Shown one piece after another: positions 1 through 64,000 of a stretch of 64,000 bases of DNA. Source of the DNA: an uncultured Clostridia bacterium. Lineage in GTDB: Bacteria > Bacillota > Clostridia > TANB77 > CAG-508. The first letter of the stretch is position 1. Each line of letters starts with the position of its first letter. The notes beneath the pieces were generated by a model that was not told the origin of the DNA, made no database searches, and was given only the letters and a program-made list of their open reading frames with translations. The stretch lies in contig CANPVP010000008.1 in the NCBI GenBank assembly GCA_947581825.1, positions 1 to 64,000 of the forward strand, given 5' to 3'. The position numbers were made by a program, and so were the translations under genes.

Positions 1-82
1 AAGTATTTTCGGCACATTAGAGCTTAACTTCTGTGTTCGGTATGGGTACAGGTGTTTCCTCTATGTCATCATCACCAAAGCT
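1..82 (-). rRNA. rrf: 5S ribosomal RNA, 3' end cut by the window edge
   Basis: Read on the minus strand, the sequence has the conserved 5S blocks: a GAGGAAACACCTG-like stretch, CCATACCGAACACAGAAG, and TTAAGCTCTAATGTGCCGA. These place it in the 5' two thirds of a 5S rRNA. The 5' end is estimated at about 82. The 3' end lies outside the window. A consensus promoter sits directly upstream, so this 5S gene is either free-standing or first in its transcript. Confidence 0.9.
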
Positions 83-105
83 TAATAACTTAATTGATAT
101 TTTGT

Positions 106-134
106 ATTATAATACAACACGTTTTGTTAATCAA
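106..134 (-). promoter_or_regulatory. Promoter of the 5S rRNA gene
   Basis: On the minus strand TTGATT (134-129) and TATAAT (111-106) are separated by exactly 17 bp. Transcription would start near 99, about 17 nt before the 5S gene. Confidence 0.75.
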
Positions 135-152
135 GTATTTTTTTAAAATATT

Positions 153-884
153 TTATATTATTTTTAATAGCACTGTTAAAAGTATATATATAACTGCTTT
201 TATTAAATTTTTTGATATTAACATGTAATTTATTATTTTTATTCCCATACTGTTTGTTGCACTATATTCTTCTATTATTTTGCTTATTATTTCTTCTTTT
301 ATTCCTTTTTTTTCAAAATATTTTTCCGCTAAATGTTTTGATTCTAATATTGCTTCTGTTTCTAATAAACTTCTTACTACATATTGGAGAATTCCTAGTA
401 GTAATATAATTATTATATTGAATAATGTGTGTTCAAATATAAAGTTGTTTAACTTAAATATTTTATTTATTATTGTTCCTATTAATATAAAATAAAAATA
501 CAATATATATATGTTTGATATTACAAAATTAAATATTGCTATTTTTTTATCTTGTATTGAGTGTATACATTCATGTGCTATTGTTTGTACTTCAAATATT
601 TTGTTTTTTACTTCTCCTATTGTTATTCTATTATTATATATTGTATAAAGACTTGACTTATATTCTGAATTTTCTACTACTTCTACCTTCGAATTATTTA
701 ATTCTTCTAATATCTCTTTGCACGTTTGCACATTAGATGGTAATTTTTGTAGTTCATCTAATATTAGTTTATCTTTACATTCTTTTTCTGATATTTTCTT
801 TATTTTTTTTAAATTAAAGCTAAATATATATGATAATATTATAATAGCAATAATTAAAATAATACCTATAATTATTTCTTCCAT
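153..884 (-). CDS. Membrane-bound zinc metallopeptidase, YugP-like
   Basis: A 243-residue protein with an N-terminal membrane helix (residues 4-23), an HECIH zinc-binding motif at 104-108 inside AHECIHSIQD, further hydrophobic segments around 120-175, and a TEAILES stretch that could supply the third metal ligand. This layout matches the Zn_peptidase_2 (YugP) family of membrane neutral proteases, whose substrates are poorly known. It follows the YlbF-like gene by about 20 bp and is probably cotranscribed with it. A second HECIHxxQ protein is encoded at 57870-58979, so the motif occurs twice in this window. The family call is good; the substrate is unknown. Confidence 0.65.
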   Translation of the reverse strand: MEEIIIGIILIIAIIILSYIFSFNLKKIKKISEKECKDKLILDELQKLPSNVQTCKEILEELNNSKVEVVENSEYKSSLYTIYNNRITIGEVKNKIFEVQTIAHECIHSIQDKKIAIFNFVISNIYILYFYFILIGTIINKIFKLNNFIFEHTLFNIIIILLLGILQYVVRSLLETEAILESKHLAEKYFEKKGIKEEIISKIIEEYSATNSMGIKIINYMLISKNLIKAVIYILLTVLLKII

Positions 885-903
885 TTATTTTCCCATAAAA
901 AAA

Positions 904-1239
904 TTATTTTATAATATCTTGAACTGCTTCTCCTATTATTTTATTCACATCTGCAAGCATTACATTGAATCTTAGTTCTACATTAAAATATTCTTTTGCT
1001 AAATCATTTTGAATTAACTCTACATACATTTTTTGCATTTCTTGAGTTTTTGATTCATCTGCCTTTGTCCCTTGCATTGCAAGTATTTGTATATCAGATC
1101 TTATCTTTTCAAATTCACTAATTTTATTTTTTATTTCTAGATTCTCATTTACTTTTTCTTTTATTTTTTTGTATTCAACATATTCTGTTGAATCTTTTAT
1201 TTCTTGTGCTAACTTATTTGCTGTATCATATACATTCAT
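904..1239 (-). CDS. YlbF/YmcA-family regulator
   Basis: A 111-residue, highly charged, helical protein. The spacing of its helices and the TANKLAQEIKDSTEYVEYK start fit the YlbF/YmcA (DUF964) family. In Bacillus these proteins form a complex that affects RNase Y, sporulation and competence. The start at 1239 is chosen over the longer frame because TAGGAGGAAATATC lies just before this ATG. It is followed closely by the YugP-like protease gene. The role here is inferred from family only. Confidence 0.75.
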   Translation of the reverse strand: MNVYDTANKLAQEIKDSTEYVEYKKIKEKVNENLEIKNKISEFEKIRSDIQILAMQGTKADESKTQEMQKMYVELIQNDLAKEYFNVELRFNVMLADVNKIIGEAVQDIIK

Positions 1240-1278
1240 GATATTTCCTCCTAAAAAAATTTTTATGATATCATAATA

Positions 1279-1295
1279 GGCGAGCAATGCTCGCC
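1279..1295. repeat. Short GC-rich palindrome (REP-like or terminator)
   Basis: GGCGAGCAATGCTCGCC is a perfect palindrome in the gap after the GT4 gene. Two related palindromes with GGGCGAT..ATCGCCC arms occur at 40578 and 59104. It may act as a terminator for the GT4 gene, but no strong T-run follows directly. Confidence 0.4.
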
Positions 1296-1365
1296 CTTTA
1301 TAACATTTATATTATATAATTTTGATTTAATTGTCCAAAGCTTTTTACTTGTATTAAACTGATTT

Positions 1366-2658
1366 TTATGCATATGCTTGACGCTTTCTAAATCTAAGAA
1401 GATTTGATAATTCTTTTTCTGCATTTTTAACCTTTTTAGTTTTATTAGCATTTTCTTGTGCAATTTGTTCAGCTTTTCTTTGAGCCATTGTCTCACAAAT
1501 AGATTTCTGATATACAAAATGTGTATCTTGTGCTATTTTTGTCCAATTATATTCTGTTTTTACTCTTTGTTTTGCATTTTTTACAACTGTTGAACAAAGC
1601 TGTTGATCAAATAATAATTGTAGTATTGAATCTGCTAATGAATTTGGATTTCCAGCATAACTTTTCATTCCATCAACACCATGTCTTACTATTTCATTTA
1701 ATCCTCCAACATCTGAAACTACTACTGGAGTTCCTGCATACATTGCTTCTAGTGCTACTATTCCAAAAGGTTCGTATGTGCTAGGGAATACTGATATATC
1801 AGCACATTTATACATTTTTGATACTTGCTTTGCATCTAAATAACCTGTAAAGTATACTTTATTGCTTATTCCTAAATAATCAACTTGTGCTCTTAATTCG
1901 TCAATCATTCCACCTTTTCCGGCAATGATTAGCTTAGCATCATTATATCTTGATAATATTTTTGGCATTGCTGCAATAAGATGTTGTACTCCTTTTTCAT
2001 ATACAAGCCTTCCCATAAATAATATTATTTTTTCATTATCAGCAGCATATTTTCTTCTAAATTCGTAGTCTCTTTCTATTCCATTATAATTATTAAGATT
2101 TATTCCATTTGGTATTACATTTATTTTTTCAAAAGGTAGTCCAAATAATGATTGTAACTCTCTTTTCATATAATTACTGTTTACTATAACTTCTGTTGCT
2201 TCATATGTTAACATCCATTCTGTATCATTTATGTATCTTTGAACTTCATCATGTATACCACTATTTCTTCCACTTTCTGTTGCATGTATAGTTGCTGTAA
2301 TTGGTGTTCCATATGAATTTTTTAGAGATTTTGCAGCATATGCTACTAACCAATCATGAGCATGTATAACATCAAATTTTCCTTCTTTTGATATCAATTC
2401 ATTGGCTTTTGCTAACATATTAAAGTTGAGTTGCATAACCCAATCAATAAAATTATTAGGATTAATCATATAATTTTCTACTCTATAAACTTTTACACCT
2501 TTATCATCTTCAAAATAAGGAACATCTCCTTCTTTGTAAGTTATAACAGTAACATCATGTCCATCTTTTATTAATCTTTTAGATAAATCATGTACAACTC
2601 TTGCAATTCCTCCTACAATTCTTGGTGGATATTCCCATGTTAGCATTAATATTTTCAT
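1366..2658 (-). CDS. GT4 glycosyltransferase, glycogen/starch synthase-like
   Basis: A 430-residue GT-B enzyme. The N-terminus has MKILMLTWEYPPRIVGGIA, with the donor-side GG loop typical of GT4/GT5 alpha-glucan synthases. The C-terminal half has FMGRLVYEKGVQHLI and the nucleotide-sugar motif PSTYEPFGIVALEAMYAGTP. It should transfer glucose from a nucleotide sugar to an alpha-glucan or related acceptor in the cytoplasm. The start at 2658 is preferred because AAAGAGGGG sits 9 nt upstream; a 15-residue longer frame lacks such a site. The divergent neighbours encode a DUF4912 protein and a GH57 branching enzyme, which supports a role in alpha-glucan (glycogen) synthesis. The exact acceptor is inferred. 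Confidence 0.8.
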   Translation of the reverse strand: MKILMLTWEYPPRIVGGIARVVHDLSKRLIKDGHDVTVITYKEGDVPYFEDDKGVKVYRVENYMINPNNFIDWVMQLNFNMLAKANELISKEGKFDVIHAHDWLVAYAAKSLKNSYGTPITATIHATESGRNSGIHDEVQRYINDTEWMLTYEATEVIVNSNYMKRELQSLFGLPFEKINVIPNGINLNNYNGIERDYEFRRKYAADNEKIILFMGRLVYEKGVQHLIAAMPKILSRYNDAKLIIAGKGGMIDELRAQVDYLGISNKVYFTGYLDAKQVSKMYKCADISVFPSTYEPFGIVALEAMYAGTPVVVSDVGGLNEIVRHGVDGMKSYAGNPNSLADSILQLLFDQQLCSTVVKNAKQRVKTEYNWTKIAQDTHFVYQKSICETMAQRKAEQIAQENANKTKKVKNAEKELSNLLRFRKRQAYA

Positions 2659-2883
2659 TGGTTCAAACCCCTCTTTCATATCTTTCTTTTGTGTATACTG
2701 CATATATTTTTTCTGTCAAACATTTTATATTAGTTTTTGATAAAAGTAAACATATTTTTACCAAATTTTTAATTTTTATGTATAAAAACATTTTTACATT
2801 TATATTTCATTTTTTACTTGAATTTATTATTTTTTTGATATAGTATATAATAAAGTATTATAAATTACTTAGGAGGAAAATTC

Positions 2884-3975
2884 ATGCCAAGAGCAACTAA
2901 AGAAAAAACGGAAAAAATAAAAGAAGAAAAAGAAGAGAAAAAAGTAGCTTCTGCTACTTCTAAAGTTGATACAAAAAAATCAACCAAAAAAACTGATTCT
3001 AGTAAAGTATCTGAAAAAAAGGCTACTAGTAGAACAAAAAGTACTGCTACAAAAGCTGTTGATAAAGCTAAAGAAGCAAAAACAACTTCTAAAGCTTCAA
3101 CTAGCAAAACGGTATCTACTAATTCTGAAGAGAAAAAAGTTACTAGCAAAAGGCAAGCTGCAAAAAGAGCTACTTCAAAGAAGACTTCAGAAAAGCCTTC
3201 AACTACTAAAAGAAGTACTTCAAAGTCTACTACAAAAAAAGGAATTGTAGAATCTATTACAGATAAGATTTTGAATAGAAAGAAAAAAACTACAGTTGCC
3301 AAAAAGTCAGCTAGAAAAATCACTTCTAAAAAGACAATGACTACTTCTTCAACTAAAAAGAAACCTCTATTAGTTGAATACTATGATTTGCCTTATAGAT
3401 ACAATCAAACTACAGTAAAAATTCTTGCTCAAACGCCTACAAAGTTATTTGTATATTGGGAGCTTTCTGATACTGATAGAAATAATTATATAGCAAATTT
3501 TGGTAAAGATTTCTTTAATCTTACAAAGCCTGTATTAATAGTTCATAATTTAACTATGAATTATGCTTTTGAAGTTGATATAAATGACTTTGCAAATAGT
3601 TGGTATATACAAGTAAATGATCCAAATTGTTATTATGAAATTGAATTAGGAAGAAGACCTCTTGTATTTAATGATAGAATTAAAGAACCTTATTTTTATA
3701 TTTCTTCTTCAAACAATTTGCAATCTCCAAATAATCATATATTATTTGAAAATATAAATTCTAATACTATTTTCAAATTTAAAAATGTAAAAACTCAAGA
3801 TGTTTATATGAGAAAATTATCTGATCTACCTTTCTTAGGTAATTTAGACAAAATATACAATATCGAAGATTTTTACAATTTATATAAGAAATTTTATGGT
3901 GAAGATTTATTAAAAGAACTTGCTGATACAAAACTTAACAATCCATCATCTGGTGCTATCTCAGCTTTTAAATAA
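2884..3975 (+). CDS. DUF4912 protein with a long Lys/Ser/Thr-rich N-terminal arm
   Basis: 363 residues in two parts. Residues 1-155 are almost entirely Lys, Ser, Thr and Ala in histone-like low-complexity repeats. Residues about 160-330 carry a DUF4912 domain, seen in YDLPYRYNQTTVKIL, KLFVYWELSDTDRNN and SWYIQVNDPNCYYEIELG. DUF4912 proteins often sit next to GH57 enzymes and glycosyltransferases, as here. The gene lies 54 bp before the GH57 gene. It has TAGGAGGAAAATTC before its ATG and a TATAAT at 2846-2851. The basic arm may bind nucleic acid or a polyanion; that is inference. The function of the domain is unknown. Confidence 0.7.
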   Translation: MPRATKEKTEKIKEEKEEKKVASATSKVDTKKSTKKTDSSKVSEKKATSRTKSTATKAVDKAKEAKTTSKASTSKTVSTNSEEKKVTSKRQAAKRATSKKTSEKPSTTKRSTSKSTTKKGIVESITDKILNRKKKTTVAKKSARKITSKKTMTTSSTKKKPLLVEYYDLPYRYNQTTVKILAQTPTKLFVYWELSDTDRNNYIANFGKDFFNLTKPVLIVHNLTMNYAFEVDINDFANSWYIQVNDPNCYYEIELGRRPLVFNDRIKEPYFYISSSNNLQSPNNHILFENINSNTIFKFKNVKTQDVYMRKLSDLPFLGNLDKIYNIEDFYNLYKKFYGEDLLKELADTKLNNPSSGAISAFK

Positions 3976-4029
3976 TTATTTGCTTTATTATAAATATAAT
4001 TTTAATCACAATAATCTAAGGAGAATCAA

Positions 4030-5619
4030 ATGAATACGGAAAAGGGTTACGTTAGTTTTGTTTTACATGCACACTTACCTTTTGTGCATCATCCAGAAAA
4101 TGAGAATTATCTAGAAGAGGAATGGCTTTATGAAGCCATTTCTGAAACTTATATACCTCTTCTTACAAACTTTAAAAAATTAGAGGATGAGAAAGTTGAC
4201 TTTCGAATTACTATGTCACTTACCCCTCCTCTTCTTTCTATGCTTGATAATAAATTATTACAACAAAGATATATAAAATATTTAAAGAAACATATTGAAT
4301 TATCAAAAAAAGAAATTATCAGAACTGCTTATGATGAGCGTTTAAATAAATTATCTCATTACTATCTTGATAAATTTACTGAAGATTTACATATTTTTAA
4401 GGATGTATACAATTGTAATATTATACAAGGATTTAAACACTTTCAAGATATAGGAGTATTAGAAATTATAACTTGTGGTGCCACTCATGGATACTTCCCT
4501 ATTTTATATGTAAATGAAAAAACAGTAAGAGCTCAAATTGCCGTTGGAGTACAGACTTACGAAAAATATTTTGGTAGAAAACCTAGAGGAATCTGGCTTC
4601 CAGAATGTGGCTATGTTCCTGAAGCAGATAAATATTTAAAAGAATTTGGTATAGAATATGTAATAACTGAAACTCATGGTATTCTTTATGCCAATCCTAC
4701 TCCCCTTTATGGAACTTATGCTCCTATAACTTCTGAAGGCAATGTAATAGCTTTTGGTCGTGACTTAGAATCTTCTAGACAAGTTTGGAGTTCTATCAAT
4801 GGATATCCTGGCGATTTTAATTATCGTGAATTTTATAGAGACATCGGCTATGATGCTGATTATGAATATATAAAACCTTATATTGCAAAAAATGGTGCCA
4901 GAGTTCATACTGGTATAAAATATCATAGAATCACTGGAAAAACTGAATTTAAAGATTATTACAATCCTAGATGGGCAATGGATTCTGCAGAAAAGCAAGC
5001 TGGACATTTTTTTGATTGTAGACAAGCTCAAATATCTTATCTTGCTGAAAATATGGATGTTCCCCCTATTATTCTATGTCCTTATGACGCTGAACTTTAT
5101 GGTCATTGGTGGTATGAAGGTCCTTATTGGTTGTATGTTCTTTTCAAAAAGATTTATTATGATAAATGCGATTTTAAACTTATTACGCCTGGAGAATATA
5201 TTGATAAATATCCACAAATGCAAGTTTGTACTCCATGTCGTTCTAGTTGGGGTGCTAATGGATACAGTGAAGTATGGCTTAATCCTACAAATGATTATGT
5301 TCATAAACACTTACATGTTGCTGGAGACAGAATGGTAGAACTTGCTCACCTATTTCCTAATGAAAAATCATCTATCAGGCGAAAAGCTTTAAATCAATGT
5401 GCTCGTGAACTTTTATTAGCTCAAAGTAGTGATTGGTTATTTATTATAACAAATGGAACTATGGTAGATTATGCAAAAAAACGTATTAAAGATCATATTG
5501 GTCGATTTACAAAATTATACGAACAAATAAAATCAGATACTATCGATAAAGAATTCCTATCTGATATATATAGAAAAGATAAAATATTTGATGATATAGA
5601 TTATATGATTTATTATTAA
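4030..5619 (+). CDS. GH57 1,4-alpha-glucan branching enzyme
   Basis: A 529-residue family GH57 protein with the N-terminal motif FVLHAHLPFVHHPE. The catalytic nucleophile is Glu192 in WLPECGY and the acid/base is Asp353 in PYDAELYGHWW, spaced as in characterised GH57 branching enzymes. It would cut alpha-1,4-glucan and rejoin it as alpha-1,6 branches. The length is usual for the DUF1957 subfamily. It sits 54 bp after the DUF4912 gene and diverges from the GT4 synthase gene, which together make an alpha-glucan synthesis locus. AAGGAG lies before the ATG. Amylase activity is the main alternative. Confidence 0.8.
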   Translation: MNTEKGYVSFVLHAHLPFVHHPENENYLEEEWLYEAISETYIPLLTNFKKLEDEKVDFRITMSLTPPLLSMLDNKLLQQRYIKYLKKHIELSKKEIIRTAYDERLNKLSHYYLDKFTEDLHIFKDVYNCNIIQGFKHFQDIGVLEIITCGATHGYFPILYVNEKTVRAQIAVGVQTYEKYFGRKPRGIWLPECGYVPEADKYLKEFGIEYVITETHGILYANPTPLYGTYAPITSEGNVIAFGRDLESSRQVWSSINGYPGDFNYREFYRDIGYDADYEYIKPYIAKNGARVHTGIKYHRITGKTEFKDYYNPRWAMDSAEKQAGHFFDCRQAQISYLAENMDVPPIILCPYDAELYGHWWYEGPYWLYVLFKKIYYDKCDFKLITPGEYIDKYPQMQVCTPCRSSWGANGYSEVWLNPTNDYVHKHLHVAGDRMVELAHLFPNEKSSIRRKALNQCARELLLAQSSDWLFIITNGTMVDYAKKRIKDHIGRFTKLYEQIKSDTIDKEFLSDIYRKDKIFDDIDYMIYY

Positions 5620-5647
5620 GAAGCTTAAATCAAAGCTTCTTTTTTTA
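5620..5647 (+). terminator. Terminator after the GH57 gene
   Basis: GAAGCTT (5620-5626) pairs with AAGCTTC (5633-5639) and is followed by a T-run. Confidence 0.7.
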
Positions 5648-5760
5648 TATTGTAGGATTCGTACAACTTTCATTTTTTACTTTTATGAATAAAATATGTA
5701 TATGAAAATGACGTTTAGTAGATAATATTTTTATAAAATTAATTATGAAAGGAGTTTGTG

Positions 5761-6627
5761 ATGAAATCTATATGCATTAAGACTAACAATTCTAATATAA
5801 TTGATTACCTTTTAGAAAATTTGCAAACATTAAACTTGTCTGATGTATATATTTCTACATCTTCCTTTAAAATTTATAATAATATTATTGCTCATTATAA
5901 AGGAAATAATTTAACTTTTTTCATAAATTGTATTTCATCTATAATTACAAACACTATAATAATTTTTTATGAAGAAACAATTATACGAAAAATAATCGAA
6001 AATGAATTTTTTTATTTTAGCCCTTCTGAGCAAGAAACTATTAAAGCACTTACTTTATCATCTAATATAACAGATTCTGCTAATTATTTTTATAATTATA
6101 ATTGTATTTTTAATTCTCTAGAAGATTATTTTTCTGAACATAAAGCTTTAATTTTAGATGGTTTTGTAACTTTTCGCTTAAAAAACTATATTTCTTCTCT
6201 AACTGATTTAGTCTCTTGTTGCGTTAATAAATTTATAGTTAATAAGGAATATGAAGAACTCATTGACATTTTAAGATTATATGTACACAGTAGAACTTGT
6301 ACAATTAACAAATTTAACCAAGTACATTTAATATATATTAATAATTCTAAAAGTTTATTGGTAGATAAATATAAAAAAATAATCTCTTTATCTCCTAAAT
6401 CTTTCAGAGAAAATTTTGTTTCAGATATTTCTTTTTCCAACAATGATTACATTTTTAATACATTAATAGAAATATCTCCTCCACAAATAATAATACATCT
6501 AGTAAACTCTGAGCCTGACGATTTCATTAACACTTTGAAACTCATCTTCGAAACTAAAATTAAATTTTGCTATGATTGTAATATTTGTAAGATTTATAAA
6601 TTAAATTCTCAAAATCTAGATTTTTAA
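5761..6627 (+). CDS. ytxC: YtxC-like sporulation protein
   Basis: A 288-residue protein whose central region DGFVTFRLKNYISSLTDLV followed by EYEELIDILRLYV matches the YtxC family, which is found in endospore formers and has no established biochemical role. The ATG at 5761 is preferred over the adjoining GTG at 5758 because AAAGGAG lies 6 nt upstream. It is followed by a TraX-type membrane protein gene after 54 bp. With the SASP and spoVAE genes it shows that the host sporulates. Confidence 0.65.
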   Translation: MKSICIKTNNSNIIDYLLENLQTLNLSDVYISTSSFKIYNNIIAHYKGNNLTFFINCISSIITNTIIIFYEETIIRKIIENEFFYFSPSEQETIKALTLSSNITDSANYFYNYNCIFNSLEDYFSEHKALILDGFVTFRLKNYISSLTDLVSCCVNKFIVNKEYEELIDILRLYVHSRTCTINKFNQVHLIYINNSKSLLVDKYKKIISLSPKSFRENFVSDISFSNNDYIFNTLIEISPPQIIIHLVNSEPDDFINTLKLIFETKIKFCYDCNICKIYKLNSQNLDF

Positions 6628-6681
6628 TATGCATTATGATATCCTTGTATTATATAATAATTTTATAGGGAGAATATAATT

Positions 6682-7431
6682 ATGTCTAGTTTTTTGCTAA
6701 AGATAATAGCTATTATAGCCATGTTTTTTGATCATGCTGGTTATGCTATATATGGAAAACTTTCATGGTGCAATTATATTGGTCGTCTAGCTTTTCCAAT
6801 ATTTGCTTTTCAAATTACAGAAGGTTATAGCCATACTAAGAATCTAAAAAAATATTTTTTTAGATTAATACTTTTCGCATTAATTTCTCAAATTCCATTA
6901 ATGATGTTATATTCAGTTTTTACAACGGAATTTGTTTTAAATATATTTTTCACGTTATTATTAGGTCTTTTAGCTGTAACAATACTTGATAAGCAGCAAA
7001 ATAAATTTATTGGCATTACTTTTTCTTGTCTTATAGTTATATTGGCTAAATTTTTAAAAGTTGATTATAGTGCTTTTGGTGTTTTGATTATAATATGCTT
7101 TTATTTATTAAAAAATAATAAAATTGTGCTCTCTATAGTATTTTCATTTTTAACAATATACCACTATAAAGATTTTTTATTACAAACACATTTTAGAATT
7201 GATATAATTTTATTAGTTCTTTTTTCTATATTATCTCTTGTTCTTATCTTTCTTTACAATGGCAAAAAAGGTAAAAATATTAAACTAATATTTTATTGGT
7301 TCTACCCTGTACATTTAATAGTTTTATATTTTATAAATATATTCTTTTTTAATAAGTTTCCTAATTGTTTAGATGCTATTAATCATACTATTAATTATAT
7401 GATAAATAGTATTCAATTATATTTTCATTAA
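6682..7431 (+). CDS. TraX-family polytopic membrane protein
   Basis: 249 residues with about seven hydrophobic helices. The start has the TraX signature DHAGYAIYG and IGRLAFPIFAFQITEGYSHT. In F pili TraX acetylates pilin; chromosomal Gram-positive homologues are probably membrane acyltransferases of unknown target. It shares a short gap with ytxC, so the two may be cotranscribed. A strong hairpin terminator follows. The family call is secure, the function is not. Confidence 0.75.
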   Translation: MSSFLLKIIAIIAMFFDHAGYAIYGKLSWCNYIGRLAFPIFAFQITEGYSHTKNLKKYFFRLILFALISQIPLMMLYSVFTTEFVLNIFFTLLLGLLAVTILDKQQNKFIGITFSCLIVILAKFLKVDYSAFGVLIIICFYLLKNNKIVLSIVFSFLTIYHYKDFLLQTHFRIDIILLVLFSILSLVLIFLYNGKKGKNIKLIFYWFYPVHLIVLYFINIFFFNKFPNCLDAINHTINYMINSIQLYFH

Positions 7432-7438
7432 ACACCAT

Positions 7439-7470
7439 AAAACCCTCAGAAAAATTTCTCTGAGGGTTTT
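7439..7470. terminator. Bidirectional terminator
   Basis: AAACCCTCAGA (7439-7449) pairs with TCTGAGGGTTT, and A/T runs lie on both sides. It serves the TraX gene and probably the convergent gene at 7497. Confidence 0.8.
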
Positions 7471-7496
7471 ATATTTTTAATAAATTAATTATATTT

Positions 7497-7919
7497 TTAA
7501 AATATGTTATCAACATCTTCTTCACTTTCCACATCTGCTACTGGTACATCCTTTGTATTTGTATTTGAAGCTTCTATTTCATCTACCTCTTTACCAATAC
7601 CTATTGTGTTAGCTTGTGTCACTTGATTATTACCATTTATTTCATTTCCTACATTACTATTTGTAGCTACATTTCCTCCAAATGAAAATACTTTTCTTTC
7701 TGTTCTAGCTTTTTCTTCAAATTTTTTGTAGAATTCTTCTTTTGTATTATTTAAAGTTTCTTGCATTGCTGTAAACATTTCCTCTACGTCTTGCTTTGTA
7801 AAGTCATATACACTACTTCTTGCCATTGGCTCTAATATTTGAATATCGTGCATTACATTGTTTACTCTTTTTCCTGCATTTTCCATAAACTTTTTTCTTT
7901 TTTCTTCGTTAATTTTCAT
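7497..7919 (-). CDS. Hypothetical protein, helical with a low-complexity tail
   Basis: 140 residues, not recognised. Residues 1-75 are charged and helical (KRKKFMENAGKRVNNVMHD, QDVEEMFTAMQETLNNTKE). The rest is Asn/Thr/Val/Glu-rich and probably disordered. It has no signal peptide or membrane segment. AAAGGTG precedes the ATG at 7919; a GTG at 7928 would add three residues. It stands alone, convergent to the TraX gene. Confidence 0.55.
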   Translation of the reverse strand: MKINEEKRKKFMENAGKRVNNVMHDIQILEPMARSSVYDFTKQDVEEMFTAMQETLNNTKEEFYKKFEEKARTERKVFSFGGNVATNSNVGNEINGNNQVTQANTIGIGKEVDEIEASNTNTKDVPVADVESEEDVDNIF

Positions 7920-8136
7920 TTTTCTCACCTTTACCTTTGTAATTTGTTCTAATAATGTTCTATCACTATTATCAAATGAATAATATCATAACTTTTTACA
8001 AAAATAAACAAAATCTTTCAATTTTTTTACAGTTTTTTATTTATATTCATTGTAATTATTTATTATGGTTATATTTATCTTTTACATTGGATATACTATT
8101 ATTACTAAAAAATTTTATTATTTGAAAGGAGTTATT

Positions 8137-8322
8137 ATGAACAAAGAAAGAGTACATGCTATATTAAATAGTAGAATATTACACGAAGTTTATTATGATA
8201 ATGATCCTGTATGGATACAAGATGTCAATGATGATATTGCTAAAATTAGTTTTGTTAATAAAGATTTAGAAAAAAATGTTTATATAGAAGATTTATATGA
8301 AGACAACTTATATGAAGATTAA
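8137..8322 (+). CDS. sspH: H-type small acid-soluble spore protein
   Basis: A 61-residue protein starting MNKERVHAILNSRI and containing VYYDNDPVWIQDVND, which matches the SASP_H family (RA..I..S, V.Y...PVWI..V). Such proteins are made in the forespore and packed in the spore core. The start at 8137 is set by GAAAGGAG 6 nt upstream; the longer frame from 8065 has no ribosome site. A hairpin terminator follows closely. Confidence 0.75.
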   Translation: MNKERVHAILNSRILHEVYYDNDPVWIQDVNDDIAKISFVNKDLEKNVYIEDLYEDNLYED

Positions 8323-8337
8323 TTTTGGATAGAACAA

Positions 8338-8364
8338 ACGGGAGAGTACTAATGCTCTCCCGTG
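8338..8364. terminator. Terminator between sspH and glyQS
   Basis: ACGGGAGAG pairs with CTCTCCCGT around a 7-nt loop. It lies between two convergent genes and probably serves both. Confidence 0.65.
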
Positions 8365-8388
8365 CATATTATTTTTTACTACTTTAAT

Positions 8389-9771
8389 TTAAAATTCTAT
8401 TTTATCTTGTATCCAACTTGATAACTCATCTATCTTTACTCTTACTTGTTCCATTGTATCTCTATCTCTTATTGTTACTGACTCATCTTCTAGTGTATCA
8501 AAATCAATTGTTACACAATATGGTGTTCCTATTTCATCTTCTCTTCTATATCTTTTTCCAATTGAACCTGTTTCATCATAATCACACATAAACTTTTTAG
8601 AAAGATTTTCATATACTTCATATGCTTTATCGCTTAATTTCTTAGATAAAGGAAGTACTGCTACTTTAAATGGTGCTAATGCTGGATGTAAATGTAAAAC
8701 AACACGAGTATCTTCCTCTGCAATTTCTTCTTCATCATATGCATTACATAAGAATGCTAGAACAGCTCTATCACAACCTAATGATGGTTCTACAACATAT
8801 GGTATAAACTTTTCATTTGTTTCTGGATCTAAGTAGTTCATGTCTTGTTTTGAGAATTCCATATGCTTTGTTAAATCATAATTTGTTCTATCAGCTATTC
8901 CCCATAATTCTGACCAACCAAATGGGAATTTGAATTCTATATCTGTTGTACCATTACTATAAAATACTAATTCCTCTTTAGAGTGTTTTCTTAATCTTAT
9001 ATTTTCTGCATTCATTCCTAAATTCAAAAGCCATTGTTGACAATAATTTTCCCAATATTCAAACCACTCTAAATCTGTTCCTGGTTTACAGAAAAATTCA
9101 TATTCCATTTGCTCAAATTCACGAGTTCTAAAAGTAAAGTTTCCTGGTGTAATTTCATTTCTAAATGCTTTACCAATTTGTCCAATTCCCATAGGAACTT
9201 TTTTTCTTGATGTACGCATAATATTTTTAAAATTAACAAATATTCCTTGACAAGTCTCTGGTCTTAAATAAATTGTTGCTGTTGAATCTTCTGTAACACC
9301 CTGGAAAGTTTTAAACATTAAATTAAATTGTCTAATATCTGTAAATTCATGTTTACCACAATTTGGACAATTAATATTATGCTCGTCAATGAATTTGATT
9401 AAATCTTCATTAGACATTCCATCTCCACATATATCTTGGCCATTTTGTTCTCCCCAACCTTCAATTAATTTATCTGCTCTATGTCTTGTCTTACAAGCTT
9501 TACAATCAATTAATGGATCTGTAAAACTATCCAAATGTCCAACAGCTTTCCAAACAGTTGGATTCATTAAAATAGCTGAATCTATTCCAACAGAATCTGT
9601 ACGTTCTTGAATAAATTTTTTCATCCATGCTTTTTTTACATTATTCTTTAACTCTACTCCTAGTGGTCCATAATCCCAAGTATTTGCAAGTCCTCCATAA
9701 ATTTCTGAACCTGGATAAACATATCCTCTGTTTTTGCATAATGCAACTAATTTTTCCATGTTTTCTAACAT
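8389..9771 (-). CDS. glyQS: Glycyl-tRNA synthetase, alpha2 type
   Basis: A 460-residue class II synthetase charging tRNA-Gly. The N-terminus has [16 protein letters not shown] and [11 protein letters not shown]. Motif 2 appears as [20 protein letters not shown] and motif 3 as [15 protein letters not shown]-terminal anticodon-binding domain starts near residue 360 ([12 protein letters not shown]). The length is normal for this homodimeric form. A T-box leader directly upstream regulates it by uncharged tRNA-Gly. AAGGGGGAG lies before the ATG. Confidence 0.95.
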
Positions 9772-9802
9772 AATAAACTCCCCCTTTATTTTTATTTGCT
9801 AG

Positions 9803-10012
9803 TAAAAAAAAGAACTTTCATCACTAGCTTTTTATTAGCTAGGGACGAAAGTTTTATTTCCGCGGTTCCACCCTAATTGATATTAAAAAATATCCTCTTT
9901 TATTATATATACTCCAAAGCTCCCCATATATGATTATTACTAGATTCCACCGACCTCTAGCTCTCTATAAATAATTTTATATACTTTTTCTTCTTCAACG
10001 TACTATTAAATT
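9803..10012 (-). promoter_or_regulatory. Glycine T-box leader of glyQS
   Basis: Read on the minus strand, the leader carries the T-box core AGGGTGGAACCGCG (9874-9861). A terminator follows, whose AACTTTCGTCCCTAGCT and AGCTAGTGATGAAAGTT arms form a long stem ending in a T-run (9811-9803). The distal Stem I motif AGAGAG...GGTCGGTGGAA is visible near 9965-9940. Uncharged tRNA-Gly should stabilise the antiterminator and allow glyQS transcription. I did not assign the specifier codon with certainty. Confidence 0.9.
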
Positions 10013-10018
10013 TTTTAT

Positions 10019-10047
10019 ATTATATATTCTGTTTAAGATATTGTCAA
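10019..10047 (-). promoter_or_regulatory. Promoter of the glyQS T-box transcript
   Basis: On the minus strand TTGACA (10047-10042) and TATAAT (10024-10019) are 17 bp apart. Confidence 0.8.
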
Positions 10048-10057
10048 GCCGTAACTA

Positions 10058-10087
10058 TAAAAAGCGGTAGACCACAAACCGCTTTTT
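10058..10087 (-). terminator. Terminator of cassette A
   Basis: On the minus strand AGCGGT and ACCGCT form a stem around a 9-nt loop, followed by TTTTT. It closes the single-gene unit 10092-10551 and lies beside the glyQS promoter. Confidence 0.75.
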
Positions 10088-10091
10088 TGCT

Positions 10092-10454
10092 CTAGATTCT
10101 ATTGCGCTCTTTTTTAAGAGCACGATTGAACTCTTGCATATCTCCCCATGCTAGACATGATACAAGAGGAATCGCGCCAATTGCCATGCCATCAAAAAAG
10201 ATAGAGGCAACCTTAATCAGAATCCATGCCATCCATACTATCAACAGTATGAATGGAATCCATCTGTTTCTTCTGCAGACCAATATAGCCCACATCAGAA
10301 CATAAATCCCAGCAATTGCCAGGCCGTAAACGAAGCATACGCTCCATTCGTATGGGTTTTTCAGCAGGTACTCTGTTACCAGCCGTGAGCATCCTGCGAT
10401 TAACCACCACAGAAGCCCAAAGGTAACAATTACTTCATTTTGAACTTTTTTCAT
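10092..10454 (-). CDS. Small membrane protein in GC-richer cassette A
   Basis: A 120-residue protein with four hydrophobic stretches (VTFGLLWWLIAGC, FVYGLAIAGIYVLMW, IPFILLIVWMAWILI, AIGAIPLVSCLAW) and a basic C-terminus. It was not recognised. The start at 10454 is chosen because GGGAGAG lies 6 nt upstream; the longer frame to 10517 has no such site. It has its own promoter (10523-10551) and terminator, and its base composition and codons are clearly GC-richer than the flanking glyQS and kinase operons. This makes it one of five similar isolated cassettes in the window. Confidence 0.6.
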   Translation of the reverse strand: MKKVQNEVIVTFGLLWWLIAGCSRLVTEYLLKNPYEWSVCFVYGLAIAGIYVLMWAILVCRRNRWIPFILLIVWMAWILIKVASIFFDGMAIGAIPLVSCLAWGDMQEFNRALKKERNRI

Positions 10455-10522
10455 AAAGTTCTCTCCCTTCTTGTTCCTTATTGTGGTCTTTCTACGAGCA
10501 GCATTCAACTGACTCAACCTAT

Positions 10523-10551
10523 ATTATATCATAAATCGTGAATTTCTGCAA
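10523..10551 (-). promoter_or_regulatory. Promoter of cassette A
   Basis: On the minus strand TTGCAG (10551-10546) and TATAAT (10528-10523) are separated by 17 bp, leaving a leader of about 60 nt. Confidence 0.75.
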
Positions 10552-10604
10552 ATTTTATATACTTCTAGCATTATTTATGCTTGTACTATATAGTGGAAAG
10601 CATT

Positions 10605-11435
10605 TTACTTTCCAAATCCCATATAAAATCCACATATCTGATTATCTTCTTTATCATAATATAAAGTTATATCATTATCAGTATCTTTTAGTACATAATA
10701 AGGCTTTTTATATGTTACTGTATCTGGATTAAATTTTAGTTCTGTAGAAATCTTAGCTAAAGCCTCTTTGCCCTTTTTTATTATTTCATCTTTACTAGCT
10801 CCCTCTTCAGTAATTGTATTTTTTTTATCCTCCATTCCCATTGCTTCTAAAATATCTTTATCTGGTGTTTTTCCATTCGTACTACTATAAATTTCTCCAG
10901 ATGTTGACTGTGAATTTGTTACACTACTTTGATTCTTATCATATATCCTCATAAAATTCCAATATAATTTACTCATATCTTCAGAATAAGCAATATAATA
11001 TTTTGTTGCAAGCCCTATTTTATAATCTTCCCTATCAACAAATATATTTCCTTCCCCAGTTAAAACATTTAAATTTCCATATATTGTATCATTTATTGTA
11101 CCTACCTCATGATTCAATAATTTTTTATAAATTTTTTCTATCTCTGCTTCATCATATCCGTAATGAGCATATTTTATTAAATTGTATATTATATTATTAT
11201 CTTTTGTGCTTAAACTTTCTTTATTACTTTGATATTCTATATCTGCTTTTTCTAAATATGCCACCATTTCATATAAAAAATCATTATCTTCACTATCAAT
11301 ATTATTTTGAAGAATAAACACTTCATTTTCATATTTTGGTATTATTACATCTATATTTGTATATATACAAAAGAAAATTATAAAAATAATAATTATAACT
11401 ATTATAAAACTTATAAGATTTTTAATTTTGTTCAT
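10605..11435 (-). CDS. Membrane-anchored extracytoplasmic protein, last gene of the two-component operon
   Basis: 276 residues: an N-terminal membrane helix (about 6-27, ISFIIVIIIIFIIFFCIY) and a polar domain that should lie outside the cell. The C-terminal part (KPYYVLKDTDNDITLYYDKEDNQICGFYMGFGK) looks like a small beta domain. It was not assigned to a family. Its start overlaps the histidine kinase stop region by 14 bp, so translation is probably coupled. It may modulate the sensor or serve the cell envelope response; both are inferences. Confidence 0.6.
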   Translation of the reverse strand: MNKIKNLISFIIVIIIIFIIFFCIYTNIDVIIPKYENEVFILQNNIDSEDNDFLYEMVAYLEKADIEYQSNKESLSTKDNNIIYNLIKYAHYGYDEAEIEKIYKKLLNHEVGTINDTIYGNLNVLTGEGNIFVDREDYKIGLATKYYIAYSEDMSKLYWNFMRIYDKNQSSVTNSQSTSGEIYSSTNGKTPDKDILEAMGMEDKKNTITEEGASKDEIIKKGKEALAKISTELKFNPDTVTYKKPYYVLKDTDNDITLYYDKEDNQICGFYMGFGK

Positions 11436-12786
11436 CTTTACCTTCTTCTTTATTTTTAAATTTTATATCAATAATTGTTCCTTCTCCGAATTTACTTTTT
11501 ATGTCAAGAGTAGCATTTATAGTCTCACAAATCTTCATACACAAAGGCAACCCTAGTCCCATTCCTGATATTTCTCTATTTCTATCTTTATTCAATGTGT
11601 AGAATGGTTCTAATACTTTTTTTAATTCTTCCTCTGTCATGCCTCTGCCACCATCAATGATTCTTAAATTAATCTGACCATCTTTTTCTTTAACTAATTG
11701 TACAAAAACTCCTTTTTTACTATTTTTTTCATATGCCATTATTGCATTTTTTATTATGTTTGTTACTAGTGATTGGAGTAGCGTTTTATCACTATACAAC
11801 CAAATATCAGCTTCAATTTCATTATAAATTTCTACATCTCTAAAATTATATTTTATATTTTTTATTGTTTCCTGTATTGTTTCAGATATATTTATTAATT
11901 CTAACTTAACTTTTTGATTTTCCAATAATATTATATCCATTAATCTTTGTGAAATCGAATTTAAGTATATTCCCTCATCATAAATCTTGCTCGAATATTC
12001 TATAATATCATTTTCGTTATTCACTTTACCATTTTTCATAAGACTTGAAAAACCTATTATAGAAGTTAATGGTGTCCTTATTTCATGTGTTATATTATTT
12101 ATAAAGTTTTTTCTATTTTCAGATACCTGCTTTATTTCTTTTATATTTGTGTCTACAGAATCTGCCATTTTATTAAATTGCTCTGCTAGCATTCCTATTT
12201 CATCTTTTCCAAGATTCTTAACTCTAGTTGAATAATCACCTTTTGCAATTTGATTTACAGCTCTATTCAATTTATCTATTTTTCTTGTTAGAAAATAAAT
12301 TATTATATATAAAAATAACGCAACAAAGAAAGAGGATACAAAACTTACCTTTACAAAAAAGTTAATTTGCTCTTCTCTTTCTTTGAATATATCTTTTAAA
12401 TCTTCTGATATTATTATATTATATTGATTGTCTTTTACAGACATAAATAATGTTTCATTATTTATTATAGCTTTTATATTATCCTCTGTAGGCTTTATTT
12501 CTTCTTTTATAGAATCTGTATTTAATAATAAGTTCGAAAAAATTATATTATTATCTTCATATATTTCATATTTTAAATTTTCATCTCGCATTAAATCACC
12601 ATTTAGTCCATTAACATCATAAAACCTCAATAATTTAACAAGTTTCGAAATGTTAGATATATCATTACTTATTTTTGTATTTATATTGTTTTTATGATTA
12701 TTATTTATGATTATGATTCCAATTATATTTATACATATTAATATAAAAGAAAATGTTATCAGGAATATCTTTTGCCCAAATTTCAT
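11422..12786 (-). CDS. Membrane sensor histidine kinase
   Basis: 454 residues with two membrane helices (about 7-27 and 143-165) flanking an extracytoplasmic sensor segment, a HAMP linker (INKLNRAVNQIAKGDYSTRV-like region), and HisKA with the phospho-accepting His in NITHEIRTPLTSIIGFS. The ATPase domain has an N box NIIKNAIMA, a G1 box DGGRGM, an F box EPFY and a G2 box GMGLGLPLC. It should phosphorylate the response regulator encoded 15 bp upstream. The four-gene order (VanY-like, regulator, kinase, membrane protein) suggests control of cell-wall peptide trimming. Confidence 0.9.
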   Translation of the reverse strand: MKFGQKIFLITFSFILICINIIGIIIINNNHKNNINTKISNDISNISKLVKLLRFYDVNGLNGDLMRDENLKYEIYEDNNIIFSNLLLNTDSIKEEIKPTEDNIKAIINNETLFMSVKDNQYNIIISEDLKDIFKEREEQINFFVKVSFVSSFFVALFLYIIIYFLTRKIDKLNRAVNQIAKGDYSTRVKNLGKDEIGMLAEQFNKMADSVDTNIKEIKQVSENRKNFINNITHEIRTPLTSIIGFSSLMKNGKVNNENDIIEYSSKIYDEGIYLNSISQRLMDIILLENQKVKLELINISETIQETIKNIKYNFRDVEIYNEIEADIWLYSDKTLLQSLVTNIIKNAIMAYEKNSKKGVFVQLVKEKDGQINLRIIDGGRGMTEEELKKVLEPFYTLNKDRNREISGMGLGLPLCMKICETINATLDIKSKFGEGTIIDIKFKNKEEGKDEQN

Positions 12787-12801
12787 ACTACTTTTCTCCT
12801 G

Positions 12802-13446
12802 TTAATTTATTTTTTCGATTCGATACCCGATTTTATTTACAGTACTGATTTCAGATTTTAATTCTAATTTTTTTCTTAATTGCTGTATATGATAATCTAT
12901 AGTTCTAGTTTCAATATCTGTATCTATCCCCCAAACCTTATCTAGTATTGTTTCTCTTGATAAGGCAACACCTATATTGCTTAATAGAAGTAAAAATAAT
13001 TCATATTCTTTTGGTGTTAGGTTTATTTGTATTCCATTTTTATATACTGTTTTTTCCTCATCATTTACAACAATATTTTTATATTCAAATACATTCTTTT
13101 TATTTGATATTCGTAATTCCACTCTTGCAAGTAATTCTAATGGTTCAAAAGGTTTAGTCATATAATCTTGACCTCCTTCTGATAAACCTTTTACAATTGA
13201 AGAAACATCATTTTTTGCAGATAAGAAAATAATTGGTATATTCTTAATTACTTTCATTACTTCAAATCCATCTAATTTTGGTAACATTATATCTAAAATT
13301 ATGAGATCAAATTTTTCTTCTTTTGCCTTTTCAACAGCTTCTTGTCCATCAAAAGCACATTCAACTTCATATTTTCCTAAACTTAAAGTATCTTTTATAA
13401 GTTTTGATATATTCTTTTCATCTTCAACAACTAATATTTTTTTCAT
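12802..13446 (-). CDS. OmpR/PhoB-family response regulator
   Basis: 214 residues with an N-terminal receiver (MKKILVVEDEKN; phospho-acceptor Asp in DLIILDIMLPKLDGF; conserved Lys in TKPFEPLEL) and a C-terminal winged helix (NLTPKEYELFLLLLSN, RTIDYHIQQLRKKL). The start at 13446 is set by GAGAGGTAAT; the frame extends 16 codons further without a ribosome site. It follows the VanY-like gene by 11 bp. An 11-bp-spaced TGTAAG direct repeat at 14333-14349 is a candidate binding site. Confidence 0.9.
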   Translation of the reverse strand: MKKILVVEDEKNISKLIKDTLSLGKYEVECAFDGQEAVEKAKEEKFDLIILDIMLPKLDGFEVMKVIKNIPIIFLSAKNDVSSIVKGLSEGGQDYMTKPFEPLELLARVELRISNKKNVFEYKNIVVNDEEKTVYKNGIQINLTPKEYELFLLLLSNIGVALSRETILDKVWGIDTDIETRTIDYHIQQLRKKLELKSEISTVNKIGYRIEKIN

Positions 13447-13457
13447 ATTACCTCTCT

Positions 13458-14255
13458 TTATTTTTTCAAAAAATCTATATATTCTTCTAAACACATATTC
13501 ATTTCATTTATTTTTTTAGCATGTTCTTGTCCAACATATCTCCAATGCCATGGCTCATACTCAACTCCTGTAATATTTTCTTTTTCTTTTTCATATCTCA
13601 AAATAAATCCATACTTTTCTGCATTTTTCTTTAGCCATACAAATGCCTTTGTGTTTTCAAATTGATTATTAACATAATTAAAATCTACAGCCAAACCTAA
13701 GTTATGCTCACTATATCCTGGCTTATTTATTTCCTTTTGTGTAAGATCTTCTGCTTCTTCTCTACTTTTTCCTTGTTTCATATATTGTTGTACTTGTTCT
13801 TCAAATACTTTATATTGACTTTCAATACTGCGATATGCTGATTGAACCCATATATCTTTTATACCATCTTTTTTCATATCACTCAACATTTTATTTAAAA
13901 AATCTATAGCTCTACTATCAAATTTTCTATATTGATCAATATTTTCAAGTGAAACAATATAATTATCAGGAACTTTATTTTCACTATTAACCAAAGTTAA
14001 GTTCCAATCAATTTTTACTTCACTGGATTTATTTTTAGTTAAATCCACATTTTCCTTTGTACTTTCTATTATTTCTTCAATGTATTTTGTTTTTATATTT
14101 GGGCTTTCACTAGCTAATTGTAATGTATTATCTTTATTATCTACTTTTTCTACTCCATATACATACACGCCAAAACCAATAGTTAAGGTCAATACTGTTA
14201 ATACTAATATGTAATTTTTATTTTTTATATCTTTTACTTCATATTTACATCCCAT
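13458..14255 (-). CDS. VanY-type D-alanyl-D-alanine carboxypeptidase
   Basis: 265 residues: an N-terminal membrane anchor (about 17-36, ILVLTVLTLTIGFGVYVY), a linker, then an M15B peptidase domain. Zinc-site motifs are SEHNLGLAVDF (SxHxxGxAxD) and EPWHWRYVG. It should remove terminal D-Ala from peptidoglycan stem peptides outside the membrane. It is the first gene of an operon with a response regulator and kinase. The start at 14255 has GGAGGTAATTTAT upstream. No vanH/A/X genes are nearby, so glycopeptide resistance is not implied. Confidence 0.85.
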   Translation of the reverse strand: MGCKYEVKDIKNKNYILVLTVLTLTIGFGVYVYGVEKVDNKDNTLQLASESPNIKTKYIEEIIESTKENVDLTKNKSSEVKIDWNLTLVNSENKVPDNYIVSLENIDQYRKFDSRAIDFLNKMLSDMKKDGIKDIWVQSAYRSIESQYKVFEEQVQQYMKQGKSREEAEDLTQKEINKPGYSEHNLGLAVDFNYVNNQFENTKAFVWLKKNAEKYGFILRYEKEKENITGVEYEPWHWRYVGQEHAKKINEMNMCLEEYIDFLKK

Positions 14256-14332
14256 ATAAATTACCTCCATATTCTTTAAATAAATTATATATTGATGTAA
14301 TTTATAAAATCCCTATAGAAATGCAAACATTT

Positions 14333-14349
14333 TGTAAGATTTCTGTAAG
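14333..14349. promoter_or_regulatory. Candidate response-regulator operator
   Basis: TGTAAG occurs twice as a direct repeat with an 11-bp period (TGTAAGATTTCTGTAAG). This is one helical turn and typical of OmpR/PhoB-family sites such as the TTACA repeats of PhoP. It lies about 80 bp upstream of the VanY operon start. Confidence 0.45.
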
Positions 14350-14533
14350 TTTACTATTCAAACTTCATATTAACATAAAAGTATTATGAAGTCACTTGTA
14401 ACTTCCACCTCTATTGGTTTATTCTTCATTATATGAATTTTCCGATAAAAATAAATATTTTTCAAAAAATCTATTGACAAATTTAGTTAAAACATATTAT
14501 AATAATTTTTGTCGTAAGGCAAGCCAGTTATAT

Positions 14534-14621
14534 GCAGATGTGGCGGAACTGGCAGACGCACAGGACTTAAAATCCTGCGGTTGAATAAACCGTGCCGGTT
14601 CGATTCCGGCCATCTGCACCA
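14534..14621 (+). tRNA. tRNA-Leu (UAA) with encoded CCA
   Basis: GCAGATG pairs with CATCTGC as acceptor stem. The anticodon loop CTTAAAA gives anticodon UAA. A long class II variable arm, a TTCGATTCC T-loop and CCA at 14619-14621 are present. The 3' half is duplicated at 24096-24154, marking it as the integration target of the adjacent element. Confidence 0.95.
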
Positions 14622-14623
14622 TA
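14565..14623 (+). repeat. Attachment site repeat at the tRNA (left att)
   Basis: 59 bp from the anticodon stem to just past CCA are identical to 24096-24154. The copies diverge directly outside these limits. This copy completes the intact tRNA-Leu gene. Confidence 0.93.
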
Positions 14624-14666
14624 AGAGCATCAAGGCTTTCGTAAAATATAACCTTGATGCTTTTAT
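14623..14666 (+). terminator. Terminator after tRNA-Leu
   Basis: GCATCAAGG (14627-14635) pairs with CCTTGATGC (14652-14660), then TTTT. This hairpin is supplied by the element; a different hairpin follows the right att copy. Confidence 0.75.
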
Positions 14667-14683
14667 AATAAAATTGCTAGATT

Positions 14684-14704
14684 TTTCTAACAAATTTCTA
14701 ACAA
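14684..14704. promoter_or_regulatory. Left integrase arm-type sites
   Basis: TTTCTAACAA occurs at 14684-14693 and again at 14695-14704, an 11-bp period, overlapping the 3' end of the integrase gene. An identical pair with the same period is found near the other end at 23923-23943. Confidence 0.65.
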
Positions 14705-15975
14705 TTTGAAATATTTTCTAATGTAGATGTATTAGAGTCCAGATCTAATATATCTTTTTTTATTTCTTTATTTTCTGTATTGGTACTAAAACTTAATGCT
14801 TTTTCTATAGCACTAGCTGACTTTATTTTTGAACTTGAATCTAAATGAGCATATCTTTCAGTAGTTCGTGAGCTCGAATGGCCTAACCAATCTTGAATCT
14901 CTCTTAAAGATATTCCTTTTTTTACAAGTAGTGTGGCACAACTATGTCTTAAATCGTGAAATCTTATTTCTCTTAAATTACTTTTTCTTAATATTTGTTT
15001 AAATTTATGGCTAACATAGTCTGGCTTTCTTAGATTTCCTAGTTCATCTAAACAAACATAATCTTTATATTGGTTGTTATAACTATCTCTAAATTGTGAT
15101 TTATAATATTCTTGCATTTTTCTAGTATATAGTAAGAGTTCTTCAATTTCTTTAAATAAAGGTAATGTCCTATAACTAGATTTATTTTTGGTTTTACTCT
15201 TTGCGAGCATTTTTGTTTTAGTTTTATCATCTTTGTTTTCATTTGTAACAGTTACTACTTTATGATTTATAGTTATAGTTTTATTTTCAAAATCTATTGC
15301 AGACCATCTTATGCCTAAAACTTCACTTCTTCTTAACCCATAAAATGCAGTTAAATAAACAATTAATTCTAATGGTGTGTCTTTTACAACTTGGAATAGT
15401 GTATTTAATTCATCTTCACTGTAATAATCAGCAATAAATTGTTCTTGATGTGGTCTACCAACTTTTATAGCTGGGTTACTAGGTATTAAATCAGTTTGTA
15501 CTGCATAATCTAAAGCTTTTCTAATATTAGCATGATATTTTACAACAGTATTTCCTTTTAATCCTTGTGAATATAGCCAATTATAAAAATCTAAAATATG
15601 AACAGGTTTCAAATCGTTTATCATAATAGGATGTTTTGTAAAGTATTCTTTTGTTCTTCCTTCAATTTGTCTTTTATAACCTGTATATGTAGATTCTTCA
15701 ACTTGATGTTTTATCATTTCAAGCCACTTTATCATAAAATCTGCAAATGATATTTGTACTTTTTTATCTTCTGTTTTTGTAGTTGTAATTGTTTCTAATT
15801 TATTTATAAATTCATCTCTTATTTGAATAAGTCTCTTTTCAGCTTTTTTCCTACTTTCGTTTTCTTTAATCCCTGTAGAAACCCACTTTAATTTTCTTTG
15901 TCCTTCTACATAGTAAGTCAATACTGTATAATAAGTCTTATTCTTAATTGTTAAATATGCTGTGATGTTCTTCAT
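14698..15975 (-). CDS. int: Tyrosine recombinase (integrase)
   Basis: 425 residues. An N-terminal AP2-like arm-binding region precedes a SAM-like core-binding domain (about 75-170, FADFMIKWLEMIKHQVEEST). The catalytic domain has Arg in YGLRRSEVLGI, HxxR in FHDLRHSCATLL, the second His in WLGHSS and the nucleophile Tyr in TTERYAHLD. It should integrate and excise the element at tRNA-Leu. It lies next to the tRNA and 19 bp after the excisionase gene. The pair of arm sites overlaps its 3' end. Confidence 0.95.
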   Translation of the reverse strand: MKNITAYLTIKNKTYYTVLTYYVEGQRKLKWVSTGIKENESRKKAEKRLIQIRDEFINKLETITTTKTEDKKVQISFADFMIKWLEMIKHQVEESTYTGYKRQIEGRTKEYFTKHPIMINDLKPVHILDFYNWLYSQGLKGNTVVKYHANIRKALDYAVQTDLIPSNPAIKVGRPHQEQFIADYYSEDELNTLFQVVKDTPLELIVYLTAFYGLRRSEVLGIRWSAIDFENKTITINHKVVTVTNENKDDKTKTKMLAKSKTKNKSSYRTLPLFKEIEELLLYTRKMQEYYKSQFRDSYNNQYKDYVCLDELGNLRKPDYVSHKFKQILRKSNLREIRFHDLRHSCATLLVKKGISLREIQDWLGHSSSRTTERYAHLDSSSKIKSASAIEKALSFSTNTENKEIKKDILDLDSNTSTLENISNC

Positions 15976-15994
15976 TAAAATCTCCTTTCTAATT

Positions 15995-16201
15995 TTAAAC
16001 AGTATTTTTCGTTAAAAAAGCGATAACATTTATCTTAGGTATTCTGTATAGCTTTCCAACTTTAATTGATTTTATAGTACCTTTTCGTACTAATTCGTAT
16101 GCCTTTTGTTTACTAATATTACCTAACATTGATTGTAGTCCAGATACATCTACAACATCAGGATAGTTAGCAAACATTTCTTGTGTGTTATTATTTTGCA
16201 T
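15995..16201 (-). CDS. xis: Excisionase-type DNA-binding protein
   Basis: A 68-residue protein with a winged-helix excisionase (MerR-like, HTH_17) fold: SKQKAYELVRKGTIKSIKVG followed by YRIPKINVIAFL. It should bend DNA at the att arms and favour excision. GGAGG precedes its ATG. It is directly upstream of the integrase gene on the same strand, and divergent from the DUF6076 gene across a structured 350-bp gap. Confidence 0.85.
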   Translation of the reverse strand: MQNNNTQEMFANYPDVVDVSGLQSMLGNISKQKAYELVRKGTIKSIKVGKLYRIPKINVIAFLTKNTV

Positions 16202-16245
16202 CGCATTCCTCCTTTTCTTTCAAAATCAAATTTTGTCTATATTTT

Positions 16246-16329
16246 AGTAGATTAAGGTAACCCATATAATGATTTGTAAATGGCAAAGCCATTAACACAA
16301 TCATTTATATTTACCCTGTCCCATCTACT
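16246..16329. other. Long multi-segment hairpin upstream of xis
   Basis: Nested complementary segments fold around one axis: AGTAGAT (16246-16252) with ATCTACT (16323-16329), GGTAA with TTACC, an AATGATT/AATCATT segment, and AATGGC with GCCATT at the tip. This gives one interrupted stem about 84 nt long inside the xis leader. The rest of the gap (16330-16520) holds a GC-richer stretch and an AGTATCAT/ATGATACT inverted repeat near 16430-16470. I recognise no known RNA family. Confidence 0.5.
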
Positions 16330-16522
16330 CAAGGGAATATTATAGATAGTTTTACCTACATAGGAATTTCACCTCTCCGTTATCAACCGAGCGACTCCTC
16401 AACATCATATTAAGCCAAGCCGAAGTATCATTATATTGTTCTATAATATCTTCGTATGATACTAATTTTAGTATGTTTTTCAATGTACTTTTATATTTTT
16501 ACAATTTTTACTTGCAAAAATA

Positions 16523-16551
16523 TTGTAATTATGATAGTATTATAGTATAAT
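16523..16551 (+). promoter_or_regulatory. Promoter of the element's cargo operon
   Basis: TTGTAA (16523-16528) and TATAAT (16546-16551) are 17 bp apart. Transcription would begin near 16558, which argues against the upstream ATG at 16561 and for the start at 16624. Confidence 0.65.
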
Positions 16552-16623
16552 AATTATAGAATGTCAATAACAAATGATAAAAAAATACAAATTGTTAACT
16601 ATAAAATTGGAGGAAGTATTGAA

Positions 16624-17727
16624 ATGAAAGCAAATTTGCCAGAAAAAAATTTTTTTGATAGCTTTTACATTTGGTTTAACAAAGATAAAAGAGAAGAATA
16701 TTATTCAACACCTATGTTTACTTATAAAACTAAAACAAAAATAGAGTATGATAATAGATTAATGCATATATCTTTTGATAAAAAAGTAAAAGTATCTAAA
16801 GAAGAACAAGGGTTAAAGTTTCCAGGTAATATGTACTTTCCTTATGTAGAAAGATTTGGAATGTTCTTATTAAGATTCCTAAATGCAAATTTCTCAGACT
16901 TTGAAACAGCATACGAAACTTTCTTCTTTGCCTATGGATTTGAACTATTAAAAGAGATTGATGAAAATTATACTTTTGAATTAAAAGGAAAATATGCAGA
17001 CAATGAAGAATATATAAGTAAAATGACAAAAATTTACAATGATTTACAATATCAAATTCAAGAAATTCAAGAAGAAATGAAAGAATTTGTAGACTATGTA
17101 TATAATATTAATAATAAAGGAGAATTAAAAGAATATACAAATGCCCAAAGATTTGCAGTATATTTGATAAAGAACAAAGGACAAGCCTTTTCTTATAACA
17201 AAAATGATAATATTATAAGAGATAGTTATTCTAATAAATATGCTGAATTTATGGGAGATAGCGAAGAAAAATTGCTTGAAAAATTGAAAGCAAATAGTAT
17301 GCTTGTTTCTATGATAGATACACACCAAAGTAATGACTTATCAGCAATATGTTATGCAGTATTAGAAGAACTAGTAAAAACAACAAATAATCCAATTAAG
17401 AAATGTCAAAATTGTGGTATGTACTTTATTCCAAATTCAAGACTTGATGAAATTTATTGTGACTATCCAAAAGAAAATGGAAAGACTTGTAGAGAACAAG
17501 GAGCAGTACAAGCATATAACGAAAGATTAAAGCAAAATAAGGCTTTAGCAGAATACAGAAGATTATATCAATTAAAATCAATGGCAGTTGGTAGAAATAA
17601 AGATAATAAACAGATGAAGAAAGATTTTGATAAATGGAAAAAAGATGCTAAAGATAAAGTTAATAAATTGAAACATGGATTTTTAACAGAAGATGAAGTA
17701 TATGAGTGGTTAGTAAATAATAAGTAA
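16624..17727 (+). CDS. DUF6076-like protein with a C-terminal zinc finger
   Basis: 367 residues. The middle is helical and charged. The C-terminal part has a four-cysteine zinc site (KCQNCGMYFIPNSR, then YCDY and KTC) followed by a Lys-rich helical tail (FDKWKKDAKDKVNKLKHG). This fits the DUF6076 family common on Clostridia mobile elements. The function is unknown; nucleic-acid binding is likely. The start at 16624 follows TTGGAGGAAG, while the upstream ATG at 16561 sits on the predicted transcription start. A decayed copy of its 3' end lies outside the right att site (24203-24427). Confidence 0.65.
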   Translation: MKANLPEKNFFDSFYIWFNKDKREEYYSTPMFTYKTKTKIEYDNRLMHISFDKKVKVSKEEQGLKFPGNMYFPYVERFGMFLLRFLNANFSDFETAYETFFFAYGFELLKEIDENYTFELKGKYADNEEYISKMTKIYNDLQYQIQEIQEEMKEFVDYVYNINNKGELKEYTNAQRFAVYLIKNKGQAFSYNKNDNIIRDSYSNKYAEFMGDSEEKLLEKLKANSMLVSMIDTHQSNDLSAICYAVLEELVKTTNNPIKKCQNCGMYFIPNSRLDEIYCDYPKENGKTCREQGAVQAYNERLKQNKALAEYRRLYQLKSMAVGRNKDNKQMKKDFDKWKKDAKDKVNKLKHGFLTEDEVYEWLVNNK

Positions 17728-17740
17728 GAGGGTAGCGTTT

Positions 17741-18963
17741 ATGAATGAATTAACTATTGATGATGAATCTTTTCATATTCGAGATTTAAAAATAGATATT
17801 GCAAATAAAGAGATTATAATTATTGAAGATAATATTTCATCTAAAATATATAACTTTTTTCAAAAATATATTATATGGGATTATGATAAAAATATAAGTA
17901 AATTAGTTTATTTAAAAGATAAAGACGATAACATATATACATTTTATGGATGTTATATAGGAAAGTCTAGTTTGAAAGATAATAAAATTAATTTGAAAAT
18001 AAAATTTCAGGCTTTTGTTACTAATTATTATATCGAAGACATTAGAAATTATAATATAGACAAAATGGAAATATTAATTGAATATAAGCAATTTGACTTA
18101 GTTCAAATTGAAGAATGTATAGGTACGAATCTTAAGTTTAATATAGGCAATATGCAATATAACATAGAACTTATATTTAATAGCGGACAATATAAGATTA
18201 CTTTAAAGAATAAAGAACAATTAATAACAGATAAATTTATTCATAAATTTTTACAATTTTATGAGTTCCTTATACTTAATTTGGGATATTACTTAAAAAT
18301 AAAAAAATTAAATTATATAATTTTGGAAAAAGTTTTGAATATTACTACCCTTTTTCTAGTAAATATATAGGAACTAATAATTATAATAATTATACTTGTG
18401 TATTGAGTAATATTAATAGAAACGATGTAAAGAAAGCCTATAAAAATTGGTTAGCTATTAGAAAAGATACTCATACTATTTTTGATATTTATATGAATGT
18501 ATTTTCAGTAAAATATTTTATAGAAATTGCATTAAGTACAATTACAAATTGTATGGAAGGATATTATAAAATAGTACATAAATCAACAATTAAAATTAAA
18601 TATAAAGATAAAAATGGAGTTATTAACACTAGAAATAAAGACTTTAAAGAAATAATGAAGGAATATTTAAATTCTAATGAAGGAAAAATAATATTTTCAA
18701 ATATGGATAGACAAAGATTAAAGCTATATACTAGACTTCGAAACCACAGAAATTACTTTGCTCATTTAGATAAGAAGAAAAAACGCTTTTATGGAGAAAG
18801 TAATTTATATGTATTATTAAAGATAAGATTATTATTTAGAGTTTTTATACTCAAGGATATTGGATTAAACATAGAGATAAAAAATCTGACAGAACAAGTA
18901 AGAAGTATTGAAGAAGATATAAAATGGAAAGAAAATAAGAATATATATTTTTCATTAAAATAA
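17741..18963 (+). pseudogene. ApeA-like HEPN protein split by a -1 frameshift at an A7 run
   Basis: Two open frames, 17741-18370 and 18403 onward, are one gene. The second frame stays open upstream to about 18301 and reads IKLYNFGKSFEYYYPFSS, continuous in sense with the end of the first. The switch falls at ATA AAA AAA (18299-18307), a textbook -1 slippery heptamer. The N-terminal part is a beta-rich domain like the ApeA N-terminal domain. The C-terminal part has a HEPN ribonuclease motif Rx4H in RNYFAH. ApeA is a HEPN anti-phage protein. Whether this is decay, polymerase slippage, programmed frameshifting or a sequencing indel cannot be told here. Confidence 0.65.
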
Positions 18964-18998
18964 AGTTTTAGTTATAATAAAAGGAAAGAGTAAGAAAA

Positions 18999-19550
18999 AT
19001 GAATTGGTTAGAATTTTATAAAGAACAGTATTATAGAGAATTAGAAAGAAAAGACAGGTTAAATGAAAAGTTTAATTCGTTTTTAACTATAGTAACTATA
19101 ATAGGCGGAGGATTATTTGTCATTTTAAATAAGTTAGTAGATGTAATAAATGACAAACAATATAATTCCTTAGTTATTATTGTTCCAACATTGATTATAA
19201 TTTGCATTTTATTTGTATTAATATTCAAATATATGTATAATGTATATTATGAAAAAGAATATACATACTTAAATAGTATTGAAAAAATTGAACAAAAACG
19301 TAAAGAATATGAAGATTTTTATACTACATCTTATGAGGAATATTATAAATCAAGTAATAAAACAATTGAACAATTAGTAGAAGAAAAAATGATTCAAAAT
19401 ATTAAAGAAAATCTAATTGAAGCAACAGATAAAAATTTAAAAACAAATAATGAAAGAATATATAATAATGTAATTTTAAATAGATTAATTTTAAGCTTAA
19501 GCATTATAATGTTCTTATTATATATCTATATGATTTTTATCCCTAGTTGA
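18999..19550 (+). CDS. Three-helix membrane protein, SLATT-like in layout
   Basis: A 183-residue protein. A charged N-terminal helix (FYKEQYYRELERKDRLNEKF) is followed by two membrane segments (about 27-46 and 57-77), a long coiled cytoplasmic stretch (about 80-150) and a C-terminal membrane helix (IILSLSIIMFLLYIYMIF-like). This resembles the layout of SLATT-domain pore-forming effectors of nucleotide-signalled defence systems, but I see no decisive motif. It lies 36 bp after the HEPN gene and 54 bp before a 47-residue proline-rich gene. Confidence 0.5.
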   Translation: MNWLEFYKEQYYRELERKDRLNEKFNSFLTIVTIIGGGLFVILNKLVDVINDKQYNSLVIIVPTLIIICILFVLIFKYMYNVYYEKEYTYLNSIEKIEQKRKEYEDFYTTSYEEYYKSSNKTIEQLVEEKMIQNIKENLIEATDKNLKTNNERIYNNVILNRLILSLSIIMFLLYIYMIFIPS

Positions 19551-19604
19551 GAAACTATAAAATATACAATGTCTATATTTTTAATGTAAGGAGGTGTTAA
19601 TATA

Positions 19605-19748
19605 ATGAGTAAAAACAATGAAACAAATACAAACAATAATACAGCAAAACCATTACCACCAGAACCATTAACGTTAAACACTATTACTATAACTGAATCA
19701 TATTCTAAAAAAATCAATCAAAGTAATACTAAAAATATAAAGAAGTAA
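19605..19748 (+). CDS. 47-residue Asn/Pro-rich small protein
   Basis: An open frame from an ATG preceded by TAAGGAGGTGTTAATATA, one of the best ribosome sites in the window. The product begins MSKNNETNTNNN, has AKPLPPEPLTLNTITITESY in the middle and a Lys/Asn-rich end. It is soluble, probably unstructured, and was not recognised. It sits between the three-helix membrane protein and the AlbA/ATPase gene on the same strand, suggesting that it is a partner of one of them. Confidence 0.6.
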   Translation: MSKNNETNTNNNTAKPLPPEPLTLNTITITESYSKKINQSNTKNIKK

Positions 19749-19764
19749 TGATTGGAGTGATTTT

Positions 19765-21105
19765 ATGCCAAATACTGAAACAAATAGAATTGAATACAAG
19801 CAACAACTAACAAAAGATTTTGAAGAAGAAGTTATTGCCTTTCTTAATTATAAAGAAGGTGGAATTATCTATGTAGGTATTAGAAAAGATGGACAAGTAG
19901 TTGGACTTAAAGATATTGATTTAACACAATTACAAATAAAAGATAGAATTAAAAATAATATACAACCTTCAACTTTAGGATTATTTGATGTAATAGTGGA
20001 AACAATAGATGATAAAGAGATAATCAAAGTTGTTCTATCTAGTGGAACTGAAAAGCCTTATTATTTAAGAAAAAAAGGTAGAACTCCTGAAGGTTGTTAT
20101 ATAAGAGTTGGCAGTAGTAAAGAAAGAATGACATTTGATATGATTGATGAAATGTATTCTAGGCGTGTTAAAACATCTCTAAAAGAGCTAGAATCTCCTA
20201 GACAAGACTTAACATTCAGGCAATTGAAAATTTACTATGAAGAAAACGGAATGAAACTTAATGATAATTTTGCTAAAAATTTAAACCTTTTAACTAGTGA
20301 AGGTAAATACAATTATAATGCTTAATTGCTTGCTGATGAAAATAATATATCAATAAAGTTAGTTAAATATTTAGGGACAAATAAATTAGAATTGATAGAG
20401 AATCATGAATATGGATATTGCTGTATAATTACCGCTACACATAGAATCTTAGAAAGACTTGTTGCTGAAAATACAGTTTATGCAAAAATAGAATATAATG
20501 GCAGAAAAGAAGTTGAAATGATAGATAGTAAAGCTTTAAAAGAAGCTGTTATCAATGCTATTGTTCATAGTGATTATACTTATAATACTTCTCCAATAAT
20601 TGAATTGTATTCTGATAGAATAGAGATTACTTCTGGTGGTGGACTTCCTCAAGAATTATCACAAGAAGAATTTCTAGAAGGTGTTACTGCTCCAAGAAAC
20701 AAAGAGCTTATTAGAGTATTTAAAGATGTCGATTTAATTGAAAATATCGGCTCTGGAGTTTTAAGAATTTTAGAGGCTTATGATAAAAGTTGTTTTATAT
20801 TTATGGATCATTTTTTAAGAGTTTCATTTAAATATAGAGAGAATCCTTTTAAATATGATAATGATAAAATAAAAAATGATAAGATAAATGATACGATAAA
20901 TGATAAGATAAATAAAAAAGAAAAACAAATTTTAAATGTTTTAAGTGATAATCCAAATATAACAATACCAGAGATTAGTTCAATTACAAAAATATCTACT
21001 GCAACTATTTCAAGATATTTAAAACAATTACAAGATAAACAAATAATTAAAAGAGTGGGTTCAAACAAGTCAGGGAATTGGATAATATTAAAAATTGATA
21101 AATAA
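19765..21105 (+). pseudogene. AlbA_2 (Schlafen-type)/ATPase regulator interrupted by an in-frame TAA
   Basis: The first part (19765-20325) is an AlbA_2 domain (NRIEYKQQLT, NYKEGGIIYVGI, YIRVGSSKERM). After a TAA at 20323-20325 the same frame continues as LLADENNISIKLVKYLGT, an ATPase part (LKEAVINAIVHSDYTY, GGGLPQELSQEEFLEG, NIGSGVLRI), a Lys/Asn/Asp-rich linker and a C-terminal winged helix. Related proteins read AYLLAD at this point, so a Tyr codon probably became TAA. Family members are transcription regulators on mobile elements. Reinitiation at TTG 20326 is possible but has no ribosome site. Confidence 0.75.
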
Positions 21106-21124
21106 AATTTAAAGGAGGAAAATC

Positions 21125-21661
21125 ATGGAAGAAAAATTTGATGTACTTAATGAACTAGGAGAATTTACAGGAAAAATTGCAACAAGAGAAGAATGTCATG
21201 CAAAAGGATTATGGCACAGAGCTGTATATGCATTTATTATAGATGATAATGGAAATATTTTATTGCAAAAAAGAAGTGCAAATAAAAAATTATGGCCTAA
21301 TATGTGGGATGTTACAGTAGGTGGTCATGTAGATAGTGGAGAATTTGGAAGGCAGGCATTAATTAGAGAAGCTAAAGAAGAATTAGGAATTGAAATTAAC
21401 GATGATGATATTAAATATTTAGTTGGCTCTACATCAGTAAATAACCAAGGAAATATTATAAACAAGCATTATAATGAATGTTATTTAATTACTAAGAACA
21501 TTGATGTATCTGAAATAATAGTGCAAAAAGAAGAAGTTTCAGAAGTAAGATATTTTTCAAAAGATGAAGTATTAGAAAGAATTGCAAATAATTATGATGG
21601 TTTAACAGAAAAAACTGGAGTATGGAATTTTTTACAAAAAATACTTGAGAAATATGTATAA
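21125..21661 (+). CDS. NUDIX hydrolase, IPP-isomerase-like subgroup
   Basis: 178 residues. The NUDIX box reads GHVDSGEFGRQALIREAKEE with LGI following, and all its catalytic Glu residues are present. The upstream GLWHRAVYAFIIDDNGNILL and KKLWPNMWDVTVGG segments are typical of the YfcD/IPP-isomerase-like subgroup. The substrate is probably a nucleoside diphosphate derivative, but cannot be told. AAAGGAGG precedes the ATG. It is cargo of the mobile element. Confidence 0.85.
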   Translation: MEEKFDVLNELGEFTGKIATREECHAKGLWHRAVYAFIIDDNGNILLQKRSANKKLWPNMWDVTVGGHVDSGEFGRQALIREAKEELGIEINDDDIKYLVGSTSVNNQGNIINKHYNECYLITKNIDVSEIIVQKEEVSEVRYFSKDEVLERIANNYDGLTEKTGVWNFLQKILEKYV

Positions 21662-21728
21662 TAAACTAATTTCATTGTTTTTTTAGTAAAAATGTGTTAA
21701 AATAATAATTAATAATGTGTAAATAAAA

Positions 21729-21748
21729 TAGCAATGGTCAGATTGCTA
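21729..21748. promoter_or_regulatory. Inverted repeat upstream of the 21785 gene
   Basis: TAGCAAT and ATTGCTA flank a 6-bp centre. It lies in the leader region of the next gene and could be an operator or a small RNA hairpin. Confidence 0.35.
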
Positions 21749-21784
21749 AACAATCCAAACTAAACATTTTAGGAGGACTAATAT

Positions 21785-22339
21785 ATGATGATAAGTAGTA
21801 AATTAGAGAGCATGAAAAAAATAAACGAATTGGGACTTAACAAGTTTCCAGAACAATTATTTACTGATAATGAACAAGAACGGGTAAAAAAGTTCATAAA
21901 TAGTTATCCTGCAAAGTATTATGCAATTAGAGATAAATCAAAGGCAGCTGGTATTTTTAAATTAAAAGTTCCTGCTAATGAGGTTTTGACAGAAATACAA
22001 GGGTATCAACTATTTACAATCAATGTAAGTTCAGCGAATTATGTAGAAAATCAAATACTTGTTGGAGAAATACAGATTTTATCAAATGGAGAAGTTTATG
22101 CAATATTATCTGTAGACCCAAGTGCATCTGTGAGAGATGCTATAAGGAATCCTACTTTTAATTTGAAAACTGACATATTTGATAAACAATTAAATGTTAT
22201 TCCACATTTTGATTCGATATATAAATACATTGTAGAACATAATCTGCAAAATGTAATTGTTGAATTTGCCTTGTTTGATGAAAATGTTGGCATAAACAGT
22301 GAAAAAGTTATAATCTACGAATTACGAACACATTATTAA
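21785..22339 (+). CDS. Conserved hypothetical protein, mobile-element cargo
   Basis: 184 residues with no membrane segment and no motif I can assign. Notable stretches are YPAKYYAIRDKSKAAG near residue 43, INVSSANYVENQILVGEI, SVDPSASVRDAIRNP and the C-terminal VIIYELRTHY. It looks like a compact globular alpha/beta protein. The start has TTAGGAGGACTAATAT upstream. It is flanked by its own leader inverted repeat and a strong terminator. Confidence 0.55.
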   Translation: MMISSKLESMKKINELGLNKFPEQLFTDNEQERVKKFINSYPAKYYAIRDKSKAAGIFKLKVPANEVLTEIQGYQLFTINVSSANYVENQILVGEIQILSNGEVYAILSVDPSASVRDAIRNPTFNLKTDIFDKQLNVIPHFDSIYKYIVEHNLQNVIVEFALFDENVGINSEKVIIYELRTHY

Positions 22340-22349
22340 ATTCTGACCT

Positions 22350-22384
22350 AAAAGAAGCATTCACTAAACTTGGATGCTTCTTTT
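22350..22384. terminator. Terminator between the 21785 gene and mobV
   Basis: AAAAGAAGCAT pairs with ATGCTTCTTTT around a 13-nt loop. It serves the plus-strand gene and probably the convergent mobV. Confidence 0.75.
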
Positions 22385-22409
22385 ATAGTCCAATAACTAA
22401 TTGCATTTT

Positions 22410-23588
22410 TTATAATTCTTCATATTCTAGTTCTTCTTCATATTCAATTTGCCTTTCTGGATTAAGAAAAGTATCATTTTCAAATTCAAAATTTCTAATA
22501 AAATCTTCTTCTGAAGAAACAGAAAATTTATTACATACCCAATGAATAAATTTATCAACTGTCTTTCGAAAAGTATTTAAAACTTTTCGTAAAAAGTTAT
22601 TTTCTTTTTCAAGCTGATAGATTTCATCTTCATATTTATTTTTAACTTTTTTTATTTCTTCTTTAATTTTAACAGAATAATCTTTTTCAATATTTTCGCA
22701 TTTTTCTTTCAATTCTCTATTTTCACACATTATAGATTTTCTTTCCTTTTCATATTTTGAAGCTCTTTCAACAGTATTAATTTGACTTTGAAGTGTTAAA
22801 TAAAGTAAAGATATTTGTTCTTGTTGTTCTTTAATCATTTTATCTCTTGGTTCTACAACTAGTTCTTGAATTTTTTCATCTCTATTTCGTACTAATTTTC
22901 CAAAACTTTTGACATCAGGTGTTTCTGGTAATTGTAATTTTATATCTTTAAGAACAGTTTTAGTATTTTCGAAATTTGTAATCTTTTTATAATCTTCAAC
23001 AGACAAATGTACTCTTTCACCAGAGTTTCCTCTTTCTAAATCAAAACCATTTGCAGTTATGTAAGAGTGAAAGGCATTTTGTAGTTGCCTATAACTATCT
23101 TTAGCTTTCCAAAATTCACTACAAGCAATTTTATCGATAGCATTTCCGTTTTTATCTTTTGTATGAATAACTGGAATAAAAACCAAGTGCATATGTGGAC
23201 TTTCTTCATCCATATGCACTTTTGCAGACAAGATATATTGTTCTCCTAAATTTTTATATTCACACACAAACTTATAAGCTGTTTCAAAATATCTTTTTGT
23301 TTCTTGTTCTCCAATATTTTCAAAGAACTCTTTATCAGATGTAATTATATATTCACAAGCTATATTACTTACAGTTTTAATTTGTCCTTTCAAATTATAT
23401 TCTTTTCTTATTCTGTCAAATTCTTTTTCGTAATTGTATAGTGGTGATTTTATCGAATAATTCAAATATGATTTTTCCTTGTCAATATTCTTATTTGAAT
23501 AGTTCTTATTTCTTCTTTCATTGTGTCTAAAGATTCCTTTCAAATTTTCTCTTTTATATTTTGCATTTCTAATTATTGCATAACTCAT
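22410..23588 (-). CDS. mobV: MobV-family relaxase (Mob/Pre)
   Basis: 392 residues. The N-terminus has MSYAIIRNAKYKRENLKGIF with a conserved RHNERRN, and the metal-binding motif is HMDEESPHMHLVFIPV. The C-terminal third is coiled coil (about 255-330). It should nick oriT and pilot the strand during conjugal mobilisation. AAGGAGG lies 7 nt before the ATG at 23588; a longer frame has no better site. The oriT-like region and a hairpin array lie just upstream, as expected for this family. Confidence 0.9.
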   Translation of the reverse strand: MSYAIIRNAKYKRENLKGIFRHNERRNKNYSNKNIDKEKSYLNYSIKSPLYNYEKEFDRIRKEYNLKGQIKTVSNIACEYIITSDKEFFENIGEQETKRYFETAYKFVCEYKNLGEQYILSAKVHMDEESPHMHLVFIPVIHTKDKNGNAIDKIACSEFWKAKDSYRQLQNAFHSYITANGFDLERGNSGERVHLSVEDYKKITNFENTKTVLKDIKLQLPETPDVKSFGKLVRNRDEKIQELVVEPRDKMIKEQQEQISLLYLTLQSQINTVERASKYEKERKSIMCENRELKEKCENIEKDYSVKIKEEIKKVKNKYEDEIYQLEKENNFLRKVLNTFRKTVDKFIHWVCNKFSVSSEEDFIRNFEFENDTFLNPERQIEYEEELEYEEL

Positions 23589-23654
23589 TTTATAACCTCC
23601 TTGATTGGCTAAGAATAACACCTAGCCATATAAAAATTTTTGCTTATTTTAGGA

Positions 23655-23725
23655 TGTGTTGTAACACACTACGACACTTTTATTGCCTTCAGTAAAAAAG
23701 TGTCAGTGTGGTAGGGACACCCTAC
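23655..23725. other. Probable oriT
   Basis: Directly upstream of mobV are GTGTTGTAACAC, an imperfect inverted repeat whose arms are CACACTACGACACTTTT and AAAAGTGTCAGTGTG, and a GTAGGG/CCCTAC hairpin. MobV relaxases usually act on inverted repeats of this kind just upstream of their own gene. The nick site is not assigned. Confidence 0.55.
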
Positions 23726-23734
23726 ACCCGTTTA

Positions 23735-23867
23735 CCTAAAAAATATACTTTGATATTTTTTAGGTTTTAACTAAATATGCTAATCGCAATTTAGTTAAAA
23801 AATAGCAATACAAAAATTGATAACAATTTTTATATTGCTATTTCACAAAAGCATATTTGCTTTTGTG
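23735..23867. repeat. Array of four near-perfect hairpins
   Basis: Four consecutive hairpins fill 133 bp: 23735-23764 (12-bp stem, 6-nt loop), 23765-23800 (12-bp stem), 23800-23843 (20-bp stem with one mismatch, 4-nt loop) and 23844-23867 (10-bp stem, 4-nt loop). There is almost no spacing between them and no T-runs typical of terminators. The place, next to oriT, suggests a single-strand origin or processing signal. Confidence 0.7.
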
Positions 23868-23922
23868 CTTAGTATAGGCAAAATTTATTCTGAATAAAGG
23901 AAGTTTTATACTGTTTAAAATA

Positions 23923-23943
23923 TTTCTAACAATTTTCTAACAA
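23923..23943. promoter_or_regulatory. Right integrase arm-type sites
   Basis: TTTCTAACAA occurs at 23923-23932 and 23934-23943 with an 11-bp period, identical in sequence and spacing to the left pair at 14684-14704. Confidence 0.65.
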
Positions 23944-24095
23944 AACTTGAAAAAGTTTAATTAGAATTTTATATATTTAAAATCATTATTGTTACAATAA
24001 AAAGTAACCAAATTGCTTGAAATAATTGCAATTTGATACAAACATAGTAGTATTAAATATTATTATCTATCACTAAATAATAAAATGATAAAATA

Positions 24096-24154
24096 ACTTA
24101 AAATCCTGCGGTTGAATAAACCGTGCCGGTTCGATTCCGGCCATCTGCACCATA
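24096..24154 (+). repeat. Attachment site repeat, far end (right att)
   Basis: A 59-bp exact copy of 14565-14623. It carries only the 3' half of tRNA-Leu and no 5' half, so it is not a tRNA gene. Confidence 0.93.
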
Positions 24155-24195
24155 GATTTATCAAAGCTTTTAAGTTTTGATAAATCTATTTTTTT
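24153..24195 (+). terminator. Terminator after the right att copy
   Basis: TAGATTTATCAAA pairs with TTTGATAAATCTA, then seven T. It is likely the tRNA's terminator before the present element inserted, or that of an earlier element. Confidence 0.7.
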
Positions 24196-24202
24196 ATATA
24201 TG

Positions 24203-24427
24203 AAAAGATTTGTAGAGAAAAAGGAGCAGTACAAGAATATAAACAAAATACTGCTTTAAAATATTATATCAGTTAAAGTCTATGGCTGTTGGTAGAAAAA
24301 AGATAATAAACAAATGAAGAAAGATTTTGAAAAATGGAAAAAAGATGCTAAAGATAAAGTTAATAAATTAAAACATGGTGTTTTAACAGAAGATGAAGTA
24401 TATGAGTGGCTAACCCAAAACAAGTAA
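24203..24427 (+). pseudogene. Remnant of a DUF6076-like gene (3' end)
   Basis: The sequence closely matches the last 240 bp of the DUF6076 gene at 16624-17727, including the tail encoding DFEKWKKDAKDKVNKLKHG and VYEWL. It has lost its start and contains internal deletions. It lies just outside the right att, so it is the trace of a second related element once integrated at the same tRNA. Confidence 0.8.
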
Positions 24428-24707
24428 TTTGAATTTTGCCAATGGTCTTGGCAAAATTCAAAAATGTTAAAATTTATATAGTATATATTTCTATTTTTAT
24501 AATTTTAATTTTATATTTTCAAAATAAAAAAATATATAAATTTGAAAATTTCTTTTTTTCTCCTCTATTCCCCTACTTCTTAAATTTGATTATTTTTATA
24601 AATAACAAATATTTAAATTGATTAATTCTCCAACTTTTATTTCTGTGGAATATAATAAGAATTGTAATGTTATGTTATTTAAGTTCATTTGAATTTTTCA
24701 AAGTAAT

Positions 24708-24736
24708 TTGACAAATAAAAAAAAAATGTATATAAT
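24708..24736 (+). promoter_or_regulatory. Promoter of the candidate antitoxin RNA
   Basis: TTGACA (24708-24713) and TATAAT (24731-24736) match consensus with a 17-bp spacer. Confidence 0.85.
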
Positions 24737-24742
24737 AATGAT

Positions 24743-24832
24743 AGAAAGTAAGTAGCCACAGACAATGTGTGTTACCTTAATAATTTTGATAAACACCACA
24801 TAGCTCAGCCAAGCAAAATGTGGTGTTTTTTA
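24743..24832 (+). ncRNA. Candidate type I antitoxin RNA
   Basis: A consensus promoter followed 55-85 nt later by a strong terminator (ACACCACAT at 24793-24801 with ATGTGGTGT, then T6) defines a transcript of about 90 nt with no ribosome site or reading frame of note. It converges on a 36-residue hydrophobic gene on the other strand and overlaps its 3' end and terminator. The first 35 nt closely resemble the 5' end of the opposing mRNA (shared ATAGAAAGTAAGT and ATGTGTGTT), so the two promoters form an inverted duplication. Confidence 0.65.
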
Positions 24833-24940
24833 GTTTATTTGACTATTAACCCATTGTATGTAAATGATACATAGTAAGGCTAAATTTATTGTTATTGAAA
24901 TCATTAAACCTATTACTAGGAATGTTAAAATCTCTAACAT
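24830..24940 (-). CDS. Candidate type I toxin, 36-residue hydrophobic peptide
   Basis: The peptide begins MLEILTFLVIGLMISITINL and continues as one membrane helix, ending in a short polar tail (WVNSQIN). TAGGAGGTGAGGCT before the ATG is a strong ribosome site. A TATAAT at 25033-25028 gives a leader of about 80 nt that contains a CTTGATT/AATCAAG hairpin. A convergent small RNA overlaps the 3' end. This layout is that of type I toxin genes such as txpA/RatA and bsrG/SR4. The peptide itself was not recognised as a known family. Confidence 0.65.
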   Translation of the reverse strand: MLEILTFLVIGLMISITINLALLCIIYIQWVNSQIN

Positions 24941-25183
24941 AGCCTCACCTCCTAACTCTTGATTAGAAATCAAGGTAGAAGGCAACACACACATCTGCTT
25001 TAACTTACTTTCTATGTAAATTACTATATTATATTTTTTTATTTTTTTCAGGAACCAAACATTATTCTTAATAAAAAATTACTATATTCTTTAATAATTA
25101 TAATAACAGAATAAAAAAATTTCAACATTCATTTAATTATAAAAATAATCACTTGCCGACATTAAATCACTTATATATAACCT

Positions 25184-25996
25184 TTATGATTGAAAATCAT
25201 TAATTAGATTTTCTATCTTTTCATCAGTTACATCTCCAAAAGTATATTTGTAGTCTATAACAAAATTATTATGAAAGTTTACATCTTTAATTGTTAATCC
25301 TGTTTCTTTATCTATAAAATTCAAATAATCATCTCCTACCAATAAATAACAATCTTTATGTCCTAATTCCACACTCTTAATAGAATCTATTGATGCTACT
25401 CCTATATTTCCCCAAAAACTTTTATTTAAAAATTGATATCTCACGTCTTCTCTAATGCTATTTTTATCTTTATTAACATCTTTGTTTTCAACTTTATTTT
25501 TAAAGCTTCTTCTATCTTTTATTCCATTAAGTTGATATTCTATCATTTCTTCTACCCCTTCTTCGTCTATCCTAGTAGTAATAGCTACAAAATTGTCGTT
25601 ATGCTTATAATATTCCTTCTTGATAGTACAATTTTCTGTTGTTTCAACCCTAATTTTTGAATAGTTTTTATAGTCTGCTTTAATAGCCATATTCTCCACT
25701 TTGTATAATATAGCTACTTTTCTAATAAAAATAACTATAAATAGAAAAATAATTACAAAGATAATTGTTTTTAAAAGTTTTATTTTATTATTTACTTTTT
25801 TAAAAATATTAATTTTTTTATTCTCATTATTTTTATAATCTACTTTTATTTCTTCTGACATATTTTTAAAAGATTCTCTACATTCATCACAATTTTTTAA
25901 ATGTTCTTCTATAAAAACATTGGTTTCGTTACTAGTTACTTTATCAATATAATTTGGTAATAAATCTTTAACTAAATTACACTCTTTATTTTTCAT
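25184..25996 (-). CDS. Anti-sigma factor with zinc-finger domain
   Basis: 270 residues: an N-terminal zinc-binding anti-sigma domain with HLKNCDECRESF (HxxxCxxC) at about 32-43, a membrane helix at about 75-92 (LLKTIIFVIIFLFIVIFI), and an extracytoplasmic domain. It should hold the sigma factor encoded upstream at the membrane until an envelope signal arrives. The start overlaps the sigma gene by 11 bp, so translation is coupled. Confidence 0.85.
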   Translation of the reverse strand: MKNKECNLVKDLLPNYIDKVTSNETNVFIEEHLKNCDECRESFKNMSEEIKVDYKNNENKKINIFKKVNNKIKLLKTIIFVIIFLFIVIFIRKVAILYKVENMAIKADYKNYSKIRVETTENCTIKKEYYKHNDNFVAITTRIDEEGVEEMIEYQLNGIKDRRSFKNKVENKDVNKDKNSIREDVRYQFLNKSFWGNIGVASIDSIKSVELGHKDCYLLVGDDYLNFIDKETGLTIKDVNFHNNFVIDYKYTFGDVTDEKIENLINDFQS

Positions 25997-26471
25997 AATT
26001 AAACCACTCCTTCATTTTTTCTTTGCCTCTATAAAAGGTTACTCTAACCCAAGTTTCAGTTGTATTCATTATTTCTGCGATTTCTTTATAACTCAAATCT
26101 CCTTTAATTTTTAAATATATTACATCTCTTGTTAATACGTCTAATTTTTGAATTGCTTTGAATAATTGCATTCTTTCTTCTTTTTCTAAAAATACATCTT
26201 CTGTTACTATAACATCTTTATCATTTATTTCTGCAATTTTATTTTTTCTTTTTATTTCATCTATCCATAAATTTCTTGCTATTTTGCATAACCATGTGGA
26301 TAATTTTGAATTATTCTTAAACTTAGATATATTAATAATAGCTTTATAAAAAGTTTCTTCAGTAAGTTCTTCTGATATATATTTGTTATTAGTAAGAGAC
26401 AATAAATACTTATATACCAATTGATAATTTTCTATATATATCTCATTAAAGTCTTCCATAGAGATTTTCAT
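25986..26471 (-). CDS. ECF sigma-70 factor
   Basis: 161 residues with region 2 (YQLVYKYLLSLTNNKYISEE, TWLCKIARNLWIDEIKR) and region 4 (LDVLTRDVIYLKIKGDLSYK, EIAEIMNTTETWVRV). It is a group 4 sigma factor directing RNA polymerase to stress promoters and is paired with the anti-sigma gene downstream. AAAGGAG lies upstream of the ATG. Its own -35 element could not be assigned. Confidence 0.9.
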   Translation of the reverse strand: MKISMEDFNEIYIENYQLVYKYLLSLTNNKYISEELTEETFYKAIINISKFKNNSKLSTWLCKIARNLWIDEIKRKNKIAEINDKDVIVTEDVFLEKEERMQLFKAIQKLDVLTRDVIYLKIKGDLSYKEIAEIMNTTETWVRVTFYRGKEKMKEWFNYEK

Positions 26472-26659
26472 TTCATCACTCTCCTTTCTTTTTTTCTTTT
26501 GTATGTAATATTAATATTGTATCATGAAAATTTACTTTCTATATATTAGACTTTTACATATTGTTTTTGTTACAATTTGTTAATTTTTTTGATTATATAA
26601 AGATTTATATTTAAAACAAAAAATGTTTATACTTTTTAATATCCAAATGCTAGTTTTCC

Positions 26660-26757
26660 TGTCTGTTTATAATAATATTATATTGATTAGCATCTACTCC
26701 AAAATATTTAGGATTTATCTTAATGGCTTGAATTCTTTTCTTTGCACAACTTATCTA
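26660..26757 (-). pseudogene. Possible 3' gene remnant
   Basis: On the minus strand one frame reads CAKKRIQAIKINPKYFGVDA and then NQYNIIINRQEN before a stop. It has no ATG and no ribosome site. The composition is coding-like, but short AT-rich frames often look so. It lies directly after the cassette B terminator. The rest of 26472-26760 shows nothing else. Confidence 0.25.
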
Positions 26758-26798
26758 AAATAATAACACCCGGCACAGCTTTTTATAGCTGTGCCGGG
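26755..26798 (-). terminator. Terminator of cassette B
   Basis: CCCGGCACAGCT (26769-26780) pairs with AGCTGTGCCGGG (26787-26798) in a very GC-rich 12-bp stem, then TGTTATTATTTT on the minus strand. Confidence 0.85.
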
Positions 26799-26846
26799 TT
26801 TCTTCGGCTATGTTCGTATGTCTGTCTTGTGTCTGCGCTTTTTTCG

Positions 26847-27551
26847 TCAGCTGCAATTTTTTGCCTGTTCAATCATCTTATCGATAACTTCACTAGGCTT
26901 ACTTGTCAGCTTCAGGAAACCATCGATTTTTGCTACCACTGCGACCTTACCGGCCGACTTCTCACGGAAAGCCTGGATTTCTCCGAGGATTGCTGTTTCG
27001 AATTCTCTTGCTTTTTCAAGAGTTTCGAAATCATCATCTTCAGAATTCTTAGTAGCATATTCGGTGAATGCCACATAGAGCTCCTGCTCCTCGAAGATGT
27101 TTCCCGCCGCTTTCAGATAGCTTTCAATGAAAAGATAGTCCTTGCGGACCTCGTCCCACGAAAGCTTTGCAGTCTTGCGATACTGCACAAGCTGATTCTT
27201 GAAGAACTTCTCTGCCCAACGACGAGCATTGAAATTGTCTTCCACCCACTGCTTGTGAATGGCATCAAGAATCAGGATGACATCACCGGCAGTGAGCTTC
27301 TTCAACAGCTCCAATTCTGTCTCCAGAACGAGCGATTCCAGAGAGCAGTCAAGGATTTCTGCACAGGATGTAAGACCTGCGAGAACAGAAGACTGAATGC
27401 CTGCCAGATCCTTTCCGCTATTTGCACGGATCTTCTGCAGAGCATCCTGCTGGTCTGTCGCCATCCACCACTCTACCATGGCAGCCGCGAGGGTTTCTTG
27501 CGCAGCTGAGTTTTCAACTGCGAGCATCTCTTCGAACATTTCCTTTTTCAT
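26847..27551 (-). CDS. Hypothetical protein in GC-richer cassette B
   Basis: 234 residues, acidic and mostly helical, with many Ala, Glu, Lys and Trp. It has no signal peptide or membrane segment and no family I recognise. Notable stretches are AMVEWWMATDQQDAL, NARRWAEKFFKNQL and SWDEVRKDYLFIESYLKAAG. The start at 27551 follows AAGGAGGACAATGTC; the frame runs on upstream through the leader. Codon use (CTG, GCC, ATC) and GC content differ sharply from addA next door. It stands alone with its own promoter, a switch-like leader and its own terminator. Confidence 0.6.
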   Translation of the reverse strand: MKKEMFEEMLAVENSAAQETLAAAMVEWWMATDQQDALQKIRANSGKDLAGIQSSVLAGLTSCAEILDCSLESLVLETELELLKKLTAGDVILILDAIHKQWVEDNFNARRWAEKFFKNQLVQYRKTAKLSWDEVRKDYLFIESYLKAAGNIFEEQELYVAFTEYATKNSEDDDFETLEKAREFETAILGEIQAFREKSAGKVAVVAKIDGFLKLTSKPSEVIDKMIEQAKNCS

Positions 27552-27650
27552 GACATTGTCCTCCTTGATTGGGATAGATTGTTTTGAACCCAGGAGGACA
27601 GCACTGCCCTCCCGAATTCTCGGTTTAGGGCTTACCAAAAGGTTGTCCTA
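27552..27650 (-). promoter_or_regulatory. Leader of cassette B with alternative anti-SD hairpins
   Basis: The ribosome site AGGAGGACA (27565-27557) has an exact 9-nt complement TGTCCTCCT (27600-27592) upstream. The same complement can instead pair with GGAGGGCA (27612-27605) over a 4-nt loop in an 8-bp stem. The two hairpins exclude each other, so one hides and the other frees the ribosome site. This is the design of a translational riboswitch or protein-sensing leader; no known family is recognised. Confidence 0.6.
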
Positions 27651-27656
27651 TATTCT

Positions 27657-27685
27657 ATTATATCATTTTTCTTAAAGGTAGTCAA
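27657..27685 (-). promoter_or_regulatory. Promoter of cassette B
   Basis: On the minus strand TTGACT (27685-27680) and TATAAT (27662-27657) are 17 bp apart. Confidence 0.8.
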
Positions 27686-27735
27686 TTTTATGTTACCTTG
27701 ATTTGTTTGTTTTTGAAAATCTAAACTTTCCTATT

Positions 27736-30700
27736 TTATAGTTTTATTAACCCTTTTTCAAACGAATATATATATACTTCTTTTACTTCTCTTTTTAAAG
27801 ACTTTTCTAATGCTCTTTTATACAAATCCAATTGTACTTTATATTTTTCTATAAGCTCTTCTTCTGTTTTTACTTTGTCTGTTTTATAATCTACTAAAAC
27901 CGCTTCATCATTCTTATTAATATAATACAAATCTATTATTCCCTGTACTAAAACTTTATCTTCTTGATTGCCATCGCCATATATTTCATCTGCTAATAAA
28001 TTTATATAAAATGGTTGCTCTTTATAGATTTTTTTTGCCTCTTTTAAATCTAACCATATCTTTGATTTTGTAAAATCATATATTTTAGAAAAATCTACTA
28101 CATCTGCTTCATCTTGAGTTATTTGTCCTCCTAACACTAACTCATTCACAAAATTCTTTATATTTTCCATATCATATTCTTTTTTTTCATCTAACTTTTG
28201 AAGACATAGATGCATTACTGTACCTTTTTGTGCAGGAGTTACTTCTTGCCTATTTTTCATAAATTTTGGAATTGTTTGTAACCTATTTCTTGTATTCTTA
28301 TCTTCTTCCTGCTCTACCACTCCATTAATGCTTTTTGACATTTCTTTTATTTTACTAACAGATGTTTTTGTAGGTATTTCTGTTGATTTTATATATTGAT
28401 ATTTCCAATCCAATATCTTTTTTATTTCACCTTTTGATTGTTTAATTTCTTTTTTTTCTTTCTTAATGCATTCTTCAAAATCAAACTCTTCTTCATTCTC
28501 ATCACTTTGCTCTTTTATGTCTTTTAATATTTCTTGCTTTGTATGAATAATTAAATTCATTTTACTATTGTTTTCTTTATCTTCTTTATTGTAAATATGT
28601 ATTAATTCCAACCAATCTAAATACGAAATATATTTTTGTACTATATTACTATCTATCTTCTTATTCTCATCTTTACTATACGAATTTAATATCTCCTCTT
28701 TTTCTTTTAAAGCCTTTTCTATATCTCTAGAAAAACCTGTTATTATTAGCTTTTCTTTAGCTCTTGTTAAAGCAACATATAAAACTCTCATTTCTTCAGA
28801 TATAGCTTCTTTTCTTGATATACATCTAATAGCTTCTTTTGCAAGAGTATTATATTCTATTTTTCTTTCGTAGTTAACATATTTAGGTCCTATTCCTAAT
28901 TCTTGATGCAACAATATATTGTTGTTTAAATCTTTTAAATTTATTCTTTTTCCAGCACCTGATAAGAATACTATTGGGAATTCCAAGCCTTTGCTTTTAT
29001 GTATACTCATTATCCTTATAACATCTTCATTTTCACCTATTAGTTTTGCTGATGATAAATCTCCACTACCTGTTTTTAATTTTTCTATAAAATTTGTAAA
29101 ATTAAACAATCCCCTAAAACTTGCTTTTTCATATTGTTTTGCTCTTTCAAATAACATTTTTAAATTTGCTTGTCTAATTAAACCTTTTGGTAATAAACTC
29201 ACATAATTATAATATCCTGATTCCATGTAAATTTTCCATATTAACTCATTAAGTGGCAAATATTCTTGTGCTTTTCTCCATTGTTCTATCATACCTACAA
29301 AAGCTTCTATCTTTATCGTGATTCTCTGCTCTTCCTCATCTGTTGTATTCTTTTTTTCGTTTAAAAATTTTATCATAGATTCATAAAAAGTTATTTTTCT
29401 ATCTATTAATCTAATTGTAACTAATTCATTATCATCAAAACCACCTATTATACTTCTTAATACTGTAACTAAAGGAATATCTTGCATTGGATTATCAATT
29501 ATTTTTAGTACTGACATAATCACTTGAATCTCAATAGAATTTAAGTATTCTTGTGATGTATCGCTGAATACTGGTATTTCTAAATCAGATAACTCCTTTT
29601 CATATATAGGAGACAATACATTTGGTGATCTCAACAAAATTGAAATATCTTTTGGTCTTACTTTTCTATAACATTCTTTCTTTTTATCCCAAACTACTTG
29701 CTCACTTGATAATAATTTTTTAATTTCACTTGCAACAAATTTTGCTTCTAAAATAGTATTCTCAATTCTCTCTTCTTCCTCTGAGTCATTTTCTTCATCT
29801 TCAACATCTGATTTGTCCTCTTCTTGCTTTAAATCTATTATATGTAATTGAGTAGTTAAATCCTGTTTTGGTTCTTCATAGGCTGCTCCTAAATTTAAAT
29901 ATTCCTCTTTTTCATATTCAACATCACCTAATTGCTTACTCATTATATTTTGAAATACTAAATTAGTTATATCAAGAATATTACTTCTACTTCTGAAATT
30001 CTTGAAAAGTTGAATTTTTAATCCTGTACTATTTTTATTAAATTGTTGTTTTAAATCATATTTTTCATATTTATCTAAAAATAGTTTTGGACATGCTTGC
30101 CTAAATTTATATATACTTTGCTTTACATCTCCTACCATAAAAATATTATTGCCTTTTGATATAGTTGTTAAGATTTGTTCTTGAACTAAATTACTATCCT
30201 GATATTCATCTATTGCAATTTCTTCAAATTTTTCACTATACTTTTTAGCTACTTCGGTTCCAACGTAATTTCCATTTTCATCTTTTTTAGTTAATATTTT
30301 TAGTGCAAAATGTTCCATATCATTAAAATCAATTATATTTTTACTCTTCTTTTTTTTGGCAAATTCCTCACTAAATTCTAGAACTAAATTCTTTAATTTA
30401 ATTAATACATCATACATCTCATATATATCTCTATAAGCATCTTCTGAATTATATATCAATAATTTTTCTTTTACACTTGAAAATTTCTCTTTTATAATAT
30501 CCCTTTTTCCTTTTGCTTCTGTTTTTGCATCTAGTATTATCTTTCTATCCTGTGGCCATTTGTCAAAACTAAAACTTTGTACTACTTCAAAGGCTAAATC
30601 CCATCGTACTAAGCTTTTTTCTACTTCTTCAAGTTTATCTAAATCTAGGCATATTACTTTATAGAATTTTTCTAGCTCATCATAATTTTTCAATATATTA

Positions 30701-31413
30701 AGTATATTTTTAGTTCCATATATACAATCTTTCACAATATCTTTTATATTTTCTAATAATAGATTTCCCCATACACTATTACTAAAGTCTTCTTTTGAAT
30801 CAATTTCTTTTTTTACATTAAACTTTTCCACATTTTCCTCTAGCCATTCCTCTGGATATGGATTACTTTGTATATATTGGTATATTCCAAGGACCAATTC
30901 TTTTAATGGTTCATCTCCTCTATACCCTGTATAAGTGTTTATTAAATCTAAAAAATCTTCATCTCTTTTTATATATTTTTTCTCAAATAAATCCTCTAAA
31001 ACTTCTTGTTTTATTAATTCTATTTCAGCTTGATCTGCTATTCTAAAATTTGGTGTTATATCTATCTCATAAAAATTATTCTTCACAACATCTAAACAAA
31101 AAGAGTCTATTGTACAAATATTAGCTTTAGAAAGCAACATTATTTGCTTTTGCAAATGTTCATCATCTGGATTCTCATCTAATTTTTTGTATATTGCATC
31201 TAGAATTCTTTCTTTCATTTCTGCTGCTGCTGCATTTGTAAATGTAACAATCAGTAATTTATCTATATCAATTTTTTTATTTATTATTTTAGTTATAATT
31301 CTTTCAACTAATACTGCTGTTTTACCGCTTCCAGCAGCTGCTGCAACTAATATATTAGACCCTTCTTCATATATCGCCTGTTTTTGTTCTTCTGACCAAT
31401 TAATATTCCCCAT
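27736..31413 (-). CDS. addA: AddA helicase-nuclease subunit
   Basis: A 1225-residue UvrD-type helicase fused to a RecB-like nuclease. Walker A is AAAGSGKTAVL near residue 25. Walker B is AIDEYQDSN near 410. Motif VI is VALTRAKEKL near 880. The nuclease core is GIIDLYYINKN followed by LVDYKTDK near 1160. With AddB it resects double-strand breaks and processes Chi-like sites. The length is usual for the family. addB is not adjacent: its 3' part lies 30 kb away at the right edge. No ribosome site stronger than GGAATGAAATAAATG is seen. Confidence 0.95.
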   Translation of the reverse strand: MGNINWSEEQKQAIYEEGSNILVAAAAGSGKTAVLVERIITKIINKKIDIDKLLIVTFTNAAAAEMKERILDAIYKKLDENPDDEHLQKQIMLLSKANICTIDSFCLDVVKNNFYEIDITPNFRIADQAEIELIKQEVLEDLFEKKYIKRDEDFLDLINTYTGYRGDEPLKELVLGIYQYIQSNPYPEEWLEENVEKFNVKKEIDSKEDFSNSVWGNLLLENIKDIVKDCIYGTKNILNILKNYDELEKFYKVICLDLDKLEEVEKSLVRWDLAFEVVQSFSFDKWPQDRKIILDAKTEAKGKRDIIKEKFSSVKEKLLIYNSEDAYRDIYEMYDVLIKLKNLVLEFSEEFAKKKKSKNIIDFNDMEHFALKILTKKDENGNYVGTEVAKKYSEKFEEIAIDEYQDSNLVQEQILTTISKGNNIFMVGDVKQSIYKFRQACPKLFLDKYEKYDLKQQFNKNSTGLKIQLFKNFRSRSNILDITNLVFQNIMSKQLGDVEYEKEEYLNLGAAYEEPKQDLTTQLHIIDLKQEEDKSDVEDEENDSEEEERIENTILEAKFVASEIKKLLSSEQVVWDKKKECYRKVRPKDISILLRSPNVLSPIYEKELSDLEIPVFSDTSQEYLNSIEIQVIMSVLKIIDNPMQDIPLVTVLRSIIGGFDDNELVTIRLIDRKITFYESMIKFLNEKKNTTDEEEQRITIKIEAFVGMIEQWRKAQEYLPLNELIWKIYMESGYYNYVSLLPKGLIRQANLKMLFERAKQYEKASFRGLFNFTNFIEKLKTGSGDLSSAKLIGENEDVIRIMSIHKSKGLEFPIVFLSGAGKRINLKDLNNNILLHQELGIGPKYVNYERKIEYNTLAKEAIRCISRKEAISEEMRVLYVALTRAKEKLIITGFSRDIEKALKEKEEILNSYSKDENKKIDSNIVQKYISYLDWLELIHIYNKEDKENNSKMNLIIHTKQEILKDIKEQSDENEEEFDFEECIKKEKKEIKQSKGEIKKILDWKYQYIKSTEIPTKTSVSKIKEMSKSINGVVEQEEDKNTRNRLQTIPKFMKNRQEVTPAQKGTVMHLCLQKLDEKKEYDMENIKNFVNELVLGGQITQDEADVVDFSKIYDFTKSKIWLDLKEAKKIYKEQPFYINLLADEIYGDGNQEDKVLVQGIIDLYYINKNDEAVLVDYKTDKVKTEEELIEKYKVQLDLYKRALEKSLKREVKEVYIYSFEKGLIKL

Positions 31414-31455
31414 TTATTTCATTCCTTTTTATTTATATAGCTTTTCTTTAAACCT

Positions 31456-31484
31456 TTGATTTTGTGCTCATTTTATGATATAAT
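31456..31484 (+). promoter_or_regulatory. Promoter of cassette C
   Basis: TTGATT (31456-31461) and TATAAT (31479-31484) are 17 bp apart. The short leader holds a TGTTAAGTC/GACTAACA hairpin with one bulged A just before the ribosome site. Confidence 0.8.
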
Positions 31485-31537
31485 ATTTGCGTCCGTGTTA
31501 AGTCAAGACTAACATTGTTGAAAGGAGAGTTTTTTTC

Positions 31538-31855
31538 ATGAAAACACAAGGACGGTTTGACATCATTGCTCTATCAAATCATGAACATTTTCTCAAAGCC
31601 ACACACCTGGATGAAAGCAAGGTAGAAATCGGCGACATTCTTATTGCCGAAGTTGATTGTGGAGACCATTACTCCATTACCAAGCTTTTTGTGGGACCTC
31701 ATAGCAAAGTCAAGAAACATGAACACCTGGATAACTCCGAGTGGTATTTTGATCTTGACAGCAGAACTGCAGAGTTCTGTGCTTTGGGTGGTAAACACGA
31801 ACTTGAGAACACCGGCTCCGGATGGAGCATTGTTCTCTCCATTAAGCAGTGGTAA
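31538..31855 (+). CDS. Cupin-like small protein in GC-richer cassette C
   Basis: 105 residues, beta-rich. HSKVKKHEHLDNSEWYFDLD resembles the first cupin metal-binding motif, and GGKHELENTGSGWSIVLSIK resembles the second. It may bind a metal or a small sugar-like ligand; the enzymatic role is unknown. GAAAGGAGAG precedes the ATG. It has its own promoter and terminator, lies divergent to addA, and is GC-richer than the genes on both sides. Confidence 0.6.
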   Translation: MKTQGRFDIIALSNHEHFLKATHLDESKVEIGDILIAEVDCGDHYSITKLFVGPHSKVKKHEHLDNSEWYFDLDSRTAEFCALGGKHELENTGSGWSIVLSIKQW

Positions 31856-31865
31856 GCAAAAAGGT

Positions 31866-31896
31866 TATTCCCTGGTCTAGTAGACTAGGGAATTTT
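31866..31896 (+). terminator. Terminator of cassette C
   Basis: ATTCCCTGGTCTA and TAGACTAGGGAAT form a 13-bp stem with one wobble pair, followed by TTTT. Confidence 0.8.
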
Positions 31897-31913
31897 CCTA
31901 TCAAAATCAAAAT

Positions 31914-32453
31914 CTATTCAATATCTATATTTATATTTTTTGATGCTCCTACATCTTCTATTTTGAATAATTCTTCTTCTTTAAATCTAAATATACTTGC
32001 TACAATATTATATGGTACAACACTTATTTTAGTATTATATGTTGTTACATCATTATTGTATATTCTTCTTGCTGCTTGCAACTGACTTTCCATTTTTGAT
32101 AGACTTTTTTGTAGATTCAAAAATTGTTCACTTGCTTTTAATTCTGGATATTTTTCTGAAACTGCAATAACGTAATTTATTTTATTATTTAACTCTTGGC
32201 TTATCTTCATATCATTTGTTTTATTGTATTGAGCTCTCAATTCTGTAAGATTTTTTAAAGTTTCTTTTTCATAATTCATATATCCTTTTACAGTTTCAAC
32301 TAGATTTGGAATTAAATTAAATCTTTGTTGTAAGTATACATCTATCCCACTTCGAGACTGTTTAACCCTTTGTTTTAACTTCATTATTGCATTGTATTGT
32401 ATTACAATTATTCCTATAATTAAAATCACTAATATAAAAATTACTATTTCCAT
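31914..32453 (-). CDS. lemA: LemA-family protein
   Basis: 179 residues with an N-terminal membrane helix (about 3-21), then a helical cytoplasmic or surface domain with the LemA signatures YNAIMKLKQRVKQSRSGIDV, QQRFNLIPNLVETVKGY and RRIYNNDVTTYNT. The function of LemA proteins is poorly known. It is the last gene of a run with two DUF3137 genes, a common partner in Clostridia. It is convergent with cassette C. Confidence 0.9.
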   Translation of the reverse strand: MEIVIFILVILIIGIIVIQYNAIMKLKQRVKQSRSGIDVYLQQRFNLIPNLVETVKGYMNYEKETLKNLTELRAQYNKTNDMKISQELNNKINYVIAVSEKYPELKASEQFLNLQKSLSKMESQLQAARRIYNNDVTTYNTKISVVPYNIVASIFRFKEEELFKIEDVGASKNINIDIE

Positions 32454-32501
32454 AATTTTTTCTCCCTTCTAATGTACAAACCTAATTATTTTTCAGTCGC
32501 T

Positions 32502-33596
32502 TTAATAATCTGTTTCTTCAATCAATTTTGTTATTTTGTATGTTAATGCAAATGTAAAATCTAATATTTTGTAATTTCTATACATTAAATTCTTATCTAA
32601 TAATGATTCTTTTAAATACGGATGTTCAAATATAGAACCACAAAAAAATCTAAGGAAGATTCTGTTCTTTTTTATTACAAAATCAAATCTTATACCTGTA
32701 TCTTTTTGAAACTCTATAAACATTTGCATTATATCTGCTGTTAATAACTGCATTGCCACAATTTTATTTGTTCCATAAATATCAAAATACTGTTCAAATT
32801 CTAGGGAATCTAATTGAATTTTTTCGCATTTAGGTATAATACTTCGTATTGATAATTTCTTATCTTGCTTTATGTATAATTCTTCTTTAAATTTCTTAGG
32901 AGTTTCTATAAGAGCAAATATTCCTCTAAATAAAGGATGATAATGTATCTTTCCTTCACTATCTTTAGTTTTGTATTCTGTATATACTTCAGCCATCTTT
33001 GCTCTGCAATCATTTTTAAGAATAATATCCATCATATCTTCAGATTTATATCTATCATATTTTTCTATTTCAGCCACATTATATATATTCATAGGCATTC
33101 CTTCAGCTGGATAATATTTTATTTTTTCTTCAAATTGCCTTAAAAATTCTGGTATTACCTTTTCTTTATACTTATCTTGGTAGATTGTTATATCTGATTT
33201 TTTCTTTTTTCCCAATAATATTACAAAAATTATTGGTCCTATAATAATTGTATACACCAATATAATTGCCACCATGAATTTTTGCTCCAGCATTAGAACA
33301 AATGAAATCAAAGCTAATATTATTACTACAAAACCAACTATCTTAAATATATTTTTATTTTTTTCATTTTTTCTTATTGCTTTATTTCTAAGCTCTTCTA
33401 ATTCTTCCATATTTATATTTTCTAACATATTATTATACATTTCTTCGAATCTTTTATCATCAATTTTTAAATTTTTTTTACTTTTTAAATTTTTTTTGAT
33501 TTTGAAAAGCCTAATGCACAATACCAGTAAAAATAGTAATATAAATAATAGGTAAAATACTTTAATTATAATTATAATACCTTGAAGTGCTTCCAT
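32502..33596 (-). CDS. DUF3137 membrane protein
   Basis: 364 residues: one N-terminal membrane helix, a short cytoplasmic repeat KIDDKRFEEMYNNMLENIN, two more helices (about 85-130), and a C-terminal DUF3137 domain (PKKFKEELYIKQDKKLSIRS, LEFEQYFDIYGTNKIVAMQLLTADIM-like). DUF3137 proteins usually accompany LemA, as here, and may act with it in the membrane. It is a tandem paralogue of the next gene. Confidence 0.75.
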   Translation of the reverse strand: MEALQGIIIIIKVFYLLFILLFLLVLCIRLFKIKKNLKSKKNLKIDDKRFEEMYNNMLENINMEELEELRNKAIRKNEKNKNIFKIVGFVVIILALISFVLMLEQKFMVAIILVYTIIIGPIIFVILLGKKKKSDITIYQDKYKEKVIPEFLRQFEEKIKYYPAEGMPMNIYNVAEIEKYDRYKSEDMMDIILKNDCRAKMAEVYTEYKTKDSEGKIHYHPLFRGIFALIETPKKFKEELYIKQDKKLSIRSIIPKCEKIQLDSLEFEQYFDIYGTNKIVAMQLLTADIMQMFIEFQKDTGIRFDFVIKKNRIFLRFFCGSIFEHPYLKESLLDKNLMYRNYKILDFTFALTYKITKLIEETDY

Positions 33597-33637
33597 TAAT
33601 ACTACTCCTTACTCTTTATACTTTAATTTTTCCAATT

Positions 33638-34864
33638 TTAATACTCTGTCTCCTCAATCAATTTTGTTATTTTGTATGTTAATGCAAATGTAAAATTTAA
33701 TATTTTGTAATCTCTATACATTATATCCTTATCCCATAATGTTTTTTCTAAATTTGGGATTTCAAATAAGCCTCCACCCTCAAACCTTAAGAAAATTCGG
33801 TTGTTTTTTATTGCAAATTCAAAGCTTATACCTGTATCTTTTCGAAAATCTATAAACATTTGCATTATATCTGCTGTTAATAACTGCATTGCTACAATTT
33901 TATTTGTGCCATAAATATCAAAATACTGTTCAAATTCTGGGGAATCTAATTGTATCTTTTCACACTTAGGAGTAATACTTCGTACTGTCAATTCTTCATC
34001 TTGTTTTACATACAACTCTTCTTTAAATTTCTTAGGAGTTTCTATAAGAGCAAATATTCCAGCAAATAATATATTATGATATATACGTCCTTTTCTGCCT
34101 TCACTTATGTAAGTTGTAAGTACTTCAGCCATTTTTGCTCTGCAATCATTTTTAAGCATAATATCCATCATATCTTCAGATTCATATGTATCATACATTT
34201 CAAATTTAGCCATATCATATATCTCTCTAGGAATTCCTTCATCTGGATGATATTTAATTTTTTCTTCAAATTGTTTTAAAAATTCTGGTATTATTTTTTC
34301 TTTATATTTATCTCTATATATCGTTATATCATCTATGGATGGTATTTCATTTTTTTTCTTAATAAAATTCATGTAGATTAATGGTGCTAGTATTACAAGT
34401 GCATACGTCAATATTACTCCAAGCATAGAATTTCCTATAACCGCTATTCCAATTGTAAATAGACCTAATGTCATCATTATAAGAAAAGCTGGCCAAAATT
34501 TTGTTTTATCTGTAGTTATATTTTTTTCATATTGTATTGCTTTTTTTCTAAGGAACTCTAATTCTTCTATATTTATATTTTTTAACATATTATTGTACAT
34601 TTCTTCGAATTTTTTATCATCATTTTTTATTCTAAAATTGCTTTCATGTTGTATTGTTTTTTCTATAAGAGACTCTAATTCTTCTATATCTGCATTTTTT
34701 AACATATCTTTATAAATTTCTTCAAGTCTTTTATCATCAATTGAGAAATGTTTTCGATTATTAGAAATTTTTTTTATTATAAACTTGTTTAGTATTGGCC
34801 ATACTACTAATATTAATATTATCACTAACATTTCAATTATTATTGCAATTTCGAAATTTTCCAT
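33638..34864 (-). CDS. DUF3137 membrane protein, paralogue
   Basis: 408 residues, very similar to the preceding protein over the whole DUF3137 domain. It differs by carrying the N-terminal repeat twice (DDKRLEEIYKDMLKNADIEE and DDKKFEEMYNNMLKNINIEE). Gaps of about 40 bp link it to its paralogue and then lemA, so one transcript is likely. The extra repeat shows recent internal duplication. Confidence 0.75.
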   Translation of the reverse strand: MENFEIAIIIEMLVIILILVVWPILNKFIIKKISNNRKHFSIDDKRLEEIYKDMLKNADIEELESLIEKTIQHESNFRIKNDDKKFEEMYNNMLKNINIEELEFLRKKAIQYEKNITTDKTKFWPAFLIMMTLGLFTIGIAVIGNSMLGVILTYALVILAPLIYMNFIKKKNEIPSIDDITIYRDKYKEKIIPEFLKQFEEKIKYHPDEGIPREIYDMAKFEMYDTYESEDMMDIMLKNDCRAKMAEVLTTYISEGRKGRIYHNILFAGIFALIETPKKFKEELYVKQDEELTVRSITPKCEKIQLDSPEFEQYFDIYGTNKIVAMQLLTADIMQMFIDFRKDTGISFEFAIKNNRIFLRFEGGGLFEIPNLEKTLWDKDIMYRDYKILNFTFALTYKITKLIEETEY

Positions 34865-34887
34865 TTATATGCTCCTTTGTTTATTTT

Positions 34888-36189
34888 TTATATTATCCCT
34901 ATTATATGGTTTGGCTTTTCTACTTTCTCATATACAATCTCATATACACTTAATAAGTCTTTTACCTTTTCATTTCCTAAGTTTTTATTATTAGCATGAA
35001 TATAGGCTAAAATATCTCCTTGTTTTGCATAATCTCCCGTTTTCTTTTTTAATACAATTCCAACTGCCATATCTATTTTATCTTCTTTTCTTATTCTTCC
35101 AGCTCCTAATTCTCCAGAAATTCTACCTACTCTTTCGGCATTTAAAGATTTGATATATCCGTCTTTTTCTGATATTACAGGTAAGATGTATTCAGCCTTT
35201 TCAAATTTATCCAAGTCCTTTACATATTCTATATCTCCACCCTGTCTTTCTATTAATTGAATAAATTTGCTATATGCTTTTCCGTTCTCTATGTTTTCCA
35301 ATATCATTTTCTTATTTTGTTCTAAATTATTGCCTTTGTCTGCTAATTTTATGATATATGCTCCTATTTCCAGAATAACTTCTTTAACATCTGGCTCCAT
35401 TTTATTTTGAAGACACTCAATTGCTTCTATCATTTCCAAGCTATTTCCCACTGCATATCCTAATGGTTCATCCATATTAGTTATAACGCAAACAGTTTCT
35501 TTTTTAGCTAGTTTTCCAATTGCACTCATTGTTTTTGATAGAAGAATAGCATCTTCTTTTGTTTTCATGAAAGCTCCTTTTCCACAAGTTACATCTAAAA
35601 CGATTTTATTAGCTCCAGCTGCAATCTTTTTACTCATAATGCTAGAAGCAATAAGTGGAATACTTTCAACCGCACTTATTGTATCTCTTAAAGCATATAG
35701 TTTTTTATCTGCTGGTGCTAAATTTAAGGTTTGTCCCATAACACTTATGCCTATTTCTTCTACATTTTTAATGAATTCATCTATTGATATTCCAGTATTA
35801 TAACCTGGTATAGATTCTAACTTATCAACCGTTCCTCCTGTAAAACCTAATCCCCTTCCAGACATTTTAGCTACTGGTATTCCAAGTGATGCTATTATTG
35901 GAGTTATTATTAATGTTACTTTATCTCCTACTCCTCCTGTACTATGTTTGTCTACTACATTTTCTCCAAATTTTGATAAATCCAAAACATCTCCAGAATG
36001 TGCCATTGCTAGAGTTAAATCTGTAATTTCTTCATTATTCATTCCATTTATGAAAATAGCCATTACTAGAGCTGCTGCTTGGTAATCAGTTACTATACCA
36101 TTTGTATACTCTTTTATAAAAAAATCTATTTCTTCTTTTGATAATACCTTTTTATCTCTTTTTTTCGCAATTATGTCTAATATATTCAT
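34888..36189 (-). CDS. pdp: Pyrimidine-nucleoside phosphorylase
   Basis: 433 residues, the usual length. Signature stretches are MAHSGDVLDLS, VVDKHSTGGVGDKVTL (phosphate site), SGRGLGFTGGTVDKLESIPG and ALRDTISAVESIPLIASSIM-like. It splits uridine and thymidine with phosphate in nucleoside salvage. The start at 36189 follows AAAGGA by 12 nt; a TTG at 36201 sits too close to that site. RNase HII is encoded 35 bp upstream on the same strand. Confidence 0.93.
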   Translation of the reverse strand: MNILDIIAKKRDKKVLSKEEIDFFIKEYTNGIVTDYQAAALVMAIFINGMNNEEITDLTLAMAHSGDVLDLSKFGENVVDKHSTGGVGDKVTLIITPIIASLGIPVAKMSGRGLGFTGGTVDKLESIPGYNTGISIDEFIKNVEEIGISVMGQTLNLAPADKKLYALRDTISAVESIPLIASSIMSKKIAAGANKIVLDVTCGKGAFMKTKEDAILLSKTMSAIGKLAKKETVCVITNMDEPLGYAVGNSLEMIEAIECLQNKMEPDVKEVILEIGAYIIKLADKGNNLEQNKKMILENIENGKAYSKFIQLIERQGGDIEYVKDLDKFEKAEYILPVISEKDGYIKSLNAERVGRISGELGAGRIRKEDKIDMAVGIVLKKKTGDYAKQGDILAYIHANNKNLGNEKVKDLLSVYEIVYEKVEKPNHIIGII

Positions 36190-36223
36190 TAACAATCTCA
36201 ATCCTTTCTTATGTATAAAATTT

Positions 36224-36859
36224 CTATTTATTTATAAAATTCTTTGTAAAAGTTCTTCTATGTATAGGACATAAGCCATATTCTTTTATAGCTTGAATAT
36301 GTTTTGCTGTACCATAACCCTTATGTGCTTCAAAGCCATATTCAGGATATTGTTTATCCATTTCTCTCATTATTCTATCTCTTGTTACTTTAGCTAAAAT
36401 AGATGCTGCAGCTATACTATAGCTTTTAGCATCTCCTTTTATAATTGATCTATATGGTATTCCTAGTGTATTAATATTAGTTAATGCGTCAACTAATATT
36501 ACATCTGGCTTCTGTTCTAAACAGTGAAGTGAAATTGTTAATCCTTTTTTTGTTGCCTCTAAAATGTTTATTTCATCTATTTCATCATGTTCTATTATTC
36601 CTATTCCATAACTTATTGCTTCTTCTTTTATTTGCTCATATAGTTTTTCTCTCTTTTTTTCTGATACTTTTTTAGAATCATTAACTCCTTCTATCATTGA
36701 ATCTTTAGGCATTATAACACTAGCTACTACAACTGGTCCGGCTAAAGGTCCTCTTCCTGCTTCATCTATTCCACAAATATATTCTATTCCTTCTTCTTCA
36801 TGTATATAGTTCTCTATTTCTTTTAATTTCTGTAATCTTTCTAGCTCTTTTTCTTTCAT
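36224..36859 (-). CDS. rnhB: Ribonuclease HII
   Basis: 211 residues. Catalytic acidic residues are in CGIDEAGRGPLAGPVVVA (Asp-Glu), ILVDA and the DRIMREMD region. It removes RNA from RNA-DNA hybrids and single ribonucleotides in DNA. The C-terminus YGFEAHKGYGTAKHIQAI and SIHRRTF-like HRRTFTKNF fits the family. AGAGGTAGAAA precedes the ATG. Confidence 0.95.
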   Translation of the reverse strand: MKEKELERLQKLKEIENYIHEEEGIEYICGIDEAGRGPLAGPVVVASVIMPKDSMIEGVNDSKKVSEKKREKLYEQIKEEAISYGIGIIEHDEIDEINILEATKKGLTISLHCLEQKPDVILVDALTNINTLGIPYRSIIKGDAKSYSIAAASILAKVTRDRIMREMDKQYPEYGFEAHKGYGTAKHIQAIKEYGLCPIHRRTFTKNFINK

Positions 36860-36879
36860 TTTCTACCTCTTATAAGTAA

Positions 36880-37461
36880 TTATTTATTTATTTCACTTAG
36901 CTTGTATAATACTTCATTTCCTCTTTCTATTCCATTAGCGTATACTACTTCTTCTGTATCATAATTTACTAAAAATATTTGTGATGGATCTATTTCGTAT
37001 ACATGAAGTGCTTCTAAATCTTCTTCTGACAATAAATAATATTTTTCATCTTTATTAAATACATTTTTTTCAATTAGAGATTGTACAACTTCATTATCTT
37101 CTATTTCACTTATTAGTTGTCCTTTTAATTCTTTTTCTATTTTATTGTCTTCAGTTTTGTTGTCTTTATCTTCGTTTTTACTGCTATTATTTTTACTATC
37201 ATTTTTTTTATCATCTTTACTGCTGTTTGTAGTAATATTAGTATCTTTTTTATTGTCTTTATCTTTTTCCATTACTTCTTTATCTTTATAGGTTTTACAT
37301 CTTGCTTGAATAGATAACATAGTAGTAGTTAAATCATCTACATCTGCCTCTTGAGTCCATTTTTTTGCTATTATTATTGTTTCGAATATTGTTGCTATTA
37401 TTACTGCTAAAACTATTATTACTGCTATCATTGATAAACCTTTTTCATTTTTATTATTCAT
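36880..37461 (-). CDS. Membrane-anchored hypothetical protein with pilin-like N-terminus
   Basis: 193 residues. The start MNNKNEKGLSMIAVIIVLAV resembles a prepilin leader (KG followed by a hydrophobic helix), but the usual Glu at +5 is missing. A Lys/Asp/Asn-rich disordered stretch (about 60-110) follows, then an acidic C-terminal domain (LLSEEDLEALHVYEIDPSQI). It may be a secreted or membrane protein; no function is recognised. It lies just upstream of rnhB on the same strand. Confidence 0.5.
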   Translation of the reverse strand: MNNKNEKGLSMIAVIIVLAVIIATIFETIIIAKKWTQEADVDDLTTTMLSIQARCKTYKDKEVMEKDKDNKKDTNITTNSSKDDKKNDSKNNSSKNEDKDNKTEDNKIEKELKGQLISEIEDNEVVQSLIEKNVFNKDEKYYLLSEEDLEALHVYEIDPSQIFLVNYDTEEVVYANGIERGNEVLYKLSEINK

Positions 37462-37618
37462 AAATCTACCTCATTATTTCATTATATTTTTGTATTATTC
37501 TGTATTATATCATTAGGGTATATTTTTTTCAATGTCAAAATTTCATTCTTTTACTACATAAAAATTTAAATTCTCCTATATTCATACATAATCATCAAAT
37601 TAACTCTTTTCTTTTATC

Positions 37619-37647
37619 TTGACTATTTAAATTAAATACGGTATTAT
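37619..37647 (+). promoter_or_regulatory. Promoter of the ClpE-like gene
   Basis: TTGACT (37619-37624) and TATTAT (37642-37647) are 17 bp apart. No CtsR operator-like repeat is visible. Confidence 0.6.
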
Positions 37648-37690
37648 ATATTATTATAATATAAAGAAATACAAGGGAGAAATAAAAAAT

Positions 37691-40006
37691 ATGTTATGTT
37701 CAAAATGTAAAAAAAATACAGCAATAATTTTTATAAACAAAACTTCTGATAAAGAAGATAAAAGCCATTTGGAAGGGTACTGCTACAATTGTGCCAAAGA
37801 TTTAGGCATAAATCCTTTAGAAGTATTGTCAAAACAAGTTTCTTCTCTAGATGGTGAAAATATAGATATTGAAGATATGTCTTCACAATTAGAAAATATT
37901 TTTAATGATATTACAAAATCACTATCTGATGAAGATGCAGATTTTAATGCTAATGAAGCTGAAGGTGGTATTCCTTTAGGCTCTATTTTCAATGGAATAA
38001 TAAAAAATAATCAAGAAGGTTCTCATGACTCTTCTAATGATTCATCTAATTCTAATAAAAGAGTAAAGGTTGAAAAAAGACCTACTGCCAAAAAGAAAAA
38101 AGCATTAGATACATTTGGTACAAATTTAACTAATAAAGCTAAAAAGAACGAATTAGATATTGTTATTGGAAGAGATAAAGAAATTGAAAGAGTTATTCAA
38201 ATATTAAATAGACGTTCTAAAAATAATCCTTGCTTAATTGGTGAACCTGGTGTTGGTAAAACTGCTATTGCTCAGGGATTAGCCATTGCTATTGCAAATC
38301 AAAATGTTCCTGCAAAGCTTTTAAATAAAGAAGTTTATTTACTTGATATGACTGCTATTATTGCCGGAACTCAATTCAGAGGTCAATTTGAATCTAGAAT
38401 GAAAGCAATAATTGATGAATGTAAATCTTTTGGTAATATAATTTTAGTAATTGATGAAATTCACAATATTATAGGTGCTGGTGATGGTGAACATTCTATG
38501 AATGCTGCTAATATTCTAAAGCCATCTCTTGCAAATGGTGAAATTCAATTAATCGGTACTACTACTCTAAAAGAATATAGAAAATATATTGAAAAAGACA
38601 CTGCATTAGAAAGAAGATTTCAAAGTGTTCTTATTGAAGAACCTAGTGTTGATGCCTCTATCAATATCTTAGATGGTATAAAAAAATATTATGAAGATTA
38701 TCATAAGGTAAGAATTTCTACAGATGTAATTAAACAAACTGTTATAATGTCTGAAAAATATATTCATGATAGATTTTTACCTGATAAAGCTATCGATATT
38801 TTGGATGAAGCTTGTTCTAGAATCAATTTAAATAATAAAGAATTATATAGATTAGAATTATTGAAAAATGAACTAAAAAAAGTTCAAGAAGAAAAAGAAG
38901 AAGCTGCTCTTGCAGATTCTACTGAAGATTATCAAAAAGCAGCTGATTTAAAAACTCGTGAATGTAGAATTATGGATGAAATAAATCAAATTGATTCTGT
39001 TTTAGTTCTTAAAGAACTAACAACTCAAGATATTGCAGAAGTTATTGAAAGTTGGACAAAAATTCCTGTTAAGAAAATAACAGAAGCTGAAACTCAAAAA
39101 TTATTAAATCTAGAAGAAAATTTACATAGAAGAATAGTTGGTCAAAATGCTGCTGTTAGTGCTGTTTCAAAGGCAATAAGAAGAAATCGTGCAGGTCTTC
39201 AAACTTCTAAAAGACCACCATCATTTATCTTTGTAGGACCTACTGGTGTTGGAAAGACCAAACTTTCAAAAACATTAGCTTATGAATTGTTTGGCTCTGA
39301 AGATTCTTTAATTAGAATTGATATGTCAGAATATATGGAAAGTCATTCGACTTCAAAACTTATTGGTTCACCTCCTGGATATGTTGGATATGATGATGCT
39401 GGACAATTAACTGAAAAAGTAAAAAGAAAACCTTATTCAATTTTATTATTAGATGAAATTGAAAAAGCTCATCCAGATGTATTCAATATCTTACTACAAG
39501 TTCTAGATGATGGAAAATTAACAGATTCTCAAGGTAATACCGTTAATTTTGAAAATACAATAATTATAATGACATCAAATGCAGGTTCTCATTTAAATCA
39601 AAACTCTATCGGTTTTGGTAAATCAACAGTTGATTCTAACAAAATTATGGATAGTCTAAAGCAAACTTTCAGACCAGAATTTTTAAATAGAGTGGATGAA
39701 ATTGTTGTATTCGATAGTTTAAATTCAGAAGAATTGTTACAAATAGTTGATTTAATGCTTAATGAAACTCAGAAATCTTTGGCAGAGAAAAATATGTACT
39801 TGAATGTTTCTTATGATGCTAAACAGTTTATTCTAGCTAAAGGAACAGATTTTAAGTATGGTGCTAGACCACTAAAAAGAGCTATTCAAAAATATATTGA
39901 AGATGAAATTGCTGAAATGATATTAAGACAAACTGTAATAAATGGTCAAACAATTTCTGTTGAAAAAGATCCAAATGAAGATAAATTAAATTTTATAATA
40001 TCTTAA
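37691..40006 (+). CDS. clpE: ClpE-like Hsp100 ATPase with N-terminal zinc finger
   Basis: 771 residues. Residues 1-37 hold a CxxC...CxxC zinc finger (MLCSKCKK, YCYNCAK) as in ClpE instead of the double Clp N domain. Then come a low-complexity linker, AAA-1 (Walker A GEPGVGKTAIAQG, Walker B ILVIDEIHN), a UVR-like coiled region near 390-430, and AAA-2 (Walker A VGPTGVGKTKLSK, Walker B LLLDEIEKAHPDV). It unfolds proteins, normally for ClpP. The lack of CtsR or McsAB nearby leaves its regulation open. Confidence 0.8.
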   Translation: MLCSKCKKNTAIIFINKTSDKEDKSHLEGYCYNCAKDLGINPLEVLSKQVSSLDGENIDIEDMSSQLENIFNDITKSLSDEDADFNANEAEGGIPLGSIFNGIIKNNQEGSHDSSNDSSNSNKRVKVEKRPTAKKKKALDTFGTNLTNKAKKNELDIVIGRDKEIERVIQILNRRSKNNPCLIGEPGVGKTAIAQGLAIAIANQNVPAKLLNKEVYLLDMTAIIAGTQFRGQFESRMKAIIDECKSFGNIILVIDEIHNIIGAGDGEHSMNAANILKPSLANGEIQLIGTTTLKEYRKYIEKDTALERRFQSVLIEEPSVDASINILDGIKKYYEDYHKVRISTDVIKQTVIMSEKYIHDRFLPDKAIDILDEACSRINLNNKELYRLELLKNELKKVQEEKEEAALADSTEDYQKAADLKTRECRIMDEINQIDSVLVLKELTTQDIAEVIESWTKIPVKKITEAETQKLLNLEENLHRRIVGQNAAVSAVSKAIRRNRAGLQTSKRPPSFIFVGPTGVGKTKLSKTLAYELFGSEDSLIRIDMSEYMESHSTSKLIGSPPGYVGYDDAGQLTEKVKRKPYSILLLDEIEKAHPDVFNILLQVLDDGKLTDSQGNTVNFENTIIIMTSNAGSHLNQNSIGFGKSTVDSNKIMDSLKQTFRPEFLNRVDEIVVFDSLNSEELLQIVDLMLNETQKSLAEKNMYLNVSYDAKQFILAKGTDFKYGARPLKRAIQKYIEDEIAEMILRQTVINGQTISVEKDPNEDKLNFIIS

Positions 40007-40007
40007 C

Positions 40008-40050
40008 AAAAAAGTTGCAATCTATCAAGATTGCAACTTTTTGTTTTTTT
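40008..40050 (+). terminator. Terminator of the ClpE-like gene
   Basis: AAAAAGTTGCAATC pairs with GATTGCAACTTTTT around a 6-nt loop, with a T-run after it. Confidence 0.85.
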
Positions 40051-40134
40051 AGAATTTATTGTATAAAATATGTTTTTTTGAAAATACTATGTAATAAAAG
40101 ATATTTTTTCTATAAAAACTTAGGAGATGATTAT

Positions 40135-40521
40135 ATGGACTTTTTACAAAGTATAGATTGGCTACAATTGTTAAAATGCTTTATAGTTGGTGGTGGTATT
40201 TGTATCATAGGACAAATATTAATAGATAAGACCAAACTCACTCCTGCAAGAATTCTAGTTATCTTCGTTACAACTGGTGCTATTTTAGGTGGTCTTGGTC
40301 TATATAAATATGTTGTTGATTTTGCTGGTGCAGGTGCCACTGTCCCCCTTACTGGTTTTGGCTATAATTTATCTAAAGGAGCTATTGAAGCTGTTCGCTC
40401 AGATGGACTTATTGGTGCATTCACTGGTGGTCTAAAAGCAGCTGCTGGCGGAATTGCAGCTGCAATATTCTTTGGATATATAGCTTCTCTTGTTTCAAAG
40501 CCAAAAATGAAAAAGCAATAA
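40135..40521 (+). CDS. spoVAE: Stage V sporulation protein AE
   Basis: A 128-residue membrane protein with the SpoVAE signatures IGQILIDKTKLTPARILVIF, GLYKYVVDFAGAGATVPLTG and GFGYNLSKGAIEAV. SpoVA proteins form the channel moving dipicolinic acid into the forespore. Only this spoVA gene is present here, without spoVAC or spoVAD, which is unlike the Bacillus operon. The start at 40135 follows TTAGGAGATGATTAT; the frame from 40015 has no ribosome site. Confidence 0.85.
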   Translation: MDFLQSIDWLQLLKCFIVGGGICIIGQILIDKTKLTPARILVIFVTTGAILGGLGLYKYVVDFAGAGATVPLTGFGYNLSKGAIEAVRSDGLIGAFTGGLKAAAGGIAAAIFFGYIASLVSKPKMKKQ

Positions 40522-40529
40522 AAAGCAAA

Positions 40530-40556
40530 AAAAAAGCGATTGATATCGCTTTTTTT
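40530..40556 (+). terminator. Terminator of spoVAE
   Basis: AAAAGCGAT pairs with ATCGCTTTT, followed by TTT. Confidence 0.8.
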
Positions 40557-40577
40557 GCTTTTATTCTTTGTTTTAAT

Positions 40578-40601
40578 GGGCGATTACTAATCGCCCCTAC
40601 A
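40578..40601. repeat. REP-like palindrome
   Basis: GGGCGATTACTAATCGCCC followed by CTACA. A copy with a variant centre lies inverted at 59099-59122. Confidence 0.6.
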
Positions 40602-40635
40602 ACTGTATTTTTTGAAAATCTATTGTAGATTGTAA

Positions 40636-40986
40636 TTATGCATTTTTTGCAACTTCAGCTATTTTTGCGAATGCTGGTGCATCTGTAACAGCTAAATCAG
40701 CTAACATTTTTCTGTTGATTGTAACATTAGCTTTCTTTAATCCTGCTATTAATTTACTATATGTTAATCCATTCATTCTAGCAGCTGCATTTATTCTTGT
40801 TATCCATAATTTTCTAAAATTGCTCTTTTTATCTTTTCTTCCTATATATGCATACATTCCTGATTTCATAACAGCTTGTTTAGCCATTCTAAATCTGTAA
40901 TGTTTTGCTCCATAATAACCTTTTGCTTGTTTCATTATTTTTTTATGTTTTTTACGAGTTATTCTCGCTGTTTTTACTCTTGCCAT
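40636..40986 (-). CDS. rplT: 50S ribosomal protein L20
   Basis: 116 residues starting [20 protein letters not shown], with [18 protein letters not shown] and [20 protein letters not shown], all diagnostic of L20. It binds 23S rRNA and, in Firmicutes, the leader of its own operon. It is the last gene of infC-rpmI-rplT. Confidence 0.97.
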
Positions 40987-41017
40987 TTATATTTCACCCT
41001 TTCTTTTCCATTCTATT

Positions 41018-41221
41018 TTAGTTACCATATGGTAATAATTTTTTAATTCCTTCTACGCATGTTTTATCTGCATATGCATTACATACTTTTCCTGATTTCT
41101 TTTGTCTTGTAGTTTTGTTTGCTAGAAGATGTCTTCTATTTGATTTTGTTCTTTTTACTTTACCTGTAGCTGTTATTGAATATCTTTTTTTAGCAGCTTT
41201 ATTTGTTTTTAATTTTGCCAT
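41018..41221 (-). CDS. rpmI: 50S ribosomal protein L35
   Basis: A 67-residue basic protein starting MAKLKTNKAAKKRYSITATG and ending in KLLPYGN, typical of L35. It lies between infC and rplT. Confidence 0.97.
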   Translation of the reverse strand: MAKLKTNKAAKKRYSITATGKVKRTKSNRRHLLANKTTRQKKSGKVCNAYADKTCVEGIKKLLPYGN

Positions 41222-41236
41222 TTTTATTTCTCCCTT

Positions 41237-41752
41237 CTAATTTTTATTTGCATTTGATAATATAACAAACATATTCTTTCCTTCTAATGAAGGTTTTTTA
41301 TCTGGATTTGATATATCAGATAATTCCTCAATGAACTTATTTAAAATTTCTTCTCCTAATTTTACATAGTTTAGCTCTCTACCTCTAAATCTAACTGTAA
41401 TTTTTACTTTGCAACCATCTTCTAAGAATTTTCTTGCGTTTTTTGCTTTAAAATTAAAATCATGATCCTCTGTATTAGGAGTTATTCTTATTTCTTTTAT
41501 CTCAAATGTTTTTTGTTTCTTTTTAGCTTCTTTCTCCTTTTTAGCTTGCTCAAATTTGTATTTACCATAATTCATAATTTTACAAACTGGTGGTTTTCCA
41601 TTTGGAGCAACTAATACTAAATCTAAATTTTTATCTAGAGCTATATCCATTCCCTTTTCAGGAGTCATTAATCCAAGCTTTTCTCCATCTTCGCTAATAA
41701 CTTGAACTTCTTTTTCTTTAATTTGTTCATTAATTAATAATTCTTGTTTTAT
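41237..41752 (-). CDS. infC: Translation initiation factor IF-3 with an AUA start codon
   Basis: 171 residues if translation starts at ATA (41752-41750), which lies 8 nt after GGAGG. The frame then reads IKQELLINEQIKEKEVQVIS, the proper IF-3 N-terminus. The first ATG in frame (41668) would remove this domain and has no ribosome site. infC genes commonly use AUU or another rare start so that IF-3 can discriminate against its own mRNA. The C-terminal domain has FEIKEIRITPNTEDHDFNFK and RFRGRELNYVKLG. It heads the operon behind an attenuator leader. Confidence 0.9.
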   Translation of the reverse strand: MKQELLINEQIKEKEVQVISEDGEKLGLMTPEKGMDIALDKNLDLVLVAPNGKPPVCKIMNYGKYKFEQAKKEKEAKKKQKTFEIKEIRITPNTEDHDFNFKAKNARKFLEDGCKVKITVRFRGRELNYVKLGEEILNKFIEELSDISNPDKKPSLEGKNMFVILSNANKN

Positions 41753-41919
41753 CTAAAACACCTCCGATATATAAATAAAAAAATGAGTTGTATAAGACAA
41801 CCCACTACTCATAGTTACGCAATGCAACTAATATTTAAGAAATATTATAGATATATTTTTTAAATATAACCTTTTTCCTCTAGGATAAGGTGAGAAGTGG
41901 TTGCTTCTTCTTATTAACA
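41753..41919 (-). promoter_or_regulatory. infC leader with attenuator (L20 leader type)
   Basis: About 165 nt separate the promoter from infC. Just before the ribosome site, GGGTTGT and ACAACTC form a hairpin followed by ATTTTTTTA (41803-41776), an intrinsic terminator inside the leader. Further upstream AAGAAGAAGCAACCACTTCTC-like segments can pair. In Firmicutes L20 binds such a leader and stops transcription when in excess. The alternative structure was not folded in full. Confidence 0.7.
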
Positions 41920-41925
41920 GGTAAT

Positions 41926-41954
41926 ATTATAATATATTCTCACCTTAAAGTCAA
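41926..41954 (-). promoter_or_regulatory. Promoter of infC-rpmI-rplT
   Basis: On the minus strand TTGACT (41954-41949) and TATAAT (41931-41926) are 17 bp apart. The -35 touches the stop end of the upstream HAD gene. Confidence 0.8.
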
Positions 41955-42611
41955 CTATTTTTTAATAATTTCTAACAATTTTGAAAAATCATCTATTATA
42001 TATGTAGGATTTAAACAAGTGATATTTTCCAATTTATCATATCCATATGTAACAGCTACTGTATCTACTCCTGCATTCTGTCCTGCAAGTATATCAGCTG
42101 CTGTATCTCCAACCATTATAGTCTCTTCTTTAGACACGTTCAATTCACTCATTAAGTAATTTATAACACCTGGATCTGGTTTATTCTTAAACTGACTTTT
42201 TCCTATTCCTAATGTAAACTCAAAACCATCTAATTTGAAAAATTCTACCATATCATCTACTGCCTTTTGGACTTTTCCTGATGCTATTGCTATAAATACT
42301 CCATCTCTTTTTAATTGTTCTAAAGTTTCCCTTACTCCCTTAAATAACTCCGTTGTATCTAAGCAATGTTTTTCTTCTATATAATACTTTCTATAAGCCA
42401 TTGCACAATCATTATAAATATTTTTCTTATCCTCAGGTAAGGTTTTTTCAAACATCATTTCAAGTGATAGTCCAGCTAATTCTTTGAACTGTTGGTAATT
42501 CACTTCTATTCCAGATTTTTCTTTTAAAATATGATTGAAAGACAAAAACACATCTTTTTCGCTATCCCATAAAGTTCCATCAGCATCGAATATTATTAAT
42601 TTTTTTCCCAT
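41955..42611 (-). CDS. HAD-superfamily phosphatase
   Basis: 218 residues. Motif I is IIFDADGTLWDS, motif II is IAIASGK, and motif III/IV is NKPDPGVINYLM followed by MVGDTAADILAGQNAG. The cap is of type C1. It resembles phosphoglycolate phosphatase and pyrophosphatase PpaX, but the substrate cannot be told. It sits 27 bp downstream of topB on the same strand. Confidence 0.85.
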   Translation of the reverse strand: MGKKLIIFDADGTLWDSEKDVFLSFNHILKEKSGIEVNYQQFKELAGLSLEMMFEKTLPEDKKNIYNDCAMAYRKYYIEEKHCLDTTELFKGVRETLEQLKRDGVFIAIASGKVQKAVDDMVEFFKLDGFEFTLGIGKSQFKNKPDPGVINYLMSELNVSKEETIMVGDTAADILAGQNAGVDTVAVTYGYDKLENITCLNPTYIIDDFSKLLEIIKK

Positions 42612-42638
42612 TAAACTTCTTCTCCTTTTTCTTTTATA

Positions 42639-44618
42639 TTACCATTTGACAACTAATTTTCCAACTTTAGAATTTATATAAGCTTCTAACTTTTTCATGA
42701 ATTCTTCTTGATTTATTTCCTTATTTGCAACCATCTCTAGTCCTTTTTCCCAACTAGCTGTAAGCTTTGGATTCAACATATCTGGCATTGATTGTTCTAC
42801 AACATCATAAATAACTTCACCAAAAGTTGATGGTGTTATTATCTGAGTTTTTGAATTTATATCGATATAATTTATTTTTTCCAATTTCTTTATAATCTCT
42901 GCTCTTGTAGCACTTGTACCAATTCCAGCCCCTTTTATCTGTTCTCTAAGTGCCTCATCTTCTATAAGTTTACCTGCATTTTCCATCGCTAGTATTATTG
43001 AACCAGAATTGTATCTATTTGGAGGACTAGTTTCAGAATCTTTTGTTTCAAAATTTTTTACTCCTACTTTTTCTCCTTTTTTTAGTGTTTTTAATATATC
43101 TAAATTTGCTTCTGTATCTCCGTCTTTTTTCTCATTACTATCATCATTTGAAGTATTATTTTCTTTGGTTTCATTATTTTCTGTATTTGCTTTATTAATA
43201 TTCTTTGATTTTAACACCTCCAAATATCCTGGATTGATACATACTTTTCCACTTGCATAGAAATTTTCTTTATCAATACTTATTGTTACATTTACTTTGC
43301 TAAACTCTGCAGGTGGGTAAAAAATACTTAAAAATCTTTTTACTATCAATTTATAAATATTTTTATGCAATCCTGGCAATTTATCATAATTTTCTAATCC
43401 TTGTCCTGTTGGTATTATAGCATAATGATCTGTTATTTTGCTATCATTTACATATTTTGATTTTACAATATTCGTAGAATATTTTTCTTCTACCATCTTT
43501 TTTATATACCCCTGAATTTCTTCGTCTTTGAAATTCTTTGATAATCCATTTAAATTTTTAGTTATTTCTTTTGCAACAGCTGTTGATAAAACTCTAGCAT
43601 CTGTTCTTGGATATGTAACTAGTTTTTTTTCATATAAATTTTGAATTACTTCTAGAGTTTCATCAGGTTTTATTTTAAATCTTTTTGTACATTCATTTTG
43701 AATTTCTGCTAGATTAAAAAGTAATGGTGGATTTTCTTTTTGCTTTGCTTTCTTTACCTCTGTAATTGTAGCATCTTTATCTTTTAGAGACAATATGAAG
43801 TTTTGTGCATCTTCTATCTTTTTAAAGCCTGATTCATTATATAATTTTTCTGAATTATATACAGATGATTCTTCAGACACTTTCCATTCTGCTTTAAAAG
43901 AACTTACTTCATCTCCAAATTCTCCAATTATTTTATAATATTTTGTTTTTACAAAATTTCTTATTTCTCTTTCTCTTGAAACTACCATTCCAAGTACACA
44001 CGTCATAACTCTTCCAACAGAAATTACAGCTCTATCTTGATTTAATTGTTTTGCTACTCTTTTTCCAAAAATTATTGATAAGAGTCTAGAAAAATTTATA
44101 CCAATTAAATAATCCTCTTTAGCTCTTAAATACGCTGATTCTGATAAACTATCATATTCTGATAAGTCTTTAGCTGTATTTATTCCTTTTATTATTTCTT
44201 CTTCAGTTTGAGAATCTATCCAGACTCTTTTTTTTGTTTTCCCTTGTACACCAATCATCTGATCTACCAATCTATATATGTATTCTCCTTCTCGTCCAGA
44301 GTCAGTACAAACATATATCGTATCAACATCTTCTCTTAATAAGATGGATTTTATCACATTAAATTGCTGTTCAACACTCGGAATAACTTCATATTTATAT
44401 TCTTTTGGCATAAATGGTAATGTATCTAATCTCCAGAATTTAAGCTTTTCATCATATTTTTCTGGATAAGACATTGTAACTAAATGTCCTACACACCAAG
44501 TTACAATCCACTCTTCTGCTTCAAGATATCCGTTTTTTCTATTTGTGTTTAATTTAAGTGCTTTTGCAAATTCCATTGCTACTGATGGTTTTTCAGTTAT
44601 AAGAACTTTTTTTGCCAT
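42639..44618 (-). CDS. topB: DNA topoisomerase III, type IA
   Basis: 659 residues. The Toprim domain starts AKKVLITEKPSVAMEFAKAL and has CTDSGREGEYIYR. The catalytic Tyr is in KLVTYPRTDARVLS. The C-terminus keeps GIGTSATRAEIIKKLEKINY. A Ser/Asn/Asp-rich insertion lies near 465-510. It relaxes and decatenates DNA through a 5'-phosphotyrosine. The start at 44618 matches the family N-terminus; an ATG at 44630 overlaps the ribosome site. Confidence 0.93.
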   Translation of the reverse strand: MAKKVLITEKPSVAMEFAKALKLNTNRKNGYLEAEEWIVTWCVGHLVTMSYPEKYDEKLKFWRLDTLPFMPKEYKYEVIPSVEQQFNVIKSILLREDVDTIYVCTDSGREGEYIYRLVDQMIGVQGKTKKRVWIDSQTEEEIIKGINTAKDLSEYDSLSESAYLRAKEDYLIGINFSRLLSIIFGKRVAKQLNQDRAVISVGRVMTCVLGMVVSREREIRNFVKTKYYKIIGEFGDEVSSFKAEWKVSEESSVYNSEKLYNESGFKKIEDAQNFILSLKDKDATITEVKKAKQKENPPLLFNLAEIQNECTKRFKIKPDETLEVIQNLYEKKLVTYPRTDARVLSTAVAKEITKNLNGLSKNFKDEEIQGYIKKMVEEKYSTNIVKSKYVNDSKITDHYAIIPTGQGLENYDKLPGLHKNIYKLIVKRFLSIFYPPAEFSKVNVTISIDKENFYASGKVCINPGYLEVLKSKNINKANTENNETKENNTSNDDSNEKKDGDTEANLDILKTLKKGEKVGVKNFETKDSETSPPNRYNSGSIILAMENAGKLIEDEALREQIKGAGIGTSATRAEIIKKLEKINYIDINSKTQIITPSTFGEVIYDVVEQSMPDMLNPKLTASWEKGLEMVANKEINQEEFMKKLEAYINSKVGKLVVKW

Positions 44619-44643
44619 ATTCTTTATCATTCCTTGCTTTTAT

Positions 44644-45417
44644 CTATTCTTGTAATCTTCTATCTATATAATTTGATAAAATATGTTGTATTTCTTGTAA
44701 TTCTTGTTTTGTTTCTTCTGTTTTATTTGTAATTTTATTTATCATAAAATCTACATAGCCTTTTTCTTTAACAATATTTAAACCTGGTTTAAAATTATAA
44801 TCAAAAATATATGATAAGTTACTTACAAACCAGTCCAAATCGTTTTTTAAAATTCTTCTATCAATTTGTCTGCATTGTTTCATTTCATCAAATACTTCAT
44901 TTGTTATTTGATACATTCCAATTTTATCATAATCATATAAGCCTTTTCCTGCTGTTTCTCTTCTAAACACTTCAAAGATGTCTGTTTTATCAGCATCTCT
45001 AATTATTTTAGAATGCAACAAAGTTTTTTCATCTAAGCCTTCTTCTATTGATGCTTTATTATGATTCCATATAGCTGTTTTTATTATATCATCATAAATA
45101 TCTTCATCAATAAATTTTCTTATATATCCTTCCTCAAATAATACAATATTGCTTTGTTTTGCATGATCAATACTAATTGAATCATTATATGTATCATATA
45201 TTCTAATTTGTTCAAACCTACCTAAATCATGTAAAAGTCCTATAAGACTTGCTAATTCTATGTCTGATTTTTCTAAATTCATTCCTTCAGCAATTTTTCT
45301 AGCAACCTCTGCTGTTCTTAAAGTATGTTCTATTTTTCTTGAAATCTTAAGATTACTTGCATCATAATTTGACACATATTCTTTAAAAACCAATTTTGCT
45401 TTATGCATATCTATCAT
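44644..45417 (-). CDS. HD-domain phosphohydrolase
   Basis: About 257 residues. Metal ligands of an HD domain are seen in KIEHTLRTAEVA, LIGLLHDLGRFEQ, a following SIDHAKQSN and RDADKTDIFEV. It should hydrolyse a nucleotide or other phosphate ester; no signalling domain is attached. The start is uncertain: ATG at 45417 has AAAGGA 12 nt upstream, and an ATG at 45429 adjoins that site. It lies just upstream of topB. Confidence 0.8.
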   Translation of the reverse strand: MIDMHKAKLVFKEYVSNYDASNLKISRKIEHTLRTAEVARKIAEGMNLEKSDIELASLIGLLHDLGRFEQIRIYDTYNDSISIDHAKQSNIVLFEEGYIRKFIDEDIYDDIIKTAIWNHNKASIEEGLDEKTLLHSKIIRDADKTDIFEVFRRETAGKGLYDYDKIGMYQITNEVFDEMKQCRQIDRRILKNDLDWFVSNLSYIFDYNFKPGLNIVKEKGYVDFMINKITNKTEETKQELQEIQHILSNYIDRRLQE

Positions 45418-45462
45418 TCTTACAATCATTCCTTTCCTATTTACAAACCTGGTTAAAAATCT

Positions 45463-46242
45463 TTATATTTTTTCATATTTTATAACTTCAATATTAGATT
45501 CTTTACTTCTATCCGTCATTTTATTATATACCAATTCACATAAGTATTCTTGATTTTCTTTTAATGTTAAATCTTCTTTAGGAAAAAACGGTCCATCTAT
45601 ATATGTTTCGATTTTTACTTTATTATTGTTTTTTCCATAACTCTTATAAGTATTTGTTAAAGAAAAAACTGGTTTATTGTATTTTACAGGATATTTAAAT
45701 GATACAGATTTAAATTTTCTTATTTTTGTATAGTATGGCCAAATATGCGCTTCTGGATAAATTGTAATTGAACAATTTTCTTTTTTAGAACGTTCTTCAA
45801 TTATTTCTAAAAAATTTTTCATTCCATTCATTCGATTTGGAATTGGTATAGCTCCCAGCATTTCAACTATATGGCTTAAGCCTTTCATTGAAACATTTTC
45901 TGGATTTACTATTAGAAAGTTTCTTTTAGGAAAACATGCCAAACTTGGAATAAAAGTATCTGCAAAAGCTTGAGTATGATTTCCATAAATAAAATATCCT
46001 TCTTTTTTATAATCTTTTAGCTTCTCTTTTCCTATAAATTTTATTCTAAACTTAATTTTAGCATATAAATATTTTATAGGCATTGATAAAACATTTTGCA
46101 CTACATATGAACTTATATTCCAAATTTTAGAATGTTTATATTTGTAATTTTCATCAATTACTCTAGGAGTTATTTTTGCCGTTGAAAATTCATCATTTAA
46201 TTCATCCTTATAAAAAATTACTCTTTTTTCGTTATTCTCCAT
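45463..46242 (-). CDS. PlsC-like acyltransferase
   Basis: 259 residues. GNHTQAFADTF resembles acyltransferase block I, although His and Asp are five residues apart rather than the usual four. ITIYPEAHIWPYY resembles block III. A hydrophobic segment near 47-60 may place it at the membrane. Its start overlaps the end of the GT8-PlsC fusion gene by 11 bp. It probably acylates a glycolipid or lysophospholipid made by that operon. Confidence 0.7.
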   Translation of the reverse strand: MENNEKRVIFYKDELNDEFSTAKITPRVIDENYKYKHSKIWNISSYVVQNVLSMPIKYLYAKIKFRIKFIGKEKLKDYKKEGYFIYGNHTQAFADTFIPSLACFPKRNFLIVNPENVSMKGLSHIVEMLGAIPIPNRMNGMKNFLEIIEERSKKENCSITIYPEAHIWPYYTKIRKFKSVSFKYPVKYNKPVFSLTNTYKSYGKNNNKVKIETYIDGPFFPKEDLTLKENQEYLCELVYNKMTDRSKESNIEVIKYEKI

Positions 46243-48127
46243 CTTCCATTACTTCTTCTTTTATTTTTGTTGTATATTCAAGAGGAATTCTATAAAACTT
46301 CTCATAACATTTCTTCCATATGTTGAAATTTTCATTTTTCATTAATTCAACATTTTCATGAATTGACATTCCTTCAATTGGGTATATTGGTTCCCCAATA
46401 TTAATAATATATTCTTGAACAGGAAAACCATCTTTACCTATTGCTTCTGTATCTTGCATCGTTATAAATATAGGTAAAACTGGGACTTTATTTTCAACAG
46501 CAAATTTGAAAGCACCAGATTTTAATGGCTTTGGTTTTTTATAATTCCACCATAAACTCTGCTCTGGATATATTAAAATGAAATCTCCTCTGTTCAAAAT
46601 AACTTTTATTGATTTTAAAAATTCTTTCATAGTTTCAGTATTTGAACTTAATGGAAGTGTATCAGAATTTCTAAACAGAAATCCATATAGTCCTGGAAAG
46701 TTTGTATAGTTTCCTTCTCTAATTACCTTATATAAAGTCTTTTTGCCTGCAAAATTAGACATTCTATATATGTCTTCAATTGCAAAAACATCAAATGGAT
46801 TAAAATGGTTGCATGTAATTATTGCTCCACTATTTAAACCGTTTAAATTTTCTATTCCATTTACTTCTCTTATAATTAATTTATTATTCTTTAAAATACT
46901 ATCTAAAAACTTTTCTCCTACTTTATTTGCAATTTTTGTTTTTATTTTACTTGTATTTTTTTGTTTTAAATAATCTACATTTTCTGGTTTAAGTGTAATT
47001 GTTGGTGGATCATCCTCTGGATCAACATCAAATTTTCCCTCTTCTTCAAGCTGTTCTATCTTCTTTAATACTTCTAACCTATCTTTAGCTTTTGGAATAC
47101 TAGTCTTTTTCTCTACAGTTTTTTTGATATATTTTCTAGTTTCACTTACTCTATCATCTCCAACGCATTCGCTCTCTTTTAAAGTTAACTCTTTTAAACT
47201 TTTCTCAGTTTCCATATCAAAAAACTTATCTTCAAGTTTATAACTATTTTTTATTGCCATTATATCATCAAAAAACTCAGTTTGTTTAGCATACTCCCAA
47301 AAATATTCTTTATACAATATTTTTTCAAAGTGCCATGGCTTATATGATAAATTATAATGAATAATTTTCAGATTTTCTCTTGGTATTGTGTCACCACCTA
47401 TTGGCATTCTATTCCAAGTATTATCTAATAGCTTTACTCTTCCTTTGCATAATCTATTTAAATAGTCTTGGTCTTGTGCAACTTTATATTTTACAGAATC
47501 CAATAAATATACAAATTTATCTACAAAATTAATCTCTCTAAGAGCTTTTAAATTCATAGATAACACACCTGCATTAAAATATTTTTTATATGAAGATACC
47601 CCAATAACTTTTTCAACATAATCCTGAAAAGATTTTATTATCTGAACTGAATCATCTGGAATTGCTCCTAATAAATTATCTTTTAAATCAACATCATAAA
47701 GTAAAGCTATATCTTTCAATACTACAACATCACTATCAAGATATATTGCTTTATCTAATTGTGGGAAAAGATCTGGAATAAATAGTCTAAAATATGTAGT
47801 TTTCGAATAATAGTCCCTTATATATAATTTTTCTTGAATCTCTTGCATATATTCACTTAAGTCAATAAACTCAATACTAACATTGGATTTTTCGTATTTT
47901 TTTATTTTTTCTTTATTTTCCTCTGAAATATCTGTATATAAAATATTTATTAAATATTTCACATTCTTTGATGCATGTGCAATTAAAGATTGAAGCGTTA
48001 CCGCTAAAAAAGGTATATATCTATCATCTATTGTAAAAAATATTGGAACTTGTTCTGATTTATGCCTTTTTATTATATTTAAATCTGAATTTATTATTTT
48101 ATCAATATTATCTCTAATAAGTTTCAT
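46232..48127 (-). CDS. Fusion of GT8 glycosyltransferase and PlsC-like acyltransferase
   Basis: 631 residues. Residues 1-310 are a GT8 domain (IFFTIDDRYIPFLAVTLQSL, DxD in YLDSDVVVLKDIA, metal His in IHYNLSYKPWHF). A charged linker (about 310-390) follows. Residues 400-630 are a PlsC domain with block I NHFNPFD (HX4D) and block III IYPEQSLWWN. Joining sugar transfer and acylation in one chain suggests sequential steps on one lipid. The gene overlaps both neighbours (14 and 11 bp), so the three are translated together. Confidence 0.8.
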   Translation of the reverse strand: MKLIRDNIDKIINSDLNIIKRHKSEQVPIFFTIDDRYIPFLAVTLQSLIAHASKNVKYLINILYTDISEENKEKIKKYEKSNVSIEFIDLSEYMQEIQEKLYIRDYYSKTTYFRLFIPDLFPQLDKAIYLDSDVVVLKDIALLYDVDLKDNLLGAIPDDSVQIIKSFQDYVEKVIGVSSYKKYFNAGVLSMNLKALREINFVDKFVYLLDSVKYKVAQDQDYLNRLCKGRVKLLDNTWNRMPIGGDTIPRENLKIIHYNLSYKPWHFEKILYKEYFWEYAKQTEFFDDIMAIKNSYKLEDKFFDMETEKSLKELTLKESECVGDDRVSETRKYIKKTVEKKTSIPKAKDRLEVLKKIEQLEEEGKFDVDPEDDPPTITLKPENVDYLKQKNTSKIKTKIANKVGEKFLDSILKNNKLIIREVNGIENLNGLNSGAIITCNHFNPFDVFAIEDIYRMSNFAGKKTLYKVIREGNYTNFPGLYGFLFRNSDTLPLSSNTETMKEFLKSIKVILNRGDFILIYPEQSLWWNYKKPKPLKSGAFKFAVENKVPVLPIFITMQDTEAIGKDGFPVQEYIINIGEPIYPIEGMSIHENVELMKNENFNIWKKCYEKFYRIPLEYTTKIKEEVMEDGE

Positions 48128-48941
48128 TAAATATTTCTCTCCATTTTACATATTCATTCAAATCATTATCAAATGCATGACATTTATAAATATCATGTAC
48201 TTTTTGAATTTGCCATTGTTTTATATTTTCTGTATGCGGATATGGTTTTAACCATAATCTTTTGGAAAAATGACATATTACAGTATCTTTACAATTGAAC
48301 TTTCGCTGTTCATTATATATTCTTGGCAAAATCAGTTTGCTTGTTGTATTCCAAAAAATAGCATCTTGATCCGCAAACAATAATTTTCTTTTTCTTAACA
48401 TTTCTCTTCCTTTTTCGAAAAGTTTTGTTTCTTTAATTTTTTTCATATTTAATAACAACATACCTGCATTAATATAATCATATCTAATAATTTTAGAACC
48501 ATACTTTTCTTTAACAGCTGCATATTCGTAATTTGAAATATCTATATTATATAGTGTAGATATGTCTTTCTGTGCCAACATATCAATGTCTAAATATAAA
48601 ATTTTATCTGGTATATTGGGAATCAAATCTGCAAGCAATCTTAATAATGTATAAGGTGTACAATATGCTGATTCGTTTTTGCCTCTTCCAAATTCTTTTT
48701 CATATAATTCTGTTACATCTATTTTTTCAACTTGATTTTTTTCATTTTTTGATTTTGCAACCTTATTCAAAAATTCAATTTGCTCATCTGTGATTGGTAA
48801 AAATTCTTCTTTTACTCTAGTTAAATCCATAGTTAATATTATACAATTAACTGGCTCTTTAGTTTTGTTTGTTATTGAAATAATTTCAGATAAAGCACCA
48901 TCAAATACTGTTTTATTTCCTGCAAATAATATATTTATCAT
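48114..48941 (-). CDS. GT8 family glycosyltransferase
   Basis: 275 residues. The GT8 fold is shown by SAYCTPYTLLRLLADLIPN, the DxD motif in ILYLDIDMLAQKDIS, NAGMLLLNMKKIKE, ADQDAIFW and a C-terminal HFSKRLWLKPY. It transfers a sugar, probably glucose or galactose, from a nucleotide donor. It is the first gene of an overlapping operon with the GT8-PlsC fusion and a PlsC-like enzyme. Confidence 0.85.
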   Translation of the reverse strand: MINILFAGNKTVFDGALSEIISITNKTKEPVNCIILTMDLTRVKEEFLPITDEQIEFLNKVAKSKNEKNQVEKIDVTELYEKEFGRGKNESAYCTPYTLLRLLADLIPNIPDKILYLDIDMLAQKDISTLYNIDISNYEYAAVKEKYGSKIIRYDYINAGMLLLNMKKIKETKLFEKGREMLRKRKLLFADQDAIFWNTTSKLILPRIYNEQRKFNCKDTVICHFSKRLWLKPYPHTENIKQWQIQKVHDIYKCHAFDNDLNEYVKWREIFNETY

Positions 48942-49061
48942 TTTTTCCTCTTATATTTTGATACTATTCGTTTGTTTAAAATATTATCATAACAGCAGTA
49001 AATTATCAAGTCCCCAAAAAGTTGACCTATTATATCCTTATATTTCAAGAAAATATTAACT

Positions 49062-49106
49062 TTCAAAAAAGGAAATGACCTCAACTTGTAACACAAGTGA
49101 GGTCAA
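49062..49106 (-). terminator. Terminator of cassette D
   Basis: On the minus strand GACCTCACTTGTG and ACAAGTTGAGGTC form a long stem, followed by a T-rich stretch ending TTTTTT. Confidence 0.75.
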
Positions 49107-49126
49107 AACAAATATGAAGTTTTCTT

Positions 49127-49798
49127 TTATAGATTTGCTGCCTTAAAGTTGTTCAGGTCCTGAACAAAACACTCGTACTCCTCATAAGAATAGAAATGGT
49201 TTTTAACACCATCCCCCCAATAGAACACATAGTCGTTTTGCACATTCCCATTCAAGGCATACAGTACAGCCTGTCTCACAGATTCTGTAACTCGGTCTGA
49301 ATAATACCCACGACTCAACTCGCCTTCATACTGTCCAGGCTGAGTTATTACATCTTCGATGGAATCAGGGAAATAAGGAGATTCTACTCGGTTTAGTACC
49401 GTCTGTACCACTTTCGCTTTCTCCTCGATTGGAACAAAATCAGCCCCATATTCCCTTCCAACCAGGTTACATAACTGAACGAAGTCATTCTTTGAAACTT
49501 GATATTTGGATCCGATTGGTGTAACCCACGGATTCGAATCGACTTCTTCCAGTGTGCAAGACCGGCTAGGTTCTTCCTGGTAGACAGGTTCTGTCGTTGG
49601 TTGCAGTGGCTCTGTTACGATACTTTCGATATCGATTCCAATTGCCGCTACATCATCATTGGCTATGGCTCTTCTTTTTGTATTTGCCATAATCACAATG
49701 TTGAACACCAGAGCACCAGCTGCCAGTACAGCAACGATGCATCTTGCGATTCTGCAGTGACACTTTCTCAGTGTCCGTCCGTTTTGTGTCTTCTTCAT
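49127..49798 (-). CDS. SleB/CwlJ-type cell wall hydrolase in GC-richer cassette D
   Basis: 223 residues: a basic N-terminus, a membrane helix (about 18-37, CIVAVLAAGALVFNIVIM), a linker, and a C-terminal SleB (Hydrolase_2) domain with VGREYGADFVPIEEKAKVVQ, TVLNRVESPYFPDSIEDVI and QPGQYEG. The catalytic Glu falls in the REYGAD position as E. It should cleave cortex or wall glycan outside the membrane. The start at 49798 follows AAAGGAAAAC. GC content and codons are unlike the neighbouring operons. Confidence 0.75.
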   Translation of the reverse strand: MKKTQNGRTLRKCHCRIARCIVAVLAAGALVFNIVIMANTKRRAIANDDVAAIGIDIESIVTEPLQPTTEPVYQEEPSRSCTLEEVDSNPWVTPIGSKYQVSKNDFVQLCNLVGREYGADFVPIEEKAKVVQTVLNRVESPYFPDSIEDVITQPGQYEGELSRGYYSDRVTESVRQAVLYALNGNVQNDYVFYWGDGVKNHFYSYEEYECFVQDLNNFKAANL

Positions 49799-49866
49799 AT
49801 TGTTTTCCTTTCTGGCACTTGTTCGTGCCCACAACAAATTTGCATGCTGTACGCATACATAACTAT

Positions 49867-49895
49867 ATTATACCATATTTTTCCAATTTTGTCTA
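49867..49895 (-). promoter_or_regulatory. Promoter of cassette D
   Basis: On the minus strand TAGACA (49895-49890) and TATAAT (49872-49867) are 17 bp apart. A GGCAC/GTGCC hairpin lies just before the ribosome site in the leader. Confidence 0.75.
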
Positions 49896-50040
49896 ATTGT
49901 ATAGGTTTTAAACTGAGTCGAAACATGCTATTTTATATATTAGTTTCTTTGGTCTCATAAACTTAGGTATAACATTTTTAGTTTTTACACTTTCACATCA
50001 AGTGAACTACTAAATATTTATGAATTCTATGTTTTGTAAT

Positions 50041-50982
50041 CTATGTAATTAATTTATATTCTTCTAAATTAGGAACTTTTAGATTATCATCTGTTAAATT
50101 GCCTATGCTATAATCAACTAATTCCATTTTCTCATTTCCATTTATTTCTTCTATTTTTAACATATTGTCTTTGTCCACAATAAATTGCAAGTTATCACTT
50201 ATATAAAACTTATAACATTCTTTTCCATTAATATCTTCAGTTGTTATTTTAGTTGTACATGCTGCTGTAATATCCTCCCATAAATTATTTTCTGTAAAAA
50301 ATGTAGCATATTCTAATACAACAAGATTGCCAATATTTTCTGTATTTTCCATTTTGACATATTCTTTAGAATCCTCTCTATCAATAAGCATTAATCTATT
50401 ATTGTTTTCAAAATAATTGGTTCTTATAGTTCCATCTTCTTCAATATCTTTTACGATTGTGATATTATCTTTTTTCCAAATTTCTCTTTTTCGGATATCA
50501 TTATTTTTTAAACTAGTATAAGTAATTTCAGCATAAAAATTTGTTATATTTTGATACTCTTTTAGTTTATCAGAATATTCTCTAATTATATTTACTTTTC
50601 TAATAATTGTAAAAACAAATATATTTAGTGCAATTAGTGTAATTATTAATAAAATTATTAAAGCTTTCTTTTTCATAGTAATCTTCCTCCTTTCTTTTAA
50701 GATTTTCTCTTTACTTGCTTTTCTTATTTTTTCAGTTGTTTCATTTAATTTTTTTATTAGTCTAATATTATATAACATATTCAATATTAAAATAAGAAAA
50801 TACAATACTGCATAAAAAGCCACTCCATTGATTATTGTACGTGTAATAACTGTTTTAAGATCTATATTAATATTTAAGTCTTTTAATATATTTATTTGAG
50901 TTATTGAAGAAAGTAGTATGAAAATTACAAACCCAACTATGAAATAACAAAAATTCTTTAGCCAGTTCTTATTCTTGTTCAT
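50041..50982 (-). CDS. DUF3021-like membrane protein fused in frame to a membrane-anchored protein
   Basis: 313 residues in two halves. Residues 1-100 have two membrane helices and a basic coiled tail, like the DUF3021 proteins that accompany LytTR regulators. At residue 103 a second start-like MKKKALIILLIITLIALNIF begins a membrane-anchored extracytoplasmic domain. It is preceded by AAAGGAGGAAGATTACT, a strong internal ribosome site. So the locus may give both a fusion and a shorter protein (50041-50676). It starts 2 bp after the LytTR gene. Confidence 0.65.
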   Translation of the reverse strand: MNKNKNWLKNFCYFIVGFVIFILLSSITQINILKDLNINIDLKTVITRTIINGVAFYAVLYFLILILNMLYNIRLIKKLNETTEKIRKASKEKILKERRKITMKKKALIILLIITLIALNIFVFTIIRKVNIIREYSDKLKEYQNITNFYAEITYTSLKNNDIRKREIWKKDNITIVKDIEEDGTIRTNYFENNNRLMLIDREDSKEYVKMENTENIGNLVVLEYATFFTENNLWEDITAACTTKITTEDINGKECYKFYISDNLQFIVDKDNMLKIEEINGNEKMELVDYSIGNLTDDNLKVPNLEEYKLIT

Positions 50983-50984
50983 TG

Positions 50985-51437
50985 TTATATCCCCCTTTCC
51001 TTGATGTATTTCAATATTTCTTTTACTTTTCTACGGGATACAATTTCTTGTGTTCCGTCATCTAACCTTACTACAATTACTCCTGTTTCTCCCATATCAA
51101 AACTGTCTAAATGATTAATATTTATAATACAACTTTTTGAAATTCTAACAAAGTCATCTTCTTGATTTTCTAATTTACTCAATGGTTGTTTTATTCTATA
51201 TTCTCCATTTCTTGTTCTACAGTAGATATCTTTTTTATCACTATAAAACACTATTATATCTTTAACATCTATTTGTGAATATTCATTATTTTTCCTTACT
51301 AATACTTTGTGATTATTATAGTTTTTTATATGCTCTATAATTTTATCAATATCCGTACATGTTGAATATTCCACTAATATATTTATTTCATTATTTTTTA
51401 ATTCTTCATTCTCTTTTTTTCTTATATTTATATTCAT
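50985..51437 (-). CDS. LytTR-domain DNA-binding regulator
   Basis: 150 residues. The LytTR domain covers about 45-150 (KVLVRKNNEYSQIDVKDIIV, FVRISKSCIININHLDSF). There is no receiver domain, so it belongs to the small LytTR regulators that pair with DUF3021 membrane proteins. The upstream region holds two 9-bp sites spaced 12 bp, matching LytTR operators, so it probably activates its own operon. AATGGAGGAAAA precedes the ATG. Confidence 0.88.
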   Translation of the reverse strand: MNINIRKKENEELKNNEINILVEYSTCTDIDKIIEHIKNYNNHKVLVRKNNEYSQIDVKDIIVFYSDKKDIYCRTRNGEYRIKQPLSKLENQEDDFVRISKSCIININHLDSFDMGETGVIVVRLDDGTQEIVSRRKVKEILKYIKERGI

Positions 51438-51458
51438 TTTTCCTCCATTCTTATATTA

Positions 51459-51529
51459 ATTATACTTCTATTGCTATTACTTGTATATGTTTTAAGTCTA
51501 AACGGTCTTATTTCATAGAAGAACGGTAT
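51459..51529 (-). promoter_or_regulatory. LytTR operon promoter and operator pair
   Basis: On the minus strand ACCGTT occurs twice with a 21-bp period (51527-51522 and 51506-51501), that is 9-bp sites separated by 12 bp. A weak -35 (TATACA, 51487-51482) and a TATAAT (51464-51459) follow with a 17-bp spacer. A poor -35 with upstream sites fits an activator-dependent promoter. Confidence 0.65.
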
Positions 51530-51549
51530 AGAGAATCGCTTTCTATTAC

Positions 51550-51590
51550 AAAAAAAGTGTATCCATTTTAATTTTTGGATACACTCTTTT
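51550..51590. terminator. Terminator between the LytTR promoter and secA
   Basis: AGTGTATCCA (51556-51565) pairs with TGGATACACT (51576-51585), with A and T runs on the two sides. On the minus strand it lies just upstream of the LytTR promoter, 10 bp after the 3' end of secA on the opposite reading side. Confidence 0.55.
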
Positions 51591-51599
51591 ATGTTTATA

Positions 51600-54377
51600 T
51601 TATTGATTTTTTCCACAGCAGTTTTTATATTTCTTACCACTTCCACAAGGACATGGATCATTTCTTCCTATGCGTGGTCCTTTATTTACTACTGGTTGTC
51701 TTGTTTGACTTTCTGATTTTCTAGGTGCTTGAGGATTATCATTAACTACATTGTTAACTGAATCAAGTGATGCTCCTGATTCACCAGTTATTTTTATTGT
51801 TTGAGTTCTTGATAAGTCTCCTGCTTTTTGGACATTCATCATTATTTTTACAACATCACCTTTCATTGCTTCGACCATTTCTTCAAACATATCAAAGCCT
51901 TCTAATTGATATTGTATTACAGGATCTTTTTGACCATATGCACGAAGACCAATTCCATCTTTTAATTCTTCCATTGCATCTATATGATCCATCCATTTTT
52001 GATCAACAACTTTTAGCATTACTACTCTTTCAAGTTCTCTAAAGTTTTGTTCTCCTATTTCCTTTTCTTTTTCATCATATTTTTGTACTGCTTTTTCTTG
52101 TAATTCTTCAGTTATACGTTTTTCTGATAATTTACCAGATTTTAATGATTCAAGATTTTCTATTCCAAATGTAGTTTTTATATCTTGTGCTAAACTTGCC
52201 ACATTAACATCATCTTGATCTGCTAAATGCATTTCTACAATATTTTTAGCAGTAGAATTAACCATATCTAAAATATTATCTTTTATATTCTTTCCGTCTA
52301 AAACATCTTTTCTTTGATTGTATATAATCTCTCTTTGGACATTCATAACATCATCATATTTTAAGACATTTTTACGTATACTAAAGTTCTTGCTTTCTAC
52401 TCTACCTTGAGCTTTCTCAACTGCTTTTGTTATTATTTTTGATTCGATTGGCATATCTTCATCTGCTTTTAATGTTTCAAAAACTGATGTAATCATATCC
52501 CCACCAAATATTTTCATTAAGTCATCATCAAGTCCTATATAGAATTTTGATTCACCTATGTCTCCTTGACGTCCACTACGTCCACGTAACTGATTATCTA
52601 TTCTTCGTGATTCATGTCTTTCTGTACCTATTATCTTTAAACCACCTGCAGCAATTACTTTTTCTTTTTCGTCTTTAATCTCCTCTTCAAATTTTGCTTG
52701 CAAATCTTTAAATAATTTTCTTGCTGCTAAAACTTCTTCATCTTCAGTTTCATTATATGTTGAAGCAAGTTCTATCATCTCTGGTGAATATCCTTGTTTT
52801 CTCAATTCTTGTTTTGCTAAATATTCACTATTTCCACCAAGCATAATATCGGTACCACGACCAGCCATGTTTGTTGCTATTGTTACTGTTTGGAATTTTC
52901 CGGCTTGTGCTATAATCTCAGCTTCTTTTTCATGGTGCTTAGCATTTAATACTTGATGTTTAATTCCTTCTTTTTTCAAGATATTGCTTAATTTTTCTGA
53001 TTTTTCAATAGATACAGTACCAATCAATACTGGTTGACCTTTTTCATAACTTTCTTTTACACTTTTTACTATTGCTCTATATTTAGCATCTTCGTTTTTA
53101 TATATAACATCACTTTGGTCTACTCTTATCATAGGCTTATTAGTTGGTATTTCTACAACATCTAAGTTATAAATTTCTCTAAATTCTTCTTCCTCAGTCA
53201 TTGCAGTACCAGTCATTCCAGATAATTTTTCATACATTCTAAAATAATTTTGGAAAGTTATAGTTGCTAAAGTTTTAGATTCATCAGCAATTTTTACATG
53301 TTCTTTTGCTTCAATTGCTTGATGTAGACCATTATTGTATCTTCTTCCATACATTATTCTTCCTGTAAATTCGTCTACAATTAAAACCTCTCCATCTTTA
53401 ACGATATAATCTATATCTTTCTTCATTATTCCATGTGCTCTTATAGCTTGATTTATATGATGTACTAAGTCAGAATTTTCTAAATCATTTAAATTCTCTA
53501 GTCTAAATTCTGTTTCTGCCTTTTTTATACCTTTTTGAGTTAAAGATGCTGATTTTGCTTTTAAGTCTACGATATAATCGTAATTTTCGTTATCTTCTGC
53601 TTGTTCTTCATCTTTTATATCTTCTTCTACTAATACTTTTGCTTTTAATCTTGCAACAAAATCATTTGCCTTTTTATATAAATCTGATGATTGACTGCCT
53701 CTACCTGAAATTATAAGAGGAGTACGTGCCTCATCTATTAAAATACTATCGATCTCATCCACTATTGCATAATGCAAACCACGTTGAACAGCTTGTTCTT
53801 TGTATATAACCATATTATCTCTTAAGTAGTCAAATCCAAATTCATTGTTAGTTCCATATGTAATATCTGCTGCATACGCTTCCTTTTTCTCATTTGGCTC
53901 CATACCACTTAAAGCAATTCCTATTGTAAGTCCTAAAAATTTATACAAATTTCCCATCATTTCGCCTTGATATTTAGCTAAATAGTCATTTACTGTTATA
54001 ACATGTACACCTTTTCCTGTTAAAGCATTTAAATATACAGGAAGAGTTGCAACTAAAGTTTTTCCTTCTCCAGTCTTCATTTCAGCAATTCTACCTTGAT
54101 GAAGTACTATACCACCTATTAATTGAACATCAAAATGTCTTAAGCCTAAAACTCTTTTTGAAGCTTCTCTAACAACTGCAAAAGCTTCTGGTAATATATC
54201 ATCTAAAGTTTCTCCTTTATTTAATCTGTCTTTAAATTCATCTGTCTTTGCTCTTAGTTCCTTATCAGATAATTTTTCCATTTCTGGCTCTAAACTATTA
54301 ATTTCTTCTACTATTGGTCTAATTCTTTTTAGTTCTTTTTCACTATATGTTCCAAAAATTTTTTTGATTAAATTCAT
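51600..54377 (-). CDS. secA: Preprotein translocase ATPase SecA
   Basis: 925 residues. Walker A is [13 protein letters not shown] near residue 100, Walker B is [12 protein letters not shown], and the second nucleotide domain has [14 protein letters not shown] and [13 protein letters not shown]-terminal SEC-C zinc motif ([15 protein letters not shown]) is complete. It drives secreted proteins through SecYEG. The length is slightly above Bacillus SecA because of an acidic insertion near 260. AGGAAGGAC precedes the ATG. No prfB gene follows in the window. Confidence 0.97.
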
Positions 54378-54521
54378 TGTTTTGTCCTTCCTTCTATTAA
54401 GTTTGTGGCTAGTATATCATAAACACTAGATTTATACAAGTTTTTTTATTTAATTTACGTATATATTAAATATTATAAGTATTATTAATTCATAATATTT
54501 TATAACTATATCATTTTTCCT

Positions 54522-54565
54522 AAAAAAACGAAACACCCCACACCTCCTTTTACAGAGTTGCAGGG
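54522..54565 (-). terminator. Terminator of cassette E
   Basis: On the minus strand CCCTGCAACTC (54565-54555) pairs with GAGGTGTGGGG (54546-54536) with one mismatch and wobble pairs, then TGTTTCGTTTTTTT. Confidence 0.6.
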
Positions 54566-54575
54566 CTTGTGGCAC

Positions 54576-54956
54576 TTAGATTACAGTGCCCAGAGTTCCG
54601 AGAGAGTTGAACTCGCGAATCCAGTAATTATCGATTTTGCCAATGTTTACAGGTTCGCTTGTAGCAATTGTCATACAATCGCGGTCAATCGCATTTTCGT
54701 CGCTCAGTTTTTCCACTATCCATGTCTCGTGCTTTTCAGCATTCCACTGTGGACCAACCATGGCGAGATAAACAGCCTTTGTTTCAAGGCTCACCATGAG
54801 AAGAATTGAATACTCCTCAAAGGTCTCGCTCTGCATGAAAGCAGGAAAGATTCCCGCTCTCAAGAGGATTTCTGCGCAATTGTCCGGCTTAGCATGTGCA
54901 TAGCGCACAGCCATTTCTGCTGCTCTCTCGAGCTCTTTTTTGGAAGACTTAAGCAT
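54576..54956 (-). CDS. Hypothetical protein in GC-richer cassette E
   Basis: 126 residues, soluble, alpha/beta, not recognised. The N-terminal half is helical (KKELERAAEMAVRYAHAKPD). The centre is a beta-rich stretch (EEYSILLMVSLETKAVYLAM, VGPQWNAEKHETWIVEKLSD). AGGAGGAG lies 6 nt before the ATG. It has its own consensus promoter, a 135-nt structured leader and its own terminator, and stands alone between secA and leuS with GC-richer codons. Confidence 0.55.
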   Translation of the reverse strand: MLKSSKKELERAAEMAVRYAHAKPDNCAEILLRAGIFPAFMQSETFEEYSILLMVSLETKAVYLAMVGPQWNAEKHETWIVEKLSDENAIDRDCMTIATSEPVNIGKIDNYWIREFNSLGTLGTVI

Positions 54957-55092
54957 TTTGGTCTCCTCCTACCGCCTTTACGGGGCGGTTTTCTCCTCCA
55001 TATTCCGGGAGGTACCCTACTGTTTGTGCAATGCTATATAATCTAGTGCATGCATAGTAGGACAAAGTACGGTTGCCGTTTCCAGCAATCCA
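54957..55092 (-). promoter_or_regulatory. Structured leader of cassette E
   Basis: A leader of about 135 nt holds ACCGCC/GGCGGT directly next to the ribosome site AGGAGGAG. A CCTCC segment further upstream can pair with GGAGG in its own hairpin (CCTCC CGGAATAT GGAGG) or with the GGAGG of the ribosome site. CCTACT/AGTAGG forms an outer stem. The choice of partner could switch translation, as in cassette B. Confidence 0.45.
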
Positions 55093-55098
55093 CCTTTT

Positions 55099-55127
55099 AT
55101 TATACCAGTTTTTTCTATTTTTGTCAA
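55099..55127 (-). promoter_or_regulatory. Promoter of cassette E
   Basis: On the minus strand TTGACA (55127-55122) and TATAAT (55104-55099) match consensus with a 17-bp spacer. Confidence 0.88.
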
Positions 55128-55228
55128 CTTGTTTCTCTCTTGAATTTTCGACAAATTTCAACTTTATAAATTTTTTAATTTAATACAAAAATGTTCCCTA
55201 TCATTTGAAATATTTCAGCTTATTTTTA

Positions 55229-55257
55229 TTGATTATTCAAGCTTTTTAGTGTATAAT
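55229..55257 (+). promoter_or_regulatory. Promoter of leuS
   Basis: TTGATT (55229-55234) and TATAAT (55252-55257) are 17 bp apart. Only about 57 nt separate the start of the transcript from leuS, too short for a T-box. Confidence 0.75.
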
Positions 55258-55320
55258 GTTGAAAAGTTTTTTAAATATTTATTAGAGCATACTTTATACA
55301 CTGCTCAAATGGAGGTTTTT

Positions 55321-57714
55321 ATGGGATACGATTTTAAAAATATTGAAAAAAAATGGCAAAAATACTGGGATGATAATAAAACCTTTGCAACTGATGTATG
55401 GGATTTTTCTAAGCCAAAATTTTATGCTTTGGATATGTTTCCTTATCCATCAGGTCAAGGACTTCATGTAGGTCATCCAGAAGGATATACTGCAACAGAC
55501 ATATTATCTAGAATGAGAAGAATGCAAGGTTATAATGTTTTACATCCTATGGGATGGGATGCTTTTGGTCTGCCTGCTGAACAGTATGCTATAAAAACTG
55601 GAAATCATCCAGATAAATTTACTTTTGAAAATATTGCTACTTTCAAAAGGCAATTAAAAATGTTAGGTTTTTCGTTTGATTGGGATAAAGAAATTTCAAC
55701 CACTGATCCTAATTATTATAAGTGGACTCAATGGATTTTCAAACAATTATATAATGATGGTTTAGCAAAACTAGTTGACATGCCTGTTAATTGGTGTGAA
55801 GAATTAGGTACTGTTTTAGCTAATGACGAAATTATAGATGGAAAAAGTGAACGTGGCGGATTCCCTGTAGTTCGTAAAAATATGAAACAATGGATACTTG
55901 ATATTCCAAAATATGCAGAAATTTTACTAGCTGGGTTAGATGAACTTGACTGGCCAGAATCAACTAAAGAAATTCAAAGAAATTGGATTGGTAAGTCTGT
56001 TGGTGCAGAAGTTAATTTTAAAGTAGCTAATCACGAAGATTTACAATTTACAGTATTTACTACTAGATGTGATACTCTATTTGGTGCAACTTATTGTGTT
56101 CTAGCACCTGAAAGCGAATTAGTTTCTCAAATTGTAACTTCTGATCAAAAAAATGCTGTTGACGAATACATTAAACTTTGCAGTTCTAAATCTGACTTAG
56201 AGAGAACAGATTTGAACAAAGATAAAACTGGTGTATTTACAGGTGCTTATGCTATTAATCCTGTAAATAATAAGCAAATTCCTATTTGGATTGCCGATTA
56301 TGTTCTAGCAAGTTATGGAACTGGTGCCATAATGGCTGTTCCTGCTCATGATACTCGTGATTATGAATTTGCTACTAAATTTGGTTTAGATATTATTCCT
56401 GTTTTAGAAGGTGGAGATATTTCAAAAGAAGCATTTACTGAAGATGGTACTCATATTAATTCTGACTTTTTAAATGGATTAAACAAAGAAGATTCCATCG
56501 AAAAAATGCTAAACTGGTTAGAAGAAAATAAAGTGGGAACTAAAAAAATAAATTATAAACTAAGAGAATGGATATTTGCTAGACAAAGATATTGGGGTGA
56601 ACCTATTCCAATTGTTCATACTGATGATGGTATGATAGCTTTACCTGATGATGCTTTACCTTTAATACTACCTACGCTTGAAGATTATAGTCCTTCAAAA
56701 ACTGGTGCTTCTCCTCTATCTAAGGCTACTGATTGGCTACATACATCAATAGATGGAAAAGATGGAATTCGTGAAACAAATACAATGCCTGGGTCTGCCG
56801 GTTCTTCTTGGTATTTCTTAAGATATATTGATCCTAAAAATGATAATGAAATTGCTGATAAAAAATTACTTGAACATTGGCTACCTGTTGACCTTTATGT
56901 TGGTGGTCCTGAACATGCTGTTGGACATCTTCTATATTCTAGATTCTGGAATAACTATCTATATAATAAAGGAGTTGTTCCTGTTAAGGAACCATTTGCT
57001 AAATTGCGTCATCAAGGAATGATTTTAGGTTCAAATGGCGAAAAAATGAGTAAATCAAAAGGAAATGTTATTAATCCTGATGATATGGTAAGAGAATATG
57101 GAGCAGATTCTTTAAGACTTTATGAAATGTTTATGGGCCCTATTGATGCTGCTAAGCCATGGGATCCAAATGGAATTAATGGTGTAAAGAACTTCTTAGA
57201 TAGAGTTTGGAGATTATTTGTTGAATCTGGCAAGCTTAAAGATGAAGAAAATCCAGAACTTGAAAAAGTATATAATTACACAGTTAAAAAAGTTACTGAA
57301 GATTATGAAAATATGTACTTCAATACTGCTATTGCTCAAATGATGATTTTTATAAATACTGCTTATAAAACTGATGTATTACCTAAAAAATATGCAGAAG
57401 GTTTTGTACAATTATTAAATCCAATAGCACCTCATATTACAGAAGAACTTTGGGCTGAAGTTCTAGGACATACAGAGAGCATAGCATATTCAAAATGGCC
57501 TGAATATGATGCATCAAAAATAGTTGAAGATACAGTAGAAATTCCTGTTCAAATAAATGGTAAAGTAAAATCTACTATAAAAATTGCTTTAGATAGCGAT
57601 GAAGAAACAGTTAAGCAATTAGCTCATACTGCTGTAACAGAATTGATAGCTAATAAAACTATCGTTAAAGAAATTTATGTAAAAAATAAGATTTATAATA
57701 TAGTTATTAAATAA
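55321..57714 (+). CDS. leuS: Leucyl-tRNA synthetase
   Basis: 797 residues, class Ia. The HIGH motif appears as HVGH in [20 protein letters not shown]. The editing domain (about 220-400) has [19 protein letters not shown]. The KMSKS motif is in [18 protein letters not shown]. The start at 55321 follows ATGGAGGTTTTT; the frame runs 24 codons further upstream but into the promoter. No T-box precedes it, unlike glyQS. Confidence 0.97.
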
Positions 57715-57715
57715 A

Positions 57716-57745
57716 CGGGAGACCACAGGTCTCCCCTATTTTTTT
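57716..57745 (+). terminator. Terminator of leuS
   Basis: GGGAGACC pairs with GGTCTCCC around a 3-nt loop, followed by a T-run. Confidence 0.8.
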
Positions 57746-57869
57746 GAAAACTTTTTCTGTCTTTTTGTGTCACATAAATGTAATTAAAGTTTAATTGTGC
57801 TGAAATGTAAAATTTTTTATCTAAGTAGTATAATACATTATAGATATATTTATACTAAGGAGAAATGTG

Positions 57870-58979
57870 ATGAAAACAAAGGATATTACTATTGAAGAAA
57901 CTTTAGAAAAAGAAGGAATAACAAACATAAAAGAATTGGATACTTTAAAAGTAAATTCAATTTCAAAATCAGTTGCACAAAAATTGTGTGATGCTTTTCC
58001 AGATTATGGATTAGACTATAAAACTTTATTTATAGAAATTGCTAGACTTAATATGTATTCTGCAACTATGCCAGATAATTTGGCACAAGCAAAATATTAT
58101 TATAAGAATTCAGCAATTTATTTTAATGAAACTGCTGACCTTGATAATTTAGATGCCTTTGCAATACATGAATGCATTCATTATTTACAAAGTGTTAAAG
58201 ATAATGACGGTAAACTTTGTCGCTTAGGTTTATGTAATTTTAGTAAAGCAAAACAACCTGGTATTGCATTAAATGAAGCTGCTGTTCAATTAATAACTAC
58301 AAAATGTGATAATGCAAAATCAGATACAGTAAAATACTATGGTATAGAACTCCCAACTACTAGTCCTACATATTATCCATTAGAATGTTGCTTAGTAAAT
58401 CAAATGGCTCAAGTAACTGGATTAGGTACTTTATTTGAGAGTACACTTCATAGTAATAATAATTTTAAGAATAAATTTATTGAATTAACTTCTGTTTCTG
58501 CTTATGAAACTATTGAATTAAATATAGATTATTTAATGGAACTTGAAGACACTTTATCTTCTTGGTCTGCGAAATTAGTAAGTGATGTTTCAGATAAAGA
58601 AATAGATAAAATAAATTCAAAAATAGCAAAAACTAAAGAAAAAATAGTTACTGTATTTATGGGAGTTCAAAAATTAATATATACATCTTACTTTAATAAG
58701 TATTTTAAAGTATTAAAAGAAAAGAAAGATGTAGAAAACTTTAAGAAATCTTTATCAACATTCCAGAAACTTGTTGGAACTAATGAAACTAATAAAGGTT
58801 TTGATGAATTCTATTCAAATATAGTAGCAAAAGTAGACAAAAAATTTGCAGGTGTCCTAGATGATTCAACATCTTTAACTACTGTTAAAACTAATTTTAT
58901 ATCTACAATCTTTAGAAAAATTAAAGCTTTAATAACCGGTAATGAAACTACAGCAGAAAAGTATACTGATAATAATTAA
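57870..58979 (+). CDS. Uncharacterised HExxH metallopeptidase-like protein
   Basis: 369 residues with no signal peptide. HECIHYLQ near residue 101 is a zinc-metallopeptidase motif, and PGIALNEAAVQLIT near 137 could supply the third ligand (Glu), as in gluzincins. The C-terminal half is helical and charged with a coiled-coil feel (about 240-310). I recognise no named family. The ATG at 57870 follows AAGGAG by 7 nt; an overlapping GTG at 57867 is less likely. It stands alone between two terminators. Confidence 0.55.
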   Translation: MKTKDITIEETLEKEGITNIKELDTLKVNSISKSVAQKLCDAFPDYGLDYKTLFIEIARLNMYSATMPDNLAQAKYYYKNSAIYFNETADLDNLDAFAIHECIHYLQSVKDNDGKLCRLGLCNFSKAKQPGIALNEAAVQLITTKCDNAKSDTVKYYGIELPTTSPTYYPLECCLVNQMAQVTGLGTLFESTLHSNNNFKNKFIELTSVSAYETIELNIDYLMELEDTLSSWSAKLVSDVSDKEIDKINSKIAKTKEKIVTVFMGVQKLIYTSYFNKYFKVLKEKKDVENFKKSLSTFQKLVGTNETNKGFDEFYSNIVAKVDKKFAGVLDDSTSLTTVKTNFISTIFRKIKALITGNETTAEKYTDNN

Positions 58980-58990
58980 TTTTCGAAAAA

Positions 58991-59083
58991 AACTAAAATT
59001 TTTGTAAAATCAAAATTTTAGTCTCCTTATAATTATCTTAAAAGGGAGGAATCTAATCACATAATGTGGATTTAGATTCCTCC
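58991..59083. terminator. Two hairpins between convergent genes
   Basis: ACTAAAATTTT/AAAATTTTAGT (58992-59022) follows the metallopeptidase-like gene. GGAGGAATCTAA (59045-59056) with TTAGATTCCTCC (59072-59083) forms a 12-bp stem whose loop pairs further (CACAT/ATGTG). They probably end transcription from both sides. Confidence 0.55.
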
Positions 59084-59098
59084 ATATTTAATGCTATA

Positions 59099-59122
59099 TG
59101 TAGGGGCGATCATTGATCGCCC
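59099..59122. repeat. REP-like palindrome, second copy
   Basis: TGTAG followed by GGGCGATCATTGATCGCCC. It is the inverse of the copy at 40578-40601 and shares the flanking TGTAG/CTACA. Confidence 0.6.
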
Positions 59123-59141
59123 GAAAAAAACGTTAGAGATG

Positions 59142-60407
59142 TTATAACATATCTTCAATCTTTTTTGCTGCTTCTTTTCCAGACTGTCCTGCCCAAGCAA
59201 CAGTAGCTTTAATGCCAGCTAAATCACCACATGAAAATACTTTATCATCACTAGTTCTATATTCTTCATCAATTTTAATATTATTCCATTTATTTTTTTC
59301 TATTTTTAAATCAGATACAATATTGTCGTCTACCTTAGACCCCACCGCCATTACTACATAATCCATATCTAAATAATAATTGCTATTTTCTATATTAATT
59401 GGCACAAGCCTTTTCTCGCCTTCTTTTTGTACCAATTCAGTTTTTATACATTCTATTTTATTTACTTTCTTATCTTCATTTCCAAATATTTTTAAAATAT
59501 TATTTTGAAATAAAAATTCTATACCTTCTCTTTCCGCTTCTTCTATTTCTTTTTGCTCTGCTGGCATTTCTTTTCTACTTCTTCTATATATTACTGTAAC
59601 TTTACTTGCACCTAATCTTTTTAATGTTCTAGATACATCCATTGCAACATTTCCGCCACCAATTACAGCAATATTTTTATTATTACAATCTGGAAAATCT
59701 TTTGTTTCTAGAAGTTCATTTCCTCCATATACACCTATTAAATCTTCTCCCTCTATCCCCATTTTTGAAGAGATATTTGCACCAAATGATAATAAAACGA
59801 AATCAAATTCTTTCTTTAACTCATCCAAATCTGCTTGTCCTTTAAACTTATAATTATACTTTATATCAACGCCTAAATTTATTAATATTCTTTCTAATAC
59901 ATCAATATATTTCTTTTCTAATCTAAATTCAGGAATACCATAAGTTAATATTCCTCCTATTTTTTCTTGTTTTTCAAACATAGTTACACTAATTCCATTT
60001 TTAGCTAACTCATAGGCAGCCATTATTCCTGAAGGACCTGCTCCGATAACAGCTACTTTTTTATTTTTAGAAACTTTTGATGCTTTTATTTTGTCATACC
60101 ATTTATTTTCAATAGCAAGATCTCCAACAAAAGCTTCTAATGCTCCTATATTTACACTATCGCCCTTTATTCCTCTAACACATGATCCCTCACACTGTTT
60201 TTTATGAGGACAAATTCTTCCGCATATAGGAGATAATATTGTTGTTTCTAATAATATATTAAAAGCTTCTTCATAATTCTCATTTTTTATTTGTTCTATA
60301 AAACCTGGTATGTTATTACCTAATGGGCATGCTTGGCTACATGGTTTATTCTTGCAATTTAAACAATATTTTGCTTTTTCTTTTATTTCTTCTAAATTAT
60401 ATTTCAT
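59142..60407 (-). CDS. GltD-like NAD(P)/FAD oxidoreductase
   Basis: 421 residues. An N-terminal iron-sulfur domain has CLNCKNKPCSQACPLGN and CGRICPHKKQCEGSC. The FAD site is VAVIGAGPSGIMAAYELA and the NAD(P) site is IAVIGGGNVAMDVSRTLKRL. The C-terminal CGDLAGIKATVAWA closes the FAD fold. It resembles the small subunit of glutamate synthase and NfnB-like diaphorases. No large subunit gene is nearby, so the partner is unknown. Confidence 0.85.
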   Translation of the reverse strand: MKYNLEEIKEKAKYCLNCKNKPCSQACPLGNNIPGFIEQIKNENYEEAFNILLETTILSPICGRICPHKKQCEGSCVRGIKGDSVNIGALEAFVGDLAIENKWYDKIKASKVSKNKKVAVIGAGPSGIMAAYELAKNGISVTMFEKQEKIGGILTYGIPEFRLEKKYIDVLERILINLGVDIKYNYKFKGQADLDELKKEFDFVLLSFGANISSKMGIEGEDLIGVYGGNELLETKDFPDCNNKNIAVIGGGNVAMDVSRTLKRLGASKVTVIYRRSRKEMPAEQKEIEEAEREGIEFLFQNNILKIFGNEDKKVNKIECIKTELVQKEGEKRLVPINIENSNYYLDMDYVVMAVGSKVDDNIVSDLKIEKNKWNNIKIDEEYRTSDDKVFSCGDLAGIKATVAWAGQSGKEAAKKIEDML

Positions 60408-60439
60408 TTCCTACCTCCTAGGTTTTAATATAAAAAGAT

Positions 60440-60997
60440 TCATTCCATTGCTTTTTTTACTTCTTTTAAATCCTTCCAGAAAAAGATTTTCTTTGAATCA
60501 TCTCTTAATAAAGCTGCTGGATGAAAAGTTGGCATATACTTTATTCCTTTCTTTTCAATCCACTTTCCCCTTGTATCTGTTATTCCATATTCCTTTCCTA
60601 ATATATTTTTTAAAGCTACACTTCCTAATAAAACTATTATTTTAGGTTTTACTAAAATAACCTGATTTCTTAAATAGTTTATACATACAGATGCTTCATC
60701 ATCCTCTGGATTTCTATTTGATGGTGGTCTACATTTTACAATATTTGCTATGTATACTTCTTTTCTATCTATTCCTAATGCTAGAAAAGCTTCATTCATA
60801 AGTTGTCCTGCTTTTCCAACAAAAGGTTCTCCTAATCTATCCTCATCAGCACCTGGTCCTTCTCCTATAAACATTAAATCCGCTTCTCGATTTCCTGTAC
60901 CAAATACTATGTTAGTTCTATTCGTATATAATTTACAACCTCTACAACCTTTAATAGCTTCTTCTAGTTCTTCCCATGTATTATACATATAAACCAT
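60440..60997 (-). CDS. Family 4 uracil-DNA glycosylase
   Basis: About 185 residues. Motif 1 is GEGPGADEDRLGEPFVG, motif 2 is HPAALLR (in YMPTFHPAALLR), and cysteines of the iron-sulfur cluster are in CRGCKLY and KCRPP with a later Cys in SVCINYL. It removes uracil from DNA. Several starts are possible (61000, 60997, 60988); 60997 is best spaced from AAGGGA. It follows the small frameshifted gene and pgeF on the same strand. Confidence 0.9.
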   Translation of the reverse strand: MVYMYNTWEELEEAIKGCRGCKLYTNRTNIVFGTGNREADLMFIGEGPGADEDRLGEPFVGKAGQLMNEAFLALGIDRKEVYIANIVKCRPPSNRNPEDDEASVCINYLRNQVILVKPKIIVLLGSVALKNILGKEYGITDTRGKWIEKKGIKYMPTFHPAALLRDDSKKIFFWKDLKEVKKAME

Positions 60998-61012
60998 CAT
61001 TCCTTCCCTTAT

Positions 61013-61150
61013 TCAACACACTTCTCCATCATTTTGATTTTTCTATCTTTTGTTGTATCAATATGTGCATTTACACCAATAGGAATAACAATCTTCTTAT
61101 CTATGTGGCCCCAAAATTGTATCTTCCTTTTTTAATCTACTTATCAACAT
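61013..61150 (-). pseudogene. Small gene with a one-base frameshift
   Basis: An ATG at 61150 follows TAGGAGAATTTTATCT, 14 bp after pgeF. The frame starts MLISRLKKEDTI and then stops. In the next frame the sequence continues as WGHIDKKIVIPIGVNAHIDT and TKDRKIKMMEKCVE to a stop at 61013. Removing one T from TTTTGGGG (near 61110) joins them into a 46-residue product. I do not recognise the protein. Confidence 0.5.
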
Positions 61151-61163
61151 AGATAAAATTCTC

Positions 61164-61994
61164 CTACTTTAACATTATAAAAGCATTATTTCTTCCTGAA
61201 TTTTCCTTATCTACTCTAAAAGAATGTACTATATCAGAATTTTTCACTGTACATATTTTTGACTCTACAATGTTTTCACTTTTTAGCCCCATGTCTTCTA
61301 ATATAACTCTATTTATTAATACTGTGTCAATATGATATTTTTGCTTTTCTTCTTTTATTTCACCTTTTTCGAAAATCTCATCTACACGTCTTAGATTCTT
61401 AAATTTATTATAAAACTTTTCATACACATCTTCTTCTACTTCAAAATTAGCTTTTGAAATACTTGGTGCCATACAACATATAATATCACTAGGGGTTGAT
61501 CCATATTCATCTGTCATTTTCTTTATTGTATTTACACTTATTTGTTTTAAAGTTCCTTGCCAACCTGAGTGTGTATTTGCAATTACTTTTTTTATAGGGT
61601 CATAAAATAATAGTAAAATGCAATCTGCAGATGCAGTTGCAAGAATCGTATCTTTTTCTTTTGTTACAACTCCATCAACATCTTTTAAATTTTCTGGAAA
61701 TATTCCATATTGAATATTTTCATTTTGTTTTATGCTCCTTACAATATCTGTATGAGTTTGGTATGGTCTTATAATTTTATTTACATCCCATCCTAAACAA
61801 TCGCATAATTTTTCATATTGTTTTTTATATTTTTCTGGATTTGCTGTAGCTTTTGCATTATCTCCAAAATCTAATGGTTTTATAGTAAAGCAATGTTCAA
61901 GCTCATCATTATATTCTAAAAGTTTTTTAAATTGTATATATTCTATATCACCATTTTTTACATGGATTATATTTTCATTAGATAAATCTTTCAT
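61164..61994 (-). CDS. pgeF: Peptidoglycan editing factor PgeF
   Basis: 276 residues of the DUF152 (laccase-like) family. Zinc-binding residues are seen in IRPYQTHTDIV, ATASADCILLLFYD, ANTHSGWQGTL and the C-terminal IVHSFRVDKENSGRNNAFIM-like end. PgeF removes wrongly placed L-Ser from cell wall precursors. AAAGGAGATTAGA precedes the ATG. It starts 2 bp after the stop of addB, so the genes are cotranscribed. Confidence 0.9.
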   Translation of the reverse strand: MKDLSNENIIHVKNGDIEYIQFKKLLEYNDELEHCFTIKPLDFGDNAKATANPEKYKKQYEKLCDCLGWDVNKIIRPYQTHTDIVRSIKQNENIQYGIFPENLKDVDGVVTKEKDTILATASADCILLLFYDPIKKVIANTHSGWQGTLKQISVNTIKKMTDEYGSTPSDIICCMAPSISKANFEVEEDVYEKFYNKFKNLRRVDEIFEKGEIKEEKQKYHIDTVLINRVILEDMGLKSENIVESKICTVKNSDIVHSFRVDKENSGRNNAFIMLK

Positions 61995-61995
61995 T

Positions 61996-64000
61996 CTAAT
62001 CTCCTTTTTCTTTTTTTTGCTCTTTAATCATTTCAAGTATTTCATCTCTCTTCATATTATCTATATAATTATATGAATTTTTGCATACACCTGAATTGAA
62101 TTGGCATATTGGCTTATATTCACAAAACTCACATGGAGTTTTTCCTCTTTTATTGTATGGTTTTAAATCGATATTTCCAACTAAAATTTCTTTTGCAATT
62201 TCTTTTATTACTTTATTTATATATTTTTGCAAACCTTCAAACTCTTCTTTATTAACTGCACTAGACTTTGCTTTACTAACATTTCCCTTTGAATCTATAT
62301 ATGCTGGTATAACATTTGATGTTTTTCCTTGCTCTATATTTTTATCCATCATTCTTACTACATTAACATCGGCTAAAATTAGTCCCTGCATCTTGAATTG
62401 TTTTCTAATCTCAGCTTCAATTTCTTCATCTGATAGATTTTTTGATGCTTTTACAATTGGATCTATTAGATTAAAATATAATATTCCTGCAGGCTCTGCT
62501 TTTTCTATTTTAGTTACAGCATCTAAATATGTTAGTAATTGTATTTGAAGTCCAGCTACAACCTGATTTAAGTCAATCTTTTTAGTAGATGATTTATAAT
62601 CTATTATTCTAATATATCTTCCTTCATCATTTTCTGCAATGTCTATTCTATCTATTTTACCTGTAATTTCCACTTTTTTATCATTTTCTAGTTCGAGTAC
62701 TATTGATGGATAATTAGATCCGTCTCTAAATTCTACTTCATTTCCCAATACATCAAACTCACTTGCTGTTATACTGGCTATAATATATTTCATTGCCCTT
62801 TTTATAAGTTTTTTCAATCTGTATACTAATATTTTATATTTGTCTGTACTTGTAAATATATAATTCTTTTTTAAGCCTAATGTTTCGTAAATTATCGTTT
62901 CAATAATCTGCTCTAATTCTTCTTCTGTTATTTCTTTTATATTTATTTCTCGCTCACTTATTATATTAAAGAAACTATCTATTGTTTCATGCATAAAACT
63001 ACCAGTGTCTATATTTTGAACTTTAAAAGTACTTTTCTCTTTTACTGATAAACCATATTTTAAAAAGAAGGAAAAAGGACAACTTCTATATTGTTCCAAT
63101 CTTGATACACTCGTTTTTAAAGTTTTTCCATATAGTTTATCAATATTTTGTTTATTTATTCTTTTAGGATTATTATTATAACTTAAATCTTTTATAGATT
63201 TTTCTAATTTTTCTTTCCAATCATCATCATTTTTGTATATTTCATATATATCAAACCATAAAGGATTTATTGTTTTTCCATCTTTATAATTTCTAATATT
63301 TATTAATAATTCGTCAAAAGTCGAGTTTTTATTTAAAATCTCTTCTGATTGCTCTATTATATCACTTTTTTCATGTAACTTAGTAAATATTCTTTTTAGC
63401 TTTATTACAAATATAGAAGGTCTCAAGGATTTTCCATCACTATCTGCTGATGCATATGATAAATAAATTTTTTCTTCTGCTGTTGTTAATGCCTTATATA
63501 TATTGAAATTATCATCATATAATAATTCCACAGTACCTTTGGCAAGTTCTATTCCATTATTTTTTAAAATTTCTCTATCTTTATCATTTAAGAATCCCTC
63601 ATCACGATTTACATTTGGGAAAGCTCCATCATTTAAACCAATTATATATATTGCTCTAACTTTATGGCTTCTTGATCTATCAATATCACCTATTATTATT
63701 CCATCTGCATTCGCTGGAATTTTACCTAATTCACTGCTTTTCAAACCTACTTTTAATAATTCAATATACTTTTCAAAGGATATTTTACTTTTTCCAAATA
63801 CCATTACAATTTCATCTAAAAGATTTATTATTATATCATAACTTGTTCTATATTCATTTGCCAACTCTAATTGTCCAATACTTTCTAATTCATCAATCTT
63901 TTCTTCGATTTTCTTATCTATTCCATTATCAATTAAAAATTGATATATAGTTTTGGTAATATTTTCTATATCCTTTTTAGCATATATATTATCTTTGAAT
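61996..64000 (-). CDS. addB: AddB helicase-nuclease subunit, C-terminal part
   Basis: The frame runs off the right edge; the TTG at 63864 is internal. The visible 668 residues include the inactivated helicase region (RAIYIIGLNDGAFPNVNRDE) and a RecB-like nuclease domain (IRIIDYKSSTKKIDLNQVVA) ending in the iron-sulfur cysteines CEFCEYKPICQF. With AddA it resects double-strand breaks. addA is 30 kb away on the same strand rather than adjacent as usual. Confidence 0.92.
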   Translation of the reverse strand, partial: FKDNIYAKKDIENITKTIYQFLIDNGIDKKIEEKIDELESIGQLELANEYRTSYDIIINLLDEIVMVFGKSKISFEKYIELLKVGLKSSELGKIPANADGIIIGDIDRSRSHKVRAIYIIGLNDGAFPNVNRDEGFLNDKDREILKNNGIELAKGTVELLYDDNFNIYKALTTAEEKIYLSYASADSDGKSLRPSIFVIKLKRIFTKLHEKSDIIEQSEEILNKNSTFDELLINIRNYKDGKTINPLWFDIYEIYKNDDDWKEKLEKSIKDLSYNNNPKRINKQNIDKLYGKTLKTSVSRLEQYRSCPFSFFLKYGLSVKEKSTFKVQNIDTGSFMHETIDSFFNIISEREINIKEITEEELEQIIETIIYETLGLKKNYIFTSTDKYKILVYRLKKLIKRAMKYIIASITASEFDVLGNEVEFRDGSNYPSIVLELENDKKVEITGKIDRIDIAENDEGRYIRIIDYKSSTKKIDLNQVVAGLQIQLLTYLDAVTKIEKAEPAGILYFNLIDPIVKASKNLSDEEIEAEIRKQFKMQGLILADVNVVRMMDKNIEQGKTSNVIPAYIDSKGNVSKAKSSAVNKEEFEGLQKYINKVIKEIAKEILVGNIDLKPYNKRGKTPCEFCEYKPICQFNSGVCKNSYNYIDNMKRDEILEMIKEQKKEKGD

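What the first reader, a model, noticed from the sequence alone, without database searches (positions are those of the whole stretch)
24708..25033. Candidate new type I toxin-antitoxin locus
A 36-residue single-helix peptide with an excellent ribosome site (24940-24830, minus) is met head-on by a 90-nt RNA from a consensus promoter (24708-24736, plus). Their 3' ends overlap at a shared hairpin. The two 5' ends are an inverted duplication sharing ATAGAAAGTAAGT and ATGTGTGTT. The peptide does not look like Fst, TxpA or BsrG. The locus lies beside an element remnant, a common place for addiction modules.
Basis: partly seen in the sequence, partly recalled or inferred. Interest (0 to 1): 0.72.

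Follow-up and report, generated by a model that had tools for sequence, protein, structure and literature searches.

The report
Widespread gut-Clostridia RNA-controlled toxin modules
The finding is one copy of a large, apparently undescribed family of self-poisoning gene modules in uncultured gut Clostridia, in which a tiny membrane peptide is kept silent by an opposing small RNA; the small RNA's gene also appears to supply the tail that folds the toxin message shut.

Summary
At 24708-25051 a 36-residue single-helix peptide (24940-24830, minus) is met head-on by a ~90-nt RNA from a perfect consensus promoter, and the two 5' ends repeat each other in inverted orientation. It is not a one-off. 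Toxin relatives occur in 149 of 292 sampled genomes of the same bacterial family (six further matches in this genome, one of them a truncated relic), in other families of the order, and convincingly in none of ~400 other genomes of the phylum. 111 of 112 toxin loci checked carry the convergent antitoxin promoter. By contrast 20 of 78 antitoxin loci have a truncated or deleted toxin (p = 5e-8), the asymmetry expected of a toxin and its antidote. Several divergent toxin classes share the same RNA layout. The identical 5' ends are not complementary, unlike the direct repeats of par/Fst. They covary, 9 of 11 positions with paired changes, exactly as if the toxin mRNA reads through into the antitoxin gene and closes its own 5' end in a long-distance helix (predicted in the loci folded). 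This is a new variant of type I toxin-antitoxin system: architecture strongly supported, toxicity and read-through untested.

The parts
25023..25051 (-). toxin mRNA promoter, CTGAAA-17-TATAGT
   Evidence: -10 in register with relatives
25003..25015 (-). motif 1, ATAGAAAGTAAGT, at the predicted 5' end of the toxin mRNA
   Evidence: covaries with the antitoxin copy
24981..24998 (-). second 5' block, GCAGATGTGTGTGTTGCC; pairs with the read-through 3' end and, less strongly, with the mRNA's own 3' hairpin arm
24941..24983 (-). 5'UTR hairpin predicted to occlude the Shine-Dalgarno AGGAGGTG (24946-24953)
24830..24940 (-). toxin ORF, MLEILTFLVIGLMISITINLALLCIIYIQWVNSQIN
   Evidence: crude family dN/dS about 0.29
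24791..24828 (.). shared hairpin; terminator of the antitoxin RNA, weaker in the toxin direction
24741..24834 (+). antitoxin RNA, ~90 nt: 5' copy of motif 1 (24741-24753), small hairpin (24757-24769), terminator
   Evidence: covariance model R1 hit, E 1e-10 in the own genome (this locus is one of the rows the model was built from); alignment A3
24708..24736 (+). antitoxin promoter, TTGACA-17-TATAAT
   Evidence: conserved at relatives
24741..24775 (-). complement of the antitoxin 5' end: proposed fold-back arm of the read-through toxin mRNA, pairing with 24981-25015

Best explanation
A type I toxin-antitoxin module. The peptide is a membrane-spanning toxin. The weaker minus-strand promoter makes its mRNA; the consensus plus-strand promoter makes a ~90-nt antitoxin RNA that is antisense to the 3' end of the mRNA and should lead to its degradation or silencing (inferred from BsrG/SR4 and TxpA/RatA). 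Because the hairpin is a poor terminator in the toxin direction, the mRNA often continues to about the antitoxin start site. Its new 3' end is then complementary to its own first ~35 nt, because the antitoxin 5' end is a copy of the mRNA 5' end, so the mRNA closes into a long-distance helix that makes it stable and inert. The Shine-Dalgarno hairpin keeps it silent while it is being made. Removal or displacement of the 3' end would activate it. Shown by sequence: architecture, conservation, covariation, orphan-antitoxin asymmetry. Inferred: toxicity, antisense silencing, read-through, inertness and activation.
For: 111 of 112 toxin loci have the convergent antitoxin promoter. 20 of 78 antitoxin loci have a truncated or lost toxin against 1 of 112 toxins without antitoxin, p = 5e-8. 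Similarity between the two 5' ends starts at the predicted start sites and is absent in the promoters. 9 of 11 motif-1 pairs show double compensatory changes, 0 of 500 shuffles as high, also with all 52 variants kept. The signal survives shuffling only among close relatives (10.11 against 9.74 +/- 0.06). Mismatches are of the type that gives G-U on the mRNA strand, 29 to 10, p = 0.003. In folded read-through mRNAs about 28 of the first 42 nt pair with the 3' end, against 3 in the hairpin-ended form. The hairpin has more T on the antitoxin side in 99 of 107.
Against: No expression or toxicity data. The organisms are uncultured. Some loci have T-runs on both sides of the hairpin, so read-through may be partial. 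A ~30-bp helix could be an RNase III substrate rather than a protective one. The predicted Shine-Dalgarno occlusion is about equal in truncated, short and long mRNA (unpaired 0.20, 0.20, 0.22), so the helix may act mainly on stability or on the 5' end rather than on translation. Related loci are not independent, so the p-values are optimistic.
Confidence: 0.75

Rival explanations
1. A type I module that works only by 3' antisense pairing, as TxpA/RatA. The mRNA ends at the shared hairpin, and the identical 5' ends serve both RNAs separately, for example as a 5' stability or processing signal.
For: The antitoxin is fully antisense to the mRNA 3' hairpin. Some loci have T-runs on both sides of it. 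The 5' block can also pair with the mRNA's own hairpin arm, -16.5 against -14.35 kcal/mol for shuffled partners.
Against: A common signal does not explain why each locus has matching private variants at both ends, nor the G-U direction of mismatches, nor why the hairpin is biased towards the antitoxin.
Confidence: 0.18
2. A regulated small membrane peptide with a physiological role that is not toxic, controlled by an antisense RNA.
For: No toxicity test exists; purifying selection on the peptide fits any conserved function.
Against: Patchy multicopy presence, frequent truncation of the peptide gene while the RNA gene stays, and almost no peptide gene without the RNA.
Confidence: 0.12
3. A miniature transposable element whose terminal inverted repeats are the two 5' ends.
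For: Inverted repeats flank the module, it is multicopy, and repeat pairs match within a copy.
Against: The promoters lie outside the repeats and are conserved; similarity begins at the transcription starts and not at an element end; no family match.
Confidence: 0.03

Closest known systems
par of pAD1 (Fst; RNA I / RNA II) and the Fst/Ldr family
   Same: Convergent promoters, small membrane peptide, shared hairpin at the 3' ends, Shine-Dalgarno in a 5' stem-loop, paralogues scattered in genomes (PMC7472228).
   Different: In par the 5' ends carry direct repeats and are complementary to each other; here they are inverted repeats, so the two RNAs carry the same sequence. The peptide has no PXXXG motif and matches no family.
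TxpA/RatA and BsrG/SR4 of Bacillus subtilis
   Same: Small membrane toxin with a convergent antitoxin overlapping the 3' end (PMC7430163).
   Different: Antitoxins there are 180-222 nt with long overlaps; no shared 5' ends described in the text read; no peptide family match.
hok/Sok and aapA/IsoA (fold-back mRNAs)
   Same: Toxin mRNA closed by a 5'-3' long-distance interaction and early hairpins that hide the Shine-Dalgarno (PMC6733600).
   Different: Here the 3' pairing arm is the complement of the antitoxin gene's 5' end. Gram-positive, with the antitoxin at the 3' end of the toxin gene. Peptides unrelated by family search.
Clostridioides difficile type I modules (CD2517.1-RCd8 and others)
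   Same: Clostridia, convergent overlapping pairs, several per genome (PMC6563280).
   Different: Those reviewed are 34-59 aa with charged, lysine-rich C-termini and lie mostly in prophages; no relatives of the present peptides were found in the phage, plasmid or IMG/VR searches made.

Membership tests
Type I toxin-antitoxin system | Small hydrophobic peptide with one membrane helix | tested here: met
   36 aa, best 19-residue hydropathy 2.7, from residue 8
Type I toxin-antitoxin system | Antisense RNA gene overlapping the toxin mRNA | tested here: met
   convergent promoter in 111 of 112 loci; transcription inferred, not measured
Type I toxin-antitoxin system | Toxin not kept without antitoxin | tested here: met
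   1 of 112 toxins without antitoxin, 20 of 78 antitoxins without intact toxin
Type I toxin-antitoxin system | Peptide is toxic and the RNA neutralises it | not testable with these tools
   needs expression experiments
par/Fst family | Direct repeats making the two RNA 5' ends complementary | tested here: not met
   repeats are inverted in the loci listed
par/Fst family | PXXXG motif and Fst/Ldr homology in the peptide | tested here: not met
   no proline in the peptide; no relevant Pfam or NCBIfam match at E up to 10
par/Fst family | Bidirectional terminator | tested here: inconclusive
   antitoxin side stronger in 99 of 107; some loci have T-runs on both sides
TxpA/BsrG family | Homologous toxin | tested here: not met
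   no relevant Pfam or NCBIfam match; only weak PHROG hits, E >= 0.08
hok/aapA-type fold-back mRNA | 5'-3' long-distance interaction | tested here: met
   covariation and folding; requires read-through, which is not shown
hok/aapA-type fold-back mRNA | 3' processing activates translation | not testable with these tools
   needs 3' end mapping and translation assays
C. difficile type I toxins | Sequence homology with CD2517.1-like toxins | not tested
   those sequences were not compared directly

The most novel reading that the evidence does not exclude
A type I module whose antitoxin gene has two jobs: it makes the antisense RNA, and its 5' end, copied from the toxin mRNA leader, is read through in the other direction to give the toxin mRNA a self-complementary tail that locks it shut. 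One such RNA chassis carries several interchangeable toxin classes across an order of Clostridia.
Probability: 0.55. Interest if true: 0.75.

Novelty: new variant of a known kind. Interest (0 to 1): 0.62.

Why it matters
It adds a large, order-wide family of type I modules in uncultured gut and rumen bacteria, none of whose peptides appear in the family libraries searched. It gives a concrete test of how a toxin mRNA can be silenced by a tail that overlaps its antidote gene. The covariation names the paired positions to mutate. It also offers a natural experiment in which one RNA control unit drives several toxin classes.

Tried and rejected
Pfam, NCBIfam, PHROGs and PADLOC: no relevant match for the toxin classes tried. 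Rfam at the locus: only chance-level hits below gathering scores. Phages, plasmids and IMG/VR: no relatives (one short weak plasmid DNA match over the antitoxin promoter). RNAalifold on the MAFFT alignments found only the terminator stem and a short Shine-Dalgarno stem, probably because clades differ in the inner stems. A short-range alternative, the 5' block pairing with the mRNA's own 3' hairpin, has good duplex energy but is rarely the favoured fold (mean 3.3 paired nt). Transposon-repeat reading rejected. Empty-site comparison with the sister genome failed: the neighbouring sigma/anti-sigma block sits elsewhere there. A leader ORF starting at the ATG in AAATGA was considered and dropped, since the AAGTAAG loci lack it. 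Homology of class I and class II toxins is unresolved (hhalign probability 10%). Literature searches found no description of this family; the library holds open-licence papers only.

Full report
WHAT IS THERE. The minus strand carries a 36-codon ORF (24940-24830) with AGGAGGTG about 7 nt before the ATG. The plus strand carries a perfect TTGACA-17-TATAAT at 24708-24736 that should start an RNA at about 24743 and end it at the hairpin 24791-24828 plus T6. The 13-nt ATAGAAAGTAAGT occurs exactly twice in 64 kb, once at each 5' end, in inverted orientation. The second shared block differs by two bases. The toxin promoter is best read as CTGAAA-17-TATAGT at 25051-25023, which fits the relatives.

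IT IS A FAMILY. In the window's own genome the peptide has six further credible matches; the five full ones repeat the whole layout and the sixth is a truncated toxin. In the bacterial family (uncultured Clostridia assembled from animal gut samples, judging by record titles) 149 of 292 genomes have it, in 28 of 39 genera. In the order, 127 of 287 genomes have it, including other families. In 397 other genomes of the phylum only one marginal partial match appeared. Nothing was found in phages, plasmids or IMG/VR. I extracted 112 toxin loci with enough flank. All but one (L082, which has also lost its own leader) carry a sigma-70-type promoter on the opposite strand directly behind the toxin, mostly TTGAC[AT]-17/18-TATAAT (L090 has a weaker one, and for L037 the best-scoring match may not be the true promoter). 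The coding sequence is under purifying selection (crude dN/dS 0.29).

IT BEHAVES LIKE A TOXIN AND ANTIDOTE. A covariance model of the antitoxin RNA (R1) finds ten good copies in the own genome; four of these have a truncated or missing toxin. Of 59 family genomes searched, 38 have hits. Of 79 fetched hits, one lies at a contig end. Of the remaining 78, 58 have an intact small membrane peptide (57 by rule plus L223 read by eye) and 20 have a toxin that is deleted, truncated from its 5' side, or lacks its start codon, often with the last residues still readable. Toxin without antitoxin: 1 of 112. Fisher p = 5e-8. The two samples were drawn with different queries, and relatives are not independent, so the p-value is a guide only. 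This is the pattern expected if the peptide is harmful and the RNA is not.

SEVERAL TOXIN CLASSES. The same leader, promoter pair and antitoxin type also go with peptides of other classes: class II (for example MIEAVLLEIIYLLLFGLVVETIIVFALIILVIILSK), class III (for example MLEEALLQLLILSLITNMALAIISFVLIIVFVIITYKKNHISASH), and single odd ones (L211, L219). None matches Pfam, NCBIfam or PADLOC convincingly. Class II gave no hit outside the own genome in 299 phylum genomes. Class I and II may share ancestry but the profile comparison cannot tell.

THE SHARED 5' ENDS. In par of pAD1 the two RNAs are made across direct repeats, so their 5' ends are complementary (PMC7472228). Here the repeats are inverted, so both RNAs start with the same sequence and cannot pair there. 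Aligned on motif 1, the two sides are unlike each other throughout the promoters and become alike at the predicted start sites. Within a locus they match better than across loci: 10.1 of 11 against 8.95 +/- 0.11. The excess remains when partners are shuffled only among loci with closely similar toxins (10.11 against 9.74 +/- 0.06). Written as a helix between the mRNA 5' end and the complement of the antitoxin 5' end, 9 of 11 pairs show changes on both sides and no shuffle of 500 reaches the observed values; slid controls collapse (42 variants, ten poorly anchored or shifted ones left out, all 52 variants). Mismatches are mainly mRNA G against antitoxin A, which gives G-U on the mRNA strand (29 to 10, p = 0.003). 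That points to pairing within the toxin mRNA rather than on the antitoxin strand.

PROPOSED MECHANISM. For the mRNA to contain this complement it must read through the hairpin to about the antitoxin start. The hairpin has more T on the antitoxin side in 99 of 107 loci, so read-through is plausible, though some loci have T-runs on both sides. In 107 folded loci, the read-through mRNA pairs about 28 of its first 42 nt with its 3' end, against about 3 when it ends at the hairpin. This resembles the closed mRNAs of hok and aapA (PMC6733600), with the difference that the closing arm is the antitoxin gene itself. A conserved short stem pairs the Shine-Dalgarno with upstream (G/A)CC, so translation should be low in every form; the predicted accessibility does not change with the 3' end. 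The closing helix may therefore act on stability rather than on ribosome access. The antitoxin, antisense to the mRNA 3' end, is expected to act as RatA or SR4 do (PMC7430163); this is inference.

CONTEXT. The module sits about 540 bp outside a 9.5-kb integrated element that lies between tRNA-Leu (14534-14621) and a 3'-end copy at 24096-24170, with an integrase-like gene (14698-15975) and a Mob_Pre relaxase (22410-23621). A degraded repeat of an element gene lies at 24200-24427, between attR and the module. Association with the element is therefore adjacency only.

VERDICT. A real and apparently undescribed family of type I toxin-antitoxin modules (confidence about 0.85 for the class, 0.75 for the statement as a whole, 0.55-0.6 for the read-through fold-back). 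Novelty was judged against the libraries and open-licence papers available here; a description in a subscription journal would not have been seen.

Noticed in passing
14534-24170: A 9.5-kb integrated element between tRNA-Leu and a copy of its 3' end, with an integrase-like gene (14698-15975) and a Mob_Pre relaxase (22410-23621).
   Followed up: partly
24200-24427: Repeat (88-90% identical) of parts of 17477-17727, the 3' part of an element gene, outside attR: probably a relic of an earlier insertion at the same tRNA.
   Followed up: no
25134-26594: A sigma factor and anti-sigma pair is 99.5% identical in the sister genome G009 but in a different context; the match breaks off sharply at both ends.
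   Followed up: partly
L006 and L145 (G000:C2:253341-253867): Two antitoxin genes stand close together in the own genome, one with an intact toxin and one orphan with only the last residues of a toxin left.
   Followed up: partly
L060, L103, L070, L020, L024: Two or three modules of different sequence within a few kilobases, i.e. arrays of diverged copies.
   Followed up: no
L251, L253, L256: A third toxin class of 45 residues with a polar tail on the same antitoxin type.
   Followed up: no
window 18403-18963: Element ORF containing LRNHRNYFAH, which recalls HEPN-type proteins; not tested.
   Followed up: no
window 16358-16434: pemK RNA motif (Rfam RF02913) on the minus strand inside the integrated element.
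   Followed up: no
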